64,000 bases of DNA, from contig NZ_JAMFKN010000001.1 in NCBI RefSeq assembly GCF_023487995.1, positions 186,001-250,000 on the forward strand, written 5' to 3'. Within the stretch, counting starts at the first letter, position 1. Every line of letters starts with the position of its first letter. Source of the stretch: Thermohalobaculum sediminis (GTDB lineage Bacteria; Pseudomonadota; Alphaproteobacteria; Rhodobacterales; Rhodobacteraceae). Below are positions 1-64,000 of the stretch, in pieces. Both the position numbers and the translations under genes were made by a program. The notes under the pieces were generated by a model, which saw nothing but the letters and a program-made list of their open reading frames with translations, was not told where the DNA came from and did no database searches.

Positions 1-405
1 GGCGAGGACATGGGCCAGCCCTATGTGCGCCGCGCGGTCGCCTGGCTGAAGGGGCGCCAGCGCGCCGATGGCGGCTGGGGCGAGGGGCTGGAGAGCTACG
101 AGGACTGGGGAGCTGGCTTTGCGCGCACCTCGACCGCCTCGCAGACGGCCTGGGCGCTTCTGGGACTGATGTCGGCCGGCGAGACCGAGAGCGACGCGGT
201 GACGCGCGGGATCGACTGGCTCGCCACCGCGCCGCATGACGAGGACGGGCCGCGCTGGCAGGAGGCGCACTGGACCGGAACAGGATTTCCCAAAGTTTTC
301 TATTTGAAGTATCATGGTTACGCGGCCTTCTTCCCGCTTTGGGCGATGGGCCGCTACGAGAACGTCATGGCCTCGAACGACCGAGAGGTGCGCTGGGGCA
401 TCTGA
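1..405 (+). CDS. shc: Squalene-hopene cyclase, C-terminal end (partial)
   Basis: This is the last 134 codons of squalene-hopene cyclase (HpnF/Shc), the membrane-associated enzyme that cyclises squalene to hopene or hopanol. The gene enters from the left edge already in frame, so the first in-frame ATG at 10 is not a start. The sequence shows QW-type repeats (GGWGE; TASQTAWALLGLM) and the family's C-terminal signature GTGFPKVFYLKYHGY followed by FFPLWAMGRYE. The catalytic DXDD region lies upstream and is not visible. The downstream gene is hpnG, in the same direction after a 99-base gap, as in many hopanoid clusters. Identification is firm because the C-terminal signature is very specific. Confidence 0.95.
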   Translation, partial: GEDMGQPYVRRAVAWLKGRQRADGGWGEGLESYEDWGAGFARTSTASQTAWALLGLMSAGETESDAVTRGIDWLATAPHDEDGPRWQEAHWTGTGFPKVFYLKYHGYAAFFPLWAMGRYENVMASNDREVRWGI

Positions 406-504
406 GAGCCCCGCGATCCGGCCCACGACAACGGCCGGACACTTCGCGCGTGCCCCGCGGCCGGCGGCCGGGCGCGCCCTTCCCCGTCGTGGGGCGGGGC
501 GAGG

Positions 505-1200
505 GTGGGGGATGGCGCCTTGCAGAGCCGAATAGACCGAGCCGGGCCCGTGCTCGGCATCATCGCCGGCATGGAGAGCGAGCTTGCCGCGCTGGGCGGG
601 TTGCGCGCCGATGGCTGCCTCGCCACCGGCGTGTCGGGCGCGCGCCCCGATCAGGCCGAGCGCGAGGCGGTCCGGCTCGCTCGCATGGGCTGCCGGTTGC
701 TGGTGAGTTGGGGGGTCGCGGGCGGGCTGCATCCGCGCCTCGCGCCGGGCACGCTGATTCTGGGCACCGAGGTGGTCGAGGAGAACGGCACCCGCCACGC
801 GCTGGCGGTGCCGCCGCTGCCAGGCGTGCGGCGCGCGCGGCTGGTAGGTCTGGACCGTCCGGCGATGACCGCGCGCGACAAGGCGGCGCTGCATGCGGCG
901 AGCGGCGCCGACGCGGTTGACATGGAAAGCCACCGCATTGCCCGGGCGGGCGAGGCGGCGGGCGTCCCCGTGATGGCGCTGCGCGCGGTGGGCGACCCCG
1001 CGGCTCGCGCCCTGCCCCGGCTGGCCGCCCACGCGCTGGGCGCGGATGGTCGGCCTCGGCTTGCGCGCGTTCTGCTGGGCCTGCTGGCCGAGCCCTGGGC
1101 GCTGCCCGCGCTCATACGGCTCAAGGGCGACACCGACGCGGCGCTGGCGGCGCTGGCGGCGGTGGCGCGGCGGCTGCCGGGGCTGGCGGGCGAGCCGTGA
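505..1200 (+). CDS. hpnG: Hopanoid-associated phosphorylase HpnG
   Basis: The product belongs to the nucleoside phosphorylase superfamily. HpnG is known to release adenine from adenosylhopane, giving ribosylhopane or its phosphate, the step after HpnH in making the C35 side chain. Visible features are the N-terminal GIIAGMESE strand, the LVSWGVAGGL glycine loop, and the DMESHRIA segment, which matches the acidic/Met/Glu substrate pocket of MTA/SAH nucleosidases. The start is uncertain: GTG at 505 has no well-spaced Shine-Dalgarno. TTG at 520 follows a GGGGGA and GTG at 550 begins VLGIIAG, so either could be the true start. Its position next to shc and the divergent hpnH supports the role. Confidence 0.88.
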   Translation: MGDGALQSRIDRAGPVLGIIAGMESELAALGGLRADGCLATGVSGARPDQAEREAVRLARMGCRLLVSWGVAGGLHPRLAPGTLILGTEVVEENGTRHALAVPPLPGVRRARLVGLDRPAMTARDKAALHAASGADAVDMESHRIARAGEAAGVPVMALRAVGDPAARALPRLAAHALGADGRPRLARVLLGLLAEPWALPALIRLKGDTDAALAALAAVARRLPGLAGEP

Positions 1201-1218
1201 GCCACGGCGCCCGCCGCG

Positions 1219-1503
1219 TCATGGCGCGCGCGGCAGCGTCACCCCGGTGTCGACCGGGTTGACCGCGCCCAGCTGGCGGCGGTCGTCGTCCGTCCAGGCG
1301 GCGATCAGCACGAGGCGGGGATCGCCCGGCTCCTGATCCATCTCGACCGGATCGACGAACACCAGAAGCCCGTTCTGGTCCACGTAGAAGGTGTGCTCGC
1401 CGAAGGCCTGCTCAAGCTGCGCGACCGCGGGGTGCTGCGGGTCCACGGGGGATGCACCAATGGCCTCGCGGGTGGCCGCGATCTGCTCGTCCGTCAGTTT
1501 CAT
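1219..1503 (-). CDS. Conserved-looking hypothetical protein, 94 aa
   Basis: I do not recognise a family. The 94-residue protein is acidic and soluble, with no signal peptide or membrane segment. It begins with a short helix (MKLTDEQIAATREAIGAS) followed by alternating strands containing the motif FVDPVEMD. The frame stays open upstream to 1620, but the ATG at 1503 is chosen because the protein composition becomes normal there. Upstream residues are Arg/Pro-rich like non-coding sequence, and a weak ACGAGA lies before the ATG. It converges on hpnG with only 18 bases between stops, and reads away from the methyltransferase gene at 1765. A link to hopanoids is only positional. Confidence 0.55.
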   Translation of the reverse strand: MKLTDEQIAATREAIGASPVDPQHPAVAQLEQAFGEHTFYVDQNGLLVFVDPVEMDQEPGDPRLVLIAAWTDDDRRQLGAVNPVDTGVTLPRAP

Positions 1504-1764
1504 GGCAGTCTCGTCGCGTTCTGGTTCGGGCCGGCCCGGCCGTCGGGTCAAAGGGCTGCCCATCTGAGGTATGAACTGTGACGACGCCCTCAGCGTCTCA
1601 GCGATCACGGCCCGGCGCAACCCCCCGGGAGCGCTTTACGAGGCCGTGCCGGCAGGAAATCCGCGAGCGCCGCGCCACTTGCTCCGGCGGCGGCGCTTTG
1701 CAAAGGTCGGCGGCCCGACGGGATCTGCCCCGCCGGGCGCGCAGGCCAGAGGGGTGAGGCAAGG

Positions 1765-2910
1765 ATGGCGGAATCTGAATCGGCCGCACTGTCGGCGATC
1801 TTGTCCGCCGCGCGCAAAGGTCGCTCGCGGGAGCTGGGCACGCTTGCGGCGCGGCTCCGTGACAGCGATCCCTTCGCGTGGTCGGCGCTGCGGGACGCGC
1901 TGGAGAGTGCCGCCGAGGCGTCCGGCGGCGGCCTCGTCGGTGCAGCACGGCGCTGGGCGGGCGCCGCCCGCGGCCCGCAGGCCGCGCGCGGCGTCATCGA
2001 GGCACGGATCGCCTCGCTCGGCCACTGGCGCCGCGAGGGGAACGAGACCATCGCCGCGATCGTGTCGGGGACGATCGACCCGGTCGCAATCAAGCCTCAC
2101 GTCCGCCATGCCGCCGAGGACTACGACCGCTTCTACCGCGAGCAGGACCGCGATGCCCGGCCCCGCGCCGCAGCCCGCGCCGCGCACGCGGGCGAAGTGC
2201 CCGACGCGCGCCGCCCAGTCTGCCGGCCCGAGCGGATCGGCGCGAACCTGAACCATTCGCTGCGCAAGGGCCTTGCCACGCGGCTGGTCGAGCTGGTGTT
2301 CGGCTATGTCGAGGCGCTGGAGGCGCCGGACGAGGTGGCCTGGCTCGACATCGCCTGCGGAACCGGCCAGATCGCGAACGCGACCGACCCCACGCGCTAC
2401 GGGGCGCGGGGCTGGAGCATCACAGGCGCCGATCTCCAGACCTCGCGGATTTCAGACGCGCGGGTGCGGGCTGCGCGGGGCCGGCGGTTCGAGGTCGCCG
2501 ACGCCTTCGACCTGCTGGCCGCCAAGGCCGCGGCGGGCGAGCGCTTCCACATCGTCTCGATGTTCGAGTTCCTCGAGCATCTCGAGGACCCGCTGGCGCT
2601 GTTGCGCCGGGTGGCGGCCTTCGGGCCCAGCTTCGTGGTCGCGGGCTCGCCGCTCGCGCAGAAGCTCGAACGCCCCGACGACCGCGCGCCCGACCGCTCG
2701 CATCTGTGGAGCTTCAGCCGCGAGGCCTGGGAGCAGATGTTCCGCGCCGCCGGGCTCGAGCCCGTCATCTCGTCCGAGACGCGGGTCGGCAGCTATGTCG
2801 GCGGGCTCGACTGGCTGAGCATGGTGAGCGGGCCGAAATCGTTGCTCGAATCGCGCCGGCAGAGCCTTCAGGCCGGGCGCCCTGCACAGGGAACCGACGC
2901 GGACGAATGA
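1765..2910 (+). CDS. Class I SAM-dependent methyltransferase of unknown substrate
   Basis: A 381-residue protein with a helical N-terminal third and a Rossmann-type methyltransferase domain from about residue 190. Motif I is WLDIACGTGQI. The acidic end of strand 2 is seen in ITGADLQ, and post-motif residues FEFLEHLEDPLALLRRV resemble Methyltransf_11/23 proteins. The tail HLWSFSREAWEQMFRAAG is typical of small-molecule or lipid methyltransferases. A ribosome binding site (GTGAGGCAAGG) sits just before the ATG. The gene lies between hpnG and hpnH, converging on hpnH with 16 bases between stops. That setting makes a polar-lipid or hopanoid side-chain substrate possible, but nothing in the sequence proves it. 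Confidence 0.8.
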   Translation: MAESESAALSAILSAARKGRSRELGTLAARLRDSDPFAWSALRDALESAAEASGGGLVGAARRWAGAARGPQAARGVIEARIASLGHWRREGNETIAAIVSGTIDPVAIKPHVRHAAEDYDRFYREQDRDARPRAAARAAHAGEVPDARRPVCRPERIGANLNHSLRKGLATRLVELVFGYVEALEAPDEVAWLDIACGTGQIANATDPTRYGARGWSITGADLQTSRISDARVRAARGRRFEVADAFDLLAAKAAAGERFHIVSMFEFLEHLEDPLALLRRVAAFGPSFVVAGSPLAQKLERPDDRAPDRSHLWSFSREAWEQMFRAAGLEPVISSETRVGSYVGGLDWLSMVSGPKSLLESRRQSLQAGRPAQGTDADE

Positions 2911-2926
2911 GCGCGCGCGGGCGCGC

Positions 2927-4057
2927 TCATTCCGCCGCGATCTTGTCGCCGCGCAGCTTCGCCATCTCCTCGGACACGATGCGCTCGTGGTGCTCCTCGG
3001 CCGGGCGGGCCTTCGAGAGGTCGATCTCGGGCGCGAAGCCGCCTTCGGTCCTGAGCCCGGTGAAGGCGAGCTTCAGCATCTTCAGCGGGTTCGAGAAGGC
3101 TACGTTCGCCGCCGTCGGCTCGTAGCCGCAATGCGCCATGCAGTCGGCGCATTTCTCGTAATTGCCAGTGCCGTACTTCTCCCACTCGGTGGTTTCCATA
3201 AGTTCGGCATAGGTCTTCGCATAGCCCTCGCCCAGCAGGTAGCAGGGCTTCTGCCAGCCGAACACGTTGCGCGTCGGCATCCCCCAGGGGGTGCACAGCA
3301 TCTCCTGGTTGCCAAGCAGGAAGTCGAGGAAGATCGGCGAGTGGCTGAGGTTCCACTTCGAGCCGCGCGTCTTGCCGATGCGCCACACGTCGCGGAAGAA
3401 CTCCTTCGTGCGCCGGCGGTTCAGGAAATGCGCCTGGTCGGGCGCGCGCTCGTAGGCGAAGCCTGGGCTGATCGAGATGCCGACACCCATCTTGGTGCAG
3501 TAGTCGAGGTAGTCGGCCAGTTCCTCGGCCGGATAGCCCTCGAAGATCGTGGCGTTGACGTTGACGCGGAAGCCCTTGTCCTGCGCCGCCTTGATGGCCT
3601 TCACGGCCTTCTCGAACACGCCCCTTTGGTCGACGGCCTTGTCGTGATGCTCCTTGAGCCCGTCGAGATGGACCGAGAAGAACAGGTAAGGGCTGGGCTC
3701 GAACAGGTGCAGCTTCTTCTCGAGCAGCAGCGCGTTCGTGCAGAGCGAGACATAGAACCTCCGCTCGACCAAGCCCTTCACGATCTGTTCGATCTCTCGG
3801 TGGATCAGCGGCTCGCCGCCCGGGATCGCGACCATCGGCGCGCCGCATTCCTCGGCCGCCTGCCAGCATTCCTCGGGGCTGAGGCGGCGGTTCAGGATCA
3901 GGTCGGGATAGTCGATCTTGCCGCAGCCCGAACAGGCCAGGTTGCAGCGGAACAGCGGCTCGAGCATCAGCACCAGCGGATAGCGCCGGTTGCCCCTGAG
4001 CTTCTGGCCCAGGATGTAGCCTGCGACGCGCGCCTGCTGGCGAAGGGGGATGGACAC
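2927..4057 (-). CDS. hpnH: Adenosyl-hopene transferase HpnH (radical SAM)
   Basis: HpnH attaches the 5'-deoxyadenosyl radical to hopene (diploptene), making adenosylhopane, the first committed step to extended C35 hopanoids. The radical-SAM cluster motif is CNLACSGC with cysteines at residues 38, 42 and 45. The SAM-binding GGEP is seen in AIPGGEPLIH, and a C-terminal Cys-rich segment (KCADCMAHCGYEPTAA) matches the SPASM-like tail of this family. The full length of 376 residues is normal for HpnH. It is the last gene of a leftward block, 19 bases after ispH, so co-transcription with ispH is likely. Substrate is assigned from family knowledge and the shc/hpnG neighbours. Confidence 0.95.
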   Translation of the reverse strand: MSIPLRQQARVAGYILGQKLRGNRRYPLVLMLEPLFRCNLACSGCGKIDYPDLILNRRLSPEECWQAAEECGAPMVAIPGGEPLIHREIEQIVKGLVERRFYVSLCTNALLLEKKLHLFEPSPYLFFSVHLDGLKEHHDKAVDQRGVFEKAVKAIKAAQDKGFRVNVNATIFEGYPAEELADYLDYCTKMGVGISISPGFAYERAPDQAHFLNRRRTKEFFRDVWRIGKTRGSKWNLSHSPIFLDFLLGNQEMLCTPWGMPTRNVFGWQKPCYLLGEGYAKTYAELMETTEWEKYGTGNYEKCADCMAHCGYEPTAANVAFSNPLKMLKLAFTGLRTEGGFAPEIDLSKARPAEEHHERIVSEEMAKLRGDKIAAE

Positions 4058-4076
4058 GTCTCTCTCCTCGTCTGCC

Positions 4077-5054
4077 TCAGCCGGCGGCGGTCATGCGCGG
4101 GCGTGCCGCGTCGAGTTCGCGCGGCAGGCGAAAGACCACGTCCTCGCGCGTGCCGCCCGCCGCTTCAATCACAAGATGGCGCCATGCCGCAAGACGTCCA
4201 AGGGTCTCCTGCACGAGCACCTCGGGCGCCGAGGCGCCGGCGCTGACACCCACCGCCGCCACGCCGTCGAGCCAGGCGGGATCGAGCGCGTCCGGCGAGG
4301 GCACCAGATGCGCCGGCACGCCCTGCGCCCGCGCGATCTCGACCAGCCGGTTCGAGTTCGACGAGTTCGGCGCGCCGACGACCAGCACCAGGTCGACCCG
4401 GCCGCAGATGTCGATCACCGCCTGCTGGCGGTTCTGCGTGGCGTAGCAGATGTCGCGCGTGTCCTGCCCCTGCGCCTGCGGCCAGCGCGCGAGGATCGCG
4501 GCGACGATGCCCCGGGTGTCGATCACCGAGAGCGTCGTCTGCGTCACATAGGCCACGCGCTCGGCCGGCCCGAAGGGCAGTCCGGCCACGCCGGCCACGT
4601 CGGCCACGACATGCACCTCGGCCGGGATCTGGCCCAGCGTGCCCACCACCTCGGGGTGGCCGGCATGGCCGATCAGCACGACGCGGAAGCCCGCCTCGGC
4701 ATAGCGGCGCCCCTCGGCATGGACCTTGGCGACCAGCGGGCAGGTCGCGTCGATCACCTCGAGCCCGCGCGAGGCGGCCTCGTCCTCGACCCGGCGTGCC
4801 ACGCCATGGGCGCTGAAGATCGTCAGCGCGCCCGCGGGCACCTGGTCGAGTTCCTCGACGAAGACCGCCCCCTTGGCGCGGAGATCGTCGCAGACGCGCG
4901 CGTTGTGGACGATCTCGTGCCGGACATAGACAGGTGCGCCATAGAGCGCGAGGGCGCGCTCGACGGTCTCGATCGCCCGCTCGACGCCTGCGCAAAACCC
5001 GCGCGGATTTGCAAGCACGACCCGAAGCGGTGACCGCCCCTCGACACCCTCCAT
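4077..5054 (-). CDS. ispH: 4-hydroxy-3-methylbut-2-enyl diphosphate reductase IspH
   Basis: IspH (LytB) catalyses the last MEP-pathway step, reducing HMBPP to IPP and DMAPP with a [4Fe-4S] cluster in the cytoplasm. The three cluster cysteines are visible: NPRGFCAGV (C21), DATCPL (C105) and DICYATQNRQ (C203). The substrate-binding serine/asparagine stretch GAPNSSNSNRL is also present. The ATG at 5054 is chosen over an upstream in-frame start at 5171 because GGAGA precedes it at good spacing and the family's N-terminus begins just before the first cysteine. It lies 19 bases upstream of hpnH in the same direction, so precursor supply and hopanoid tailoring are probably co-expressed. A second ispH elsewhere in the genome is possible. 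Confidence 0.95.
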   Translation of the reverse strand: MEGVEGRSPLRVVLANPRGFCAGVERAIETVERALALYGAPVYVRHEIVHNARVCDDLRAKGAVFVEELDQVPAGALTIFSAHGVARRVEDEAASRGLEVIDATCPLVAKVHAEGRRYAEAGFRVVLIGHAGHPEVVGTLGQIPAEVHVVADVAGVAGLPFGPAERVAYVTQTTLSVIDTRGIVAAILARWPQAQGQDTRDICYATQNRQQAVIDICGRVDLVLVVGAPNSSNSNRLVEIARAQGVPAHLVPSPDALDPAWLDGVAAVGVSAGASAPEVLVQETLGRLAAWRHLVIEAAGGTREDVVFRLPRELDAARPRMTAAG

Positions 5055-5255
5055 GCCTCGTCTCCGTTCTTCGACGGTTATCGGCCGCGATGTGGCCTTT
5101 CGCCTGTGCGTCCCGGAAGGATCGGGATGGCGGTTGCCGAAAGCAACCCCCTTCGACGGGCCATGCCGCATCGCAGCGCGTTTCTCAGCAAGTTGTGACA
5201 GTCCGGTCGCGCAAATGCGACGACCGGCGGCCGTCGCGCCTTGTCGGCGCGCCCC

Positions 5256-5858
5256 TCACACCGAGTTCGCGCGCATGTGGGCGAGAAGCCCGTCGGGCCC
5301 GCTCTTGTCCAGGATCGCCGCAAACTCGTCGCGCTTGAGGATGAGGAACGAGGCGCCGCCGACCATCACGTCGATCACAAGATGGCCGCGCTCGCCGAAG
5401 TCGCGCACCCGCCAGTCGACCGGCAGCGTGCCGCCATTGGCGCGCGGGATCGCGGCGCGCACCAGCATGTCGCGCCGGGCCGGGCGGACCTCGAGGATCT
5501 CGGGCTTTGCCTCCAGCCCCTTGCCGAACTGCTTGCGGTAGAGATCGGCGAGGAAGCCCGGAAGCAAGGCGCGGAACTCTGCCGTCTGGGCCTCGGACAG
5601 GGCCGTGGCGCGCTCGCCCAAGAGGAACTTCTCCCACACGTCGAAGGCAAATGCGGCGTCGATCGTCTGGCGCAGGGCGGCGAGGCGCTCGGCCTCGGGG
5701 CGCGCGGTGTCGGCGAGCGCGCCATGGGCGCCCTCGACCAGCCGCTCGGCCACGGCGCGCGAGGCGTCGGCATCTGCATCGGCGCGCGCGGTCGCCACGG
5801 CGGCGACGGCAAGGCAGAGGGCGGCAAGGGCGGCAAGCAGCGGGCGGGCAAGGGGCAT
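5256..5858 (-). CDS. hpnM: HpnM, MlaC-family periplasmic lipid-transfer protein
   Basis: A 200-residue protein with a cleavable signal peptide (LLAALAALCLAVAAVATARA) followed by an MlaC/Ttg2D-type fold: FDVWEKFLLG, FLADLYRKQFG, DWRVRDFGERGHLVIDVMVGG and FAAILDKSGPDGLLAHM. HpnM members of the family are found beside hpnN and are thought to carry lipids, probably hopanoids, across the periplasm. The ATG at 5858 follows GGAGAG. The same frame stays open for thousands of bases upstream antisense-like through hpnN, but the signal peptide fixes the start. It sits 68 bases after hpnN in the same direction and 201 bases before ispH. Confidence 0.85.
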   Translation of the reverse strand: MPLARPLLAALAALCLAVAAVATARADADADASRAVAERLVEGAHGALADTARPEAERLAALRQTIDAAFAFDVWEKFLLGERATALSEAQTAEFRALLPGFLADLYRKQFGKGLEAKPEILEVRPARRDMLVRAAIPRANGGTLPVDWRVRDFGERGHLVIDVMVGGASFLILKRDEFAAILDKSGPDGLLAHMRANSV

Positions 5859-5926
5859 CGGCGTCTCTCCGGCAATGGGCTCTTGCCGTTCAACGTAAGG
5901 CGCCCGGCGCTCCGGTGCGAGGGGCT

Positions 5927-8482
5927 TCAGCGGCGGCCCAGCCGCACCAGCCAGGGCGTGAGCGCGAAGATCATCGCGATCGACGCCGTCATCGCGATGC
6001 TGAGCATCAGCCCCATGCTCGCCGTGCCGCGATGGTCCGACAGCGCGAGCGTGCCGAAGGCCGCGATGGTGGTCAGCGCGCTCGCCAGCACCGCGCGCGG
6101 CGTCGAGGTGCTGGAAACCGCGCCCACGTTCTCGGTCCGCAGCGCCAGGTGGATGCCGGCATCGACGCCCACCCCGATCATCAGCGGCAGCACGATGACG
6201 TTGGCATAGTTGAACGGGATATCGAGCGCCGCGCTCGCCGCCATAGTGATCGCTCCGGCGAGGGCGAGCGGCAGCACAATCGCCGCCACCAGCCGCGCGC
6301 GGCGCAGCATCGCGGCCGCGAGCAGCAGCGTGCCGCCCAGCGCCAATGCGGCCGCCTGCGCCATCGCCGCCGCCACCGCGCTCGACGCGCCCTCGATCTG
6401 CGCGGGCGGCCCGCCGGCCTCGGGGGCGACCGCGGCCACCGCGGCGACGAAGGCCGCGCGCGCGGCGGGGTCGGTCATGTCGCCTTCGGGCGCGATCTCG
6501 ACGCGCAGGCGCCCGTCCGGCGCGCGGAAGCGCGCGACCAGCGCGGCGGGCAGATCGGCGGCGGTGAACTCGCCGATCTCGAGCTGTGCCGCGAGGCGTG
6601 CGGTCAGCGCCGGGAAGAATCGGAACAGCGCCTCGCCCAGCGCCGCCTCGCGCGCCGGGGTGGCCCGCGCCCGCCAGGCGTCGAGCGCGACGGCGAGCGC
6701 CCTGCCCTCGGGGGTGCCGAGTGCGGCGAGCCGGGCCGAGAGCGCGCCGGGCGCGGGAGCCGCCAGCGCGATCGCCTCGCCCTCGACCGCGAATTGCAGC
6801 GAGGGCCAGGCGAGGTCGACGAGCTCGAGCTTCTCGGCCTGCGCGTGCGGCACCAGATCGCCCAGCCAGACTGCCGAGCGGACCTCGGGCAGCGCCTCGA
6901 GCGCCTCGGCCGCCGCACCCGCCGCGGCCTCGTCGCCGGCGAGCAGGCCGAGCCTGAGCGGCGCGAGTGCCGGGTCGCCGGTCAGCCAGTGATAGACGGC
7001 GACCGATGGCGCCGCGGGGTCGCGCAAGCTCATCGGATCGGCATCGAAGCGCGCGCCCGGCGCGAGCGCCAGCGACCCCAGCCCGAGCCCGAGCGCCGCG
7101 ACCGTCATGAGCCCGGCCGCGCGGCGCGGCAGAACCGGCAGGGGCAGCCGGCCACGGCCGCGCGCAAGGCTGGGCCGCAGCGCCACCGCCGCCGGCACCA
7201 CCGTCAGCGCCGAGAACAGCGCGATCATCACCCCGGCCCCGCCGATCAGCCCAAGCTGACCCATGCCGACGAAATCGGTGCCCATGAACGCGAGGAAGGC
7301 CACGGCGGTCGTCAGCGCCGACAGCGCCAGCGCCCCCCCGATCTCGCGCCCCGAATGGTCGAGCGCGCCCGCGGCCGACAGGCCATGCGAGGCGTCCTCG
7401 TCGAGATGGGTCATCAGGTGGATCGCGAAGTCGATGCCGAGCCCGACCATCAGCACGACGAAGGCGATCGAGATCAGGTTGAGCGCGCCCACCGCCAGCG
7501 CCGCGAACCCAGCGGTCAGCACCAGCGTCACGACCACCGAGCCGAGCGCGAGCCCGACGCGCCAGACCCGCCCGACCGCGAGGAACAGAACCCCGGCCAC
7601 CAGCAGGATCGACAGCGCGAACGAGGCGCCGAGCCGGGCGGTCACGCTCTCCAGCTCCTCGGCGCGCAGCACCGGGTCGCCGGTGATGCCGATCTGGACC
7701 AGCGCCCGCAGCGCGGGATCGAGGGCCGCGACCTCGGCGCGCACCGCCTCGATCGCGGGCTTGGCCGGGCTGAGCCGCGTGTAGTCGAAGCGCGGCTCGG
7801 CCGTCACGAGGCGCGTGAGCGGCGCGTCGCGCGAGCGGTCGGAGAAGGCCGACTGCCAGTCGAGCGGACGCACGCGCCCACTTCGCTCGGCGTCCAGCAC
7901 CGCCGCGGCCTCGGCGAGGAAGGGGCCGAGCGCGCCCGGGTCGATGGCCGCGCGCGAGGCCAGCGTCACCGCCTCGCCCAGCGCGGCGAAGAAGCCATCC
8001 ACGCTGGGGTCGGCGCGCAGGGCCGCGATCAGGTTCGACGCCTGCGACAGCCGGGTGAGCCGCGCGTCGAGCGTCGCGAGGTCGTCGTAGAGCAGGCCGT
8101 GCGAGACGAGGAATGGGTCGGCCGAGGGCGCGAACACCCGCTCGATCACGTCGGTGCGGCGCGCGAGGGCGCCTGCGAGCGCGGCGGTCGCGGCCTCGGC
8201 CGCGTCGGCGTGGTCCGAGCGCACGACCACGACGATGGTGTTCCGGGTCGCCGGGAACGCCTCGGCCAGCGCCTGCGCCCGGGCCTGAAAGGGCAGTTCG
8301 GCCGCCAGCATCCGGCTCGAATCGGTGTCCACCCTCAGCCCGGATGCCGCCACGAGCGAAAGCGCGAGCAGAATCGCGAGTCCCGCGAGCGCCCGGCCCG
8401 GCGCGCGCGCCACAAGGCGCATCCACGCCGCGACCGCGCGCCCGGCCGCCGCCTCGAGATTCGGGCCGTGTCCGTTCTGCAC
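5927..8482 (-). CDS. hpnN: HpnN, RND-family hopanoid transporter
   Basis: HpnN is an inner-membrane RND permease (MMPL-like) required for moving hopanoids from the cytoplasmic to the outer membrane. The 851-residue protein has a first membrane segment near residue 30 (ALAGLAILLALSLVAASGL), a large periplasmic domain, then a block of five or six helices (LSILLVAGVLFLAVG; GIDFAIHLMTHLDED). This organisation is repeated in the C-terminal half (LPLMIGVGVDAGIHLALR), the two-fold symmetry expected for RND proteins. GTG at 8482 is chosen because AAGGGGG lies seven bases upstream. The frame remains open to 8695, but that extension is Arg/Cys-rich and overlaps the divergent mlaA promoter. It probably leads an hpnN-hpnM-ispH-hpnH transcript. 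Confidence 0.9.
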   Translation of the reverse strand: MQNGHGPNLEAAAGRAVAAWMRLVARAPGRALAGLAILLALSLVAASGLRVDTDSSRMLAAELPFQARAQALAEAFPATRNTIVVVVRSDHADAAEAATAALAGALARRTDVIERVFAPSADPFLVSHGLLYDDLATLDARLTRLSQASNLIAALRADPSVDGFFAALGEAVTLASRAAIDPGALGPFLAEAAAVLDAERSGRVRPLDWQSAFSDRSRDAPLTRLVTAEPRFDYTRLSPAKPAIEAVRAEVAALDPALRALVQIGITGDPVLRAEELESVTARLGASFALSILLVAGVLFLAVGRVWRVGLALGSVVVTLVLTAGFAALAVGALNLISIAFVVLMVGLGIDFAIHLMTHLDEDASHGLSAAGALDHSGREIGGALALSALTTAVAFLAFMGTDFVGMGQLGLIGGAGVMIALFSALTVVPAAVALRPSLARGRGRLPLPVLPRRAAGLMTVAALGLGLGSLALAPGARFDADPMSLRDPAAPSVAVYHWLTGDPALAPLRLGLLAGDEAAAGAAAEALEALPEVRSAVWLGDLVPHAQAEKLELVDLAWPSLQFAVEGEAIALAAPAPGALSARLAALGTPEGRALAVALDAWRARATPAREAALGEALFRFFPALTARLAAQLEIGEFTAADLPAALVARFRAPDGRLRVEIAPEGDMTDPAARAAFVAAVAAVAPEAGGPPAQIEGASSAVAAAMAQAAALALGGTLLLAAAMLRRARLVAAIVLPLALAGAITMAASAALDIPFNYANVIVLPLMIGVGVDAGIHLALRTENVGAVSSTSTPRAVLASALTTIAAFGTLALSDHRGTASMGLMLSIAMTASIAMIFALTPWLVRLGRR

Positions 8483-8669
8483 CGCGTGCCCCCTTGTCGC
8501 TGTTTTGATCCGCGCCCCCGGGCCGCGGCGCTTGAGATGGTTCCGGGCGCAGGCTAGCTTAGCCACGCCTCCGCCCGCCGTGTAGGGCTGGCTTGCCGTC
8601 GCGCACGATTTCCGGCAGTTTGTAAACAGGTTGAAGCATCGGCTGCAAGCCGCTGACAAGGAAGGCCCG

Positions 8670-9449
8670 ATGAAGTTCGTTCTGTTTTCTGTCAAGATGA
8701 TTTCGGGTCTCGCTCTGACGGCGCTCGCCGCCTGCGCCTCGGCTGGCCCCGAGGCGGGTTTCGCAGCGCAGGACCCCTACGAGGACACCAACCGGGTGTT
8801 CCACGACATCAATGTGGGAATCGACCGGGCGGTGCTGCGCCCCGTCGCGCAGGGCTATGACTTTGTTACGCCCGCCACCTTCCAGCACATGATCGGCAAC
8901 GGGCTGTCGCATCTCGACCTGCCCGTGGACATGGCGAACCACTTCCTGCAGGGCGAGGCGATGGCCGGGCTGCGGACGCTGGGACGCCTGACGCTCAACA
9001 CGGTGCTGGGCATGGGCGGCCTGCTGGACCCTGCCACCGAGTTCGGACTGCCGCGCGAGCAGACCGACTTCGGCATTACGCTGGGGCGCTGGGGCGCGGG
9101 ACAGGGGGCCTATCTCGTCATCCCGCTGATCGGGCCGAGCACGCCGCGCGACCTCGCGGGCTTCGTTGTCGACCTCGCCTTCAGCCCGCAGACCTATTTC
9201 GGCATCACCGGCTCGGACACGGTGAACGTGCTCTCGATCCCGCTGAACGTGGTCGAGCGGGTCGACACGCGCAACCGCAACGCGGACCTGATCGACGAGC
9301 TGCTCTACGAGAGCGCGGACAGCTATGTGACGCTGCGCTCGGTCTATCTCCAGCGGCGCGCGGCACAGATCGCGGGCGAGGACGCGACCGAGGCGCTGCC
9401 CGACATCTTCGACGAAGAGGCCGAGGAGGCAGCGCCGGCGACCAACTGA
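8670..9449 (+). CDS. mlaA: MlaA/VacJ outer-membrane lipoprotein
   Basis: MlaA is the outer-membrane lipoprotein of the Mla pathway, a ring-shaped channel that removes phospholipids from the outer leaflet and hands them to MlaC. The ATG at 8670 follows AAGGAAGG. The start gives a lipoprotein signal ending in LTALAAC, with Cys22 as the lipidated residue. The mature protein shows the family signatures DPYEDTNRVFHDIN, LGRLTLNTVLGMGGLLDPA and a GAYLVIPLIGPSTPRD segment. The 259-residue length is normal. The gene diverges from hpnN across a 187-base gap. Since HpnM is an MlaC relative, the pairing suggests that this MlaA may serve lipid exchange with the HpnN/HpnM system; that is inference. Confidence 0.93.
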   Translation: MKFVLFSVKMISGLALTALAACASAGPEAGFAAQDPYEDTNRVFHDINVGIDRAVLRPVAQGYDFVTPATFQHMIGNGLSHLDLPVDMANHFLQGEAMAGLRTLGRLTLNTVLGMGGLLDPATEFGLPREQTDFGITLGRWGAGQGAYLVIPLIGPSTPRDLAGFVVDLAFSPQTYFGITGSDTVNVLSIPLNVVERVDTRNRNADLIDELLYESADSYVTLRSVYLQRRAAQIAGEDATEALPDIFDEEAEEAAPATN

Positions 9450-9536
9450 GCCCGGCAGCCGCCGCGCCCTTCTCCAGTGCCGCACGGCCCGGCGTCGCGT
9501 CACGGCGCAGGCCGATCCATTCCGACGAGGACGACG

Positions 9537-10451
9537 ATGCAGATGACCGATGCCTCCTTCGCCGAATCGCTCAGCGAGGCCGCGGCGGAAGCCGAGCGCG
9601 CGCTCGATGCCTGTCTGCCTGCGGCGACCGACGCAGCACCCGGCGAGGCCGAACTGATTGCCGCGATGCGCTACGCGGTGATGGGCGGCGGCAAGCGGCT
9701 GCGCGCCTACTTGGCGATGGAGGCGGCGCGCCTCTTCGACGCCCCCGCGCCGCGCGGGGCGCGGGTGGGCGCGGCGATGGAGTGCCTGCACGCCTACAGC
9801 CTGGTGCATGATGACATGCCCTGCATGGACGACGACGACCTGCGGCGCGGCAAGCCCACGGTGCACAAGGTCTGGGACGAGGCAACGGCGGTGCTGGCGG
9901 GCGACGCCCTGCAGACCATGGCCTTCGAGATCCTGGCCGACCCTGCCACCCACCCAGACGGCGCGGTGCGGGCGCGGCTGTGCCTGCGGCTGGCGCAGGC
10001 CAGCGGCCATGCGGGCATGGTCGGCGGGCAGGCGATCGACCTCGCGGCCGAGACCGCCACCGATCCGATGGGGCCCGACATGGTGCGCAAGCTGCAGGCG
10101 ATGAAGACCGGCGCGCTGATCGAGGTCTCGGCCGAGGCCGGCGCCATCGTCGGCGGCGCCGATTCGGCCCAAATCGGCCGTATCCGCGCCTATGCCCGCG
10201 CGCTGGGCGAGGCGTTCCAGATCGCCGACGACCTGCTCGACGTCACCGGCACGGTCGAGGAAGTGGGCAAGGCGGTCGGCAAGGACGCGGGCGCGGGCAA
10301 GGCGACCTTCGTCGACATCCTGGGCATCGAGGGCGCGCGGGCACGGGCGGACGAGCTCGTGGCCCAGGCCGCGGCCGAGCTTGCCCCCTTCGGCGCGCGG
10401 GCGGCGCACCTGGTGGAGGCCGCGCGCTTCGTGGTCGAGCGGCGCTCGTGA
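9537..10451 (+). CDS. ispA: Farnesyl diphosphate synthase IspA
   Basis: A trans-isoprenyl diphosphate synthase of 304 residues that condenses IPP with DMAPP and GPP to make FPP, the precursor of squalene, hopanoids and quinone tails. The first Asp-rich motif is [14 protein letters not shown], with the two-residue insertion of bacterial FPP synthases, and the second is DDLLDVTG. The [10 protein letters not shown] segment binds IPP. The ATG at 9537 follows CGAGGACG; another ATG six bases on is possible. It is in the same direction as mlaA with an 87-base gap. In many Rhodobacterales ispA is followed by dxs; here a DapA-family gene follows instead. Confidence 0.93.
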
Positions 10452-10500
10452 TGCATGGCGGGGCCGTCCGGCGGCGGCCCGCGGGCGGAAAGGGACGGCG

Positions 10501-11397
10501 ATGACCGCGCAGCAGGGATTTGCCGGGGTGATCCCCTACCTCGTCTCGCCGGTCGACGGGGCGGGCGAGATCGACCGCGCGGTGCTGGCGGCACTGGTCG
10601 AGCACCTGATCGGCGCGGACGTGCACGGGCTCACGCCGCTCGGCTCGACCGGAGAGTTCGCCTATCTCGACGCGCGCCGCCGCGCCGATGTCGTGCAGAC
10701 CGTGGTCGAGGCCGCGCGCGGCCGCGTGCCCGTGATCGCAGGCGTCGCCGCCACCACCACCGCGGCGGCGGTCGCGCAGGCGGAGCACTACCGCGAGATG
10801 GGCGTCGCCGGCGTCATGGCGACGCTGGAGGCGTATTTCCCGATCCCCGAGGACGGGGTCGTCGCCTATTTCACCGCCATCGCCGAGGCTGCGGGGCTGC
10901 CCGTGGTCATCTACACCAATCCGAACTTCCAGCGGCAGGACCTGAGCCTTTCGGTGATCGAGCGCCTCTCGCAGGTGCCGAACATCCGCTACCTCAAGGA
11001 TGCCTCGACCAACACGGGGCGGCTGCTCACCATCATGCAGCGCACCGAGGGGCGGCTGGGCATCTTCGCGGCGTCGTCGCACATCACGGCCGCGGTGATG
11101 CTGATCGGGGGCCTGGGCTGGATGGCCGGGCCGTCCTGCCTCGTGCCGCGCCAGTCGGTCGAGCTCTACGAGCTGTGCCGAGCCGGGCGCTGGGACGCGG
11201 CGATGGCCCTGCAGCGCCGGCTTTGGGCGGTGAACGAGGTGTTCGCGCGCTACAACCTCGCGGGCGCGGTCAAGGCGGGGCTGCGGTTGCAGGGGTTCGA
11301 GGTCGGCGACCCCCTGCCCCCGCAACCGGCGCTCGATGCCGCGGGCCGGGCCGAGGTGCGGCGCGCGCTGGAGGGCTGCGGCGCACTGCCGGCCTGA
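10501..11397 (+). CDS. DapA/NAL superfamily lyase or aldolase, substrate unknown
   Basis: A 298-residue TIM-barrel protein of the dihydrodipicolinate synthase/N-acetylneuraminate lyase family, which uses a lysine Schiff base to pyruvate-type substrates. The Schiff-base lysine is K166 in RYLKDAS, the catalytic tyrosine is Y138 in VIYTNP, and the GSTGEF loop binds the carboxylate. Two features argue against authentic DapA. The first Thr of the GTTGE loop is Ser49, and the SRTG segment after the catalytic tyrosine, whose arginine binds aspartate semialdehyde in DapA, is replaced by NFQRQ. GGAAAGGGACGG precedes the ATG. It follows ispA after 49 bases. A sugar-acid or hydroxy-keto-acid lyase is more likely, but I cannot name the substrate. 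Confidence 0.8.
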
Positions 11398-11431
11398 GAC
11401 CCCGCCGGAACTGCGCCCACGGGGGCGCGGC

Positions 11432-11839
11432 TCAGCGCAGGACGTGGACGCAGCAGGGCGCGTGACGCACCACCCGCGCCGCGGTCGAGCCGAGGAAGTA
11501 ATCCTCGAGCCCCGGCTTGTGCGAGGCGATCACGATGCAGTCGACCTTGTGATCCTCGGCATAGTCGAGGATCGTCCGACCCGAATGCCCCCAGACCACC
11601 TTGCCCTCGACATTGCCGGCCCCGCCTGCGAGTTCCCGGATGGCGTTGATGGCCGCGTCCTCGTTGCGGCGCAGCGTGCCCTCGGGCAGGTGGCTCACGG
11701 CGAATCCGGGGATCTCCTCCATCACATGCAGCAGCGTGATCTGGCCGTCGCGGTCCAGAAGCTGCTGCGCGACGGCAAGCGCCGAGCGGCCCTTCTCGGC
11801 GTGGTCGAGCGCGACGGGGACGAGAATGTTCTTGTACAT
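11432..11839 (-). CDS. Universal stress protein, UspA family
   Basis: A 135-residue single-domain universal stress protein, cytoplasmic. The first strand is MYKNILVPVAL and the C-terminal half carries the nucleotide-binding region CIVIASHKPGLEDYFLGSTAARVV followed by a VHVLR final strand. The GS-T-A-RV arrangement fits the ATP-binding G2xG9xG(S/T) class. The ATG at 11839 is fixed by GGAGGG upstream; in-frame sequence above it is Arg-rich and not protein-like. It converges on the DapA-like gene with 34 bases between stops and diverges from the YdcF-like gene. The stress signal it answers to cannot be told from sequence. Confidence 0.9.
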   Translation of the reverse strand: MYKNILVPVALDHAEKGRSALAVAQQLLDRDGQITLLHVMEEIPGFAVSHLPEGTLRRNEDAAINAIRELAGGAGNVEGKVVWGHSGRTILDYAEDHKVDCIVIASHKPGLEDYFLGSTAARVVRHAPCCVHVLR

Positions 11840-12051
11840 GCTGAGCCCTCCTTCCTTGGGTGTTCCTGTCTTCGCCCGGCGCCGGGGCCCGCGCATTGAC
11901 CAAGATCATGCCGCGCGAATTCCGCCGAGCCGCGTCGGGGCGCGGGCGCGCGCGCCCCTGGATCTGGCATGGCGTGCGCGCAGCGGCTAAAGAGGGCCCG
12001 CGACGGGCCCGTCCGCCCGCCGCGCGCCGAGCCCCGGAGTGCCGACCGCCC

Positions 12052-12750
12052 ATGAATACCCAAGCCACCCCGACGAGACCGCGGCCGCGCCGGGCGCTGC
12101 TGGCCCTTGGGCGCCTCGTGCTTGCCGTCGGAGCGCTGGGCGGGTTGAGCGTCGCCGGAACCTTCGCCGCCGCCGAGGCGCACCGCGCCCTTGCCGCCGA
12201 CCCGCCCCGGCAGGCCGCGCTGATCGTGGTGTTCGGCGGCGAGTTCGGCAACAACCCCTGTCGGGCGGACACCGATTTCCGGATGCTGCGCGCGCTCGAG
12301 GTCGCCGCGCTGATGCCCGAGGCGCTGGTCGTGCTGACGGAGACGCTGGTGCCCTATCCCGCCCTCGCCGAGGCGAACATCGCCGTACTCGCGCGGTTGA
12401 GCGGCCTGCCCGAACCCGCGCGCCTGCTGGTCGAGCCGCGCGCGACCTCGACCTTCGAGAACGTGCGCTTCACCGCCGAACTGCTGGGCGGCGCGCCCGA
12501 GGGGCGGGTGCTGCTGGTGACCGACGCCGTGCACATGGCGCGGGCGCGGGTGCTGTGGCGCCATTTCATGGGCGCCTGGCCCGATTATGCGCTGGCGCGG
12601 ACGCGGGGCCGGCCGCTCAGCCGGGTGCGGCTGAGCTATCACCTGCGCGAGGCGGCGGCCTGGTGGCTCAACCTCGGCAAGGTCGCGGCCTGGGAGGGGC
12701 TGGCGCTGGCGGGCGTCGGCGAGGACGTTCGCGGGAGGCTGATCCGATGA
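12052..12750 (+). CDS. YdcF-like (DUF218) membrane-anchored protein
   Basis: A 232-residue DUF218/YdcF-family protein with one N-terminal membrane segment (LLALGRLVLAVGALGGLSVA) and a periplasmic DUF218 domain. The three family blocks are visible: ALIVVFGGEFG, EPRATSTFENVRFTAELL and VLLVTDAVHMARARVLWR. Relatives include SanA and ElyC, which affect cell-envelope barrier function; the biochemical activity is unsettled. The ATG at 12052 has only a distant GGAG, so translation may be weak. The stop overlaps the start of the EamA gene (ATGA), so the two are translationally coupled, and mazG follows in the same way, making a three-gene operon. Confidence 0.8.
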   Translation: MNTQATPTRPRPRRALLALGRLVLAVGALGGLSVAGTFAAAEAHRALAADPPRQAALIVVFGGEFGNNPCRADTDFRMLRALEVAALMPEALVVLTETLVPYPALAEANIAVLARLSGLPEPARLLVEPRATSTFENVRFTAELLGGAPEGRVLLVTDAVHMARARVLWRHFMGAWPDYALARTRGRPLSRVRLSYHLREAAAWWLNLGKVAAWEGLALAGVGEDVRGRLIR

Positions 12751-13628
12751 GCCCGCGCGACACCGCCGCCGCGCCCCCTGCCCGGCCGCTGGTCGCCGCG
12801 GGCTGGATGCTGGGCGCCATCGCGTCGTTCGGCGCGATGGCGATCGCGGGGCGCGAGCTTTCGGCCGAGCTCGACACCTTCGAGATCATGGCCTACCGCT
12901 CGGCCATCGGCTTTCCGATCATCACGGCGATGCTGCTGGCCACGCACGGGGTGGCGGGAATGCGAACCTCGCAGCCCGGCGCCCATGCGACCCGCAACGT
13001 GATCCATTTCGCGGCGCAGAACTTCTGGTTCTTCGGCATCGCGACCATCCCGCTGGCGCAGCTTGTGGCCATCGAGTTCACGAGCCCGATCTGGATCGCC
13101 CTGCTCGCGCCGCTTCTGCTGGGCGAGCGGATGACGCGGGCGGGGATGATCGCCGCGGCGCTGGGCTTCGCGGGGGTGCTGATCGTGACGCGGCCGGGGC
13201 TGGCGCCGCTGGGGCCGGGTCACGCGGCGGCGCTGGCCGCGGCGATCGGCTTTGCCATCACCAACATCTGGACCAAGCGCCTGTCGCGCCGCGAAGGCAC
13301 GCTCAACATCCTGTTCTGGATGACGCTGAGCCAGATGCTGATGGGCATCGCCTGCGCCCTGCCCGGCGGCATCGCGCTGCCGTCCTGGGGCCTCAGCCCC
13401 TGGGTCCTGTTCGTCGGCATCTGCGGGCTGACCGCGCATTTCAGCCTGGCGCGGGCGCTGTTCGCGGCCCCCGCCACCGTGGTCGCGCCGATGGAGTTCA
13501 TGCGCCTGCCGGTGATCGCTATGGCGGCGGCGTTGATCTATGGCGAGGCGCTGGAGCTTGCCGTCTTTGCGGGAGCGGCACTGATCCTCGCCGGCAATCT
13601 GGTCAATCTGCGGGGGGCGCGGCGATGA
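12747..13628 (+). CDS. EamA/DMT-family transporter
   Basis: A 293-residue inner-membrane protein with about ten hydrophobic helices arranged as two EamA repeats, as in drug/metabolite transporters of the RhaT/YdcZ type. The first repeat begins GWMLGAIASFGAMAIAG and contains QLVAIEFTSPIWIALLAPLLLGE, the typical helix 3-4 signature. The second repeat ends ALILAGNLVNL. The direction and substrate of transport cannot be read from sequence; relatives export amino acids, purines or riboflavin. The start overlaps the YdcF-like stop by four bases (ATGA), and its own stop overlaps mazG in the same way, so all three are one transcript. Confidence 0.9.
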   Translation: MSPRDTAAAPPARPLVAAGWMLGAIASFGAMAIAGRELSAELDTFEIMAYRSAIGFPIITAMLLATHGVAGMRTSQPGAHATRNVIHFAAQNFWFFGIATIPLAQLVAIEFTSPIWIALLAPLLLGERMTRAGMIAAALGFAGVLIVTRPGLAPLGPGHAAALAAAIGFAITNIWTKRLSRREGTLNILFWMTLSQMLMGIACALPGGIALPSWGLSPWVLFVGICGLTAHFSLARALFAAPATVVAPMEFMRLPVIAMAAALIYGEALELAVFAGAALILAGNLVNLRGARR

Positions 13629-14464
13629 CAGGCGATCGGGCGGCGTCGGACGCGCTGGTGTTCGACCGCGAGGCGGGGATCGAGCGGCTCTTGGAGATCA
13701 TGGCGCGGCTGAGGGCGCCCGACGGCTGCCCCTGGGACCGCGAGCAGACCTTCGCGAGCATCGCGCCCTACACCATCGAGGAGGCCTGCGAGGTGGCCGA
13801 CGCCATCGCCGCGGGCGACATGGGCCAACTTCGCGACGAGCTGGGCGACCTGCTGCTTCAGGTCGTCTATCACGCCCGCATGGCCGAGGAGGCGGGCGCC
13901 TTCGACTTCGACGCAGTCGTGGCCGCGATCAGCGACAAGATGGTAAGCCGCCATCCGCATGTGTTCGGCGCCGGGCCCGGCGCGGCCCGCGCGAATTGGG
14001 CAAGCGCGGACTGGGAGGCGATGAAGGCCGCCGAGCGCGCGGCGAGGGGCGAGACCCGCGACAGCGTGCTGGACGGCGTGCCCGCGACGCTGTCGGCGCT
14101 GACGCGCGCGGTGAAGCTGACGACGCGCGCCGCCGCGGTCGGCTTCGACTGGACCGACCCCGAGGACGTGCTGGCGAAGATCGCCGAGGAGACGCGCGAG
14201 CTGGTGGACGAGCTGCCGGGCGGGGACGCCGGCCTGATCGAGGAGGAATACGGCGACCTGATGTTCGTGATGGCCAACCTGGCCCGGCACCTGAAGCTGG
14301 ACCCCGAGGCCGCGCTGCGCCGCGCGAACGCCAAGTTCGAGCGCCGCTTCCGCGCCATCGAGGCTGGACTGCGGGCCGAGGGCAGGACGCCGCAGGACGC
14401 GACGCTGGCCGAGATGGACGCCCACTGGAACGGCGCCAAGGCGCGCGAGAAGGCCGCCGGCTGA
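13625..14464 (+). CDS. mazG: Nucleoside triphosphate pyrophosphohydrolase MazG
   Basis: MazG hydrolyses NTPs and dNTPs, including aberrant ones, to the monophosphate and pyrophosphate in the cytoplasm. The 279-residue length and two tandem MazG domains match the long enterobacterial-type form. The metal-binding EExxE..ExxD signatures are YTIEEACEVADAI with ELGDLLLQVVYHA in the first domain, and EETRELVDEL with EEEYGDLMFVMANL in the second. The segment PDGCPWDREQTF near the N-terminus is family-specific. The start overlaps the EamA stop (ATGA). It is the last gene of this operon; the candidate iron-regulated promoter of the next gene follows. Confidence 0.95.
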   Translation: MTGDRAASDALVFDREAGIERLLEIMARLRAPDGCPWDREQTFASIAPYTIEEACEVADAIAAGDMGQLRDELGDLLLQVVYHARMAEEAGAFDFDAVVAAISDKMVSRHPHVFGAGPGAARANWASADWEAMKAAERAARGETRDSVLDGVPATLSALTRAVKLTTRAAAVGFDWTDPEDVLAKIAEETRELVDELPGGDAGLIEEEYGDLMFVMANLARHLKLDPEAALRRANAKFERRFRAIEAGLRAEGRTPQDATLAEMDAHWNGAKAREKAAG

Positions 14465-14503
14465 ACCTCGCGGCAGGTCGCCGCAGGTCCTTGAGAAATG
14501 ACC

Positions 14504-14518
14504 TGACTGTTTTGATCA
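14504..14518 (+). promoter_or_regulatory. Candidate iron-responsive operator (Iron-Rhodo-box)
   Basis: The sequence TGACTGTTTTGATCA matches the TGA-N9-TCA core of the Iron-Rhodo-box described for Rhodobacteraceae and linked to IscR. It lies in an unusually AT-rich 60-base stretch, about 65 bases before an iron-binding periplasmic protein gene, the right place for an operator. The core is short, so a chance match is possible; the gene context raises the odds. Confidence 0.5.
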
Positions 14519-14581
14519 GATATTGATCCGACTCTTTTTGTCGGTTATCAGGGCTGCAGCCACGCAACGAGGGAGATCCCG

Positions 14582-15607
14582 ATGTTCCGACCCCTGACCG
14601 CCGCCGCAACCGCGCTGGCAACGCTGTTCGGTGCCGCCACGGCGCTGGCCGCCGAGGTGAACGTCTACACCACGCGCCAGCCCGAGCTGATCCAGCCGAT
14701 CTTCGACGCCTTCACCGCCGAGAGCGGCATCAAGGTGAACGTGCTCTATGCCGAGAAGGGCCTGATCGAGCGGATGAAGGCCGAAGGCGACCGCAGCCCG
14801 GCGGACCTCTACATGACCGCCGACGTCTCGAACGTGAAGGCGGCGACCGACGCGGGCCTCACCCAGCCGCATGGCAACGCCACCGTGGGCGACATCGTCC
14901 CGGCCGAACTGCGCGACGAGGCGGGCCACTGGTTCGCCCTGACGACCCGCGCCCGCGTGGCCTATGTTTCCAAGGAGCGCGTGGCCGAGGGCGAGGTAAC
15001 GACCTTCGAGGACCTGGCCGACCCGAAGTGGAAGGGCCGCATCTGCACCCGCCCGGGCAGCCATTCCTACAATCTCGCGCTGATCTCGGCGGTGATCGCC
15101 CATCACGGCGAGGAGGCCGCAAAGACCTGGGTCGAGGGGCTGCGCGACAACCTCGCGCGCAAGCCGCAGGGCAACGACCGTGCGCAGGTCAAGGCGGTCT
15201 GGGCTGGCGAGTGCGACATCGCCATCGGCAACACTTACTACATGGGCCAGATGCTGGCCGATCCCGAGCAGGTGCCTTGGGCCGAGTCGGTGCGCGTGGT
15301 GTTCCCGACCTTCGAGGGCGGCGGCGCGCATGTGAACATTTCGGGCGCGGCGCTTACCCGCTCGGCGCCGAACAAGGCCGAGGCCGAGAAGCTGATCGAC
15401 TTCCTGCTCTCGCCCGCGGCGCAGGAGCTCTATGCCGGCCTCAACCACGAATACCCGGTGCGCGCGGGCGTCCCCGCCTCGGAGCTGGTGCAGAGCTGGG
15501 GCAGCTTCACGCCCGACACGATCGGCCTGACCAAGATCGGCAGCCTGCGCGGCGAGGCGCTGAGGATCGTCGAGGAGACGCAGTTCGACCTCGGCCCGAA
15601 CTCCTGA
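14582..15607 (+). CDS. Ferric-iron ABC transporter substrate-binding protein (FbpA/FutA type)
   Basis: A 341-residue periplasmic binding protein with an N-terminal signal peptide cleaved near ALAAEVNVY. The mature protein opens with VNVYTTRQPELIQPIFDAF, typical of family 1 ferric-binding proteins. Iron-ligand tyrosines are expected in GNTYYMGQM, where the double tyrosine of this family is intact. The C-terminus follows the FutA/FbpA pattern (HEYPVRAGV). GGGAG precedes the ATG. No permease or ATPase gene is adjacent: the next gene is enolase and a terminator intervenes, so the rest of the transporter must be encoded elsewhere. The Iron-Rhodo-box-like element upstream suggests induction under iron limitation. 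Confidence 0.92.
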   Translation: MFRPLTAAATALATLFGAATALAAEVNVYTTRQPELIQPIFDAFTAESGIKVNVLYAEKGLIERMKAEGDRSPADLYMTADVSNVKAATDAGLTQPHGNATVGDIVPAELRDEAGHWFALTTRARVAYVSKERVAEGEVTTFEDLADPKWKGRICTRPGSHSYNLALISAVIAHHGEEAAKTWVEGLRDNLARKPQGNDRAQVKAVWAGECDIAIGNTYYMGQMLADPEQVPWAESVRVVFPTFEGGGAHVNISGAALTRSAPNKAEAEKLIDFLLSPAAQELYAGLNHEYPVRAGVPASELVQSWGSFTPDTIGLTKIGSLRGEALRIVEETQFDLGPNS

Positions 15608-15635
15608 CGGGCCAGGCCACGTGCCGGCAGCCTTG

Positions 15636-15667
15636 GCGGGCGTCCTTCGGGGCGCCCGCTGCATTTT
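15636..15667 (+). terminator. Intrinsic terminator after the iron-binding protein gene
   Basis: An inverted repeat GCGGGCGTCC-TTCG-GGGCGCCCGC (one mismatched pair) with a UUCG tetraloop, followed by TGCATTTTG. It begins 28 bases after the stop codon and separates this gene from enolase. Confidence 0.75.
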
Positions 15668-15704
15668 GTCGCCCGCGCGCCCTGCCCTGCCGCCCCTGCC
15701 CTAG

Positions 15705-17063
<1,359 letters not shown>

Positions 17064-17078
17064 GCGGCGGCAAGGATG

Positions 17079-17110
17079 ACGGCCCCGGGGGCGACTCCGG
17101 GGCCGTTTTC
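17079..17110 (+). terminator. Intrinsic terminator after enolase
   Basis: A perfect 10-bp stem, ACGGCCCCGG/CCGGGGCCGT, with an 8-base loop followed by TTTCGTT. It lies between the convergent eno and Ca/Na antiporter genes. Its A/T flanks are poor on the reverse strand, so it mainly serves enolase. Confidence 0.85.
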
Positions 17111-17115
17111 GTTCG

Positions 17116-18036
17116 TCAGAGCATCAGCGCCAGATAACCGGCATAGCCCGCGATCAGCGCCACGCCGCCCGCGCGCGACATGCGGCCGCGCACGAGGATG
17201 ACGAAGACCAGCGCGGCGGTCGCCGCCAGCATGGCCGGCATGTCGCGCCAGACTGCCTCGGCCGAGGGAGCGATCTCGCCCACCATCAGCGTCGCGCCGA
17301 GAACGCCGAGGATGTTGAAGACGTTCGAGCCCAGGATGTTACCGACGGCAAGCTCGGGGTGGCCACGCCGAGCCGCCATCACCGAGGTCGCAAGCTCGGG
17401 CAGCGACGTGCCCACCGCGACGATCGTGGCACCGATCACCGCCTCGGAGATGCTGAACATGCGGGCAAGCTCGACCGCGCCCTCGACGAACAGCCGCGCT
17501 CCGAGGAGCGCGGCAACGAGCCCGCCCGCCGCGATCAGGAGCGAGCGCCACAGCACCGGGCGCATCTCCACCGGCTCGTCCGAGGCCGTGCCCCCGCGCG
17601 CGAGGGCGACCAGCGCATAGACCGCGAGCGACAGCAGGAACAACGCGCCCAGCATCGGCGTGAGCGGCCCGGCGAGCATGGCGAGCCCGAGTGTCAGGGC
17701 GACGAAGACAGCCACCCACAGATCGAAGCGATAATGCTCGCGCTGAAGCGCCATCGGCGCAAGCAGCGCCGCGACCCCACCGATCAGCAGGATGTTCGCG
17801 GTGTTCGAACCGATCACGTTGCCGAGCGCGATATCGGGCGAGCCGAGCCGCGCGGCCTCGATCGAGGTCAGAAGCTCGGGCGTCGAGGTGCCGAAGCCGA
17901 TCAGCAGGACACCGATGACGATGGGCGAGAGCCCCAGCCGGCGCGCGGTTCCCGCGCCTCCGGCCACGAGCGCCTCGCCACCGCCCGCAAGCAGTGCGCC
18001 GCCCAGCACGAGCGGCAAGAAGATTTCGATGATCAT
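17116..18036 (-). CDS. Calcium/sodium antiporter (YrbG/CaCA family)
   Basis: A 306-residue inner-membrane protein of the Ca2+:cation antiporter superfamily with about ten helices. The two inverted alpha-repeats that form the ion path are clear: GFGTSTPELLTSIEAARLG followed by GNVIGSNTANILL, and VGTSLPELATSVMAARRG followed by GNILGSNVFNILG. The acidic residue in each PEL motif is the ion ligand. The ATG at 18036 is preceded by AAGGGG. The frame is open further upstream but that region is Arg/His-rich and includes the ftsB promoter. It converges with eno across the terminator and diverges from ftsB. Physiological ion exchange is from family knowledge. Confidence 0.92.
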   Translation of the reverse strand: MIIEIFLPLVLGGALLAGGGEALVAGGAGTARRLGLSPIVIGVLLIGFGTSTPELLTSIEAARLGSPDIALGNVIGSNTANILLIGGVAALLAPMALQREHYRFDLWVAVFVALTLGLAMLAGPLTPMLGALFLLSLAVYALVALARGGTASDEPVEMRPVLWRSLLIAAGGLVAALLGARLFVEGAVELARMFSISEAVIGATIVAVGTSLPELATSVMAARRGHPELAVGNILGSNVFNILGVLGATLMVGEIAPSAEAVWRDMPAMLAATAALVFVILVRGRMSRAGGVALIAGYAGYLALML

Positions 18037-18264
18037 GGATGTGGCCCCTTGGACCCCTGTCACGCCATGCTGGCGCGCTGGCGCATGTGGGAGCGGCCCC
18101 GATCCGCCGCAAGCCCCTTGAGGGGCTTCCGCAACACATCGCGCCAAAATAGCCGGGGCGCGCGAAAAACCCGTTTCAATCCTGGGGCGGATTTCGGCAT
18201 GGTGAGCTCGATGACCGCGAGAAGCGGCACCGTGGCACCAGCCGCGTAAAGGGATTGGGGTGAG

Positions 18265-18564
18265 ATGAGTAGGCTGGAATGGGGCCAGGTGCTGGTCCCG
18301 CTGTTCTTCATCCTGATATTGCTTGCAGCCTTGGGCTTCCTTCATTCGGGGCTTCAGGGCGAGCGCGGCCTGACTGCGCTGCACGACGCCGAGCGCAGCA
18401 TCGCGACGCTCGAGACCGAACTCGCGGCGCTCGAGGCCGAGAACGCCGCCCTCGAGAACCGCGTGCGCCGGCTCGACGAGAGCTATCTCGACCTCGACCT
18501 GCTGGAGGAGCGCGCGCGCAGCGTGCTGGGCTATGTGCGCGGCGACGAGATCGTGATCCGCTGA
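18265..18564 (+). CDS. ftsB: Septum formation initiator FtsB/DivIC
   Basis: A 99-residue bitopic membrane protein of the FtsB/DivIC family, part of the FtsQLB division complex. It has a short cytoplasmic tail, one membrane helix (VLVPLFFILILLAALGFL), then a heptad-rich coiled coil (LHDAERSIATLETELAALEA) and the conserved C-terminal stretch ESYLDLDLLEERARSVLGY. The size and architecture match FtsB, with GGGGTGAG before the ATG. It sits between eno and pdhA, a gene order kept in many alphaproteobacteria. The nearest downstream gene, pdhA, starts 220 bases later and probably has its own promoter. Confidence 0.9.
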   Translation: MSRLEWGQVLVPLFFILILLAALGFLHSGLQGERGLTALHDAERSIATLETELAALEAENAALENRVRRLDESYLDLDLLEERARSVLGYVRGDEIVIR

Positions 18565-18784
18565 TCGGCGCCGCCCATCGGCATGACGTCGGGGAACAGC
18601 GTGCAAGGAAATCAGCGCCGGCGGCCGGAATTCGCAACGAACTGATTTCAATCTCGCGTGCGAACCCCCTACACTCCCGCTAAAGTCCCGAGCCGATGCG
18701 CCGTGCCCGGGGACCTCGCATGCCCTCGTCGCGGTGGCGGCGCAGGCATGCCGGTGAGAAGAATGCGTCACACGGAGGAACCCG

Positions 18785-19783
18785 ATGGCTAGTCCCAGAA
18801 CACGGCGGAAATCGAACAGCCCCTCTCCCGAGGAGATGCTGGGCATGTATCGCGACATGCTGCTGATCCGCCGCTTCGAGGAGAAGGCGGGGCAGCTTTA
18901 CGGCATGGGCCTGATCGGCGGGTTCTGCCACCTCTACATCGGGCAGGAGGCGGTCGTCGTCGGCCTGCAGGGCGCGGGCAAGAAGGGCGACCAGGTGGTC
19001 ACCTCGTACCGCGACCACGGGCACATGCTGGCCGCCGGGATGGACGCCAAGGGGGTGATGGCCGAGCTCACCGGGCGCGAGGGCGGCTATTCCAAGGGCA
19101 AGGGCGGCTCGATGCACATGTTCTCGAAGGAGGCCGAGTTCTACGGCGGCCACGGGATCGTGGGCGCGCAGGTGCCGATCGGCGCGGGGCTCGCCTTCTC
19201 CAACAAGTATCGCGGCTCGGACCAGGTCTCGCTGACCTATTTCGGCGACGGCGCGGCCAACCAGGGCCAGATCTACGAGACCTTCAACATGGCCGCGCTG
19301 TGGAAGCTGCCGGTCATCTTCGTGGTCGAGAACAACCAGTACGCCATGGGCACGGCGCAGAAGCGCTCGACCTCGACCCCCGCGCTCTACACCCGTGGCG
19401 AGGCCTTCGGCATCAAGGGCGAGGAAGTCGACGGCATGGACGTGCTGGCCGTGCGAGAGGCGGGCGCGCGCGCGCTCGAGCACTGCCGTTCTGGCAAGGG
19501 GCCCTACATCCTCGAGATGAAGACCTACCGCTATCGCGGCCACTCGATGTCCGACCCGGCGAAATACCGCACCCGTGAGGAGGTCTCGAAGATGCGCGAG
19601 ACGCGCGACCCGATCGAGGCGCTGCGCAAGGTGCTGCTGGAGCAGGGCGTCGCCGATGACGACAAGCTCAAGGAAATCGACAAGGACGTGAAGGCCGAGG
19701 TCAACGAGTCCGCGAAGTTCGCGCAGGAGAGCCCGGAGCCCGCGCTCGACGAACTCTGGACCGACATCTACGCCGACGCCTGA
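18785..19783 (+). CDS. pdhA: Pyruvate dehydrogenase E1 component, alpha subunit
   Basis: The alpha subunit of the heterotetrameric thiamine-diphosphate E1, which decarboxylates pyruvate and acetylates the lipoyl group of E2. The 332-residue protein shows the TPP/Mg motif [15 protein letters not shown], the phosphorylation-loop-like region [19 protein letters not shown], and the N-terminal [18 protein letters not shown] of E1-alpha. CGGAGG precedes the ATG. It opens a pdhA-pdhB-pdhC operon, with 17 bases before pdhB. No lpd (E3) gene follows, so E3 is encoded elsewhere. Confidence 0.97.
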
Positions 19784-19800
19784 GCGGGAGGGGACACCAC

Positions 19801-21174
<1,374 letters not shown>

Positions 21175-21184
21175 GGGGGCGACC

Positions 21185-22504
21185 ATGACCATCGATATCC
21201 TGATGCCCGCCCTCTCGCCGACGATGGAAGAGGGCAAGCTCGCCAAGTGGAACGTCAAGGAGGGGGACAGCGTCGCCTCGGGCGACGTGATCGCCGAGAT
21301 CGAGACCGACAAGGCGACCATGGAGGTCGAAGCCGTCGACGAGGGCGTGGTCAGCAAGATTCTCGTCGCCGAGGGCACCGAGGGCGTGAAGGTCAACGAG
21401 GTGATCGCCGTCCTGCTGGAGGAAGGCGAGGACGCGTCAAGCATCGGCGCGGGCGGCGCCCCGGCCACGACGTCCGGGGACGGCGCGGCAGCGAAGTCGA
21501 ACGGCGCGGGCAAACCCGAGCCCGTGGCCCCGGCCGCCCCGGCACCCGCACCCGCACCCGCGGCGCCCGTGGCGGCGGATGGCGGGCGGATCTTCGCCTC
21601 GCCCCTTGCCCGCCGGATCGCGGCGGAGAAGGGGCTCGACCTTGCCGCCATCAAGGGCTCGGGCCCGCATGGCCGGATCGTGAAGGCCGATGTCGAGGCC
21701 GCGAAGCCTGGCGCCAAGCCTGCGGCCGAGGCGCCGAAGGCCGCGCCCGCCCCTGCACCCACGGCGATGCCCGCGGGACCGGCGGCCGAGGCGGTCAAGA
21801 AGATCTACGCCGACCGCGCCTACACGGAAGTCACGCTCGACGGCATGCGCAAGGTGATCGCCGCGCGCCTGACCGAGGCCAAGCAGACCATCCCGCATTT
21901 CTACCTGCGCCGCGACATCGAGCTTGATGCCCTGCTGAAGCTGCGCGGTCAGATGAACGCCAAGGGCGAGAAGCGCGGCATCAAGCTCTCGGTCAACGAC
22001 TACGTCATCAAGGCCTGTGCGCTCGCGCTGCAGCAGGTTCCGGGCTGCAACGCAGCCTGGGCGGGTGACCGGGTGCTGCAGTTCAAGGCATCCGACGTGG
22101 CGGTCGCCGTGGCGATCGAGGGCGGGCTGTTCACGCCCATCATCCGCGATGCCGAGGCGAAATCGCTCTCGGCCATCTCGGCCGAGATGAAGGATCTCGC
22201 CGCCCGGGCGCGGGACCGCAAGCTGGCGCCGCAGGAATATCAGGGCGGGGCGTTCGCGATCTCGAATCTCGGCATGTTCGGGATCGACAATTTCGACGCG
22301 GTGATCAACCCGCCGCACGCCTCGATCCTCGCGGTCGGCGCGGGCGTCCAGAAGCCGGTGGTGAAGGATGGGGCACTGGCGGTGGCGACCGTGATGTCGG
22401 TCACCCTGTCGGTCGACCACCGGGTCATCGACGGCGCGCTGGGGGCGCAGTTCCTCGACGCGGTGAAAGCCTATCTCGAGGACCCGATGTCGATGCTGAT
22501 GTGA
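21185..22504 (+). CDS. pdhC: Dihydrolipoyllysine acetyltransferase, E2 of pyruvate dehydrogenase
   Basis: E2 forms the core of the pyruvate dehydrogenase complex and moves acetyl groups from lipoyl-lysine to CoA. The 439-residue chain has one lipoyl domain ([10 protein letters not shown]), an Ala/Pro-rich linker, and a peripheral subunit-binding domain ([20 protein letters not shown]). After a second linker comes the acyltransferase domain, with the active-site motif [12 protein letters not shown] near the C-terminus. It is the last gene of the pdh operon and ends at a strong terminator. The C-terminal LEDPMSMLM is typical of the family. Confidence 0.97.
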
Positions 22505-22526
22505 GCATCCGCGAGGCGGGACCATG

Positions 22527-22558
22527 AAAAGGGCGGCCCTCGGGCCGCCCTTTTCCAT
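22527..22558. terminator. Bidirectional terminator between pdhC and the EF-hand gene
   Basis: A 13-bp arm AAAAGGGCGGCCC pairs with GGGCCGCCCTTTT around a TC centre. Because A-tract and T-tract flank the GC stem symmetrically, it can end transcription of both the rightward pdhC and the leftward EF-hand gene. Confidence 0.9.
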
Positions 22559-22575
22559 TTCGTCCCGGATCGGGG

Positions 22576-23145
22576 TCAGGGCTTCTGCTGCATCCCGCCG
22601 CCCATGCCCATCCCCTTGCCCTTGCCCTTGCCGCCGTGACCCATGCCGCGGCCACCGGCGTCGTCCAGGCTGATCGCTCCGTCGCCGTTGCGGTCGCGCA
22701 GGATCACCATGTGGCGATAAGACTTGCCGAATTCGGCGGCGGTCACCTTGCCGTCGCCATCGTCGTCGTGGCCCTGGAAGCGGTCGACCATGTGCTCGCG
22801 CATCGCGTCAAGCCAAAGCGCCTCGTATTCCGCCAATGTCAGCATGCCGTCGCCGTCCTTGTCGAAGTACTTGAGCCGGTCGGCGCGGAACGCATCGACC
22901 TCGGCCTGGGTGACCTTGCCGTCGCCATCGGCGTCGTAGGTCTCGATCAGGTCGAGGATGCCGGACTTGCCGCCCTGCCGGCCATGCATGCCGCCATGGC
23001 CCCCGCCCCCGTCGCCGCCATGCATCATCATGCCGCCATGCTGGCGCCCCGAACCCCCGCCGCTTCCCCCCTCGGCGAGAGCCGCGAGCGGAATGATGGC
23101 GGCGACGGCGAGCGCGCCGCCCGCTGCGAGGAAGATCTTTTTCAT
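22576..23145 (-). CDS. Secreted EF-hand calcium-binding protein
   Basis: A 189-residue exported protein with four canonical EF-hand loops: DADGDGKVTQAE, DKDGDGMLTLAE, DDDGDGKVTAAE and DRNGDGAISLDD. The first three have the full ligand pattern; the fourth ends in Asp rather than Glu. A signal peptide (MKKIFLAAGGALAVAAIIPL) fixes the ATG at 23145, preceded by GGAGACAGG. The mature N-terminus is a Gly/His/Met-rich linker and the C-terminus is a Gly/Lys/Met-rich tail, both probably disordered. The role may be calcium buffering or metal-dependent envelope binding, but no partner is shown by the neighbours. It converges with pdhC. Confidence 0.88.
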   Translation of the reverse strand: MKKIFLAAGGALAVAAIIPLAALAEGGSGGGSGRQHGGMMMHGGDGGGGHGGMHGRQGGKSGILDLIETYDADGDGKVTQAEVDAFRADRLKYFDKDGDGMLTLAEYEALWLDAMREHMVDRFQGHDDDGDGKVTAAEFGKSYRHMVILRDRNGDGAISLDDAGGRGMGHGGKGKGKGMGMGGGMQQKP

Positions 23146-23245
23146 GGTCCTGTCTCCGTTGCGGTCACATGTCAGCGTGATACGCGCGAGGCGCCCGACT
23201 CCGTTGCGGCCGGGCATCCGGGAGCACAGTCTGCGACGCGCCGCC

Positions 23246-25921
23246 TCAGCCGGCAAGGACCCGCTCGGCCGCCTCGACCGCGGCCTGCGCCTTCGCCCCC
23301 TCGGGACCGCCGCCTTGCGCCAAGTCGGGTCGTCCGCCGCCGCCCTTGCCACCCACCGCCTCGACTGCGGCGCGCACGAGATCGACGGCCGAGACGCGCG
23401 AGGTCAGATCCTCGGTCACGCCCGCGGCAACCGCGGCCTTGCCGTCGGTGTCGGCGACCAAGACGACCACGCCCGAGCCGAGCCGGCTCTTGTGCTCGTC
23501 GATCAGCCCGCGCAGGTCCTTGGGGTTGATGCCCGAGAGCACCTGGCCGAGGAAGCGAACGCCCCCGACCTCGCGGGCCTCGGGCCCCGCGGCGCCACCA
23601 CCGCCGAGCGCGATCCGGCGCTTGAGCGCCGCGATCTCGGCCTCCATGGCGCGGCGCTCGTCGATCAGCGCACGGACACGCTCGCCAATCTCCTCCGGTC
23701 GCGCCCTGAGGGCGGATGCGGCCTCGCCAAGCCGTTGGCCCTGTGCGCTCATGTGCTCGAGCGCCGCCTCGCCGGTCAGCGCCTCGACCCGGCGGATGCC
23801 GGCGGCCGAGGCTGCCTCGGCCGTGACCACGAACATGCCGATCTCGCCGGTGCGCGCGACATGGGTGCCGCCGCAGAGCTCGAGCGAATAGGTGCGGCCG
23901 GCCGGACCCGCCTCGCCCTCGGGCCGCGCGCCCATCGAGACCACGCGCACCTCGTCGCCATACTTCTCGCCGAACAGCGCCCGGGCGCCCTGCCCGACCG
24001 CCTCGTCGGGCGTCATGATCCGGGTCACGACCTCGGCGTTCTGGCGGATATAGGCGTTGACCTCGCGCTCGACGCGGCGAATCTCGTCAGGCGCCATCGC
24101 CTTGGTGTGGGCGAAGTCGAAGCGCAGCCGGTCGGGCGCGACGAGGCTGCCGCGCTGGGCAACGTGGTCGCCAAGGGCGCCACGCAGCGCCTCGTGCAGC
24201 AGGTGGGTGGCGGAATGGTTGGCGCGGATTGCCGCGCGGCGCGCGCTGGCGACGGTGAGCTCGGCCGCCTCGCCCTGCACGATCTCGCCCGCCTCGATGA
24301 CGCCGAGATGCACGAAGAGATCGCCCGCGCGCTTCTTCACGTCGGTAACGCGCACGCGCCCGGTGCGGGTCGCGATCAGGCCCGCGTCTCCCACCTGGCC
24401 GCCCGACTCGGCGTAGAACGGGGTCTGGTTCATGACGACGAGGACCGGGGTTCCCTCGCCCTGCGCGCTGGTCAGCCGCTCGGGCCGGGCGCCGCCCGAG
24501 ACGATGGCGCGGACGACACCCTCGGCGCTCTCGGTGTCGTAGCCGAGGAACTCGGTCGCGCCGATCTCCTCGCGCAGGTCGAACCAGAGGCCCTCCTCCG
24601 CCGCCTCGCCCGAGCCCGCCCAGGCGGCGCGCGCCTTGGCCTTCTGCTCGGCCATCGCCTTGTCGAAGCCCGCGGTGTCGACCGTGCGGCCCTTCTCGCG
24701 CAGCGCGTCCTGCGTGAGATCGAGCGGGAAGCCGAAGGTGTCGTAGAGCTTGAAAGCCGTCTCGCCCGGCAGCGGCGCCCCCGCGGGCAGCGCGGCGAGC
24801 TCGTCCTCGAGCAGGCCGAGACCGCGGTCGAGGGTGCGGCGGAAGCGGTGCTCCTCGAGCTCGAGCGTCTCGGCGATCAGCGCCTGCGCGCGGCCGAGCT
24901 CGGGGAAGGCCTGTCCCATCTGGCGCACCAACTCCGGGACGAGGCGATGCATGACAGGGCGGTCGGCCCCCAGCAGATGCGCGTGGCGCATCGCGCGGCG
25001 CATGATCCGGCGCAGGACGTAGCCGCGCCCCTCGTTCGAGGGCAGCACGCCGTCGGCGATCAGGAACGAGGTCGAGCGCAGGTGGTCGGCAATCACCCGG
25101 TGGTGCACACGCGCGTCCGGCCGGTCGGGATCGATGCCGGTCGCATGGGCCGAGGCCTCGATCAGCGCGCGCATGAGGTCCGTGTCGTAGTTGTCGTGCT
25201 TGCCCTGCAGCACGGCGCCCACGCGCTCGAGTCCCATGCCGGTGTCAATCGAGGGTCTCGGCAGGCTCTCGCGCCGCCCGTCCTCGAACTGCTCGAACTG
25301 CATGAACACGAGGTTCCAGATCTCGATGAAGCGGTCACCGTCCTCGTCGGGACTTCCGGGAGGGCCGCCGGCGATCTGGGGGCCGTGGTCGTAGAAGATC
25401 TCGGAGCACGGGCCGCAGGGACCGGTCGGCCCCATCGACCAGAAGTTGTCCGATGTGGCTATGCGGATGATGCGCTCGTCCGGCAGCCCCGCGTATTTCT
25501 TCCAGATCCCCGCGGCCTCGTCGTCGTCGTGGTAGACGGTGACCAGCAGGCGATCCTTCGCGAGGCCGAACTCCTTGGTAATCAAGTCCCAGGCGAGCGG
25601 GATCGCCAGCTCCTTGAAGTAGTCGCCGAACGAGAAATTCCCCAGCATCTCGAAGAACGTGTGATGCCGCGCGGTGTAGCCGACATTGTCGAGATCGTTG
25701 TGCTTGCCGCCCGCGCGCACGCATTTCTGGCTGGTCACGGCGCGAACGTAATCGCGGTGCTCGAGCCCGGTGAAGACGTTCTTGAACTGCACCATCCCGG
25801 CGTTCGTGAACATCAGCGTAGGGTCGTTGCGCGGCACGAGCGGCGACGAGGCGACGATCTCGTGCCCGTGCTTCGCGAAATAGTCGAGGAAGGTCGAGCG
25901 GATCTCGTTGAGCGACGCCAT
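23246..25921 (-). CDS. alaS: Alanyl-tRNA synthetase
   Basis: AlaS charges tRNA-Ala and edits misacylated Ser/Gly. The 891-residue length is normal. The catalytic domain starts [15 protein letters not shown] with class II motifs ([33 protein letters not shown]). The editing domain carries the zinc ligands HSATHLLH and CGGTH, and the C-terminal DHHA1 domain is Gly-rich ([13 protein letters not shown]). It is downstream of recA in the same direction, 315 bases away. The recA-alaS order is conserved in Rhodobacterales. The 100 bases to the EF-hand gene carry no obvious terminator. Confidence 0.98.
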
Positions 25922-26236
25922 GGCTGCACCAGTCTGCGAAGGGGCTTTTCAGAGGCGTTCTCTTATCGCGCGCCCGGACGGGTGTCCATGCCGCGCGGGG
26001 ATCGGCCTTCCCCCGCGCGCGGCCGCACCGTGCCAAATGGAGGGAGGCTTGACGCGGCCTCGTTGGCGACATCCGCGCAACGCCCCGGGCGGGCCAGCCT
26101 GCCCGACCCGGTGGACCCGGAGCCGCGCAGGCACGCCCGCCGCGCCTGGAGCACAGCGGTGCCGCGAGCATCGTTGCGCGGCGCCGTGTGGGAGATGCGC
26201 TTGGGCGATCTCGCCGCGGGCCGGCGTCAGGAGGCT
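25922..26236. other. recA-alaS intergenic region, 315 bases
   Basis: No gene is supported here; both short open frames are Arg/Pro-rich. It contains a GC-rich inverted repeat (CGCGCGGGG at 25992-26000 and CCCCGCGCG at 26011-26019, 10-base loop), about 75 bases before the alaS start on the transcribed strand. It could be a recA terminator without a U-tract or part of an alaS leader. No clear promoter was recognised. Confidence 0.5.
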
Positions 26237-27295
<1,059 letters not shown>

Positions 27296-27346
27296 TCCGG
27301 TGCACCCCTTATTCCACATCACCCCCGGGCGCGCAATTTGCCCGAT

Positions 27347-27361
27347 GTTCTGCGGATGTTC
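27347..27361. promoter_or_regulatory. LexA (SOS) box proximal to recA
   Basis: GTTCTGCGGATGTTC is an exact match to the alphaproteobacterial LexA site GTTC-N7-GTTC. It lies 52 bases upstream of the recA start, a normal promoter position, so SOS control of recA is expected. Confidence 0.85.
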
Positions 27362-27421
27362 ACACAAAGACCGGGACAAAGGAAGAACAAATTCCTGTCC
27401 TGCCCGCGCCAGTTGAGGGCG

Positions 27422-27436
27422 GAACGGTTGACGAAC
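27422..27436. promoter_or_regulatory. Second candidate LexA box distal to recA
   Basis: GAACGGTTGACGAAC is GAAC-N7-GAAC, the reverse complement of the LexA consensus, 127 bases upstream of recA. It also forms part of an inverted repeat, AACGGTT-GACG-AACCGTT, just past the cckA stop codon. Whether LexA binds it is untested; it may instead be a weak terminator stem for cckA. Confidence 0.5.
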
Positions 27437-27438
27437 CG

Positions 27439-29814
27439 TTAATCGCGGGGGGCATGCGGATGGGGCTCGCGAGATGGAGCAGCCCGCTCGGCAAGCACCT
27501 CCTTCACCTTCGCGGTCAGCTCGGCGATCGTGAACGGCTTGGCGAGGAAGGCGTAATCCGGGTCGTCCATCGACCTGCGAAAGGCTTCCTCGGCATAGCC
27601 GGAGATGAACAGCACCCGCAGCCCCGGCCGGATGGCCCGCGCCCCGGCTGCGAAGCTGGGGCCGTCCATGCCCGGCATCATCACGTCCGAGACCACGAGG
27701 TCGATCGGATGGTCCGGCTGGGCGACCAGCGCCAGTGCATCGCGCGCCGAATCGACCGCCGTCACGCGGTAGCCACGCAGGGTCAGCGCCCGCGCCGCCA
27801 CCGAGCGGACCGAGGCCTCGTCCTCGACCAGAAGTACCGCCCCCTGCCCCGTCAGGTCAGGCTTCGCGACGGCCGGCTCGGGCGCCGGAGCCTCGGCGCC
27901 GGCATCGGCCTGCGGCAGCAGGATCCGGAAGCAGGCACCGCCCTCGGCGCGGTTCTCGGCGAAGACGAAACCGCCCGACTGCTTGACGATGCCGTAGACG
28001 GTCGAGAGGCCGAGCCCGGTCCCCTCGCCCTGGGGCTTGGTGGTGAAGAAGGGGTCGAAGACCTTGCCGATCACGCTCTCCTCGATCCCGGTGCCCTCGT
28101 CGGCGACGGCAAGTTCGACATAGGCGCCGCGGGGGATCACGGTGTCCTGACGGGCCTCGTCGAGAAAGAAATCGCGCCGCCGCGTCGAAATCGTGACCGT
28201 GCCGCCCGAAGGCATCGCGTCCCGGGCATTCACCACGAGGTTCATCAGCGCCTGTTCGACCTGCTGCCGATCGGCCCGGACATGGCAGGCATCGCCATCG
28301 CGCGCATGGTCGAGCGCAAGATGCACACGGTCGCCGATCAGGCGCACCAGCAGGTAGAGCGTGTCGGACACCACCTCGCGCAGCGAGATGAGCGCGGGAT
28401 TGAGCGTCTGCTTGCGCGAGAAGGCCAGGAGCTGGCGCACCAACGCCGCCGCGCGGTTGGCGTTCTGCTTGATCTGGTTGAGATCGGCATAATCGGGCTG
28501 GCTGGCATCGCGCCCCATCAGCAGCAGGTCGCAGTGCCCGTTAATCGCGGTGAGGAGGTTGTTGAAGTCATGCGCCACCCCGCCGGCGAGCTTGCCCACC
28601 GCTTCCATCTTCTGGCTCTGGGCGAACTTGTCCTCGAGCTGGCGCAGCTCGCTCGCATCGGTCAGCACCGCGAGCAGCATCGGGGCGCCGTCGATGTCGC
28701 TGCGGATCAGCGAGATCTGCGCGAAGGTCTCCCCCTCCGGGCCGCGCAGCGCCACCATCTCGACCGTCGATTGGAGCCCGCCGATCATCGCCTCGTCGAC
28801 GAGGCTCGCGAACGGGCGCCCCCGCAGCGACACGAGCCCGGCGAGGTCGCATCCGGGCGGGATGTCGCCGCCAAGCATCCGCCGTGCCGCCTCGTTGAGC
28901 CAGACGACGCGGCCTTCGGGGGTGATCTGCAGCACTGCGACGGGGATGCGCTCGAGCCCGACGCTGGAGCCCCGGCGCGCCGATTCCTCGTTGCCCAGTT
29001 CGAACAGGAAGAGGTCGGTCGGAGGAGCGATCCCGTCGGCCGAGGCACCGCCGCCCGGCGTCACGACGAAGGCGCGCATCAGCCGGTAGCTGCCATCGGC
29101 GTGCGGCAGGAGGAAGCGCCCGGCGCGCGGCAGTCCTTCGGCCATCAGGGGCGCGATCGCCCGGCGCGGGTCGGGCCCGAAGATCGCCCGGAACCGCAGG
29201 TTCGTGGCGAGGATCCGGTCGCCCTGCAGCACGGCGTGGCAGAAGGGCGCCGTCTCGTAGCGCCCCGCGATCGAGGCGGGCATGACATTCGCGAGCGTCT
29301 CGGGCGCAACCAGGGTCCAGACCACCGCGCCCGGTCCGGCACGGCTGGCGACGAGATAGCGCAGCGCCCCGCCGTCACGGGCGCGCACCTCCTCGAATGC
29401 GAAGCCGATCGAGGCCGCGCCGCGGGCGAGGCGGTAGATCATGCGCGCGTCGGTCTCGACCGCCGCGCCCAGCATCCCCTCGACCCGCCGCGCGCCGGAT
29501 GGCGCGATCCGCGCCATCGCGCGATTCGCGCCGATCACCTGGCCGCCGATCTGGGCAAGCACGGCCGGCTCGTCGGTGTCCGGCAGGCCATCGGGCAGGC
29601 CCGCCGGCCGCGCCGCGAGCCCCGCGACCGCAAGGCCCACCAGCGCCGTGATGAGCCCGATCCCACCGGTCATCATCGCAAGGCGCAGGATCGGCGTGCC
29701 GCCATCGGCGCTCCAGGTCCAGCCGATCGCCCAGAGCAGCGCGATTAGCAGGATGCCAAGGCCTGCGACGCCGAGTTCCGGCTGCATGCGCAGGATGCGG
29801 AAGGGCTGTGCCAT
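27439..29814 (-). CDS. cckA: Hybrid histidine kinase CckA
   Basis: CckA is the membrane-bound hybrid kinase that feeds phosphate through ChpT to CtrA; in Rhodobacterales this pathway also governs GTA release and motility. The 791-residue protein has two N-terminal membrane helices ([20 protein letters not shown] and a second near residue 60). PAS-like regions follow, then a HisKA domain with phospho-acceptor H415 in [11 protein letters not shown], an HATPase domain ([18 protein letters not shown]) and a receiver with D710 in [19 protein letters not shown] before the ATG at 29814 decides the start. It lies upstream of recA in the same direction. Confidence 0.95.
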
Positions 29815-29900
29815 GACCTCCTCGGACGCGCTGGGAAGCGTTGCGCCCCCGAGAGTTGTCGCGCGAAAGCGCTTAATCAATCGTTATCGCGCGCGGCAGC

Positions 29901-31078
29901 TCAGGCGCGTCGCAGGATGGCGGCGAAGAACCCGTCACCCGCATCTTCGCCGGGCAGGAGCGCGAGCGGCGCGCCCTCGAGGGTGAAACGCTTGTCGCGC
30001 GCAAGGAAGGCCGCAACGCGCGCGGCGTTCTCCTCCACAAGGATCGAGCACGTGGCATAGACCAGCCGCCCGCCCGGGCGCACGGCCCGCGCGGCGTCGT
30101 CGAGCACCTGGTCCTGCGTCGCAATGAGCGCATCGAGACGCTGCGGCGTCAGGCGCCATTTCGCATCGGGATTGCGCCGCCACGCGCCGCTGCCCGAGCA
30201 CGGCGCGTCGACGAAGACGAGATCGCAGGCACCGGCGACGGAGCCGGTGGCTCCGGGCGGGAGACACTCGACTGCCAGCCCTGCCCGCTCGGCGCGCGGC
30301 CTGAGCGCGCCCAGACGCGCGGCCGATATGTCATGGGCCACGAGCCGCCCGCGCCCCGCCATCGCGGCACCGAGCGCCAGCGTCTTGCCGCCCCCGCCGG
30401 CGCAGAAGTCCAGCACCGTCTCGCCCGGCTGCGGCGGCGAGATCGCCGCCACCGCCTGGCTCGCGGCGTCCTGGATCTCGACGAGGCCATCGAGATAGGC
30501 GCGGCTCCGCGCGACCCGGCGCGCCCCTTCGGTCACGCGCAGGCAGTCCGGGGCCAGCGGGCCGGGAACCGCGGCGATGCCCTCGGCCGCGAGCGCCGCA
30601 ACCGCCGCCGGCGGATCGGCCTTGAGCCGGTTCACGCGCAGATCGAGCGGCGCGCGGTGACGCAACGCCTCGAGCGCGGCGCGCGGCACGGCTTCGAGAT
30701 GCGGCATCAGCCAGTCGGGGAGGTCGAGGCGCACGGCCTCGGGCGCGGCGGCGAGATCGCGCGGCGCCTCGCAGGACGCCAGCGGCGCGGGTGCATGGCC
30801 CTCGCCGGTGAAGCGCGGCGCCGGGTCTCTGCCGTCGAGGCGCAGCGAGCCGATCAGCGCGGAACGCCCCGACGGCGTATCCGCCCCCGCGACCCAAGCG
30901 GTCGAGCGCAGCCGGCGCAGCGCGTCGTAGACAAGATCCGCGACCGCCTGCCGGTCACCCGACCCCGCGTACCGGCTCGCCCTGCCCCATGCCGCCAGCA
31001 GCCGATCGGCGCCGTCCCCGCCCGCCAGCCAGTCGTCGAGGATGGCGATCGCGGCGGCGACGCGGGCTCCGGGCGTCA

Positions 31079-31079
<1 letters not shown>
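29901..31079 (-). CDS. rsmB: RsmB/NOP-family RNA (cytosine-C5) methyltransferase
   Basis: A 392-residue m5C RNA methyltransferase, probably acting on 16S rRNA (C967 in E. coli numbering). The N-terminal helical NusB-like domain is present in short form, then the catalytic domain with SAM motif I DFCAGGGGKTLALG. The motif IV cysteine is in DAPCSGSGAWRRNPD and the motif VI cysteine in YATCSILVEEN, the two-cysteine arrangement of the family. Its start codon shares one base with the guaB stop (TGATG), so it is translationally coupled to guaB. The exact target nucleotide is inferred from family similarity. Confidence 0.9.
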
Positions 31080-32680
<1,601 letters not shown>

Positions 32681-32715
32681 CTAGAAGCCGCTCAACATGA
32701 GGGGGCAGACGGTCC

Positions 32716-33576
32716 ATGGCGCGGGTGGCGATCGGCGTTCCGGTCCTGAATGGCGGCGACATGCTGGCGGAGGCGCTGGAGTCGCTGCGCGCGCAGACGT
32801 TCACGGACTTCACCGTGCTGATCTCGGACAACGGCTCGACCGACCGGACGCCCGAGATCGCCGCCGGGTTCGCGGCGCGCAACCCGCGCTTCGTGCATCT
32901 GCGCCAGCCGCAGACGCTGCCGGTGGTGCAGAACTTCCGCCTGCTGGTCGACCAGGCCGAGGCGCCCCTGTTCATGTGGCGCGCGCATGACGACACCTCG
33001 GCCCCCGAATTCCTCGAGACACTGGTCCGCCTGTTCGATGCCGAGCCGGGGATCCGTCTCGCCGTCTGCAGCGTCGAGAGCCGCACCGCGAGCGGCGCTC
33101 AGTGCCAGCTCTGGCCGTATCGCAGCCGCAGCGCGGGGCTCGCAGGCACGCTCCGCGAGCTTTTCACCTGCCATCCGAGCTGGGTCTACGGTCTTTGGGA
33201 CCGGGGCTGCCTGATCGAGCGGCTCGACGCGGTCGCGCGCGGCTTCCCGCATGTCTGGGCCTGGGACCATGCCGTGCTGTTCCCGCTGATCCTCGACCAC
33301 GCCATCCGCGGCAGCGCGGAGACGGTCTTCCACCAGACCATCCGTCCGCGCGCGCCCAGCCGGGCGGCGCGCCAGCGCGTCTCCAGCGCGGCGGAACTGA
33401 CTGGCCTGCGGCGCGATTTCGCAAGATTCTGCGCCGCCGAGATCGCGGCGCGCGAGTGGAGCGTCGTCGACCGGGCGCTGCTGGCGCTTGCCATGCCATT
33501 CTATGTTGACCGGCGGGCCTATCCGCTCCGCAAGCTCATGCGCAGAAGGCTGGCCGAAGCCTTCGGAGGCCGATAG
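32716..33576 (+). CDS. Family 2 glycosyltransferase
   Basis: A 286-residue soluble GT-A glycosyltransferase. The N-terminal nucleotide-sugar fold is VAIGVPVLNGGDMLAEALES, with SDNGSTDRTPEIA typical of GT2 and a metal-binding acidic motif RAHDDTSAPEFL in place of the usual DXD. The C-terminal third is Arg/Ala-rich with no strong membrane helix. Donor and acceptor are unknown. It is followed after 73 bases by a GT61-family gene in the same direction, so the two may modify the same surface glycan. Confidence 0.85.
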   Translation: MARVAIGVPVLNGGDMLAEALESLRAQTFTDFTVLISDNGSTDRTPEIAAGFAARNPRFVHLRQPQTLPVVQNFRLLVDQAEAPLFMWRAHDDTSAPEFLETLVRLFDAEPGIRLAVCSVESRTASGAQCQLWPYRSRSAGLAGTLRELFTCHPSWVYGLWDRGCLIERLDAVARGFPHVWAWDHAVLFPLILDHAIRGSAETVFHQTIRPRAPSRAARQRVSSAAELTGLRRDFARFCAAEIAAREWSVVDRALLALAMPFYVDRRAYPLRKLMRRRLAEAFGGR

Positions 33577-33649
33577 CGCCCCGCCGGCAGGGCCCGGGCA
33601 CTGCCTAGATGCAGCTCGGTCACCGGCGAAGGGAAGGGGAGGCGAGACG

Positions 33650-34813
33650 ATGCCGCGCGCGAAATCACGCCTCAGAGGGGTGCTCAATGCGCGTTTCCTG
33701 CGGTGGTGGCTGCTGTGCCGGCTGATCGCGGTCATTCCGCCACTGGGCAGGGGCCTGGGCATGTTCCCGAAGGGCATCGGGATGCTGGAGGCCGCGGACC
33801 GGGTGCTGATCGACGAGGTGCGCTCCGTGCCGGCGGCGGAAATCGAGGCCGAGCGCGAATTCCTTGCGGCCTGCCTGGCGAACGACGCGACGGCCGATGA
33901 CCTCACGCTGCCCGGCGGCGTGCGAGCCGGCGCGCGGATGGAGTTCTACGAGCGGCCCTGGGTCGATGTCGCGACAGGGCTGGTGCTTTTGCCCGAGCTT
34001 GGGCGCACGGTCCTGCTGCGCGGCAGCTATGCCAACTGGAACGCGACCAGCGCGCGGATCGGGCGGCCGCGCATCCGCATCGACGGGCGGGTGACCGTGC
34101 CAATTCCGACGGACAACTATTTCCACCAGATCGTCGAGAACGGCATCCGGCTTCTCGACATGCTCGACAGGCCGGAACTGGGAGGCGAGCCGATCACCCT
34201 CGTCCATCGCAGGCCGCGATCGCGCGTCGAGCGTGCGCTGCTCGAGGGGCTCGCGGCGGCCGACGCACGTCTCACGCTGCGCGAGATGCCCGACGGGAGC
34301 CTGGCGCTTCCCGACAGCGCGGTGATCTACTTCCCCGGCAACAACCACTGGGAATGGCCCGAACTGCCGCCCGCGGCCGTGGCCCGGCTCGGGGCGCTGT
34401 TCGAAGCGCAATATGGGCCGCCCGAGCGCGCGAGCGGGCCGCGCCTGTTCCTCTCGCGGGGTGGCGCGAAGCTGAGGCGCCTGCGCAACGAGGCGGCCGT
34501 CGCCGAGATGCTGGCGCGGAACGGCTTCGAGACTCTGGTCGCCACCGATGCCAATCATGCCGCGCAGATCGCGATGTTTCGCGCCGCGCGCGTCATCGTG
34601 TCGGTGCATGGCGCGGGGCTCGCGAACCTGCTGTTCACCGCCCCGGAGGCGCGGGTGATCGAGATCTTCCCGGCGAACAAGTTGAAAAGCCCCTATTGGT
34701 GGATCTGCCGCCAGCGCAGCCTTCACCACGTCCCGGTGATTGGCGGCGCGGGCGACCGCGACGAGGCCTTCGAGGTCGATCCGGCATTGATCGAGGCGGC
34801 GCTATCCGGCTGA
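33650..34813 (+). CDS. Family 61 glycosyltransferase (DUF563)
   Basis: A 387-residue protein of the GT61 family, with the DUF563 blocks DNYFHQIVENGIRLLDML, RLFLSRGGAKLRRLRNE and VIVSVHGAGLANLLFTAPEA, the last being the most diagnostic. Bacterial GT61 members transfer sugars such as xylose or GlcNAc to surface glycans, but the substrate here is unknown. GGGAAGGGGAGG precedes the ATG at 33650. An early hydrophobic stretch (LRWWLLCRLIAVIPPLG) may be membrane-associated. It converges with the TPR-methyltransferase gene with 13 bases between stops. Confidence 0.88.
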   Translation: MPRAKSRLRGVLNARFLRWWLLCRLIAVIPPLGRGLGMFPKGIGMLEAADRVLIDEVRSVPAAEIEAEREFLAACLANDATADDLTLPGGVRAGARMEFYERPWVDVATGLVLLPELGRTVLLRGSYANWNATSARIGRPRIRIDGRVTVPIPTDNYFHQIVENGIRLLDMLDRPELGGEPITLVHRRPRSRVERALLEGLAAADARLTLREMPDGSLALPDSAVIYFPGNNHWEWPELPPAAVARLGALFEAQYGPPERASGPRLFLSRGGAKLRRLRNEAAVAEMLARNGFETLVATDANHAAQIAMFRAARVIVSVHGAGLANLLFTAPEARVIEIFPANKLKSPYWWICRQRSLHHVPVIGGAGDRDEAFEVDPALIEAALSG

Positions 34814-34826
34814 TCCGGTCGCGGGC

Positions 34827-35822
34827 TCAGGCGCCACGAGCGCGCCGGACCCGCGCCATCGCCGGCGGGACGATCGGGTCGGCCGATAGCGGGCGCGGCC
34901 GCTCGAACAGCCCGACCAGCCCCTCGACCCACGCGCCGGCGTCGCGGCGCAAGGGCGCCGGCTTCAGCGCGAGGATGGACAGCCCGGCCGATGCGGCGAG
35001 CGCGCGCAGGTACCCCTCGGAATGGGCATAGCGGAGCGTCGGGCGGAGGCGCCAGCCGGGAGGCGATGCCGTATCGGCGCCGGTCTCGACGCTCAGCGCA
35101 AAGATCCCACGCAGCCCCAGCCTGCGCGCTGTCGACGCGAACAGGGCATCGAGCGCGCCGAGATAGGGCGCCATGTCGCCCGCGACGATGAGGTCGAATG
35201 GCTCGGACCCCGCGTCGAGGAAGCGCACCGCCTCGCCCTCGCTCAGCGCATCGAAAACCCCCTTCGCCCGCGCCTGTGCGAGCATTCCCGGCGCGAGATC
35301 GACGCCTTCCAGCCAGCCAGCCCGGAGGCGCAGGGCCTCGCCCGTCAGTCCCGTGCCGCAGCCAAGATCGAGCACCCGCGGCAGCGCACGGCCGGGTGCC
35401 ACCTCGTCGAGCAGCGCCCGGATGGTTCCCGGTGTCGCATAGCCCAGCCGCTCGACCAGGGCGCGGTCGAAGCCGGGCGCGTAGTCGTCGAAGAGCGCGC
35501 GCACCCAGCCCTCGGGCGGCAGGTCGGGCACCGGTGCGAGGCCCGCGCGGGCCAGCCGAAGCTCGACGCCAACGCGGTCCGCGGGGTCGGCCGCGAGCGC
35601 GCGGCGCCAGGCGTCGAGGGCGGCCTTGCTGTCACCACGCTCGCTCTCGACATCGCCGAGGGCGACCCATGCCGGCGCCCAGGCGGGGACGAGGGCCGCG
35701 GTTTGCAGGAACAGGTCGGCGGCTGCCGAGAGGTCGCCGGCGGAGCGGAACATCTCGCCATACGAATAGCGGCGGTCCGCGACGGGATCGCCCGAGGTCT
35801 TGAGGTCGAGATTGCCGATCAT
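34827..35822 (-). CDS. TPR-repeat class I SAM-dependent methyltransferase
   Basis: A 331-residue protein with two N-terminal TPR-like repeats (YGEMFRSAGDLSAAADLFLQ and AWVALGDVESERGDSKAALD) and a C-terminal methyltransferase domain. Motif I is VLDLGCGTGLTGEAL, and the strand 2 acidic end is EGVDLAPGMLAQA. The segment FDDYAPGFDRALVERLGYATP before motif I is typical of a Rhodobacterales TPR-methyltransferase family. The substrate is unknown; the TPRs suggest a protein target or partner. It lies 135 bases upstream of rlmE in reading direction; the intergenic stretch shows nothing distinctive. Confidence 0.85.
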   Translation of the reverse strand: MIGNLDLKTSGDPVADRRYSYGEMFRSAGDLSAAADLFLQTAALVPAWAPAWVALGDVESERGDSKAALDAWRRALAADPADRVGVELRLARAGLAPVPDLPPEGWVRALFDDYAPGFDRALVERLGYATPGTIRALLDEVAPGRALPRVLDLGCGTGLTGEALRLRAGWLEGVDLAPGMLAQARAKGVFDALSEGEAVRFLDAGSEPFDLIVAGDMAPYLGALDALFASTARRLGLRGIFALSVETGADTASPPGWRLRPTLRYAHSEGYLRALAASAGLSILALKPAPLRRDAGAWVEGLVGLFERPRPLSADPIVPPAMARVRRARGA

Positions 35823-35957
35823 GAAGATGCCAAGCGCGCCACCGCGATGGCCGCGGCGGCGCTCAGATGCGCTCCGCCGGGGGCGGCGTCAAGGGCCCCG
35901 TTCGGGCCCCTGTGCGAGATCCTCGTGCGCCAAGGGACAGGCACCGCCGCCCGCCGC

Positions 35958-36746
35958 TCAGAGCGGCGACCACTCCTCCGAGTCGGACTCGTCCCCGCCC
36001 GGATCCGCCTCATCGCGAGCGCCGGGCACAGCCTTAGATTCGCCCCGGAAGCCCGTGGCGACCACGAACATCTCGGACGAATCCTTCCGGCTCGAGGGCG
36101 GCTTGAAGTGCTGCACCTGCTCGAAGCGCTGCTTGAGGAGCGCGAGGAGCTGGTTCTCGGTCCCGCCCTGCAGGACCTTGGCCACGAAGGCGCCGCCGGG
36201 TGCCAGCACGTCGAAGGCGAAATGCGCCGCCGCCTCGGCAAGGGCCATGATCTTGAGATGGTCGGTGCGCTTGTGCCCGGAGGCCGCCGCCGCCATGTCC
36301 GAGAGCACCGCGTCCGCTGGGCCATCAAGCTGGGCGCGCACGGCCTGATCGGCGCCTTCCAAAAGGAAATCGAGCTGCATGATCTCGGCCCCGGCGATCG
36401 GCTCGACCGCCTGGAGGTCGATACCGAGCACGAAGCCCCGCGGCTTGCCGCTGCGCGCGCCGTCGGCGTTGGTCCGCGCGACAGCGACCTGGCACCATCC
36501 GCCCGGCGCGCAGCCAAGGTCCACGACCCGCGCGCCCGGATGCAGGATATGGAAGCGATCGTCGATCTCGATCAGCTTGTAGGCCGCCCGGCCGCGATAG
36601 CCCTCCTTCTTCGCACGAAGGACATAGGGATCGTTGAGCTGCCTCTGCAGCCACAGGGTCGAACTGAGCCGCCTGCCCTTCGCCGTCTTGACGCGCGTCT
36701 TCAGCGTGCGCTCGCCGCGCCCCGATTTTCCCTTGCCGTCCGTCAT
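35958..36746 (-). CDS. rlmE: 23S rRNA 2'-O-methyltransferase RlmE (RrmJ/FtsJ)
   Basis: RlmE methylates the 2'-OH of U2552 in 23S rRNA, a late step in 50S assembly. The 262-residue protein has the K-D-K-E catalytic set in [28 protein letters not shown] and [11 protein letters not shown]. The SAM motif is [15 protein letters not shown]. The N-terminus is Lys/Arg-rich and the C-terminus is an acidic extension. Its ATG overlaps the ppx/gppA stop by four bases (ATGA), so translation is coupled; the ppx-rlmE pairing is common in alphaproteobacteria. Confidence 0.95.
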
Positions 36747-37885
36747 TCCGCGAACCCGCGCATGCGCTCGCGCAGCAGGCCGTAGAGCATGCCTTCGCGC
36801 AACCCGCGGTCGGCCACCCGCAGCCTCGCGTCGGGCCAGAGATCGAGGACCGTCATCAGGATCGCCGCGCCCGAGATCACGAGATCGGCTCTGCTGAGCC
36901 CGATTCCGGGATGGCGCGCGCGCCCCTGCGGCCCCATGGCGATAAGGCGCTCGGTCAGCGCCGCGGCACGCTCGCCCGGCAGCCACATGCCATCGACGCG
37001 CGCGCGGTCGTAGCTCCTCAGCCCCAGATGCAGCGCTCCATAGGTGGTGGCCGTGCCCGAGACGCCGATGATCTGCAGGCGCCCCGGCCGGGCGCCGCCC
37101 GGCGGCGACGCGACGGGGCGAAAGGGGGCAAGGCGCTCGCGGAAATGCGCCGACATGGCGCCGAACCGCTCGGCATCGCCGTCGATGTGCCCGAAGCGGT
37201 CCTGCAATGTCGAGACGCCCATGGGCACCGAGATCCAGTCAGTAACATGCGCGGCCGCGGCCCGCGCGGTGTCGCACTCGGCGCCGGGCCCGAGGGGCGC
37301 CAGCGCGCGGATCAGCGCTTGCCGCCGCGACGGCGGCGTGTGTGACATGTCCACCCAGATCAGCTCGGTCGAGCCGCCACCGATGTCGAATACCAGGAGT
37401 TGCTCGGCCTCGGGGTCGATCAGGGGGGCGCACCCCGCCACGGCAAGGCGTGCCTCGTCCTCGGCCGAGATGATGGCCATGGGCAGCCCCGTCTCACGCA
37501 CGACGCGGCGCACGAAGGCGCGCCCATTCGTCGCCCGGCGGCAGGCCTCGGTCGCGACGACGCGCGAGGCGGCGACCCGGTGCTGCCGGATCTTTGCCGC
37601 GCAGATCCTGAGCGCCTTGATCGCGCGGTCCTGCGCCTCGGGCGAGAGTGCGTTTGAGTGCTCGACCCCCTCGCCAAGCCGGACCGGCCGGCTGAAGGCG
37701 TCGATCACCTCGAAGCCGTCGTCGCGCGGGGCGGCGACCAGCAGGCGGCAGTTGTTGGTGCCGAGATCGAGCGCGGCGATCGGGCGGGTTCGCTCGGCGC
37801 CGCGGCGGGCGAGGCGGGGTTGCGCGTCGCCCCGCCCATCAGGCGGGGCGGCATCGCCCTCTGCGCTGGTCTCACCCCTGTCCAC
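36743..37885 (-). CDS. Ppx/GppA family exopolyphosphatase/pppGpp phosphohydrolase
   Basis: A 380-residue protein of the ASKHA fold that hydrolyses polyphosphate or pppGpp. The two phosphate-binding loops are [12 protein letters not shown] and [14 protein letters not shown]. The family segment [16 protein letters not shown] is present and the C-terminal HD-type domain of long Ppx enzymes is missing, which is usual for alphaproteobacterial short forms. The start is GTG at 37885, preceded by GGAAGGCGG. The first 34 residues are low-complexity and may be disordered. Polyphosphate versus pppGpp preference cannot be decided. It overlaps rlmE by four bases. Confidence 0.9.
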
Positions 37886-37977
37886 CGTCCGCCTTCCGCC
37901 GCAAGTCCGGGCTCATGCCTCAAGCTCTATGACCAGAGGATGACCGCAGCAAGGGGCAGCGTGAAAAACCTGAACGT

Positions 37978-38862
37978 TCAGCCGCAGCTTGCCGCCATCC
38001 GCATCGGATGCGGCTCGACGCCCAGGGCCCGGCAGACGCGCCAGGGAAGCTCGGGCTTGTTCAGGGTGTAGAGATGCAGATGCGGCACGCCGTTCGCCAG
38101 CAAATCGTCGCACTGCTCGGCGGCGATGGCGACGGACAGAAGGTCATGCGCCTCGTCCGTCTCGGCATGGCCATAGGCGCGGTGCATCCACTCCGGCACA
38201 TGGGCGCCGCAGCGCGCGGCGAAGCCTGCGGTCTTCTCGAAATCGTCGATCGGCAGAATGCCGGGCAGGATCGGCGCCGAAATGCCGGCCGCGACGCAGG
38301 CGTCGCGGAAGCGGTAGAAGGTCTCGTTCTCGAAGAAGAACTGGGTGATCGCGCCGGCAGCGCCCGCGTCGATCTTGCGCTTGAGGTGCTCGATGTCCGC
38401 GCGCGTATCCGCCGCCTCGGGATGCTTCTCGGGATAGGCGCCCACCCAGATCTCGAACTGCCCCGTCCCGGCCAGCGCCTCGACCAGTTCGACGGAACCC
38501 GCGAAGCCCCTCGGATGCGGCTGGAAGCTGCCCGCACCCGCCGGGGGGTCGCCCCGCAGCGCCACGATCCGGCGGCAGCCCAGCTTGGCATAGCCCCGCG
38601 CAACCTTGAGCACCTCGTCCCGGCTCGCGCCGACACAAGTCAGGTGCCCCGCCACCTCGAGACGCGCGCGCTCGCGGATCGCAAGGATTGCGGCCAGGGT
38701 TCGGTCGCGCGTGGTGCCGCCGGCCCCGTAGGTCACCGACACGAACGCGGGCGCGAGCGGCGCGAGGCGCTCGACCGACTCCCAAAGCTGCACCGCAGCC
38801 CGCGGGGTTTTCGGCGGAAAGAACTCGAAGCTGATTCGAGGGCTCGGGTTCGACGTTGCCAT
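37978..38862 (-). CDS. metF: 5,10-methylenetetrahydrofolate reductase MetF
   Basis: MetF reduces methylene-THF to methyl-THF with FAD and NAD(P)H, supplying methionine synthesis. The 294-residue TIM barrel starts ISFEFFPPKT with the catalytic glutamate, and contains SVTYGAGGTTRDRT, RRIVALRGDPPAG and ITQFFFENETFYRF, all typical. The ATG at 38862 is chosen because the family N-terminus starts immediately after it; upstream in-frame sequence is Arg-rich. It diverges from a three-gene one-carbon unit that contains a second, more distant MetF homologue. A palindrome at 38979 lies between them and may be an operator for both. Confidence 0.95.
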   Translation of the reverse strand: MATSNPSPRISFEFFPPKTPRAAVQLWESVERLAPLAPAFVSVTYGAGGTTRDRTLAAILAIRERARLEVAGHLTCVGASRDEVLKVARGYAKLGCRRIVALRGDPPAGAGSFQPHPRGFAGSVELVEALAGTGQFEIWVGAYPEKHPEAADTRADIEHLKRKIDAGAAGAITQFFFENETFYRFRDACVAAGISAPILPGILPIDDFEKTAGFAARCGAHVPEWMHRAYGHAETDEAHDLLSVAIAAEQCDDLLANGVPHLHLYTLNKPELPWRVCRALGVEPHPMRMAASCG

Positions 38863-38978
38863 GGTCCTGCGTGCCTGCGGGTCTCCCGGTGTCGACCTGA
38901 CCCGATGCAAGGCTGCAACAGGACGGCCGCGTCTCCCGGATTGCGGAATTTCTCTGGCAAGGTATTGCGCGGGATGCG

Positions 38979-38992
38979 ACATCTCAAGATGT
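38979..38992. promoter_or_regulatory. Candidate operator palindrome between divergent methyl-transfer genes
   Basis: ACATCTCAAGATGT is a perfect 6-bp-arm inverted repeat with a CA centre, in a locally AT-richer stretch, 117 bases upstream of metF and 134 bases before the gene at 39126. Dyads of this kind are typical of ArsR-fold regulators such as the SAH-responsive SahR/SamR regulators of methionine genes. The regulator is not encoded here and the assignment is inference. Confidence 0.4.
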
Positions 38993-39125
38993 ATTTCCGA
39001 CAAGGGGTGGTCATGCCTCGGGTGACGTCGCAGAAACGACGCATCACGTCGAAATCGATCCCTCCCGCGAGGGGCCATCCGCGTATCAGGTGCGGGAGAA
39101 ACCCGCTCGGACCCTGGGGTGAGAA

Positions 39126-39431
39126 ATGCCGCTGCTCACGATCGTCTACTGGCGCGACATCCCCGCGCAGGTCATCGTCGGGCAAGGGCGCAAGGCCGCG
39201 AAGCGCCCGTTGCCCGAGCGGTTCGAGCAGGCGATTGACCGCTGCGCGATGAAGGTGGGCGCACGCGACACCGACGCCTATCTCGCCGAGTGGCGCCGTG
39301 GCGAGCCCGTCGAGACGCCGGGCGAGCCGGACGAGATCGCCTCGGCCGAGGCCGAGCGGATCGAGCGGGACTACGATGCGACCCGCCTCAAGCAGCTGAT
39401 CGCGCAGGACGGCTGGGCCGCACCGCGCTGA
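39126..39431 (+). CDS. Virulence-factor family protein (PF13769-like), 101 aa
   Basis: A 101-residue soluble protein that resembles the small 'virulence factor' family, whose molecular role is not known. It begins MPLLTIVYWRDIPAQVIVG with a single compact domain (KRPLPERFEQAIDRCAMKVG; DTDAYLAEWRRG) and an acidic C-terminal helix. GGGGTGAGAA precedes the ATG. It is the first of three tightly spaced rightward genes; the other two are a MetF-like protein 20 bases downstream and a pterin-binding methyltransferase. The family name comes from an old annotation and should not be read as evidence of virulence. A role in one-carbon or corrinoid metabolism is inferred from context. Confidence 0.75.
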   Translation: MPLLTIVYWRDIPAQVIVGQGRKAAKRPLPERFEQAIDRCAMKVGARDTDAYLAEWRRGEPVETPGEPDEIASAEAERIERDYDATRLKQLIAQDGWAAPR

Positions 39432-39451
39432 CCGTGAAGGAGAACGGCCCG

Positions 39452-40384
39452 ATGGCGACGATTCTGAATTTCTTCGGGCGCAAGCAGCCCGCGGACGTAA
39501 CGCCCCGCGGCGGGCTGCGCGAGATGCTCGACGGCTTCTCGATCGAGGTCATGCCCCGCACCGCCGAGAAGATCGAGGACTTCCGCGCGATCCTGCCGGC
39601 GGGGACACGCGTCTACATCGCCCATATCGATGGCACGCCCATCGAGGACATGGTGGCCACCGCGAAGCGCATCGCCGCCGAGGGCTTCCCGGTCATGCCG
39701 CACTTCCCGGCTCGGATCATCGCCGACGCGTCGATGCTGGCCGACTGGATCGCGCGCTATCAGGGCGAGGCAGGGGTCGACCAGGCCCTGCTGCTCGCCG
39801 GCGGCGTCGATCGGCCGCGGGGCGCGTTCCACTGCTCGATGCAGCTGATGGAGACGGGCCTCTTCGACAAGGCGGGCTTCAGACGCCTCCACGTCGCCGG
39901 CCACCCCGAGGGCAACCGCGACATCGATCCCGACGGCTCGGACCGCATGGTCATGGAGGCGCTGCGCTGGAAGCAGGCCTTCTCTGAGCGCACCGACGCC
40001 GAGATGGCCATCGCGACGCAGTTCTGCTTCGAGGCGGCGCCGGTCATCGAATGGGCCAACCGGCTTCGGGCCGAAGGAGTCGCTCTGCCCGTCCACATCG
40101 GCGTCGCGGGCCCGGCCAAGCTGCAGACGATGATCAAGTTCGCGATGACCTGCGGCGTCGGCCCGTCGATCCGCGTGCTCCAGCGCCGGGCGGCGGATCT
40201 CACGAAGCTGGTCCTGCCGTTCACGCCCGAGGAGTTCCTGTCCGAGCTTGCGGCCCATCGGGCGGCCCATCCCGACTTCGCCATCACCAATGTCCACTTC
40301 TTCCCGCTCGGCGGGATCAAGGCGACGACCGACTGGACCTCCGGGTTCGGCGCCACTCCTGCCGCCCGCGCGGCCACTGCCTGA
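39452..40384 (+). CDS. MetF-like protein, second methylenetetrahydrofolate reductase homologue
   Basis: A 310-residue protein distantly similar to MetF. The N-terminal SIEVMPRTAEKIE aligns with the SFEFFPPKT of true MetF and keeps the catalytic glutamate. The barrel strands RVYIAHIDGTPIEDMVATA, LLLAGGVDRPRG, GFRRLHVAGHPEGNRDIDPD and IATQFCFEAAPVIEW follow the reductase order. Sequence divergence from the canonical MetF at 37978 is large, so the electron donor or folate form may differ. GAAGGAGAA precedes the ATG at 39452. It lies 20 bases after the virulence-factor family gene and 20 before the pterin-binding methyltransferase, indicating one operon. Confidence 0.85.
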   Translation: MATILNFFGRKQPADVTPRGGLREMLDGFSIEVMPRTAEKIEDFRAILPAGTRVYIAHIDGTPIEDMVATAKRIAAEGFPVMPHFPARIIADASMLADWIARYQGEAGVDQALLLAGGVDRPRGAFHCSMQLMETGLFDKAGFRRLHVAGHPEGNRDIDPDGSDRMVMEALRWKQAFSERTDAEMAIATQFCFEAAPVIEWANRLRAEGVALPVHIGVAGPAKLQTMIKFAMTCGVGPSIRVLQRRAADLTKLVLPFTPEEFLSELAAHRAAHPDFAITNVHFFPLGGIKATTDWTSGFGATPAARAATA

Positions 40385-40404
40385 GCTTGGGAGAGCTTTG
40401 AAGA

Positions 40405-41454
40405 ATGACCCGCACTGTCGTTGAATCAAAGACGAAAACCGTCGTCATCGGCTTCGACGAGCCGTTCTGCGTGATCGGCGAGCGCATCAACCCGACCGGG
40501 CGCAAGAAGCTCGCGGCCGAACTCGAGGCCGGTGACTTCTCGACGGTCGAGAAGGACGCACTCGAGCAGGTCGCGGCCGGCGCGGCGGTGCTCGATGTCA
40601 ATGCGGGCGTCGTCTACAACTCGAACCCCAACCCGAACGAGACCGAGCCGCCCCTCATGCGGCAGATGATCGAGCTCGTGCAGGGCCTCGTCGACGTGCC
40701 GCTCTGCATCGACAGCTCGGTCCCCGGCGCGCTCATGGCCGGGCTCGAGGCCTGCAAGGGGCGCCCCCTGCTCAACTCCGTCACGGGCGAGGAGGAGCGG
40801 CTCGAGCTCGTGCTCCCTCTGGTCAAGAAATACAACGTCCCCGTCGTCGCGATCTCGAACGACGACACCGGCATCTCCGAGGACCCCGACGTCCGCTTCG
40901 AGGTGGCGAAGAAGATCGTGCACCGCGCCGCCGACTTCGGCATCCCGGCCCATGACATCGTGGTCGACCCGCTGGTGATGCCGATCGGCGCGATGGCCAC
41001 GGCCGGTCAGCAGGTCTTCGCGCTCGTCCGCCGCCTTCGCGACGAGCTCGGCGTCAACACCACCTGCGGCGCGTCGAACATCTCGTTCGGCCTGCCGAAC
41101 CGGCACGGCATCAACAACGCCTTCCTGCCGATGGCGATCACCGCGGGCATGACCTCGGCGATCATGAACCCGGTGCAGGCGGCGGTGTCGCGCAAGAAGC
41201 TCGACGAGAAGATCGCCGAGCTCGCCGCCCTCGGCATCGTCATCCCCGAAGGCATCGAGCCTGAGGCGCTGGCGCAGGCGCTGGGGATGGGCTCGACCAA
41301 GGCCGTGTCCTCGAAGGAGATGGAGGCGATCCGCGCCGCCAACTTCCTGATGAACACCGACCCCAACGGCGCCGAGTGGATCCGCACCAACCGCGCCCCG
41401 ACTGCCGCCGGCGAAGGCGGCGCGCGCGAGGGTCGCCGCCGCCGCCGGGCCTGA
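40405..41454 (+). CDS. Methyltetrahydrofolate:corrinoid methyltransferase (pterin-binding)
   Basis: A 349-residue pterin-binding TIM barrel of the AcsE/MetH-central-domain type that moves a methyl group between methyl-THF and a corrinoid protein. The signature GERINPTGRKKLAAEL is diagnostic, with GAAVLDVNAGVV, PLCIDSSVPGALMAGLEA, LLNSVTGEEERLELVLPLV and TTCGASNISFGLPNR further on. No homocysteine-binding or B12-binding domain is present. In Phaeobacter and Dinoroseobacter methionine synthase is reported to be split into separate proteins, and this would fit the pterin-binding part. Corrinoid and homocysteine partners are not in the window. The C-terminal tail is Arg-rich. A strong terminator follows. 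Confidence 0.88.
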   Translation: MTRTVVESKTKTVVIGFDEPFCVIGERINPTGRKKLAAELEAGDFSTVEKDALEQVAAGAAVLDVNAGVVYNSNPNPNETEPPLMRQMIELVQGLVDVPLCIDSSVPGALMAGLEACKGRPLLNSVTGEEERLELVLPLVKKYNVPVVAISNDDTGISEDPDVRFEVAKKIVHRAADFGIPAHDIVVDPLVMPIGAMATAGQQVFALVRRLRDELGVNTTCGASNISFGLPNRHGINNAFLPMAITAGMTSAIMNPVQAAVSRKKLDEKIAELAALGIVIPEGIEPEALAQALGMGSTKAVSSKEMEAIRAANFLMNTDPNGAEWIRTNRAPTAAGEGGAREGRRRRRA

Positions 41455-41470
41455 CGCCTGCAACCGACGA

Positions 41471-41508
41471 AAAAGCCCCGCAGCACAATGGCTGCGGGGC
41501 TTTTCTTT
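41471..41508. terminator. Bidirectional terminator between the one-carbon operon and cysE
   Basis: A 13-bp stem, AAAAGCCCCGCAG with CTGCGGGGCTTTT, an 8-base loop, and T-rich sequence on both strands. It ends the rightward operon and the leftward cysE. Confidence 0.92.
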
Positions 41509-41520
41509 ATGTCGAGACGA

Positions 41521-42360
41521 TCAGCAGTCGGGCAGGATATCCTCGGGAACCTCGTTCACGATCTGGTTCATGAGATGCGAGGGCCGGTCGCACCCGGCCT
41601 CGCCCACGATCTTCGCCGGCACGCCCGCAACCGTCTTGCAGGGCGGGATGTCGCGCAACACGACCGAGCCCGCCGCGATCCGCGAGCAGCTTCCGACCCG
41701 GATGTTCCCCAGCACCTTCGCGCCCGCGCCGATCAGGACGCCGTCGCCGATCTTGGGATGACGGTCGCCGCCCTCCTTCCCGGTGCCGCCCAGCGTCACG
41801 CTGTGCAGCATCGAGACATCGTCGCCCACCACCGCCGTCTCGCCGATCACGATCGAATGGGCGTGGTCGATCATGATCCCCTGTCCGACCCTGGCGCCGG
41901 GATGGATGTCGACGCCAAAGATCTCCGAGGTCCTCATCTGGACGTAGAGCGCCAGGTCCTGCCGCCCATGCGTCCAGAGGTAGTGCCCCAGCCGGTACGA
42001 CTGCACGGCCAGGAATCCCTTGAAGTAGAGCAAGGGCTGCAACATCCGGTGGCAGGCGGGGTCGCGCTCGAAGACCGCGACGATATCCGCCCGCGCCGCG
42101 CGCCCGATGGCCGGGTCGTCCGAATGGGCCCGATCGGCCAGTTCCCTCAAAATCAGCGCAGGCATCTCGGGCGCCGCGAGCTTCTCGGCCACGCGATAGC
42201 TCAGCGCCGACTCGAAGCTCGAGTGGTGCAGCACGGCCGAATGCGCGACGCCGCCCATTAGCGGCTCCTGCTCGGCAAGGCGTGCGGCTTCCTGTCGGAT
42301 CCTGTCCCAGACGGGATCGCAGGAGCCTAGTGCGGGCGTGATGGAAACACCGGCGGTCAT
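41521..42360 (-). CDS. cysE: Serine O-acetyltransferase CysE
   Basis: CysE acetylates serine with acetyl-CoA to make O-acetylserine for cysteine synthesis. The 279-residue protein has the N-terminal SATase helical domain (DPVWDRIRQEAARLAEQEP; HSSFESALSYRVAEKL) and a left-handed beta helix of hexapeptide repeats. Catalytic residues sit in IDHAHSIVIGETAVV and the loop GGTGKEGGDRHPKIG. The C-terminus is longer than the E. coli tail and ends in cysteine (ILPDC). AGGAGGC precedes the ATG. It is transcribed in the same direction as the GTA cluster and lies just downstream of it, the standard Rhodobacterales arrangement. Confidence 0.96.
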   Translation of the reverse strand: MTAGVSITPALGSCDPVWDRIRQEAARLAEQEPLMGGVAHSAVLHHSSFESALSYRVAEKLAAPEMPALILRELADRAHSDDPAIGRAARADIVAVFERDPACHRMLQPLLYFKGFLAVQSYRLGHYLWTHGRQDLALYVQMRTSEIFGVDIHPGARVGQGIMIDHAHSIVIGETAVVGDDVSMLHSVTLGGTGKEGGDRHPKIGDGVLIGAGAKVLGNIRVGSCSRIAAGSVVLRDIPPCKTVAGVPAKIVGEAGCDRPSHLMNQIVNEVPEDILPDC

Positions 42361-42480
42361 CCAAGCCTCCTAAGCCTTGCGAGCGTCGCGCGAGCCTACA
42401 GCATCCGGCCCAGCCGCGCACCCCGCTCCCGCCTCCCAGATAGGCGCAGGCGCGGCACAAGGCAACGCCCGCCGGACATA

Positions 42481-43185
42481 TCACCCTGGCGGCGTCAACT
42501 CGACCAGATGCACCGCAAGCCGTACGCGCCCGCCCGTGAAGCTGCCGCCCTCGGCGGTCAGCACAAGCGGCGTCGCGCTGAAATACGCCAGCGGCGCGCC
42601 AGTCACGCCGTGGACGAAGGATCCGGCGGATGTCCCGATCCCGCTGCCGTAGCGGTCGGGCCCACCTTCCGCGCCCAGCGACCAGCTCGCCGCCCCGCCG
42701 ATGCCGTCGAGCACCCTCCCCGTCACCCCGTAGACCACCGCCTTGTCGGGAATGACCGGCACCGTGACCGAGCTCGCGCCCGGCGCCACGTCGTGGTCGA
42801 TCTCGACGATCCGCGCCCTCGTCGAGGCGCCTCCCGCCGACAGGGCAACGACGTCGCGCCGCCACGCCACGCCATCGTGGACCAGCCAGCCCCGCGTCGC
42901 CGCGTCGAAGGCGCGGTAGCCTGCCCAGGGCGCGTGAAACTCCCACCCGCCGTTGACGTGGAACGCGATCCGTCCCTGCTGCCCGGCCCAGTCGCCACTC
43001 GCTTCCTCGGCGACCACGAATCGGTCACCCTCGATCGCGCCCGCCGGCGGGGCGTTCAGCGCCGCCGACAGCACCTGCCGCGACGCCAGCGCATCAAGCC
43101 GCAGCAACGCCTCGTTCACCGTCACGTGCTTTTGCGCCTGCGCGGCCTCCAAGAGGCCCAGTCCCATCATCTGCGTCTCAGTCAT
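42481..43185 (-). CDS. DUF2793 protein downstream of the GTA tail genes
   Basis: A 234-residue DUF2793-family protein. The conserved N-terminus MGLGLLEAAQAQKHVTVNEA and the aromatic repeats (HVNGGWEFHAPWAGYRAF; GWLVHDGVAWRRDVV) identify it. Members sit at the end of Rhodobacterales GTA clusters and in prophages and are thought to be tail-associated or receptor-binding, but this is not proven. The C-terminal half is beta-rich with many Gly residues, in keeping with a fibre-like fold. Its start overlaps the gp15 stop by eight bases, so translation is coupled. The last gene of the GTA block; cysE follows after 120 bases. Confidence 0.8.
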   Translation of the reverse strand: MTETQMMGLGLLEAAQAQKHVTVNEALLRLDALASRQVLSAALNAPPAGAIEGDRFVVAEEASGDWAGQQGRIAFHVNGGWEFHAPWAGYRAFDAATRGWLVHDGVAWRRDVVALSAGGASTRARIVEIDHDVAPGASSVTVPVIPDKAVVYGVTGRVLDGIGGAASWSLGAEGGPDRYGSGIGTSAGSFVHGVTGAPLAYFSATPLVLTAEGGSFTGGRVRLAVHLVELTPPG

Positions 43186-46100
43186 CGCTCGTGATCACCC
43201 TCTCTGGTCCCGGCCCGAAGACGGGCGAGATCTGGGCGACCGCCATCTCGATCGCGCTCACCCGCCCGTCGGCAACCTGCATTCCGGTCGTGTAGTCGAA
43301 TTCCGGCGCCGCGAGCGTGACCTCGCGCAGCAGCGCACCGCCCTGAGAAATGCGCAGCCGGTAGCGCTCCGCCTCCTCGGCTAGCGGCACCTCCGCAAGC
43401 CCCCACGCGTCGCCGCCGACGCGCGTGCGCCGGGTCCACCGGACCGCCAGCCCGCCCGGCCCCTGCCGCGCGCGCAGCCGCGCGGGCGCATAGGGCCGCA
43501 GTCCGATGCCCTCCGCGACACCCTCGATCGCAACGAAGGCCGGGTGCGAGAAGCCCAGCCGCGCCGGCCCCACGCGATAGCTGCGCACGACGCCGACCTC
43601 GTCGACCGCGAGAGGCAGCTCGAACAGCGCCTCGTCGATCAGCACGATCCGCCGCCCCGCGGGCACCTCGGCGCCCGAAAGCGCCTCGGTCCCGCGCTGG
43701 CCACGCAGGAAGCCGCCGAGCCGGTAGCGCCCGGGCGCCTCGAGCACGGCATCCCGCGCCTGGATCAGCTCCCACTGCCCCGGCGCCGCCTCCAGCGCCA
43801 TCAGGTTCGCGCCGTTGAGCACGCGCTCGGGCGGCTCGGACGAAAGCGCGTCGTCGGGCAGCGCAACCGCCACGCTCGCACGCTGCCAGCGCCCGGGCCG
43901 GCCTGGCGGCAGCGGCTCCAGCGTCAAGCCCATGCGCGCCGGGCGCGTGATCCTGCCGATCAGCTCGTGGCTCTCGCCATCGCGCGAGACATGGACGGCC
44001 ATGTCGCCGGCCCATGGTTCGGCCGCGACGGCAAGAAAGGGCCGGTGGTCGCGCGCGCTCCCGTCGGCCAGCGGCAGGTTCAGGAACACCGCCTCGACCG
44101 GGCCAGGCGGGCGCACCAGCGGCGGCTCGGCCGCATTTCCGGCCGCGCGACCGAGCAGGTAGAGCCCGGGGTCGATCCTGCCTGCCTCGACCTCCAGCGT
44201 CGCGCCGCGTGTCAGCCGCTCGATCCGCCAGGCGCGGCCGCCGCCTTCCCCGCCGATGGTCACGACGTCACCCGGCTCGACCGCGAGCGCCGAGGGCGGC
44301 AGGCGAAAGCTTGCCCGCACGCGCGTGCCCTCGCCCTCCGCCAGCCACCGCTCGGCCGTCGCCTGAGCCGTCGCGCCCGGCAGGCTTATGGCCAGCGAGG
44401 TCTCCGCCACGGCCGCGTCACCTGCGCCGGGCCGGCGCGTTTCGGCCACTGCGTGGCGATAGTCGCTCTCGGCCTCGTAATGGAAGAAGCGCACGATGTC
44501 GGGCTCCTCTCCACCGCTTGCGCGCACGACCTCGAGGGCGCGACCGGCCTCGGCGCCCTCGACCAGCGCCTCGGCGTCGAGCGGGTGGTCCATGCGGCCG
44601 CTCCGCATCCGAAAGCGCAGCACGCCACCGCTCTCGAAGGCATCGAAGCCATAGACCGTCATCAGCGGCTGCAGGGCCTCGCGCACGCTCGAGGGGCGCT
44701 CGATCACGAAGCCATGGACGACACCGAACAGCCCCGCGACATCGGCCTGCGCAATCCCTCCCGCGGCGCAGATCTCGGCCACCACGTCAGCCAGCCCGCC
44801 CGACAGCACCCGCCCGCTCAGCCAGTGCCCGACCCGGTGCGCGGGGCCGTCCGCCCAGATGCTCTCGCGCACCGGGAAATCCGGCCAGGGCCGCGCGTCC
44901 CATGTCCATACGAACACGCCATCCGCCGGGATCATCGGCCCGCCATAGACGGCCGAAACCGGGTTCGACCCGGCCTCCGCCCAATACCCCAGCTTGGCCT
45001 GCAGGAAGCGGCGCTGCATCTCGTCGTCGCGCACGCCGCGCGAACCGAAGGGCAGCGCGCTTTCCGAACTCCGCCCGTCGAGGAACAGGTTCGGGGCGTT
45101 GGCACCCAGATCCACCGCCGGGCATCCCGTCTCGGTCAGCCAGACCGGCTTCGACTGCGGAACCCACGCGGTCGGCGTCGCCTCCCGCACGCCGCCGATG
45201 CGGTTGTGATGCGGATTCAGCCACCAGCCCCGGATGTCCTTGGCCCGAAAGACCCAATCCTCGCCGTGGGCTCCGTCCACGATGGGGCTGCGTATCTGCG
45301 CGGCGCGATCCTCGTCGCTCGCATAGAACCAGTCGTAGTTCTCGCCGCCCTCGACATTCCCCTTCCGATAACCCAGCGAGTAGATCGACGGCGACAGCGC
45401 CGCATCGCGATGCCCCGCCTCGTGGCGCCAGTCGCTCAGCGAGGTGTAGTCGTCGATCCCCACGAAATCGATGTTCGCATCCGCCCACAGCGGATCGAGG
45501 TGGAAGATCACGTCGCCCGAGCCGTCTCCCGGCCGATGCCCCGAATACTCGCTCCAGTCGGCGGCATACGAGATCCTCGCCCCGGGCAGGATCAGGCGCA
45601 CCTCGGCGGCGAGGGCCCGCAACTGCTCGACCGCCGGATAGTCGGTGCGGGATGTGCGGATCTGCGTGAGCCCCCGCAGTTCGCTCCCGATACAGATGGC
45701 ATCGACCCCGCCCGCGGCCTTCGCCAGGGTCGCCAGATGCAGCACGAAGCGCCGCCAGCCCCACTCATCCGGTCCCGAATATGCAACCCCGTCGCCTGCA
45801 ACCGCGAAATCCGCGGCCCGCGCCGTGCCGAAAAAGGCCGCAACCTCCGCAGCCGCGGCCGGGGTCTGGTCGGTCGAGCCCTCGATCCCCGGCGCGCGCT
45901 CCAGCGTGATGCGCCCCCGCCAGGGAAAGGAGGACTGCTCGGCCGCGCCATAGGGGTCGGGAAGCGCATTGCCCGGCGGCACGTCCATCAGCAGGAACGG
46001 ATAAAGCATGACCCGCTTCCCGCGCGCCGTCATCTCGCGGATGCCGCGGACGACCGCCGCATCCGAGGGCGCGCCGCCGAAATTTGGCCTGCCCTGCTCG

Positions 46101-47104
46101 TCGCGGCTGACCAGCGGCGCCGTTCCCGTGGTGAGCCCCGCCACCCACCATTCACGGGGCGCCGAGCGCCTCCCGCGCTCCTCGACCCGTGGCTCGACCC
46201 GGCACCGCGCCGCCCGCAGGTCGGTCCCAAACCACGAGACGACCAGCGAGACCGCCTCGCAGTCCGGCAACTCGGCCTCGAGCTGATCGAGCGCGACGGC
46301 CAGATCCGCCCGCCCCTCGGCGTTGTTGACATTGGCAAAACGCGCCGTCCCGTTCGGCAGCAGATACCGCGCCGGCTCGGGGTCGAGCGAGAACTCCCCG
46401 GTTCCCGGCGCCATCGCGACCCCGCGGATCAGCGCGCTCAGCGGCGCGCTCGCCTCGGCCGAGCCCGCCGCCGCCGCCGCCATCGGGTTCGAGCGGAAAA
46501 CCTCGAAGCTCAGCTGCGGAATGCGGTTTCCGAACTCCCCCACAGGAAAGTCCTCGAAGACCACATAGGCCAGATCGCGATACGCCGGTGCGTTCTCGGC
46601 GCCCTCGACCGCCTCGATCTTCGGGTCGGGCAGCTGATCGGCCGAGCCGCGATGGATCCGCATCTCGAACCGCGCGGGGTCCATCGGCTGGCCGTCGGCC
46701 CAGATCCTCCCGATCCGGTCGATCGGCCCCTCGACCAGCCCGACGGCAAAGCTGATCGAGTAGGAGAACTCCCGCACCCGCTGCCCGCCGGTCGCCTTGC
46801 CGCCCGCGGTCGTCGTGCGAACCCGTTCGAGGTAGCGCGTCGACCAGATGATCTGCCCCGCAACCCGCATCCGCCCGAAGATCACCGGGATCGGCGCCCC
46901 CTCGGTCGAGCCCTGAATGCGCAGGGCCCGCGCACGCCCGACCTCGACGGCCCGGCTCCCCTGCCCCAGGATGCGCTGGTCGATCAGGCTTCCCGCCACC
47001 GCGCCCACGGCATTGCCCAGCGTCGCCGCGCCGACGCCCAGCACGCTGCCCCCGATCGCGCCGCCGATGGCCGAGCCGGCCGCGGACAAAAGAACCGTCG
47101 CCAT
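43178..47104 (-). CDS. GTA gp15, baseplate megatron with TIM-barrel domain
   Basis: The largest GTA protein (1308 residues), the baseplate hub-spike ('megatron') that contacts the cell envelope. The N-terminus is a Gly/Ala-rich hydrophobic segment (AIGGAIGGSVLGVGAATLG), then a hub domain (ALRIQGSTEGAPIPVIFGRM). A glycoside-hydrolase-like TIM barrel lies at about residues 390-750, with ICIGSELRGLTQ, DFVGIDDYTSLSDWR and PVWLTETGCPAVDLG. Phage tail/hub domains follow (VRFFHYEAESDYRHAVAE) and a beta-rich C-terminus. The open frame is complete with no frameshift. Its start shares one base with the gp14 stop (TGATG). Confidence 0.93.
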   Translation of the reverse strand: MATVLLSAAGSAIGGAIGGSVLGVGAATLGNAVGAVAGSLIDQRILGQGSRAVEVGRARALRIQGSTEGAPIPVIFGRMRVAGQIIWSTRYLERVRTTTAGGKATGGQRVREFSYSISFAVGLVEGPIDRIGRIWADGQPMDPARFEMRIHRGSADQLPDPKIEAVEGAENAPAYRDLAYVVFEDFPVGEFGNRIPQLSFEVFRSNPMAAAAAGSAEASAPLSALIRGVAMAPGTGEFSLDPEPARYLLPNGTARFANVNNAEGRADLAVALDQLEAELPDCEAVSLVVSWFGTDLRAARCRVEPRVEERGRRSAPREWWVAGLTTGTAPLVSRDEQGRPNFGGAPSDAAVVRGIREMTARGKRVMLYPFLLMDVPPGNALPDPYGAAEQSSFPWRGRITLERAPGIEGSTDQTPAAAAEVAAFFGTARAADFAVAGDGVAYSGPDEWGWRRFVLHLATLAKAAGGVDAICIGSELRGLTQIRTSRTDYPAVEQLRALAAEVRLILPGARISYAADWSEYSGHRPGDGSGDVIFHLDPLWADANIDFVGIDDYTSLSDWRHEAGHRDAALSPSIYSLGYRKGNVEGGENYDWFYASDEDRAAQIRSPIVDGAHGEDWVFRAKDIRGWWLNPHHNRIGGVREATPTAWVPQSKPVWLTETGCPAVDLGANAPNLFLDGRSSESALPFGSRGVRDDEMQRRFLQAKLGYWAEAGSNPVSAVYGGPMIPADGVFVWTWDARPWPDFPVRESIWADGPAHRVGHWLSGRVLSGGLADVVAEICAAGGIAQADVAGLFGVVHGFVIERPSSVREALQPLMTVYGFDAFESGGVLRFRMRSGRMDHPLDAEALVEGAEAGRALEVVRASGGEEPDIVRFFHYEAESDYRHAVAETRRPGAGDAAVAETSLAISLPGATAQATAERWLAEGEGTRVRASFRLPPSALAVEPGDVVTIGGEGGGRAWRIERLTRGATLEVEAGRIDPGLYLLGRAAGNAAEPPLVRPPGPVEAVFLNLPLADGSARDHRPFLAVAAEPWAGDMAVHVSRDGESHELIGRITRPARMGLTLEPLPPGRPGRWQRASVAVALPDDALSSEPPERVLNGANLMALEAAPGQWELIQARDAVLEAPGRYRLGGFLRGQRGTEALSGAEVPAGRRIVLIDEALFELPLAVDEVGVVRSYRVGPARLGFSHPAFVAIEGVAEGIGLRPYAPARLRARQGPGGLAVRWTRRTRVGGDAWGLAEVPLAEEAERYRLRISQGGALLREVTLAAPEFDYTTGMQVADGRVSAIEMAVAQISPVFGPGPERVITSDD

Positions 47105-47592
47105 CAGGATCTCCTCGTTTCGGCCGCGGCCGGAAAACGGAACGCCGCAACCACGCGCCGCGCCCAGGCGGGGCCCAGCCCCGTCTCGCAGACCGTGTGC
47201 CCCGAATAGGCATGGACGATGCGTGCCGCCGGGCCGAATTGCCCGGTCAGGATCGCGACATGCTTCGCCGGCCCCGCGGGGTGCATCCGCATGACCAGCA
47301 CGTCGCCCGCTTCCGCCTCGGCCAGCGGCACGGGGCTCAGATGCCGCGCAGCCGCCTCCAGCAGGCGCTCGCGCCCGCTCGCCTCGGACCAGTCGGGCGT
47401 GTAGGGCGGCGGCGCCTCGGGCTCGGCGCCCATCACCTCGCGCCAGACCCCGCGCAACAGGCCCAGGCAGTCGGCGCCCGCGCCCCGCACGCTGGCCTGA
47501 TGGCGATAGGGGGTGCCGATCCAGCCGCGCGCGGCCTGCACCACCGCGGCGCGCAGCCGCGCGTCAGCTCCGGAACAGCGAGCCGCCGTCAT
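47104..47592 (-). CDS. GTA gp14, NlpC/P60 cell-wall peptidase
   Basis: A 162-residue NlpC/P60 endopeptidase that cuts peptidoglycan during DNA delivery and sits at the baseplate. Catalytic Cys42 is in GADCLGLLRGVWRE and the histidine is in AKHVAILTG. The N-terminal ARGWIGTPYRHQ is the family's usual opening. The third polar residue is expected in the following strand (IVHAYSGHTV). The ATG at 47592 overlaps the end of gp13 by 29 bases. The frame is open further upstream, but that sequence is Arg/Thr-rich gp13 coding in another frame. Its stop overlaps the gp15 start by one base. Confidence 0.92.
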   Translation of the reverse strand: MTAARCSGADARLRAAVVQAARGWIGTPYRHQASVRGAGADCLGLLRGVWREVMGAEPEAPPPYTPDWSEASGRERLLEAAARHLSPVPLAEAEAGDVLVMRMHPAGPAKHVAILTGQFGPAARIVHAYSGHTVCETGLGPAWARRVVAAFRFPAAAETRRS

Positions 47593-48457
47593 GCGAGCCT
47601 CCCTCCTGCGGATAGCCGGCTGCCCAGTCGTCCCCCGGCATGTGCGGAAAGCCACGGAAATTGAGCGCGTTGTCGAACTTCGCTCGGCAGACGCCAAAGG
47701 TCTTGTCGCAGCCCGCCTCGATCACGAAGGCATCGCCCGAGGCAATCGGGACCGGGGCCGTCAGCCACAGCTCGATCTCGGTCACGGCGCCCACCTTGCG
47801 GTGCCGCCGCACCGTCGCGCTGCCCCCTGCGTTGGCGCCCGCGCTCCAGGTCAGGGTGCCGCCATCGAACCAACCCGGCTCGAAGGCCTCGATGCCGACG
47901 GCCAGGAAGATCGCCCGCTCCGGCATGCCGACCACCAGCCCCGTGCCGTGATAGCGTGGATCGCTCAGGTCGATCCCGCAGCGCGCCTCGCCAAGCCGCA
48001 GGTGGCAGGTGCGGACATAGACCCGCCCGATCGGCTTGTTTAGCTGCTCGGAGAGGCCAACCACCTCGGCCTCGAAGCTCGCGCCGCTCCGGCGGATCTC
48101 GCCGATCCGTCCGCGGCTTAGCACGATGCGGTCCTCGGGCGCCTGCCAGTCCACGACCCAGGCCGTCACCCCGGCGCCGTCATAGAGCCCCCGCTCGATG
48201 TCCGTCTCGGTGATCGCCTCGGACCGCAGCGCCCCCGAAACGGTCTGCGTGTCAACGCGCAGGCCCGTCGTGGTCTCGAGCGCGCCCGCCTCCAGCCCCG
48301 AGGCCGCCTCGCAACGGACGCCCTCGATGGTCACGTCGGCATCGTGATCGGTGAAGCCCAGCAGCACGCCGTCGCGCCGCTCGACAATCCAGCAGCGGCA
48401 CAGCGTCGTGACCCCCGAGGCGAGCTTCGCCGCCAGTCCCTCCGGTATCGCGCGCAT
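47564..48457 (-). CDS. GTA gp13, DUF2163 baseplate hub protein with cysteine quartet
   Basis: A 297-residue DUF2163/rcc01696-type hub protein forming part of the baseplate tube. The N-terminus is CRCWIVERRDGVLLGFTDHD. Four cysteines, C151 and C160 (CHLRLGEARC) and C250 and C257 (CDKTFGVC), match the conserved set that binds iron in the R. capsulatus particle and in lambda-like tail-tip L proteins. It overlaps gp12 by one base at its start (TGATG) and gp14 by 29 bases at its end. Confidence 0.92.
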   Translation of the reverse strand: MRAIPEGLAAKLASGVTTLCRCWIVERRDGVLLGFTDHDADVTIEGVRCEAASGLEAGALETTTGLRVDTQTVSGALRSEAITETDIERGLYDGAGVTAWVVDWQAPEDRIVLSRGRIGEIRRSGASFEAEVVGLSEQLNKPIGRVYVRTCHLRLGEARCGIDLSDPRYHGTGLVVGMPERAIFLAVGIEAFEPGWFDGGTLTWSAGANAGGSATVRRHRKVGAVTEIELWLTAPVPIASGDAFVIEAGCDKTFGVCRAKFDNALNFRGFPHMPGDDWAAGYPQEGGSHDGGSLFRS

Positions 48458-49083
48458 CAGACCCTCAGCTCCACCACCGGGACCGACGGGATCTCGCCGG
48501 CCTCGAAGGCGGCGAGGTTCACCTCGATCACATCCGTGTCGAACCGCACCGGCACGTCGAACTCGAAGCCCGCGGTGATCGTGGCGCCGGGTGCGACGGG
48601 GGCGTCGAACACCAACTCGCCCGTGGCCGCGTCCAGCGTGAATCCGTCCACCGCCTCGACGCCGCCCACCGCCACGCGGACACTGCCCGCGACCGGCTTG
48701 CGGATCGCGCGCTTGAAGGCGTGCGGGCCCGGCTCGTAGGTCTTGACCAGCTGGAAGACCTGCGCCTGCCCGTCACCCTTGCCGATCACCTGGTCGCTCA
48801 CCGCCGGGACCTCGCCCGGCGCGCAGGACTTGTGATCGAGCCAGTCCTTCCAGCGGAAGCCATGCAGCATCCCGCGCCTCGCCTCGAAGAAGGCCAGCAC
48901 CTCGTCCAGATCTGTCAGGCTCCGCACCCCCAGCCCCGCGTCATAGCGCCGGCGCGAGGCGCCCCAGGGGGTGTTGCGCTCCTCGTGGCCGTTGACCAGC
49001 CGGACGATCTCGGTCCGCCGCTCGATTCCGCCCGATGATCCGAACGAGATCGAGGCCGGAAAGCGCACCTCGTGAAATGCCAT
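48457..49083 (-). CDS. GTA gp12, DUF2460 distal tail protein
   Basis: A 208-residue distal tail protein that joins the tube to the baseplate. Signature DUF2460 segments are FHEVRFPASISFGSSGG, RLVNGHEERNTPWG and ARRGMLHGFRWKDW. The C-terminal half is a beta sandwich (VRVAVGGVEAVDGFTLD; GELVFDAPVAPGATITAGFE). Starts and stops overlap or nearly touch those of its neighbours: 12 bases after gp11, one-base overlap into gp13. Length and order are as in R. capsulatus. Confidence 0.92.
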   Translation of the reverse strand: MAFHEVRFPASISFGSSGGIERRTEIVRLVNGHEERNTPWGASRRRYDAGLGVRSLTDLDEVLAFFEARRGMLHGFRWKDWLDHKSCAPGEVPAVSDQVIGKGDGQAQVFQLVKTYEPGPHAFKRAIRKPVAGSVRVAVGGVEAVDGFTLDAATGELVFDAPVAPGATITAGFEFDVPVRFDTDVIEVNLAAFEAGEIPSVPVVELRV

Positions 49084-49095
49084 GCCGGGCCCTCC

Positions 49096-49761
49096 TCACA
49101 TCTGCCGCTCGCCACGCGCCACCGCGCGGGCAAGCTGGGCCGAGACCTGCGCGCGCGAGCGCCGAAAGCCTTCGACATCCGGCGTCTGGATGTTGACCGT
49201 GATCTGCGGGGCGCCCCGCGCGCCAGCCGCCGCGACCCCCAGCCGCCCGTCGGCCCCGCGCGACAGCGGCAGGATCGCCTCGGGCCCCGCCTCGCCCATC
49301 AAGCCGGTCGCTCCCCGCATCGGGAACAGCGTGGGGCCATCGACGACGCCCCCCTGCGCGAAGGCCCGCACCCGGCCCGCGCTGAATGCTCCGCCCTGCG
49401 CGAACCCGAACAGCGAGCCGATCCCGCCAGACAGCGACCCGATCGCCCCGGCGATGCCCGAGCTCACCGCCCCCTGCACCGGCCGCAGCGCGGCATCGAG
49501 CGTCGAGCCGATGATGTCCGACGCCAGCCCCCGCATCACGTCGCCCAGCTTCGCGCCGCCAAAGACCGCCTTGTCGAAGGCCTCCCTCAGCCCCGACCCC
49601 AGCGAGCGCGACAGCCTGCGCGTCTCGGCATCCATCGCCCGCAGCTCGGCCGTCGCCGCCCCCAGCTCCGCGGCAAAGCCGCCCGAGAGCCCCCTCGCCT
49701 CCCGCAGCCCGCGCGAGAACTCGCCGAAGGCCGGCAGGTCGGCCTCGTTGAAAGTCGCCAT
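49096..49761 (-). CDS. GTA gp11, tape measure protein
   Basis: A 221-residue tape measure protein, far shorter than those of phages, in keeping with the short GTA tail. The N-terminal helix MATFNEADLPAFGEFSRGLR leads into a long helical stretch and an Ala/Gly-rich hydrophobic segment (GAVSSGIAGAIGSLSGGIGS). Further on are FAQGGAFSAGRVRAFAQGG and GLMGEAGPEAILPLSRG, a C-terminal motif common to tape measure proteins of lambdoid and GTA tails. It starts right after gp10.1 (one-base gap), which with gp10 serves tail assembly. Confidence 0.9.
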   Translation of the reverse strand: MATFNEADLPAFGEFSRGLREARGLSGGFAAELGAATAELRAMDAETRRLSRSLGSGLREAFDKAVFGGAKLGDVMRGLASDIIGSTLDAALRPVQGAVSSGIAGAIGSLSGGIGSLFGFAQGGAFSAGRVRAFAQGGVVDGPTLFPMRGATGLMGEAGPEAILPLSRGADGRLGVAAAGARGAPQITVNIQTPDVEGFRRSRAQVSAQLARAVARGERQM

Positions 49762-49762
49762 C

Positions 49763-49972
49763 TCAACCCTCCGTCACGTCGGGAAATCGCGCCATCAGCT
49801 CCAGCACGGCACTGCGCGAAGGCGCGGCGGGGCGGCGCACCAGCCCCGCCCCCTGCAGCGCCGCGGCGAATTCGACCGGCGTCATCGACCAGAACACCTC
49901 CGGCGCCAGCCGCAGGGCGCCCAGCCCCGCCGCCATTATCGCGGGCCACGCGATGCGGGCGGGCGCACTCAC
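49763..49972 (-). CDS. GTA gp10.1, small tail assembly chaperone-like protein
   Basis: A 69-residue protein of the rcc01693/DUF2376 type. It is one helical domain: AWPAIMAAGLGALRLAPEVFWSMTPVEFAAAL, of which PEVFWSMTPVEF is diagnostic. Such genes sit just before the tape measure gene and act as tail assembly chaperones in phages. Its start overlaps the gp10 stop by four bases (ATGA), so translation is coupled. Functional assignment is by position and family. Confidence 0.85.
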   Translation of the reverse strand: MSAPARIAWPAIMAAGLGALRLAPEVFWSMTPVEFAAALQGAGLVRRPAAPSRSAVLELMARFPDVTEG

Positions 49973-50295
49973 GCCCCGCCCTCAGCCCCGGCCCCGAAGC
50001 TGCGCGCCATCAGCGCCACGCCCGCCCGCAGCGCGCCCAGCGCACCGCCGCCGATCTCGGCGCGGGCAAGGGCCTCCTCGTCAACCGCCTCTCCCGCGCC
50101 GCGCAGCCCGGCCGCGAGCAGCGCGATCAGATCGACCGCCGCCACTTGCCCGCTCTCGAACCGCTCGGCCAGCGCGACCAGGCTGCCGGCCTTCAGCCGC
50201 TCCTCCAGCTCGGCCAGCGCGCCCAGCGTCAGCCGCATCCGCCGCTCGACGCCATCGACCACCAGCCCCACCTCGCCACGCGCCGGGTTGACCAT
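49969..50295 (-). CDS. GTA gp10, tail assembly protein (gene transfer agent family)
   Basis: A 108-residue protein of the GTA gp10 family, resembling phage tail assembly chaperones. The N-terminus is NPARGEVGLVVDGVERRMRL, followed by TLGALAELEERLKAGSLVAL, a conserved helix. It starts two bases after the gp9 stop and ends in a four-base overlap with gp10.1. The C-terminus is Gly/Ala-rich. The start at 50295 is fixed by the gp9 stop and by the family N-terminus; the frame upstream overlaps gp9. Confidence 0.88.
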   Translation of the reverse strand: MVNPARGEVGLVVDGVERRMRLTLGALAELEERLKAGSLVALAERFESGQVAAVDLIALLAAGLRGAGEAVDEEALARAEIGGGALGALRAGVALMARSFGAGAEGGA

Positions 50296-50297
50296 GC

Positions 50298-50711
50298 TCA
50301 CAGCTCCGCGAACACGACCTGCCCGGCCGAGGCGAGCGAAACCTCGAAGGCCGCCTCGCCGTCGTGACTGCCGGAATATTCGAGGCTCGTGACCTGGAAC
50401 GCCCCGGTAACGGTGCCGAAATCGGGGATCACCAGCTGGAAGGCCGGCGCGCGACCCTCGAAGAACACCCGCAGCAAGGCCGCGTCCGACGCCTCGTCCC
50501 GGAAGATGCCCGAGCCCGAGACCGCGGCCGTCCGCAGCCCCGCCCCCGCCAGCAGCTCGCGCCACTGCCCCGGCGCCTCGGCGGTGGTCACGTCGACCGT
50601 GTCCTGGTTGAAGCTCAGCCGCGTGGCCCTCAGCCCCGCGACCGTGACGAAGGCGCCGCTGCCCCCCTCGTCGAGCTTGATGAGAAGATCCCGTCCCTTC
50701 TGGGCCGCCAT
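50298..50711 (-). CDS. GTA gp9, major tail tube protein
   Basis: A 137-residue major tail protein of the TP901-1 type. It begins GRDLLIKLDEGGSGAFVTVAG, with LRATRLSFNQDTVDVTTA and EYSGSHDGEAAFEVSLASAG, and a beta-rich fold. It stacks to form the tail tube. AGAACGGAC lies before the ATG. It lies 36 bases downstream of the tail terminator gene gp8, which is frameshifted here. The 137-residue length is normal for GTA gp9. Confidence 0.93.
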   Translation of the reverse strand: MAAQKGRDLLIKLDEGGSGAFVTVAGLRATRLSFNQDTVDVTTAEAPGQWRELLAGAGLRTAAVSGSGIFRDEASDAALLRVFFEGRAPAFQLVIPDFGTVTGAFQVTSLEYSGSHDGEAAFEVSLASAGQVVFAEL

Positions 50712-50747
50712 GTCCGTTCTCCGCGTTGTATGGTGAAAAGGGGCCGG

Positions 50748-51175
50748 TCAGGCCGTGTCCTCGACCAGCACCCGAAAGCGCAGGTCGATGCGCCGCAGCG
50801 TGTCGCGCTCCTCGCGCTTGGTGCGGGCGCTGACAAAGCTCACCAGCACCGCCCGCCCGCGCTCGAGCGCCAGCGGCGCACCCAGCAGCGCGTCGCTGAC
50901 CGCCCCCGCCACCGCCTTGGCTTCGCCAAAGCTGCGCCGGGGGGCGCGACGACCGAGACGCCGACCAGGTGGCCCGCCCCCGCGCGCTCGGCGCTCGACC
51001 AGTCCGACGCCTGATCGTCGCCGAGGATCAGGTAGATGCCCTCCTCGGCGCCGGGCGTGCGCTCCTGCGGCGCGCCGTCATGGATGCGCCCGCCGGTGGC
51101 GGCGGCCACCGCCGGGTCGGCCGCCAACCGCTCGTAGACCGCCTTCTGCAGCGGCCAGGCAAGGGCATAGGTCAT
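50748..51175 (-). pseudogene. GTA gp8 tail terminator (DUF3168), frameshifted as written
   Basis: The N-terminal frame reads MTYALAWPLQKAVYERLA through GHLVGVSVVAP and then runs into a low-complexity PRRWRGRSATRCW tail, stopping at 50840. Moving to the -1 frame at a six-base G run (50939-50944 on the plus strand) restores the family C-terminus: RRSFGEAKAVAGAV, LLGAPLALERGRAVLVSF and RRIDLRFRVLVEDTA, ending at 50748. One more base in the run gives a 142-residue protein of normal size. The tail terminator caps the tail tube at the head end. It overlaps gp7 by four bases. It could be a true mutation, a sequencing indel, or recoding. Confidence 0.85.
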
Positions 51176-51510
51176 GACGCACCTCCCTCCTCGACCCAGA
51201 CGCGCAGGTAGGCGCCCTCGGGGTCGGCCTCGGCCACGCCGCGGATCGCAAAGACCCGGCTGCCAAGGCGAAACCGCTGATCCGCGGCGGGCCGGCGGGG
51301 CGAGCCCGGCGGCGCCGCGCGGACCGTCAGCTCATGCGTGACGCGCGAGACCGGCCGCTCGCCCGCCACCACCTCGCGCGCGGCGACCGGGCGCAGCGCG
51401 GCCCAGTGGCTGCCCAGCCCTACCCATTCCTCGACGATGCCGCCGCCGCCATCCGGCGTACGGGCAAGCTGCTCCAGCACCAGCTTGCGGGTCAGTCGCG
51501 GGATACCCAT
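51172..51510 (-). CDS. GTA gp7, head-tail stopper/head closure protein
   Basis: A 112-residue head-closure (stopper) protein that seals the connector after packaging. The ATG at 51510 gives GIPRLTRKLVLEQLARTPD, followed by GLGSHWAALRPVAAREVVAG, the SPP1 gp16-like core (HWA-LRP), and YLRVWVEEGG at the end. Its stop overlaps the gp8 start by four bases (ATGA). An open extension upstream is Arg-rich and overlaps gp6, so it was not used. The function is taken from the GTA structure and family. Confidence 0.88.
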   Translation of the reverse strand: MGIPRLTRKLVLEQLARTPDGGGGIVEEWVGLGSHWAALRPVAAREVVAGERPVSRVTHELTVRAAPPGSPRRPAADQRFRLGSRVFAIRGVAEADPEGAYLRVWVEEGGAS

Positions 51511-51520
51511 CGCCGCCCCC

Positions 51521-52102
51521 TCACAGCCGCACCGCGCGGTGGCGGTCGAGGATCGCCGCCGCCTCCGCCGGCATCCCGCCCGCCGCCCGGCCATGGCCGC
51601 CGCGGAACTCGTAGAAATGCGCGGCCATCAGCATCACCGCCTGCGCCAGATCCCCCGGCACCCCGTCCCAGCCGGATGCATGGCCCGCGGCGAAGCTCAG
51701 CTCGGCCCAATAGCCGGTCGGGATCGGGCTCAGCGCCGCACCGCCCGCGCCCGTGAGCCGCTGCCGCGTGGTGCCAGGCTCGAGCTCCCAGGACGTCGGC
51801 GGAACCTCGATGACCGCGGCGCCCGAGACCAGCGCCAGCCGCGCGATCCCCGCGACCGGCCCCACCGGCAGGACCAGGTGCCCGTCGCGGTCCCAGCGTG
51901 AGACCTTCAGCTCGAAGCCGCGCGCGATCAGTGCCTGCCCGATCTGCCGCTCGACCGCCGCCGCGGCGTTGCGCAGGCAGGTGGCGAGGATCGCATCCTC
52001 CGACCCGTCGTCGAGAAAGCCGTTCGCCAGGCGCAGATGCGCGCCGAACTCGGCCAGGGGCCACGCGATCGGGGAATTGCCGTCCGCCTCTCTCAGAATC
52101 AC
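51521..52102 (-). CDS. GTA gp6, head-tail adaptor protein
   Basis: A 193-residue adaptor that binds the portal and builds the connector. The N-terminal helices IAWPLAEFGAHLRLANGFLD and LRNAAAAVERQIGQALIARG match the gp6-like (HK97 gp6) fold, and the segment GYWAELSFAAGHASGWDGVP followed by PGDLAQAVMLMAAHFYEFR is typical of GTA gp6. It begins 133 bases after the capsid gene, the longest intergenic gap inside the cluster, and ends 10 bases before gp7. Confidence 0.9.
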   Translation of the reverse strand: MILREADGNSPIAWPLAEFGAHLRLANGFLDDGSEDAILATCLRNAAAAVERQIGQALIARGFELKVSRWDRDGHLVLPVGPVAGIARLALVSGAAVIEVPPTSWELEPGTTRQRLTGAGGAALSPIPTGYWAELSFAAGHASGWDGVPGDLAQAVMLMAAHFYEFRGGHGRAAGGMPAEAAAILDRHRAVRL

Positions 52103-52235
52103 CGTCTTGCCTCCGCAGCGATGCCAGAACCGGTGCCGCCGGGGACCTGCCCCCGGCGGCGTCTCACGCGCCCACGAAGCGCACGCAGGGCGGGTTTCAT
52201 CCCGCCGCCGCGTCTCGCGCCCGGCGCGCGCGGGA
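52103..52235 (-). other. Hairpin-rich spacer between capsid gene gp5 and gp6
   Basis: The 133-base gap carries a perfect 10-bp stem (GCCGCCGGGG at 52135-52144 with CCCCGGCGGC at 52151-52160) and a 6-bp stem (GGCGGG at 52189-52194 with CCCGCC at 52201-52206). A third, GGGATC-AGGC-GATCCC, covers the gp5 stop codon. None has a T-run, so they look like partial attenuators or RNA-stabilising stems that could set capsid levels above connector proteins. Confidence 0.55.
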
Positions 52236-53412
52236 TCAGGCGATCCCGAACTTCAGGGTCTTGATGGCCGCGAAGTCGGTGACATCGCCCCCCACGCGCC
52301 GGGTGGCGAAGAAGCTCACATGCGGCTTCGCCGAGAACGGGTCGCGCAGGATGCGGATGTCGGGCCGCTCGGCGATGGTGTAGCCGTGGCCGAAATCGCC
52401 GAAGGCGATGGCGAAACTGTCGGCGGCGATGTCGGGCATCTCCTCGACGATCGTCACCGGATAGCCCATCAGCCGCGCCGGATGCTCGACCGACAGCCCC
52501 TCGACCCACATGAAGCGGCCCTGGCTGTCCTTCATCTTGCGCACCTCGCCCGCGGTCTTCAAGTTCATCACGAAGGCCGCATTGGCGCGGTAATCCGCCC
52601 CCAGCGCATAGACGAGGTCGACCAGCGCGTCCGCCGGGTCGTTCGGGTCGAACCCGCCCGAGGTGCCGGTGGCGACATAGCCGATGCTGCCCCAGGCCCA
52701 GCCGTCATTGTCGATCATCGGCTTCGTGAGAAACCCCTCCGGCTTGTTCACCCCGTCGCCGCTGACGAAGGCAGCCGACTCGGCGCGCTTGAAGCGGTCG
52801 GCGATGCGCTCGGCCAGCCACGCCTCGACGTCGAAGGCCGCGTCCTCAAGGATCCGCTGCGACGCCCGCGGGCTCGCCGACAGCTCGTGCAGCGGGATCG
52901 AGATGCGCTCGAACACTGGCCCCGCGGTCTCGCCCACCGCCGTGACCTCGTCGATCCAGCCCGCCCCCAGCTCGGCGTGGTCCACCAGCACGTCGTAGGC
53001 ACCCGCCTCGACCTGCACGACGCGGGCGATGGCGCGCAGCGAGCCGCCCGAGCGCAGCACGCTCTCGACCTGCGCCGCCGTGCGCGGATCGACCAGATAG
53101 CCGCCCTCGGCGGCCACCGCCGTGTTCATCCCCTTGGTGCCGAGGTCCAGCGCCCTCAGCGCCCCCCTCGTCGCCCTGCCGCACATAGGCGGCAAGGGCC
53201 TTCTGATGCGGCATCCCCTCGGCTGCGCGGGCCTCCAGCACGGGGCGGCGGGTCTCGTGCGACTTGACGCCCAGGGCGTCGATGCGGTTCGTCATCTCGG
53301 TCATGCGCTTGCTCAGATCATCCTTGAAGGTGTTGAAGCCCTTGAGAAACTCGGCAGCCGCCGCCTTCGCCTCGGCGGGTGCCGAGGACGTCTCGTCGAT
53401 GGTCTCGCTCAT
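52236..53412 (-). pseudogene. GTA gp5 major capsid protein (HK97 fold), frameshifted as written
   Basis: The N-terminal scaffold (delta) part reads MSETIDETSSAPAEAKAAAA to KALAAYVRQGDEG in one frame, which then runs out of sense and stops at 52846. The mature capsid part, ALRALDLGTKGMNTAVAAEG to DFAAIKTLKFGIA, is in the +1 frame, ending at 52236. The switch falls at a six-base C run on the plus strand (53162-53167, G6 on the coding strand). One base fewer would give a 391-residue protein of usual length. The mature part is otherwise intact (VDHAELGAGWIDE; WLAERIADRFKRAES). An in-frame ATG at 53186 has no Shine-Dalgarno. Capsid assembly needs both parts joined, or the C-terminal part made separately. 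Confidence 0.9.
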
Positions 53413-53456
53413 CGTCTGATCCAGTCCTTGGAGGGAAGAAGAACCCCGACCGGGGC

Positions 53457-54020
53457 TCAGGAGGGTTGGCCCGCCCCGTCGGTAAGGGCTGCCGCAAGTG
53501 CCTGCACGAAGCCGGGGGACGCACTACCCCCCAGACTCGCGCGGGCCGTGGGAAGCATCGGAAACGTCACCAGCGACACCTCCCACAAATCGATCTCGAT
53601 CAGGTTGCGCCCGCCCGTGTGGCGGTGCGGCTCGGCCTTCACGACGCGATAGCCGATCGACAGCCCGTCGATCGCCCCCGCCCGCATCAGTGCCAGCGCC
53701 TCGACGCCCTGCGCCACCTCGGGCAGGATGCGCCCACGCACCCAGAGGCCCCGGCTGTCCTCGCGCAATTCATGCCAGACGCCGATCACCCGCTCCGGAT
53801 CGTGCTGCCACAGGAACCTTACCGTCCGCCCCGCCGCCGCGCGCCGCTCCAGCGAGCGCGCAAACGCCCCCGGCATCATCCGGTCGCCGCCCTGATCGAC
53901 CTCACCGAAGACCGAGGCATAACCCGTGACCTCCCCCGCCTCGGCCCCGGCCGTCAGGTCGGTGAGGGACAGGAATTTCCGCTCGGGCGGGCGCGTCGCC
54001 CCCCGCATCGCCGCTCTCAT
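53457..54020 (-). CDS. GTA gp4, HK97-type prohead protease
   Basis: A 187-residue serine protease (U35/S78 type) that trims the capsid scaffold. Catalytic His is in FLWQHDPERVIG and Ser in DGLSIGYRVVKAE. EVTGYASVFGEVDQGGDRM starts the protease domain. GGAGGATCG precedes the ATG. It is 15 bases from the portal gene, leaving no room for the gp3.5 found between them in R. capsulatus. A weak stem (AACCCC-GACC-GGGGCT on the plus strand) covers the stop codon and the start of the 44-base spacer before gp5. Confidence 0.92.
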   Translation of the reverse strand: MRAAMRGATRPPERKFLSLTDLTAGAEAGEVTGYASVFGEVDQGGDRMMPGAFARSLERRAAAGRTVRFLWQHDPERVIGVWHELREDSRGLWVRGRILPEVAQGVEALALMRAGAIDGLSIGYRVVKAEPHRHTGGRNLIEIDLWEVSLVTFPMLPTARASLGGSASPGFVQALAAALTDGAGQPS

Positions 54021-54035
54021 CGCGATCCTCCGCTG

Positions 54036-55211
54036 TCAGGCGCCGTCGCGGGGCGCGAAGCCCAGCGCCGCGCGCTTCTCGTCGTCCGTCAGAAAGGGGG
54101 CGGCCGCGATCCGCCGCCAAAGCGCCTCGCGCTCGGCTGCAAGCGCCGGGATGGCGTCGAGATCGGGCTCCAGCATCAGCCGCGCACCGGCATTGTCGCC
54201 CAGCCACACCGCCAGCGCGCAGGCCACCTTCTTCGCCAGCGGCAGCACCGTCTGGCGATAGAAGGCGCGATTGGCCTCCTGGAAGTTCGCGTAGGTGTTG
54301 TCCCCCGGCAGTCCCAGCAGCATGGGCGGCACCCCGAAGGCAAGCGCGATGTCCCGCGCCGCGGCGTGCTTGGTCTCCAGGAACTCCATGTCCTGCGGCG
54401 AATACCCCATCGGCCGCCAGTCGAGCCCGCCCTCCAGCAGCAGGGGCCGCCCGGCATTGCGCGCGCCTTGATGGTTGTCCTCCAGCTCGCGGACCAGCCG
54501 CTGATACTGCTCGTCGGACATCTGCGCCCCATCCTTGCCGCCAAAGACGATGGCGCCCGACGGCCGCGCTGCGTTGTCGAGCAGCGCCCTCGACCACCGG
54601 CTCGCCGCGTTGTGCACGTCGATCGAGGCCGCGGCCGGCTCCAGTGGGCTCATCCCGTAGTGGTCGTCCAGCGGATGGAAGGCCCTGACATGCAGGATCG
54701 GCTTCCAGGCGCCCGAATTGTCGAAGCGGTGCTTCGCGCGGCCCACGCTGTAGTCATAGGCCGCGGGCCAGCCGTCGGGCCCCGGCACTACCGCCATCCG
54801 GTCGGGCCGCAGGCAATGCAGCTCGCGCGGATGGCCGTCCTCGCCCGGCTCGGCCGCCTCGACATAGGCATTGCCCGCCAGTTGCAGGTAGCCGTAGACG
54901 CATTCCAGAAAGCTGCGCCCGTCCTGCGCCGGGTTGGGGCGCGCCAGCAGGCCCAGCACCGGGTGCTCGACCATCCGCGCGCCGCCCTCGGCCAGCACCA
55001 GCGGCAGCGCCGCCGCGGCCTCGGCGACCATCCGCACGGCGCGGAAGGCGATCACGTTGCCCTCGAAGCCGTTGCGGGTCAGCGAGACCATGTCCCGCGG
55101 ACTCCAGACCGCGCGGCCCGGCCCGTGGAACGCCATCATCGGCCCGGCCGCGGCCGACGCCTTCTCCTCGCGCGCCCGGCCAGCGGACGCACGGAACAGT
55201 CTCCATCCCAT
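54036..55211 (-). CDS. GTA gp3, portal protein
   Basis: A 391-residue HK97-type portal protein that forms the dodecameric channel at one vertex. Signature segments are GRAVWSPRDMVSLTRNGFEG, FRAVRMVAEAAAALPLVL, YLQLAGNAYVEAAE and LRPDRMAVVPGPDGWP. The C-terminal half contains FGVPPMLLGLPGDNTYANFQ, typical of this class. The ATG at 55211 follows GGGAGATACC. It is downstream of the terminase with a 28-base gap. Length and order are normal for a GTA. Confidence 0.93.
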   Translation of the reverse strand: MGWRLFRASAGRAREEKASAAAGPMMAFHGPGRAVWSPRDMVSLTRNGFEGNVIAFRAVRMVAEAAAALPLVLAEGGARMVEHPVLGLLARPNPAQDGRSFLECVYGYLQLAGNAYVEAAEPGEDGHPRELHCLRPDRMAVVPGPDGWPAAYDYSVGRAKHRFDNSGAWKPILHVRAFHPLDDHYGMSPLEPAAASIDVHNAASRWSRALLDNAARPSGAIVFGGKDGAQMSDEQYQRLVRELEDNHQGARNAGRPLLLEGGLDWRPMGYSPQDMEFLETKHAAARDIALAFGVPPMLLGLPGDNTYANFQEANRAFYRQTVLPLAKKVACALAVWLGDNAGARLMLEPDLDAIPALAAEREALWRRIAAAPFLTDDEKRAALGFAPRDGA

Positions 55212-55239
55212 GTCTTGGTATCTCCCGTCTCTCCGGGGG

Positions 55240-56583
55240 TCAGAGGGCTCGAACCCTGGGGCTCCCGGCCTCAGCCGCCAGCACAAGATCCGTGATCGCC
55301 CAGACCAGCGCATCAAGCCGGTCGGGGCTTCTGCTTCCGCCGCTCGCGGCGGCGGTGAAGCTCGTCATCTGGTCCTCGAGCTCGCGAAAGGCGCCCAGAT
55401 GGTGGACCCTCCCCTGCTCGTAGAGCGCGGCCACCGGCTCGGCCCTCAGCCGCTTGCCGTGGCGCGCCCGCACGGGGCGATAGCTCAGCGCCGGCGCGAC
55501 CTGGCGCAGCACGCTCTCGACCATCTCGCCGCCCTGGTTGACCTCGGCCACCACCCGGTCGGCGCCGTGGGCGTCATAGGCCGCGGCCACCACGCCCGCC
55601 CATCCGGCCGGGCTCAGGCCCCGGACGCTCAGGTCGGCCAGCACATAGGCCCGCGCCTCGCCCGACCGGACGCCGCGGCGCAGGCCCGCCACCACGATGC
55701 CGCACTCGTCCGCATCCGCGCCCGAACTTACGGGCGGGTCCACCGCTACCACCACGCGGTCGAGCTCCGGCGCCTCCGCGACCCGTCCCGCCTCGATCAG
55801 CGCCCGGCTCCACAGGGCACCCGCCCGGTCGCGGATCAGCTCGCCCCCCAGTTCCTGCCGGCCCAGCGCGGTGCGGCCGTAGCGCGCCTCCAGCGCCTCG
55901 ACGAAGCCGGGCGCGAGGTTCGCACGGTTCGCCCGCGTCGGCGCATGGGTGACGACCGTGCCTGCGGTCCCGAGGACCTCCACCAGCACGTCGTTGTCGC
56001 GCGGCGTCGTCGTCACGATCTGGCGCGGGTCGGAGCCCAGCCGCAGGCAGAACTGCAACATCTCCCAGGCCTCGCGGCACCGCCACCACTTGGCCAGCTC
56101 GTCCGACCAGGCACAGTCGAACTGCGGGCCGCGCAGCGCCTCGGGGTTGGCGGCCGAGGCCATCATCGCCTCGGCCCCGTTCGGCCAGACCAGCTTGCCG
56201 TGGCTCAGGTTGACCACCGGCCGCCGGTCGGGCGGCGTGACCGCCAGCAGCCCCGAGTCGCCCTCGACCATCACCGCCCGAACCTGGTCGATCGTCTCGC
56301 CCAGCAGGCAGACCCGCCGGCAGCGCCCCGACGCCAGCGGCGTCGGGCCTTCCACCTGCGCGCGCACCCATTCCGCCCCGGCGCGGGTCTTGCCCGCGCC
56401 GCGGCCTCCCATGATGACCCAGACCCGCCAGTCGCCTTCTGGCGCCAACTGGTGGTCCGGCAATGCCCACAGCTCCCACAGCCAGGGCATCGCGGCGAGC
56501 GCGTTCTCCGAGAGCCCCTCGAAGAACGCCTCCCGCGCCGCCTCAGGCAGCGAGGCGATCGAGCCTGCGGGCGATTTCCGCAC
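55240..56583 (-). CDS. GTA gp2, large terminase
   Basis: The DNA-packaging motor, 447 residues. The ATPase domain has Walker A GGRGAGKT (residues 59-66) and Walker B with D162-E163 in FDCAWSDELAKW. The nuclease domain contains VVVAVDPPVSSGADADECG and AEVNQGGEMVESVLRQ, followed by RARHGKRLRAEPVAALYEQG. In GTAs it packages headfuls of host DNA without a specific cos or pac site. GTG at 56583, preceded by CTGGAGG, gives the best start and overlaps the end of gp1 by 41 bases. The longer ATG-type start at 56622 lies deep in gp1. Confidence 0.93.
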   Translation of the reverse strand: MRKSPAGSIASLPEAAREAFFEGLSENALAAMPWLWELWALPDHQLAPEGDWRVWVIMGGRGAGKTRAGAEWVRAQVEGPTPLASGRCRRVCLLGETIDQVRAVMVEGDSGLLAVTPPDRRPVVNLSHGKLVWPNGAEAMMASAANPEALRGPQFDCAWSDELAKWWRCREAWEMLQFCLRLGSDPRQIVTTTPRDNDVLVEVLGTAGTVVTHAPTRANRANLAPGFVEALEARYGRTALGRQELGGELIRDRAGALWSRALIEAGRVAEAPELDRVVVAVDPPVSSGADADECGIVVAGLRRGVRSGEARAYVLADLSVRGLSPAGWAGVVAAAYDAHGADRVVAEVNQGGEMVESVLRQVAPALSYRPVRARHGKRLRAEPVAALYEQGRVHHLGAFRELEDQMTSFTAAASGGSRSPDRLDALVWAITDLVLAAEAGSPRVRAL

Positions 56584-56917
56584 GGGCGGCCTCCAGGTCG
56601 ATGACGGTCCGGCCGGGCACATCCGCCTCGGCCGCCTTCATCAGCTTCACTTCGATCTCGTTGACGGTCTGCCACGCCTTCTGCGTGCGGTTGGCGAGGT
56701 CGGCGACGATCTTCAGCCGCTCCTCCGCCTTCCGGTCCGTCTCGCCGTCATCCGGCGCGCCCTCGCGCGCCCGCTTGCGGAGGCGTCTCGTCTCGGCCTC
56801 CAACTCCCTTGCCAGGCTGGCGAAGATCCTGCGTGCATGCCTCAGTGTCGACCGCACCTCAGTCGACTCGTCAGCGCATGCGCGGCACCGCCGGCCGGTG
56901 ATCCCGGTCGTGTCCAC
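56543..56917 (-). CDS. GTA gp1, small terminase-like protein
   Basis: A 124-residue protein with the features of GTA gp1, recently recognised as the small terminase. It is mostly helical with a coiled-coil core (TRRLRKRAREG; AEERLKIVADLANRTQKAWQ) and a C-terminal helix ARAEIARRLDRL that probably contacts the large terminase. GTG at 56917 follows AAAGGCGTC. Residues 11-14 form a CRAC pair, not part of the core. It is the first gene of the GTA transcript, so the GTA promoter should lie just upstream. GTA TerS proteins bind DNA weakly, consistent with non-specific packaging. Confidence 0.8.
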   Translation of the reverse strand: MDTTGITGRRCRACADESTEVRSTLRHARRIFASLARELEAETRRLRKRAREGAPDDGETDRKAEERLKIVADLANRTQKAWQTVNEIEVKLMKAAEADVPGRTVIDLEAARAEIARRLDRLAA

Positions 56918-56930
56918 GTCTGACGCCTTT

Positions 56931-56950
56931 ATCGGTTGTGATCAGTTGTG
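56931..56950. repeat. Tandem 10-bp repeat in the GTA leader
   Basis: ATCGGTTGTG is followed directly by ATCAGTTGTG, a one-base difference. Ten-base spacing puts both copies on one face of the helix, as for a dimeric activator. It is AT-rich relative to its surroundings, about 14-33 bases before the gp1 start codon. Confidence 0.5.
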
Positions 56951-57178
56951 TTGGGTGCCCCGGTGCGGGCTTTCCGCCCGTCTCCCGGGTCGTCATGGCG
57001 GCGGTTCGGCGCGGCCCGGTTGGGTCGCAGCGCCCGCCGCCGGTGGTGAGGACGCCGCAGCGTCGGCATCCTTCCTGCCGCCGCATCCGCCGCGAGGCTT
57101 CCCTCCCGGCCGACGGTTGGGCCCGGCGCCCGCCCTCGCGACTGTCCTCACCGCTGGGGATATCCGGCCCGGAAACGC

Positions 57179-57210
57179 CAGGGGCCACGCGGTCGACCGC
57201 GTGGCCCCTG
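57179..57210 (-). terminator. 32-bp perfect palindrome, terminator-like, upstream of the GTA
   Basis: CAGGGGCCACGCGGTC (57179-57194) is the exact reverse complement of GACCGCGTGGCCCCTG (57195-57210), with no spacer. On the leftward strand it is followed by GCGTTTCCGGGC, which resembles a weak U-tract. It is the second of two hairpins met by transcription from mltG. Confidence 0.6.
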
Positions 57211-57232
57211 CCTTCCAGCCCGGAAATGCGAA

Positions 57233-57253
57233 CGGGCGCCCTGAGGGCGCCCG
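57233..57253 (-). terminator. Hairpin after mltG, first of two
   Basis: CGGGCGCCC-TGA-GGGCGCCCG is a 9-bp stem with a 3-base loop, about 80 bases past the mltG stop on the leftward strand. It is followed by TTCGCATTTCCGGGC, similar to the sequence after the second hairpin. Confidence 0.65.
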
Positions 57254-57332
57254 CTTCACACACTGTTCCCAGCTTGCCTGAATGTCTATCCCGGACCGCG
57301 CGCCCGGTCAAGAACTTTCTTCATGCAGCGCA

Positions 57333-58340
57333 CTAATTTTTCTGCGTAGAGCCCTGATTTTGCGTCTGTTCACGCTCAATCCTCCGCCAACGTTGCACGT
57401 TGCGGTTATGCTCGTCGAGCGTCTCGGCGAAGGCATGACCCCCGCTGCCGTCCGCAACGAAATAGAGGAAATTGGTTTCATCCGGGTTAACGACGGCGAT
57501 GATCGCCTCGCGCCCCGGATTGGCAATCGGGGTCGGCGGCAGGCCGTCCACCACGTAGGTGTTGTAGGGCGTGGCCTTCTCCAGCTCCGACTTGCGGATG
57601 CCGCGGCCCAGCGGCCCCTTCCCTTCGGTGAGGCCGTAGATGATCGTGGGATCGGACTGCAGCCGCATCCCGCGCTTAAGCCGGTTGACAAAGACCGAGG
57701 CCACGCGCCCGCGCTCCTCCGGAACCCCCGTCTCCTTCTCGACGATCGAGGCCAGCACCAGCACCTCATCGGGGCTCGCCAGCGGCAGCCCTTCGGCCCG
57801 CGCCGCCCAGGCCTCGTCCAGAATCGCGCGCTGGTCGGCTTGCATCCTCGCCAGCACCTCGGCGCGCGTGTCGCCGCGATGCACGAAGTAGGTGTTGGGT
57901 GCAAGCATCCCCTCGGGCGGGATCGCGTCGATCTCGCCCTCCAGCACCGCGACCTCGCGCAGCAGCTCGACCACCTGCCAGCTCGTCAGACCCTCAGCCA
58001 CGGTCACCTTGTGGGTGATGGTGCGGCCCGAGGTGATCAGCGCCAGCACGTCGGCCATCGAGGAACCCGCATGCACCATGTATTCGCCGAACCGCAGCGC
58101 CTCGGACTGCCCGGTATAGCGCGCGCCCAGCCGGAAAAGCCGCTCGTCGGCGACGATCCCCTCGGCCTCGAGCCGCTCCGAGGCCTCGCGCAGCGTCATC
58201 CCGCGCTCGACCATGAACACCCGGTCCTCGGTCAGCGGACCCGCCGCGCGGAAGGCATGCTGGGCATAGAGCACGGCGCCCACCAGCACGACGCCGAGCA
58301 CGATCAGGATGCTCAGCACGTTCGCCGCAAGGTGCCGCAT
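57333..58340 (-). CDS. mltG: Endolytic transglycosylase MltG
   Basis: MltG (YceG) is an inner-membrane lytic transglycosylase that cuts nascent glycan strands. The 335-residue protein has an N-terminal membrane helix (VLSILIVLGVVLVGAVLYA), a LysM-like region, and the catalytic domain with the active glutamate in ASIVEKETGVPEERGRVA and the following SVFVNRLKRGMRLQSDPTI. The C-terminal NFLYFVADGSGGHAFAETL is typical. The ATG at 58340 is the start; its Shine-Dalgarno is weak. It follows fabF by 34 bases, so it is co-transcribed with the fab genes. Confidence 0.93.
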   Translation of the reverse strand: MRHLAANVLSILIVLGVVLVGAVLYAQHAFRAAGPLTEDRVFMVERGMTLREASERLEAEGIVADERLFRLGARYTGQSEALRFGEYMVHAGSSMADVLALITSGRTITHKVTVAEGLTSWQVVELLREVAVLEGEIDAIPPEGMLAPNTYFVHRGDTRAEVLARMQADQRAILDEAWAARAEGLPLASPDEVLVLASIVEKETGVPEERGRVASVFVNRLKRGMRLQSDPTIIYGLTEGKGPLGRGIRKSELEKATPYNTYVVDGLPPTPIANPGREAIIAVVNPDETNFLYFVADGSGGHAFAETLDEHNRNVQRWRRIEREQTQNQGSTQKN

Positions 58341-58374
58341 GCGCGCCCGGTGCTCCCTTCCGGCTGCGCCGCGC

Positions 58375-59637
58375 TCAGGCGGCCTTGCCAAAGACCAGCG
58401 TCGCGTTGGTGCCGCCGAAGCCGAAGCTGTTCGACAGCGCGACGTTGATCTCGCGCTCGCGCTTCTCCAACGGCGCGAGGTCGATCGGCGTGTGCACCGA
58501 CGGGTCCTCGAGGTTCAGCGTCGGCGGCGCCACCTGGTCGCGGATCGCCAGCACCGAGAAGATCGCCTCGACCGCGCCCGCGGCGCCCAGAAGGTGCCCG
58601 GTGGCCGATTTGGTCGACGACATGGTGACCCGGCTCGCATGGTTGCCCAGAAGCCGCGCCACCGCGCCCAGCTCGATCTCGTCGCCCAGCGGCGTCGAGG
58701 TGCCATGCGCGTTCACGTAATCGATCGCCGAGGGCTCGAGCATCGCATTCCGCAGCGCCGCCTTCATTGCGCGGAAGCCGCCATCGCCGTCCGGCGACGG
58801 CGCGGTGATGTGATAGGCGTCGCCCGACAGGCCGTAGCCGATCACCTCGGCATAGATCTTGGCGCCCCGCGCACGCGCGTGCTCCAGCTCCTCCAGCACC
58901 ACGATGCCGGCGCCCTCGCCCATCACGAAGCCGTCGCGCCCCTTGTCGTAGGGCCGCGAGGCGCGTTCCGGCGTGTCGTTGTAGCCGGTCGAGAGCGCCT
59001 TGCAGGCCGAGAAGCCCGCCACCGCGATCTCGCAGATCGGGCTCTCGGCGCCGCCCGCCACCATCACGTCGGCGTCTCCCAGCATGATCAGCCGCGCAGC
59101 ATCGCCGATGGCATGCGCGCCGGTCGAGCACGCCGTCACCACCGCGTGGTTCGGCCCCTTGAAGCCGTACCTGATCGACACCTGCCCCGAGCAGAGATTG
59201 ATCAGCGCGCCGGGAATGAAGAAGGGCGAGATCCGCCGCGGCCCCTTCTCCTTCAGCGTCACCGCCGCCTCGGCGATCGACTCGAGCCCGCCGATGCCCG
59301 AGCCGATCAGCACGCCGGTCCTCTCGCGCTCCTCGGGGTCTTCGGGCTTCCAGCCGGCATCGGTCACCGCCTGCTCGGCGGCCGTCAGCGCGTAGGTGAT
59401 GAAGCGGTCGACCTTGCGCTGTTCCTTGGGCGCCAGCCAGTCGTCGGCGTTGAACGTGCCGTCCGTTCCGTCGCCCAGCGGGATTTCGCAGGCGATCTGG
59501 CACGGCAGGTGGCTCGCGTCGAAATGCCGGATCCGGTTCGCGCCCGACTGGCCCGCCAGGATCCGCGACCAGGTCGCCTCGACGCCGCAGGCCAGCGGCG
59601 TGACCATGCCCAGTCCGGTGACCACTACCCGACGCAT
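58375..59637 (-). CDS. fabF: Beta-ketoacyl-ACP synthase II FabF
   Basis: FabF elongates acyl-ACP with malonyl-ACP in fatty acid synthesis and makes cis-vaccenate precursors. The 420-residue length is normal, and the catalytic triad is Cys in TACSTGAHAIG, His in NAHGTSTPLGD and His in SATGHLLGAAGAV. MRRVVVTGLGMVTPLACGV starts the thiolase fold, and GFGGTNATLVFGK ends it. GGGGAGAAG precedes the ATG. It is downstream of acpP with a 152-base gap, in the conserved fabD-fabG-acpP-fabF-mltG order. Confidence 0.97.
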   Translation of the reverse strand: MRRVVVTGLGMVTPLACGVEATWSRILAGQSGANRIRHFDASHLPCQIACEIPLGDGTDGTFNADDWLAPKEQRKVDRFITYALTAAEQAVTDAGWKPEDPEERERTGVLIGSGIGGLESIAEAAVTLKEKGPRRISPFFIPGALINLCSGQVSIRYGFKGPNHAVVTACSTGAHAIGDAARLIMLGDADVMVAGGAESPICEIAVAGFSACKALSTGYNDTPERASRPYDKGRDGFVMGEGAGIVVLEELEHARARGAKIYAEVIGYGLSGDAYHITAPSPDGDGGFRAMKAALRNAMLEPSAIDYVNAHGTSTPLGDEIELGAVARLLGNHASRVTMSSTKSATGHLLGAAGAVEAIFSVLAIRDQVAPPTLNLEDPSVHTPIDLAPLEKREREINVALSNSFGFGGTNATLVFGKAA

Positions 59638-59789
59638 CCGACTTCTCCCCGAGATGTTCCTCTGATGCCGCGCGTCCCGGCCCGTCCGGCCGCGCGCCGC
59701 ACTTTATCCAAGCCCCTGACGGGACTGCAACACAAAGCGGCACCCGGTCGCCCGAATGCCGCTCTCGCCCGCGTCGCAGCGGTGGTCGG

Positions 59790-60026
59790 TCAGGCCGACT
59801 TCTCCGTGATGAACTTGACGGCGTCGCCGAAGGTCTGGATCGACTCGGCCGCGTCGTCGGGGATCTCGATGCCGAACTCCTCCTCGAACGCCATCACGAG
59901 CTCGACCGTATCGAGACTGTCCGCGCCCAGGTCGTCGATGAAGCTCGCAGCCTCGACCACCTTGTCCTCCTCGACGCCCAGATGCTCGACGACGATCTTC
60001 CTCACGCGATCCGCGATGTCGCTCAT
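59790..60026 (-). CDS. acpP: Acyl carrier protein AcpP
   Basis: A 78-residue acidic four-helix protein that carries acyl chains on the phosphopantetheine of Ser37 in [19 protein letters not shown]. It begins [17 protein letters not shown] and ends [23 protein letters not shown] precedes the ATG. The frame is open further upstream but that sequence is Cys/Arg-rich. It is between fabG and fabF, each about 150-160 bases away; these unusually long spacers for an operon may hold their own promoters. Confidence 0.97.
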
Positions 60027-60189
60027 GTTCGCTCCTTGCATTCCCTCGGGCCGACCTGGCCCCGCTTGCTCGTATCTTCCCCAAGGCGCACAGGAACAGG
60101 CCCCCCGGGTCCGGCCCGCGCGTTCCTTAGCACAAAGGCCGCGCATGGCAAATTCAGATTTCGCCCCTTGCTGGGGCGTCACGCCGGGC

Positions 60190-60927
60190 TCAGATCATGG
60201 CCATGCCGCCATTCACATGCAGCGTCTGGCCGGTCACATAGGCCGCCTCGTCCGACGCCAGATACACCACCGCGGCCGCGATTTCCTCGCCCGTGCCCAT
60301 GCGCCCGGCGGGGATCGCGCCCATCAGCTTCTCCTTCTGCTGGTCGCCCAGCTTGTCGGTCATCGCCGTCTCGATGAAGCCCGGCGCCACGCAGTTCACC
60401 GTGACGTTGCGCGAGGCGACCTCGGCCGCGAGGCTCTTCGACATGCCGATCATGCCCGCCTTGGCGGCCGCGTAATTGCCCTGCCCCGGATTGCCGGTGA
60501 CGCCGACGATCGAGGTGATGCCGATGATCCGCCCCCAGCGCTTCTTCATCATGCCGCGCAGCACGGACCGGCTCAGCCGGAAGGCCGAGGTCAGGTTCAC
60601 CTCGATGACCTGCGCCCATTCCTCGTCCGACATGCGCATGAACAGGTTGTCGCGCGTGATGCCGGCATTGTTCACCAGGATGTCGATCCCGCCCATCGCC
60701 TCGGCCGCCTGCTTCGGCAGCGCCTCGACCGCCTCGGCATGGCCCAGGTTGCAGGGCAGCACATGCGCCCGCCCACCCAGGCTCGACGCAAGCTCCTCCA
60801 GCACGCCCGCGCGCGTGCCCGAGAGGCCCACCACCGCGCCCTGCGCGTGCAGCGCCCGCGCGATCGCGCCACCGATGCCGCCCGTGGCACCCGTGACCAG
60901 CGCCGTCTTCCCCGTCAGGTCGAACAT
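60190..60927 (-). CDS. fabG: 3-oxoacyl-ACP reductase FabG
   Basis: FabG reduces 3-oxoacyl-ACP with NADPH. The 245-residue SDR has the cofactor motif [12 protein letters not shown] and the NNAGITRDN strand, then catalytic Ser in ITSIVGVTG and the Tyr-Lys pair in NYAAAKAG. The C-terminal [21 protein letters not shown] is typical. GCAGGAGGCGG precedes the ATG at 60927. It follows fabD after 221 bases. Confidence 0.97.
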
Positions 60928-61148
60928 TCCCGCCTCCTGCCTTGCCATCACCCGAAACCGGCGCCACGCCTGGGCCCCGCCCTGTGGCCCCGCAGCGCGT
61001 CCGGCCACCGCTGCCCCGGGCTCACCCCGGGGCCTCGCCGAAGCCGCCCCACGCCTGCCGCCCCGCGCGCCCCGGCCTCGACCCTGGGCCACTCCCGAAC
61101 CTCGCCCGAGCGACGCGCGCCCCGCGTCCCGTCGAGGCCGCCCGCGGC
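60928..61148 (-). other. Intergenic region between fabD and fabG
   Basis: Very C-rich on the plus strand, with no supported gene. It contains one GC hairpin (CCCCGG...CCGGGG near 61014-61033) of little strength. The long spacing inside a fab operon suggests a promoter for fabG, but no motif was recognised. Confidence 0.4.
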
Positions 61149-62087
61149 TCAGCCCGCCACGCTCGCCGCGAACGCCCGAACCTCGTCCGGCGTGCCGACC
61201 GCGGCCGTCGCGATTTCCTTGTCGATGCGCCGCGCCATGCCGCTCAGCGCCTTGCCGGCACCGATCTCGGCCATCTCGCGCACGCCCTGTGCGGCCATCC
61301 ACATCACCGACTCGCGCCAGCGGACCGAGCCGGTGACCTGCTCGACCAGCAGCCTGCGGATCGCCTCGGGCTCGCTGACCGCCTCGGCGCGGACATTCGC
61401 CACCACGGGCACCGCCGGCGCCTTGATCGCCACGCCCGCCAGCGCCTCGGCCATCCGCTCGGCCGCCGGCTGCATCAGCGCGCAGTGGAAGGGCGCCGAG
61501 ACCGGCAGCATCAGCGCCCGCTTCGCGCCCTTGGCTTTCGCGATCTCGACCGCGCGCTCGACCGCCGCCCGGTGGCCCGAGACCACCACCTGCGCCGGGT
61601 CGTTGTCGTTCGCGGCCTGGCAGATCTCGCCCTGCGCGGCTTCTTCCGCAACCGCCCGCGCCGCCTCGAAGTCGAGCCCCAGCAGCGCCGCCATCGCGCC
61701 CACGCCCACCGGCACCGCCCTCTGCATCGCCTCGCCGCGGATGCGCAGGAGCCGCGCGGTGTCCGAAAGCCCCAGCGCCCCGGCCGCGCACAGCGCCGAA
61801 TACTCGCCCAGCGAATGGCCGGCGACGAAGCTCGCAGAGCCGATCCCGACGCCCTCGGCCTCCAGCGCCCGCATCGCGGCGATCGAGGTCGCCATCAGCG
61901 CGGGCTGGGCGTTCGCGGTCAGCGTCAGCGTCTCGGCCGGGCCGTCCCAGATCAGCGCGCTCAGCTTCTCGCCCAGCGCCTCGTCCACCTCGTCGAAGAC
62001 CGCCCGCGCCGCCGGGTAGGCATCCGCGAGGTCCCGCCCCATGCCGACCGCCTGGGCTCCCTGCCCCGGAAAGGTGAAAGCGCGCAT
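61149..62087 (-). CDS. fabD: Malonyl-CoA:ACP transacylase FabD
   Basis: FabD moves malonyl from CoA to ACP. The 312-residue protein begins MRAFTFPGQGAQAVGMGRDL, with the active serine in AGHSLGEYSALCAAG, the arginine in IRGEAMQRAVPVGVGAMAA, and the histidine in SAPFHCALMQPA. GGAGGGACGG precedes the ATG at 62087; the GTG at 62099 lies inside that site, so was not used. It is the first fab gene in transcription order. Confidence 0.96.
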   Translation of the reverse strand: MRAFTFPGQGAQAVGMGRDLADAYPAARAVFDEVDEALGEKLSALIWDGPAETLTLTANAQPALMATSIAAMRALEAEGVGIGSASFVAGHSLGEYSALCAAGALGLSDTARLLRIRGEAMQRAVPVGVGAMAALLGLDFEAARAVAEEAAQGEICQAANDNDPAQVVVSGHRAAVERAVEIAKAKGAKRALMLPVSAPFHCALMQPAAERMAEALAGVAIKAPAVPVVANVRAEAVSEPEAIRRLLVEQVTGSVRWRESVMWMAAQGVREMAEIGAGKALSGMARRIDKEIATAAVGTPDEVRAFAASVAG

Positions 62088-62157
62088 CCGTCCCTCCACA
62101 TTCTCGTTGCCGCTCTCTTTTCCGCAGGGCCGCGGCTTGTCAAGGCACCCGCGCCGC

Positions 62158-63726
62158 TCACCAGAAGAACGCCAGCATCACCGCCGTCGCGGCCAGGATG
62201 GCAATCCCCTGCGCCCCCGGCCGCTTGACCAGCGGCAACGCCTCGGCCTCGGCCAGTCCCGGCCGCCAGATCAGCCCCTCGCTGTGCGCCGCATCCGGCG
62301 CGGGCTCGCGCAGCGCGATGGCCACGAACACGGCGGCGCTCAGCGCCGTCATGATGCCGACATTGATGGTGAAATGCAGGTCCCACCACCCCGCCTGCCC
62401 GGCCAGGAACAGCGCGATCCCCGCGGCATGGCCCAGGATCAGCGTCCAGAACGCGGCCTGGCTCGCGCCCCGACCCCAGAAGGCGCCCAGCAGGAACACC
62501 GCCACCACCGGCGGCACCAGGATCGAGAAGGCCTGCTGCAGATAGGCGAACAGCCCGCCGAAATTCGCGATGTTGGGCGCCCAGGCGGCGGCGATCGCCA
62601 TCAGGCTCAGCGTCGTGACCCGGCCCCAGAAGGCCAGCCGCCGCGGCTCGAGGACATGGCCGGGGCGCGAGACGAAGTCATGGATCACCAGCGTCGAGGC
62701 CGAGTTGAGCGTCGAGTCGATGCTCGACATGATCGCCGCGATCAGCCCCGCCAGCACCAGCCCCGCGATGCCAGCGGGCAGAAGGTCCACGACCAGCGTC
62801 GGGAATACCTGGTCGCCGTCCGGCAGGTCCGGGTAGAGCCCGATCGCCATCGCGCCGGGGATCACCATGATGAAAAGCGGCAGCAGCTTCAGCGCCCCGC
62901 CCAGGTTCGCGCCCCACTGCGCGTCGCGCAGGCTTGCCGCCCCCAGCACCCGCTGGGTGATGTACTGGTTCGTCGCCCAGTACCAGAAGCCCAGGACCGG
63001 CACGCCGACCAGCGTGCCCAGCCAGGGCAGCGCGGGGTCGTCCAGCGGACGGATCAGCGAAAGGTGCCCCTCGGGGATCGCCGCCTTCGCCGCCTGCCAG
63101 CTGTAGCCGAATTCGCCGAACACGATGACGGTCAGGAGCGTCGAGCCCAGGATCAGCACCACCGCCTGTATCACGTCCGTATAGACCACCGCGCGCAGCC
63201 CACCCGCGGCGGTGTAGAGCCCCGCGACCAGCGCCAGCCCGACGCACATCTGCCACAGCGGGATGCCGGGGAAGAACACGCCCAGCACCACCGATCCCGC
63301 ATAGATGCCCCCGGCAGTGTCCACCAGGATCGAGAGCAGCACCGTGAGCCCCGAGAAGTAAAGCCGCGCCCTCCGGTCGAAGCGCAGCTCCAGGTATTCC
63401 GGCACCGTGGTGATCCGCGCGCGCAGGTAGATCGGAATGAAGAAGGCCGACATGAAGACCAGCACGACGCCGGCCATCCACTCGTAGTTCGAGACCGAGA
63501 TCCCGCTCGCATAGGCCGCACCTGCCAGCCCGATCAGCGTGGTCGACGAGATGTTCGACGCGAACAGCGAACCCCCGATGACCGGCCACTGAAGCGAGCG
63601 GCCCGCCAGAAACAGATCCTCGCCGGTCTCGACCTTCCGCGCCACCATGACGCTGATCGCGACAATGACGGCAAAGTATATTGCGATGACGACGAGGTCG
63701 ACGATCGCAAGATTTGCCTGTGGCAA
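62158..63726 (-). CDS. Sodium:solute symporter (SSS/SLC5 family)
   Basis: A 522-residue inner-membrane symporter with about 13 helices. The LeuT-type fold is shown by SNISSTTLIGLAGAAYASG in helix 1 and the sodium-site serines in AAIMSSIDSTLNSASTLV. The helix 4-5 loop has ARITTVPEYLELRFDRRARL, typical of the family. The start is TTG at 63726, seven bases after GGAGGGG; ATG-type starts further upstream lie in non-protein sequence. The substrate may be a sugar, acid or osmolyte and cannot be told from sequence. It ends 70 bases before fabD. Confidence 0.9.
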   Translation of the reverse strand: MPQANLAIVDLVVIAIYFAVIVAISVMVARKVETGEDLFLAGRSLQWPVIGGSLFASNISSTTLIGLAGAAYASGISVSNYEWMAGVVLVFMSAFFIPIYLRARITTVPEYLELRFDRRARLYFSGLTVLLSILVDTAGGIYAGSVVLGVFFPGIPLWQMCVGLALVAGLYTAAGGLRAVVYTDVIQAVVLILGSTLLTVIVFGEFGYSWQAAKAAIPEGHLSLIRPLDDPALPWLGTLVGVPVLGFWYWATNQYITQRVLGAASLRDAQWGANLGGALKLLPLFIMVIPGAMAIGLYPDLPDGDQVFPTLVVDLLPAGIAGLVLAGLIAAIMSSIDSTLNSASTLVIHDFVSRPGHVLEPRRLAFWGRVTTLSLMAIAAAWAPNIANFGGLFAYLQQAFSILVPPVVAVFLLGAFWGRGASQAAFWTLILGHAAGIALFLAGQAGWWDLHFTINVGIMTALSAAVFVAIALREPAPDAAHSEGLIWRPGLAEAEALPLVKRPGAQGIAILAATAVMLAFFW

Positions 63727-64000
63727 CGGACAACCCCTCCAATTTATATTTTTTTTTTTTCCGCAAGGGCCCCATACCAGACAATCGGAATCATTTTTCA
63801 TACACGTGTTAGGGAATTATTCCATGATCCAGAATCGTTTTTGCGAAACGGAAAGCCCCGGCGGGTCGCCCCCCTGCCCCGTCCCGCCATCGCCCGGCCT
63901 TGCATCGGCGCCCGTCCGGCGCTATACGCGCGGCTTCTCCCGACGAGGAAAAGCGATCGCGTCGCCTCTCGTATGCGGGTTCGGGAGAAGCACGCCCGCA
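63727..64000. other. Upstream region of the symporter, window edge
   Basis: This AT-rich stretch holds a run of 12 T (63749-63760) preceded by AATTTATA, which on the leftward strand is an A-run just before the symporter ribosome binding site. A GGAATTATTCC dyad lies at 63814-63824. An ATG at 63974 opens a rightward frame to the window end (MRVREKHAR), but it is too short and lacks a clear ribosome binding site. No gene is called. Confidence 0.4.

What the first reader, a model, noticed from the sequence alone, without database searches (positions are those of the whole stretch)
53150..53195. Major capsid gene of the GTA is split by a one-base indel in a G6 run
The scaffold part and the mature capsid part are in different frames and join exactly where family members have the segment ...GDEG-ALRAL. 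Removing one base from the six-base run at 53162-53167 restores a normal 391-residue protein. The rest is perfectly conserved, so any loss is recent. The break falls inside the region removed by the protease, just before the mature capsid begins.
Basis: seen in the sequence. Interest (0 to 1): 0.75.

Follow-up and report, generated by a model that had tools for sequence, protein, structure and literature searches.

The report
GTA capsid gene broken by frameshift
A bacterium's DNA-sharing, virus-like particle has its shell gene cut in two by a one-base slip, and a second particle gene is broken in a similar way, so the system is probably dying in this lineage, as it already has in two close relatives.

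Summary
The break is real in this assembly. The capsid gene (minus strand, 53412 to 52236) lies in two frames that meet at the six-base run 53162-53167. The pieces match RcGTA capsid residues 5-79 and 79-384. All 31 GTA-type relative loci compared, and 18 of 18 viral-contig loci compared, read straight through.

So 'the rest is perfectly conserved' is wrong.

In 1.376 Mb of this genome I found three other likely breaks. Two in 13.7 kb is unlikely from evenly spread error: P 4e-4, or 0.03 given the first. Error is not excluded; no reads were available.

Best reading: recent loss of an RcGTA-type cluster. Two of four genus mates have lost the whole core; there, terminase codons 1-175 are fused in frame to g15. 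The same codon-exact fusion is in at least 16 of 394 family genomes, and the trees suggest more than one origin. That side finding is the more novel one.

The parts
53162..53167 (-). six-base G run (coding strand) where the capsid changes frame
53160..53412 (-). upstream capsid piece (N-terminal, scaffold-type part), 84 codons in frame from ATG 53412
   Evidence: matches RcGTA capsid 5-79
52236..53162 (-). downstream capsid piece (HK97-fold shell part); its open frame reaches back to a TTG at 53195
   Evidence: RcGTA capsid 79-384; TIGR01554 and PF05065
52846..53159 (-). run-on of the upstream frame past the break, non-capsid, about 104 residues
50938..51175 (-). g8 tail terminator, upstream piece
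   Evidence: RcGTA Rcc01690 residues 1-73; PF11367 1-69 (whole ORF 50842-51175)
50748..50944 (-). g8 tail terminator, downstream piece in another frame; change of frame at 50942-50945 beside a six-base run at 50939-50944
   Evidence: Rcc01690 residues 77-134; PF11367 68-124
43178..47104 (-). g15 megatron, one open frame
   Evidence: NF048004
55240..56622 (-). g2 terminase large subunit, one open frame
   Evidence: PF03237, PF17289
54036..55316 (-). g3 portal, one open frame
   Evidence: name from synteny, recalled
53457..54020 (-). g4 prohead protease, one open frame
   Evidence: name from synteny, recalled
47104..52102 (-). remaining tail and neck genes g6, g7, g9-g14; no split against G001 or G002 other than g8
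   Evidence: g10 = PF11836; other names from synteny, recalled
56543..56917 (-). g1, small-terminase position, open
   Evidence: name from synteny, recalled
42487..43170 (-). DUF2793 gene next to g15
   Evidence: PF10983

Best explanation
This is an RcGTA-type gene transfer agent cluster that has recently lost function in this strain. Slippage at G/C homopolymers during replication shifted the frame in the capsid gene and in the tail-terminator gene (inferred). Ribosomes that start at 53412 make the N-terminal capsid part plus about 104 non-capsid residues; the shell part is no longer joined to it in one chain (shown from sequence; expression not tested). Without whole capsid and tail terminator no particles form (inferred from the places of these proteins in RcGTA). 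The lineage around it is losing GTA as well: two genus mates keep only the two ends of the cluster, fused.
For: Frame break unique to this genome: 0 of 31 loci and 0 of 18 share it. Second break in g8. Only three other likely breaks in 1.376 Mb by a finder with recall 185 of 261; two or more in the 13.7 kb cluster has P 4.5e-4, or 0.03 for one more given the first. Of 7 coding G/C runs of six or more in the cluster 2 sit at breaks, against 0 of 207 elsewhere in the same 800 kb. One capsid-family match in the genome, so no spare copy. G003 and G004 lack portal and GTA-type capsid and carry a collapsed cluster.
Against: No reads; both lesions are in homopolymers, the classic place for sequencing error, and another break outside the cluster (C1:119720) also lies at a six-base run, so some error or decay goes on elsewhere too. 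The fair P, given that the first break was handed to me, is only 0.03. All other cluster genes are open, and the full cluster is kept, so loss, if real, is recent. Two genus mates (G001, G002) have unbroken capsids.
Confidence: 0.7

Rival explanations
1. Sequencing or assembly error: both homopolymers are miscounted and the cluster is whole.
For: Both breaks are at G/C runs of six; shifts go in opposite directions; relatives are intact; the cluster is more GC-rich than most of the contig (0.725 against 0.707; 13% of windows as rich).
Against: 207 other G/C runs of six or more in the same 800 kb show no break; three other likely breaks in 1.36 Mb; clustering P 4.5e-4, or 0.03 given the first.
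Confidence: 0.22
2. Recoding: ribosomes or RNA polymerase slip at the G run, +1 or -2, and make enough whole capsid.
For: A G-rich site; -2 and +1 shifts are used in tailed phages, in Mu among others, for tail genes (PMC5009743, passages); low-level slippage on G runs can rescue an indel in a viral gene (same passages).
Against: The run is absent at this place in 31 of 31 relative loci, so no conserved site; the capsid is needed in 145 copies per particle (PMC9765227, passage), not as a minor product; g8 would need a second, different rescue.
Confidence: 0.04
3. Reversible phase variation: the runs switch GTA production off and on in a population.
For: Two homopolymer breaks in one cluster.
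Against: Runs of six are short for phase variation (recalled); two genes would have to revert together; the run is not kept in relatives.
Confidence: 0.03
4. Split but working: the shell part is started internally (for example at ATG 53186 or 53135) and assembles with the N-terminal part as a separate scaffold.
For: In-frame ATG codons just before the shell part; AGAAGG lies upstream of 53195.
Against: AGAAGG is ordinary coding sequence here; no relative is split; HK97-type scaffold domains work joined to the shell protein (recalled); g8 stays broken.
Confidence: 0.01

Closest known systems
RcGTA of Rhodobacter capsulatus (capsid Rcc01687, tail terminator Rcc01690; PDB 6tba and related)
   Same: Gene order, capsid and terminator homology, g15 equivalog model.
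   Different: RcGTA has whole genes and makes particles (PMC7296036, passages and section 7); here g5 and g8 are split.
Decaying or incomplete RcGTA-like clusters of alphaproteobacteria
   Same: Loss of genes needed for particles; incomplete clusters are said to be abundant (PMC9765227, passage).
   Different: Here the cluster is full-length and the lesions are two one-base frame changes; in G003 and G004 the loss leaves one precise in-frame fusion gene.
Programmed frameshifting in phage tail genes (lambda G/T, Mu)
   Same: G-rich stretch in a phage-derived gene (PMC5009743, passages).
   Different: Capsid rather than tail chaperone, no conserved site, no split relative.

Membership tests
RcGTA-type gene transfer agent head-tail cluster | Syntenic genes g1 to g15 homologous to RcGTA | tested here: met
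RcGTA-type gene transfer agent head-tail cluster | Capsid and tail terminator each in one open frame | tested here: not met
   g5 and g8 split
RcGTA-type gene transfer agent head-tail cluster | Particles with random host DNA | not testable with these tools
   no wet data
RcGTA-type gene transfer agent head-tail cluster | Unlinked GTA genes (gafA, spikes, lysis) | tested here: inconclusive
   gafA was looked for only by synteny with lipA, and that synteny is not kept in the five genus genomes; a DUF2793 gene is present; the rest not tested
Recently inactivated gene (pseudogene) | Lesion breaks a frame kept by relatives | tested here: met
Recently inactivated gene (pseudogene) | Further lesions in the same functional unit | tested here: met
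   g8
Recently inactivated gene (pseudogene) | Lesion seen in independent reads or strains | not testable with these tools
   one genome per species is held; no near-identical DNA found
Programmed frameshift site | Slip site conserved among relatives | tested here: not met
   0 of 31 loci have a frame change there

The most novel reading that the evidence does not exclude
GTA collapse in this family repeatedly follows one path: the core is lost so that terminase codons 1-175, ending at the Walker B W-x-D-E, join g15 at its W-x-x-E-x-G-C, in frame and at the same codon in 17 of 17 cases. The chimeric gene is then kept as a new host gene: 14 of 17 are unbroken over their length, Walker A and W-x-D-E are invariant in those 14, and dN/dS is 0.11 to 0.31 in five fused pairs. 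The window's strain, with its first lesions, would be at an early stage of this road beside its sister G004, which has the fusion. Because a fragment spanning the fusion would fit the 4 to 4.5 kb that a GTA head packages (PMC7296036, passage) and the 13.7 kb cluster would not, GTAs could even spread the deletion but never restore the cluster (speculation).
Probability: 0.35. Interest if true: 0.75.

Novelty: new member of a known kind. Interest (0 to 1): 0.45.

Why it matters
Why cells keep GTAs, whose producers lyse, is unsettled (Redfield and Soucy 2018, PMC6209664, abstract and passages). A lineage caught losing its GTA, beside sisters that have lost the core and others that keep it, allows comparison of recombination, lysis and fitness in near relatives. 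The recurrent, codon-exact terminase-g15 fusion suggests that a piece of the cluster is worth keeping without particles, which can be tested by a simple gene removal.

Tried and rejected
(1) A split shared by relatives: none seen. (2) A first HMM run trained on the longest ORFs followed antisense shadow frames and gave 188 candidates in G000:C11; discarded, and retrained from GTA and housekeeping genes. (3) C11:774340 (overlapping genes) and G001:C2:216305 (terminase frame open) were judged false after reading all six frames. (4) Near-identical DNA from another strain: none in phages or plasmids, and none by exact pattern in viral contigs. (5) gafA by synteny with lipA: inconclusive (one search used the wrong stretch of G000, another the right one). 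(6) Direct repeats as the cause of the recurrent fusion point: 12 to 18 of 30 bases identical in seven full clusters, with 1,673 to 69,867 in-frame window pairs equally good (one search was one codon off). (7) AlphaFold of the G004 fusion with 14 sequences: mean pLDDT 66.6 and below 50 around the junction; no structural reading, no fold search. (8) PADLOC: 0 hits for two fusion proteins. (9) In one search proteins 3 and 4 came from the wrong locus; one search read the right one, by eye only. (10) In one search the query pieces g5dn and g14 were cut out of frame and their rows mean nothing; one search printed nothing and was redone; one search failed on a stretch returned as N and was redone. 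(11) Papers on broken or fused GTA genes: searches (listings) and passages of PMC11409702, PMC6821227, PMC13420450, PMC9765227 and PMC6209664 showed no such fusion; the library holds open-licence papers only.

Full report
What was claimed. The capsid gene of a GTA cluster is split by a one-base indel in the six-base run 53162-53167, with the rest conserved.

What is there. The cluster lies on the minus strand (43178-56917) between mltG, fabF, acpP, fabG and fabD on one side and a DUF2793 gene on the other. The capsid ORF starts at ATG 53412 and leaves the capsid frame at the run; the capsid goes on in the next frame to 52236. Searched apart, the pieces match the solved RcGTA capsid at residues 5-79 and 79-384, so nothing is missing between them. 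A frame HMM puts the switch at 53162/53163; hits of G002 change frame between 53177 and 53167, and G001 gives two frames as well. The genome has one capsid-family match.

Relatives. In one search all 31 GTA-type loci other than the window's read through the join; two distant copies (36% and 29% identity) are open too; L002 and L003 repeat genomes G002 and G008 and were not counted. In one search, 18 of 18 viral-contig loci read through (20 fetched, two at 26% identity left out). In one search, 236 of 295 family genomes have a match; among the listed places (the list was cut) the own open frame of 351 codons is the shortest, and only G151 (360, contig end) is otherwise below 392.

A second lesion. 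Hits of G002 proteins to the window split between frames in two genes, g5 and g8; against G001 the capsid splits, and for g8 only the first part is listed. The g8 pieces match RcGTA tail terminator Rcc01690 at 1-73 and 77-134 and PF11367 at 1-69 and 68-124. The frame changes at 50945-50942, beside a six-base run, by +2 where the capsid changes by +1.

Error or loss? I followed coding frame over 800 kb of the same contig and 576 kb of others and got six candidates. Two are g5 and g8. C11:774340 is a pair of overlapping genes. C11:56768 (regulator-like, TPR region; by eye), C1:119720 (histidine-kinase-like; by eye; it too has a six-base run) and C17:2655 (a transposase with its HTH and DDE parts in different frames) look like true breaks. 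The finder recovers 185 of 261 simulated breaks. In 778 kb of two genus mates it gave one candidate, false on reading. With three outside, 0.03 are expected in the cluster; P of two or more is 4.5e-4, and 0.03 for one more given the first, which is the fair figure since the first was handed to me. Of 214 coding G/C runs of six or more in that 800 kb, 7 are in the cluster and 2 of these are at breaks, against 0 of 207 elsewhere. Evenly spread error is therefore unlikely but not excluded.

Genus context. Five genus genomes are held, this one included. G001 and G002 have capsid and portal in one frame; G003 and G004 have no portal and no GTA-type capsid. Of G001, G003 and G004, G004 is nearest at the locus (fabF 94% against 86% and 84%). 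At the same locus G003 and G004 carry g1 and an in-frame fusion of g2 codons 1-175 with g15 from about codon 659 (open frames 831 and 821, 54.7% identical).

The fusion elsewhere. With the first 334 residues of the G004 fusion, 16 of 394 family genomes, G004 included, give one match across both parts (the list of places was cut, so at least 16); with G003, 17. All 17 join at the same codon. In 16 of 17 fabF and mltG lie in the fetched stretch; in G074 neither does. Fourteen are open over their length; G059 changes frame, G317 has a stop, G143 runs off its contig. In a tree of the GTA parts (22 of 24 rows; two partial ones left out) well-supported branches force at least three changes of state, and in a tree of fabF and mltG (22 rows) at least two; the window's full cluster is sister to the G004 fusion at 100/100 in both. 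Such changes may be several fusions, or one with regains or exchange. Counting-method dN/dS for five fused pairs is 0.11 to 0.31 in both parts (the second method gave a value once in 14 tries). Two cautions: if the fusions arose separately and late, part of this constraint dates from the full cluster; and at least two fusions are broken. DNA likeness of the two ends is not special, so a repeat does not explain the shared codon; exchange between lineages or selection for this very join remain.

How it most likely works. Slippage changed two homopolymers (inferred). Capsid and tail terminator are no longer encoded as whole chains (shown). Particles are not made (inferred). Recoding is unlikely, since the site is not conserved and 145 capsid copies per particle are needed (PMC9765227, passage), though -2 and +1 shifts do occur in phages (PMC5009743, passages).

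Known or new. A broken GTA cluster is a known kind; this is a new and well-placed case. The recurrent fusion may be new; the searches for it are in Tried and rejected.

Noticed in passing
G004 C1:138973-141468 (L149/L150, L169); G003 C68 (L151); fused loci L177-L191: In-frame fusion of terminase codons 1-175 to g15 from about codon 659 at the GTA locus, same codon in 17 of 17 loci, 14 of them unbroken; trees suggest more than one origin or exchange.
   Followed up: partly
window 50748-51175: Second frame break in the cluster, in the tail-terminator gene g8.
   Followed up: yes
G000 C11:56768 (L042, about 16768): Likely frame break in a regulator-like gene with a TPR region.
   Followed up: partly
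G000 C1:119720 (L201, about 19720): Likely frame break in a histidine-kinase-like gene, beside a six-base G run.
   Followed up: partly
G000 C17:2655 (L168): Transposase with HTH and DDE parts in different frames.
   Followed up: partly
G004 C30:29465-30400 (L007); G001 C11:123631-124329 (L008): Distant capsid genes (36% and 29% identity) away from the GTA locus, perhaps prophages.
   Followed up: no
L003 (WNWL01000006.1): The record is titled Oceanobacillus sp. HTM 045 but carries an RcGTA-type cluster at 74% identity, and a contig of the same length belongs to G008 of the window's family: the name looks wrong.
   Followed up: no
L198/L199, L225-L228: No obvious gafA beside lipA in the five genus genomes, unlike the synteny described for Rhodobacterales; read by eye only.
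   Followed up: partly
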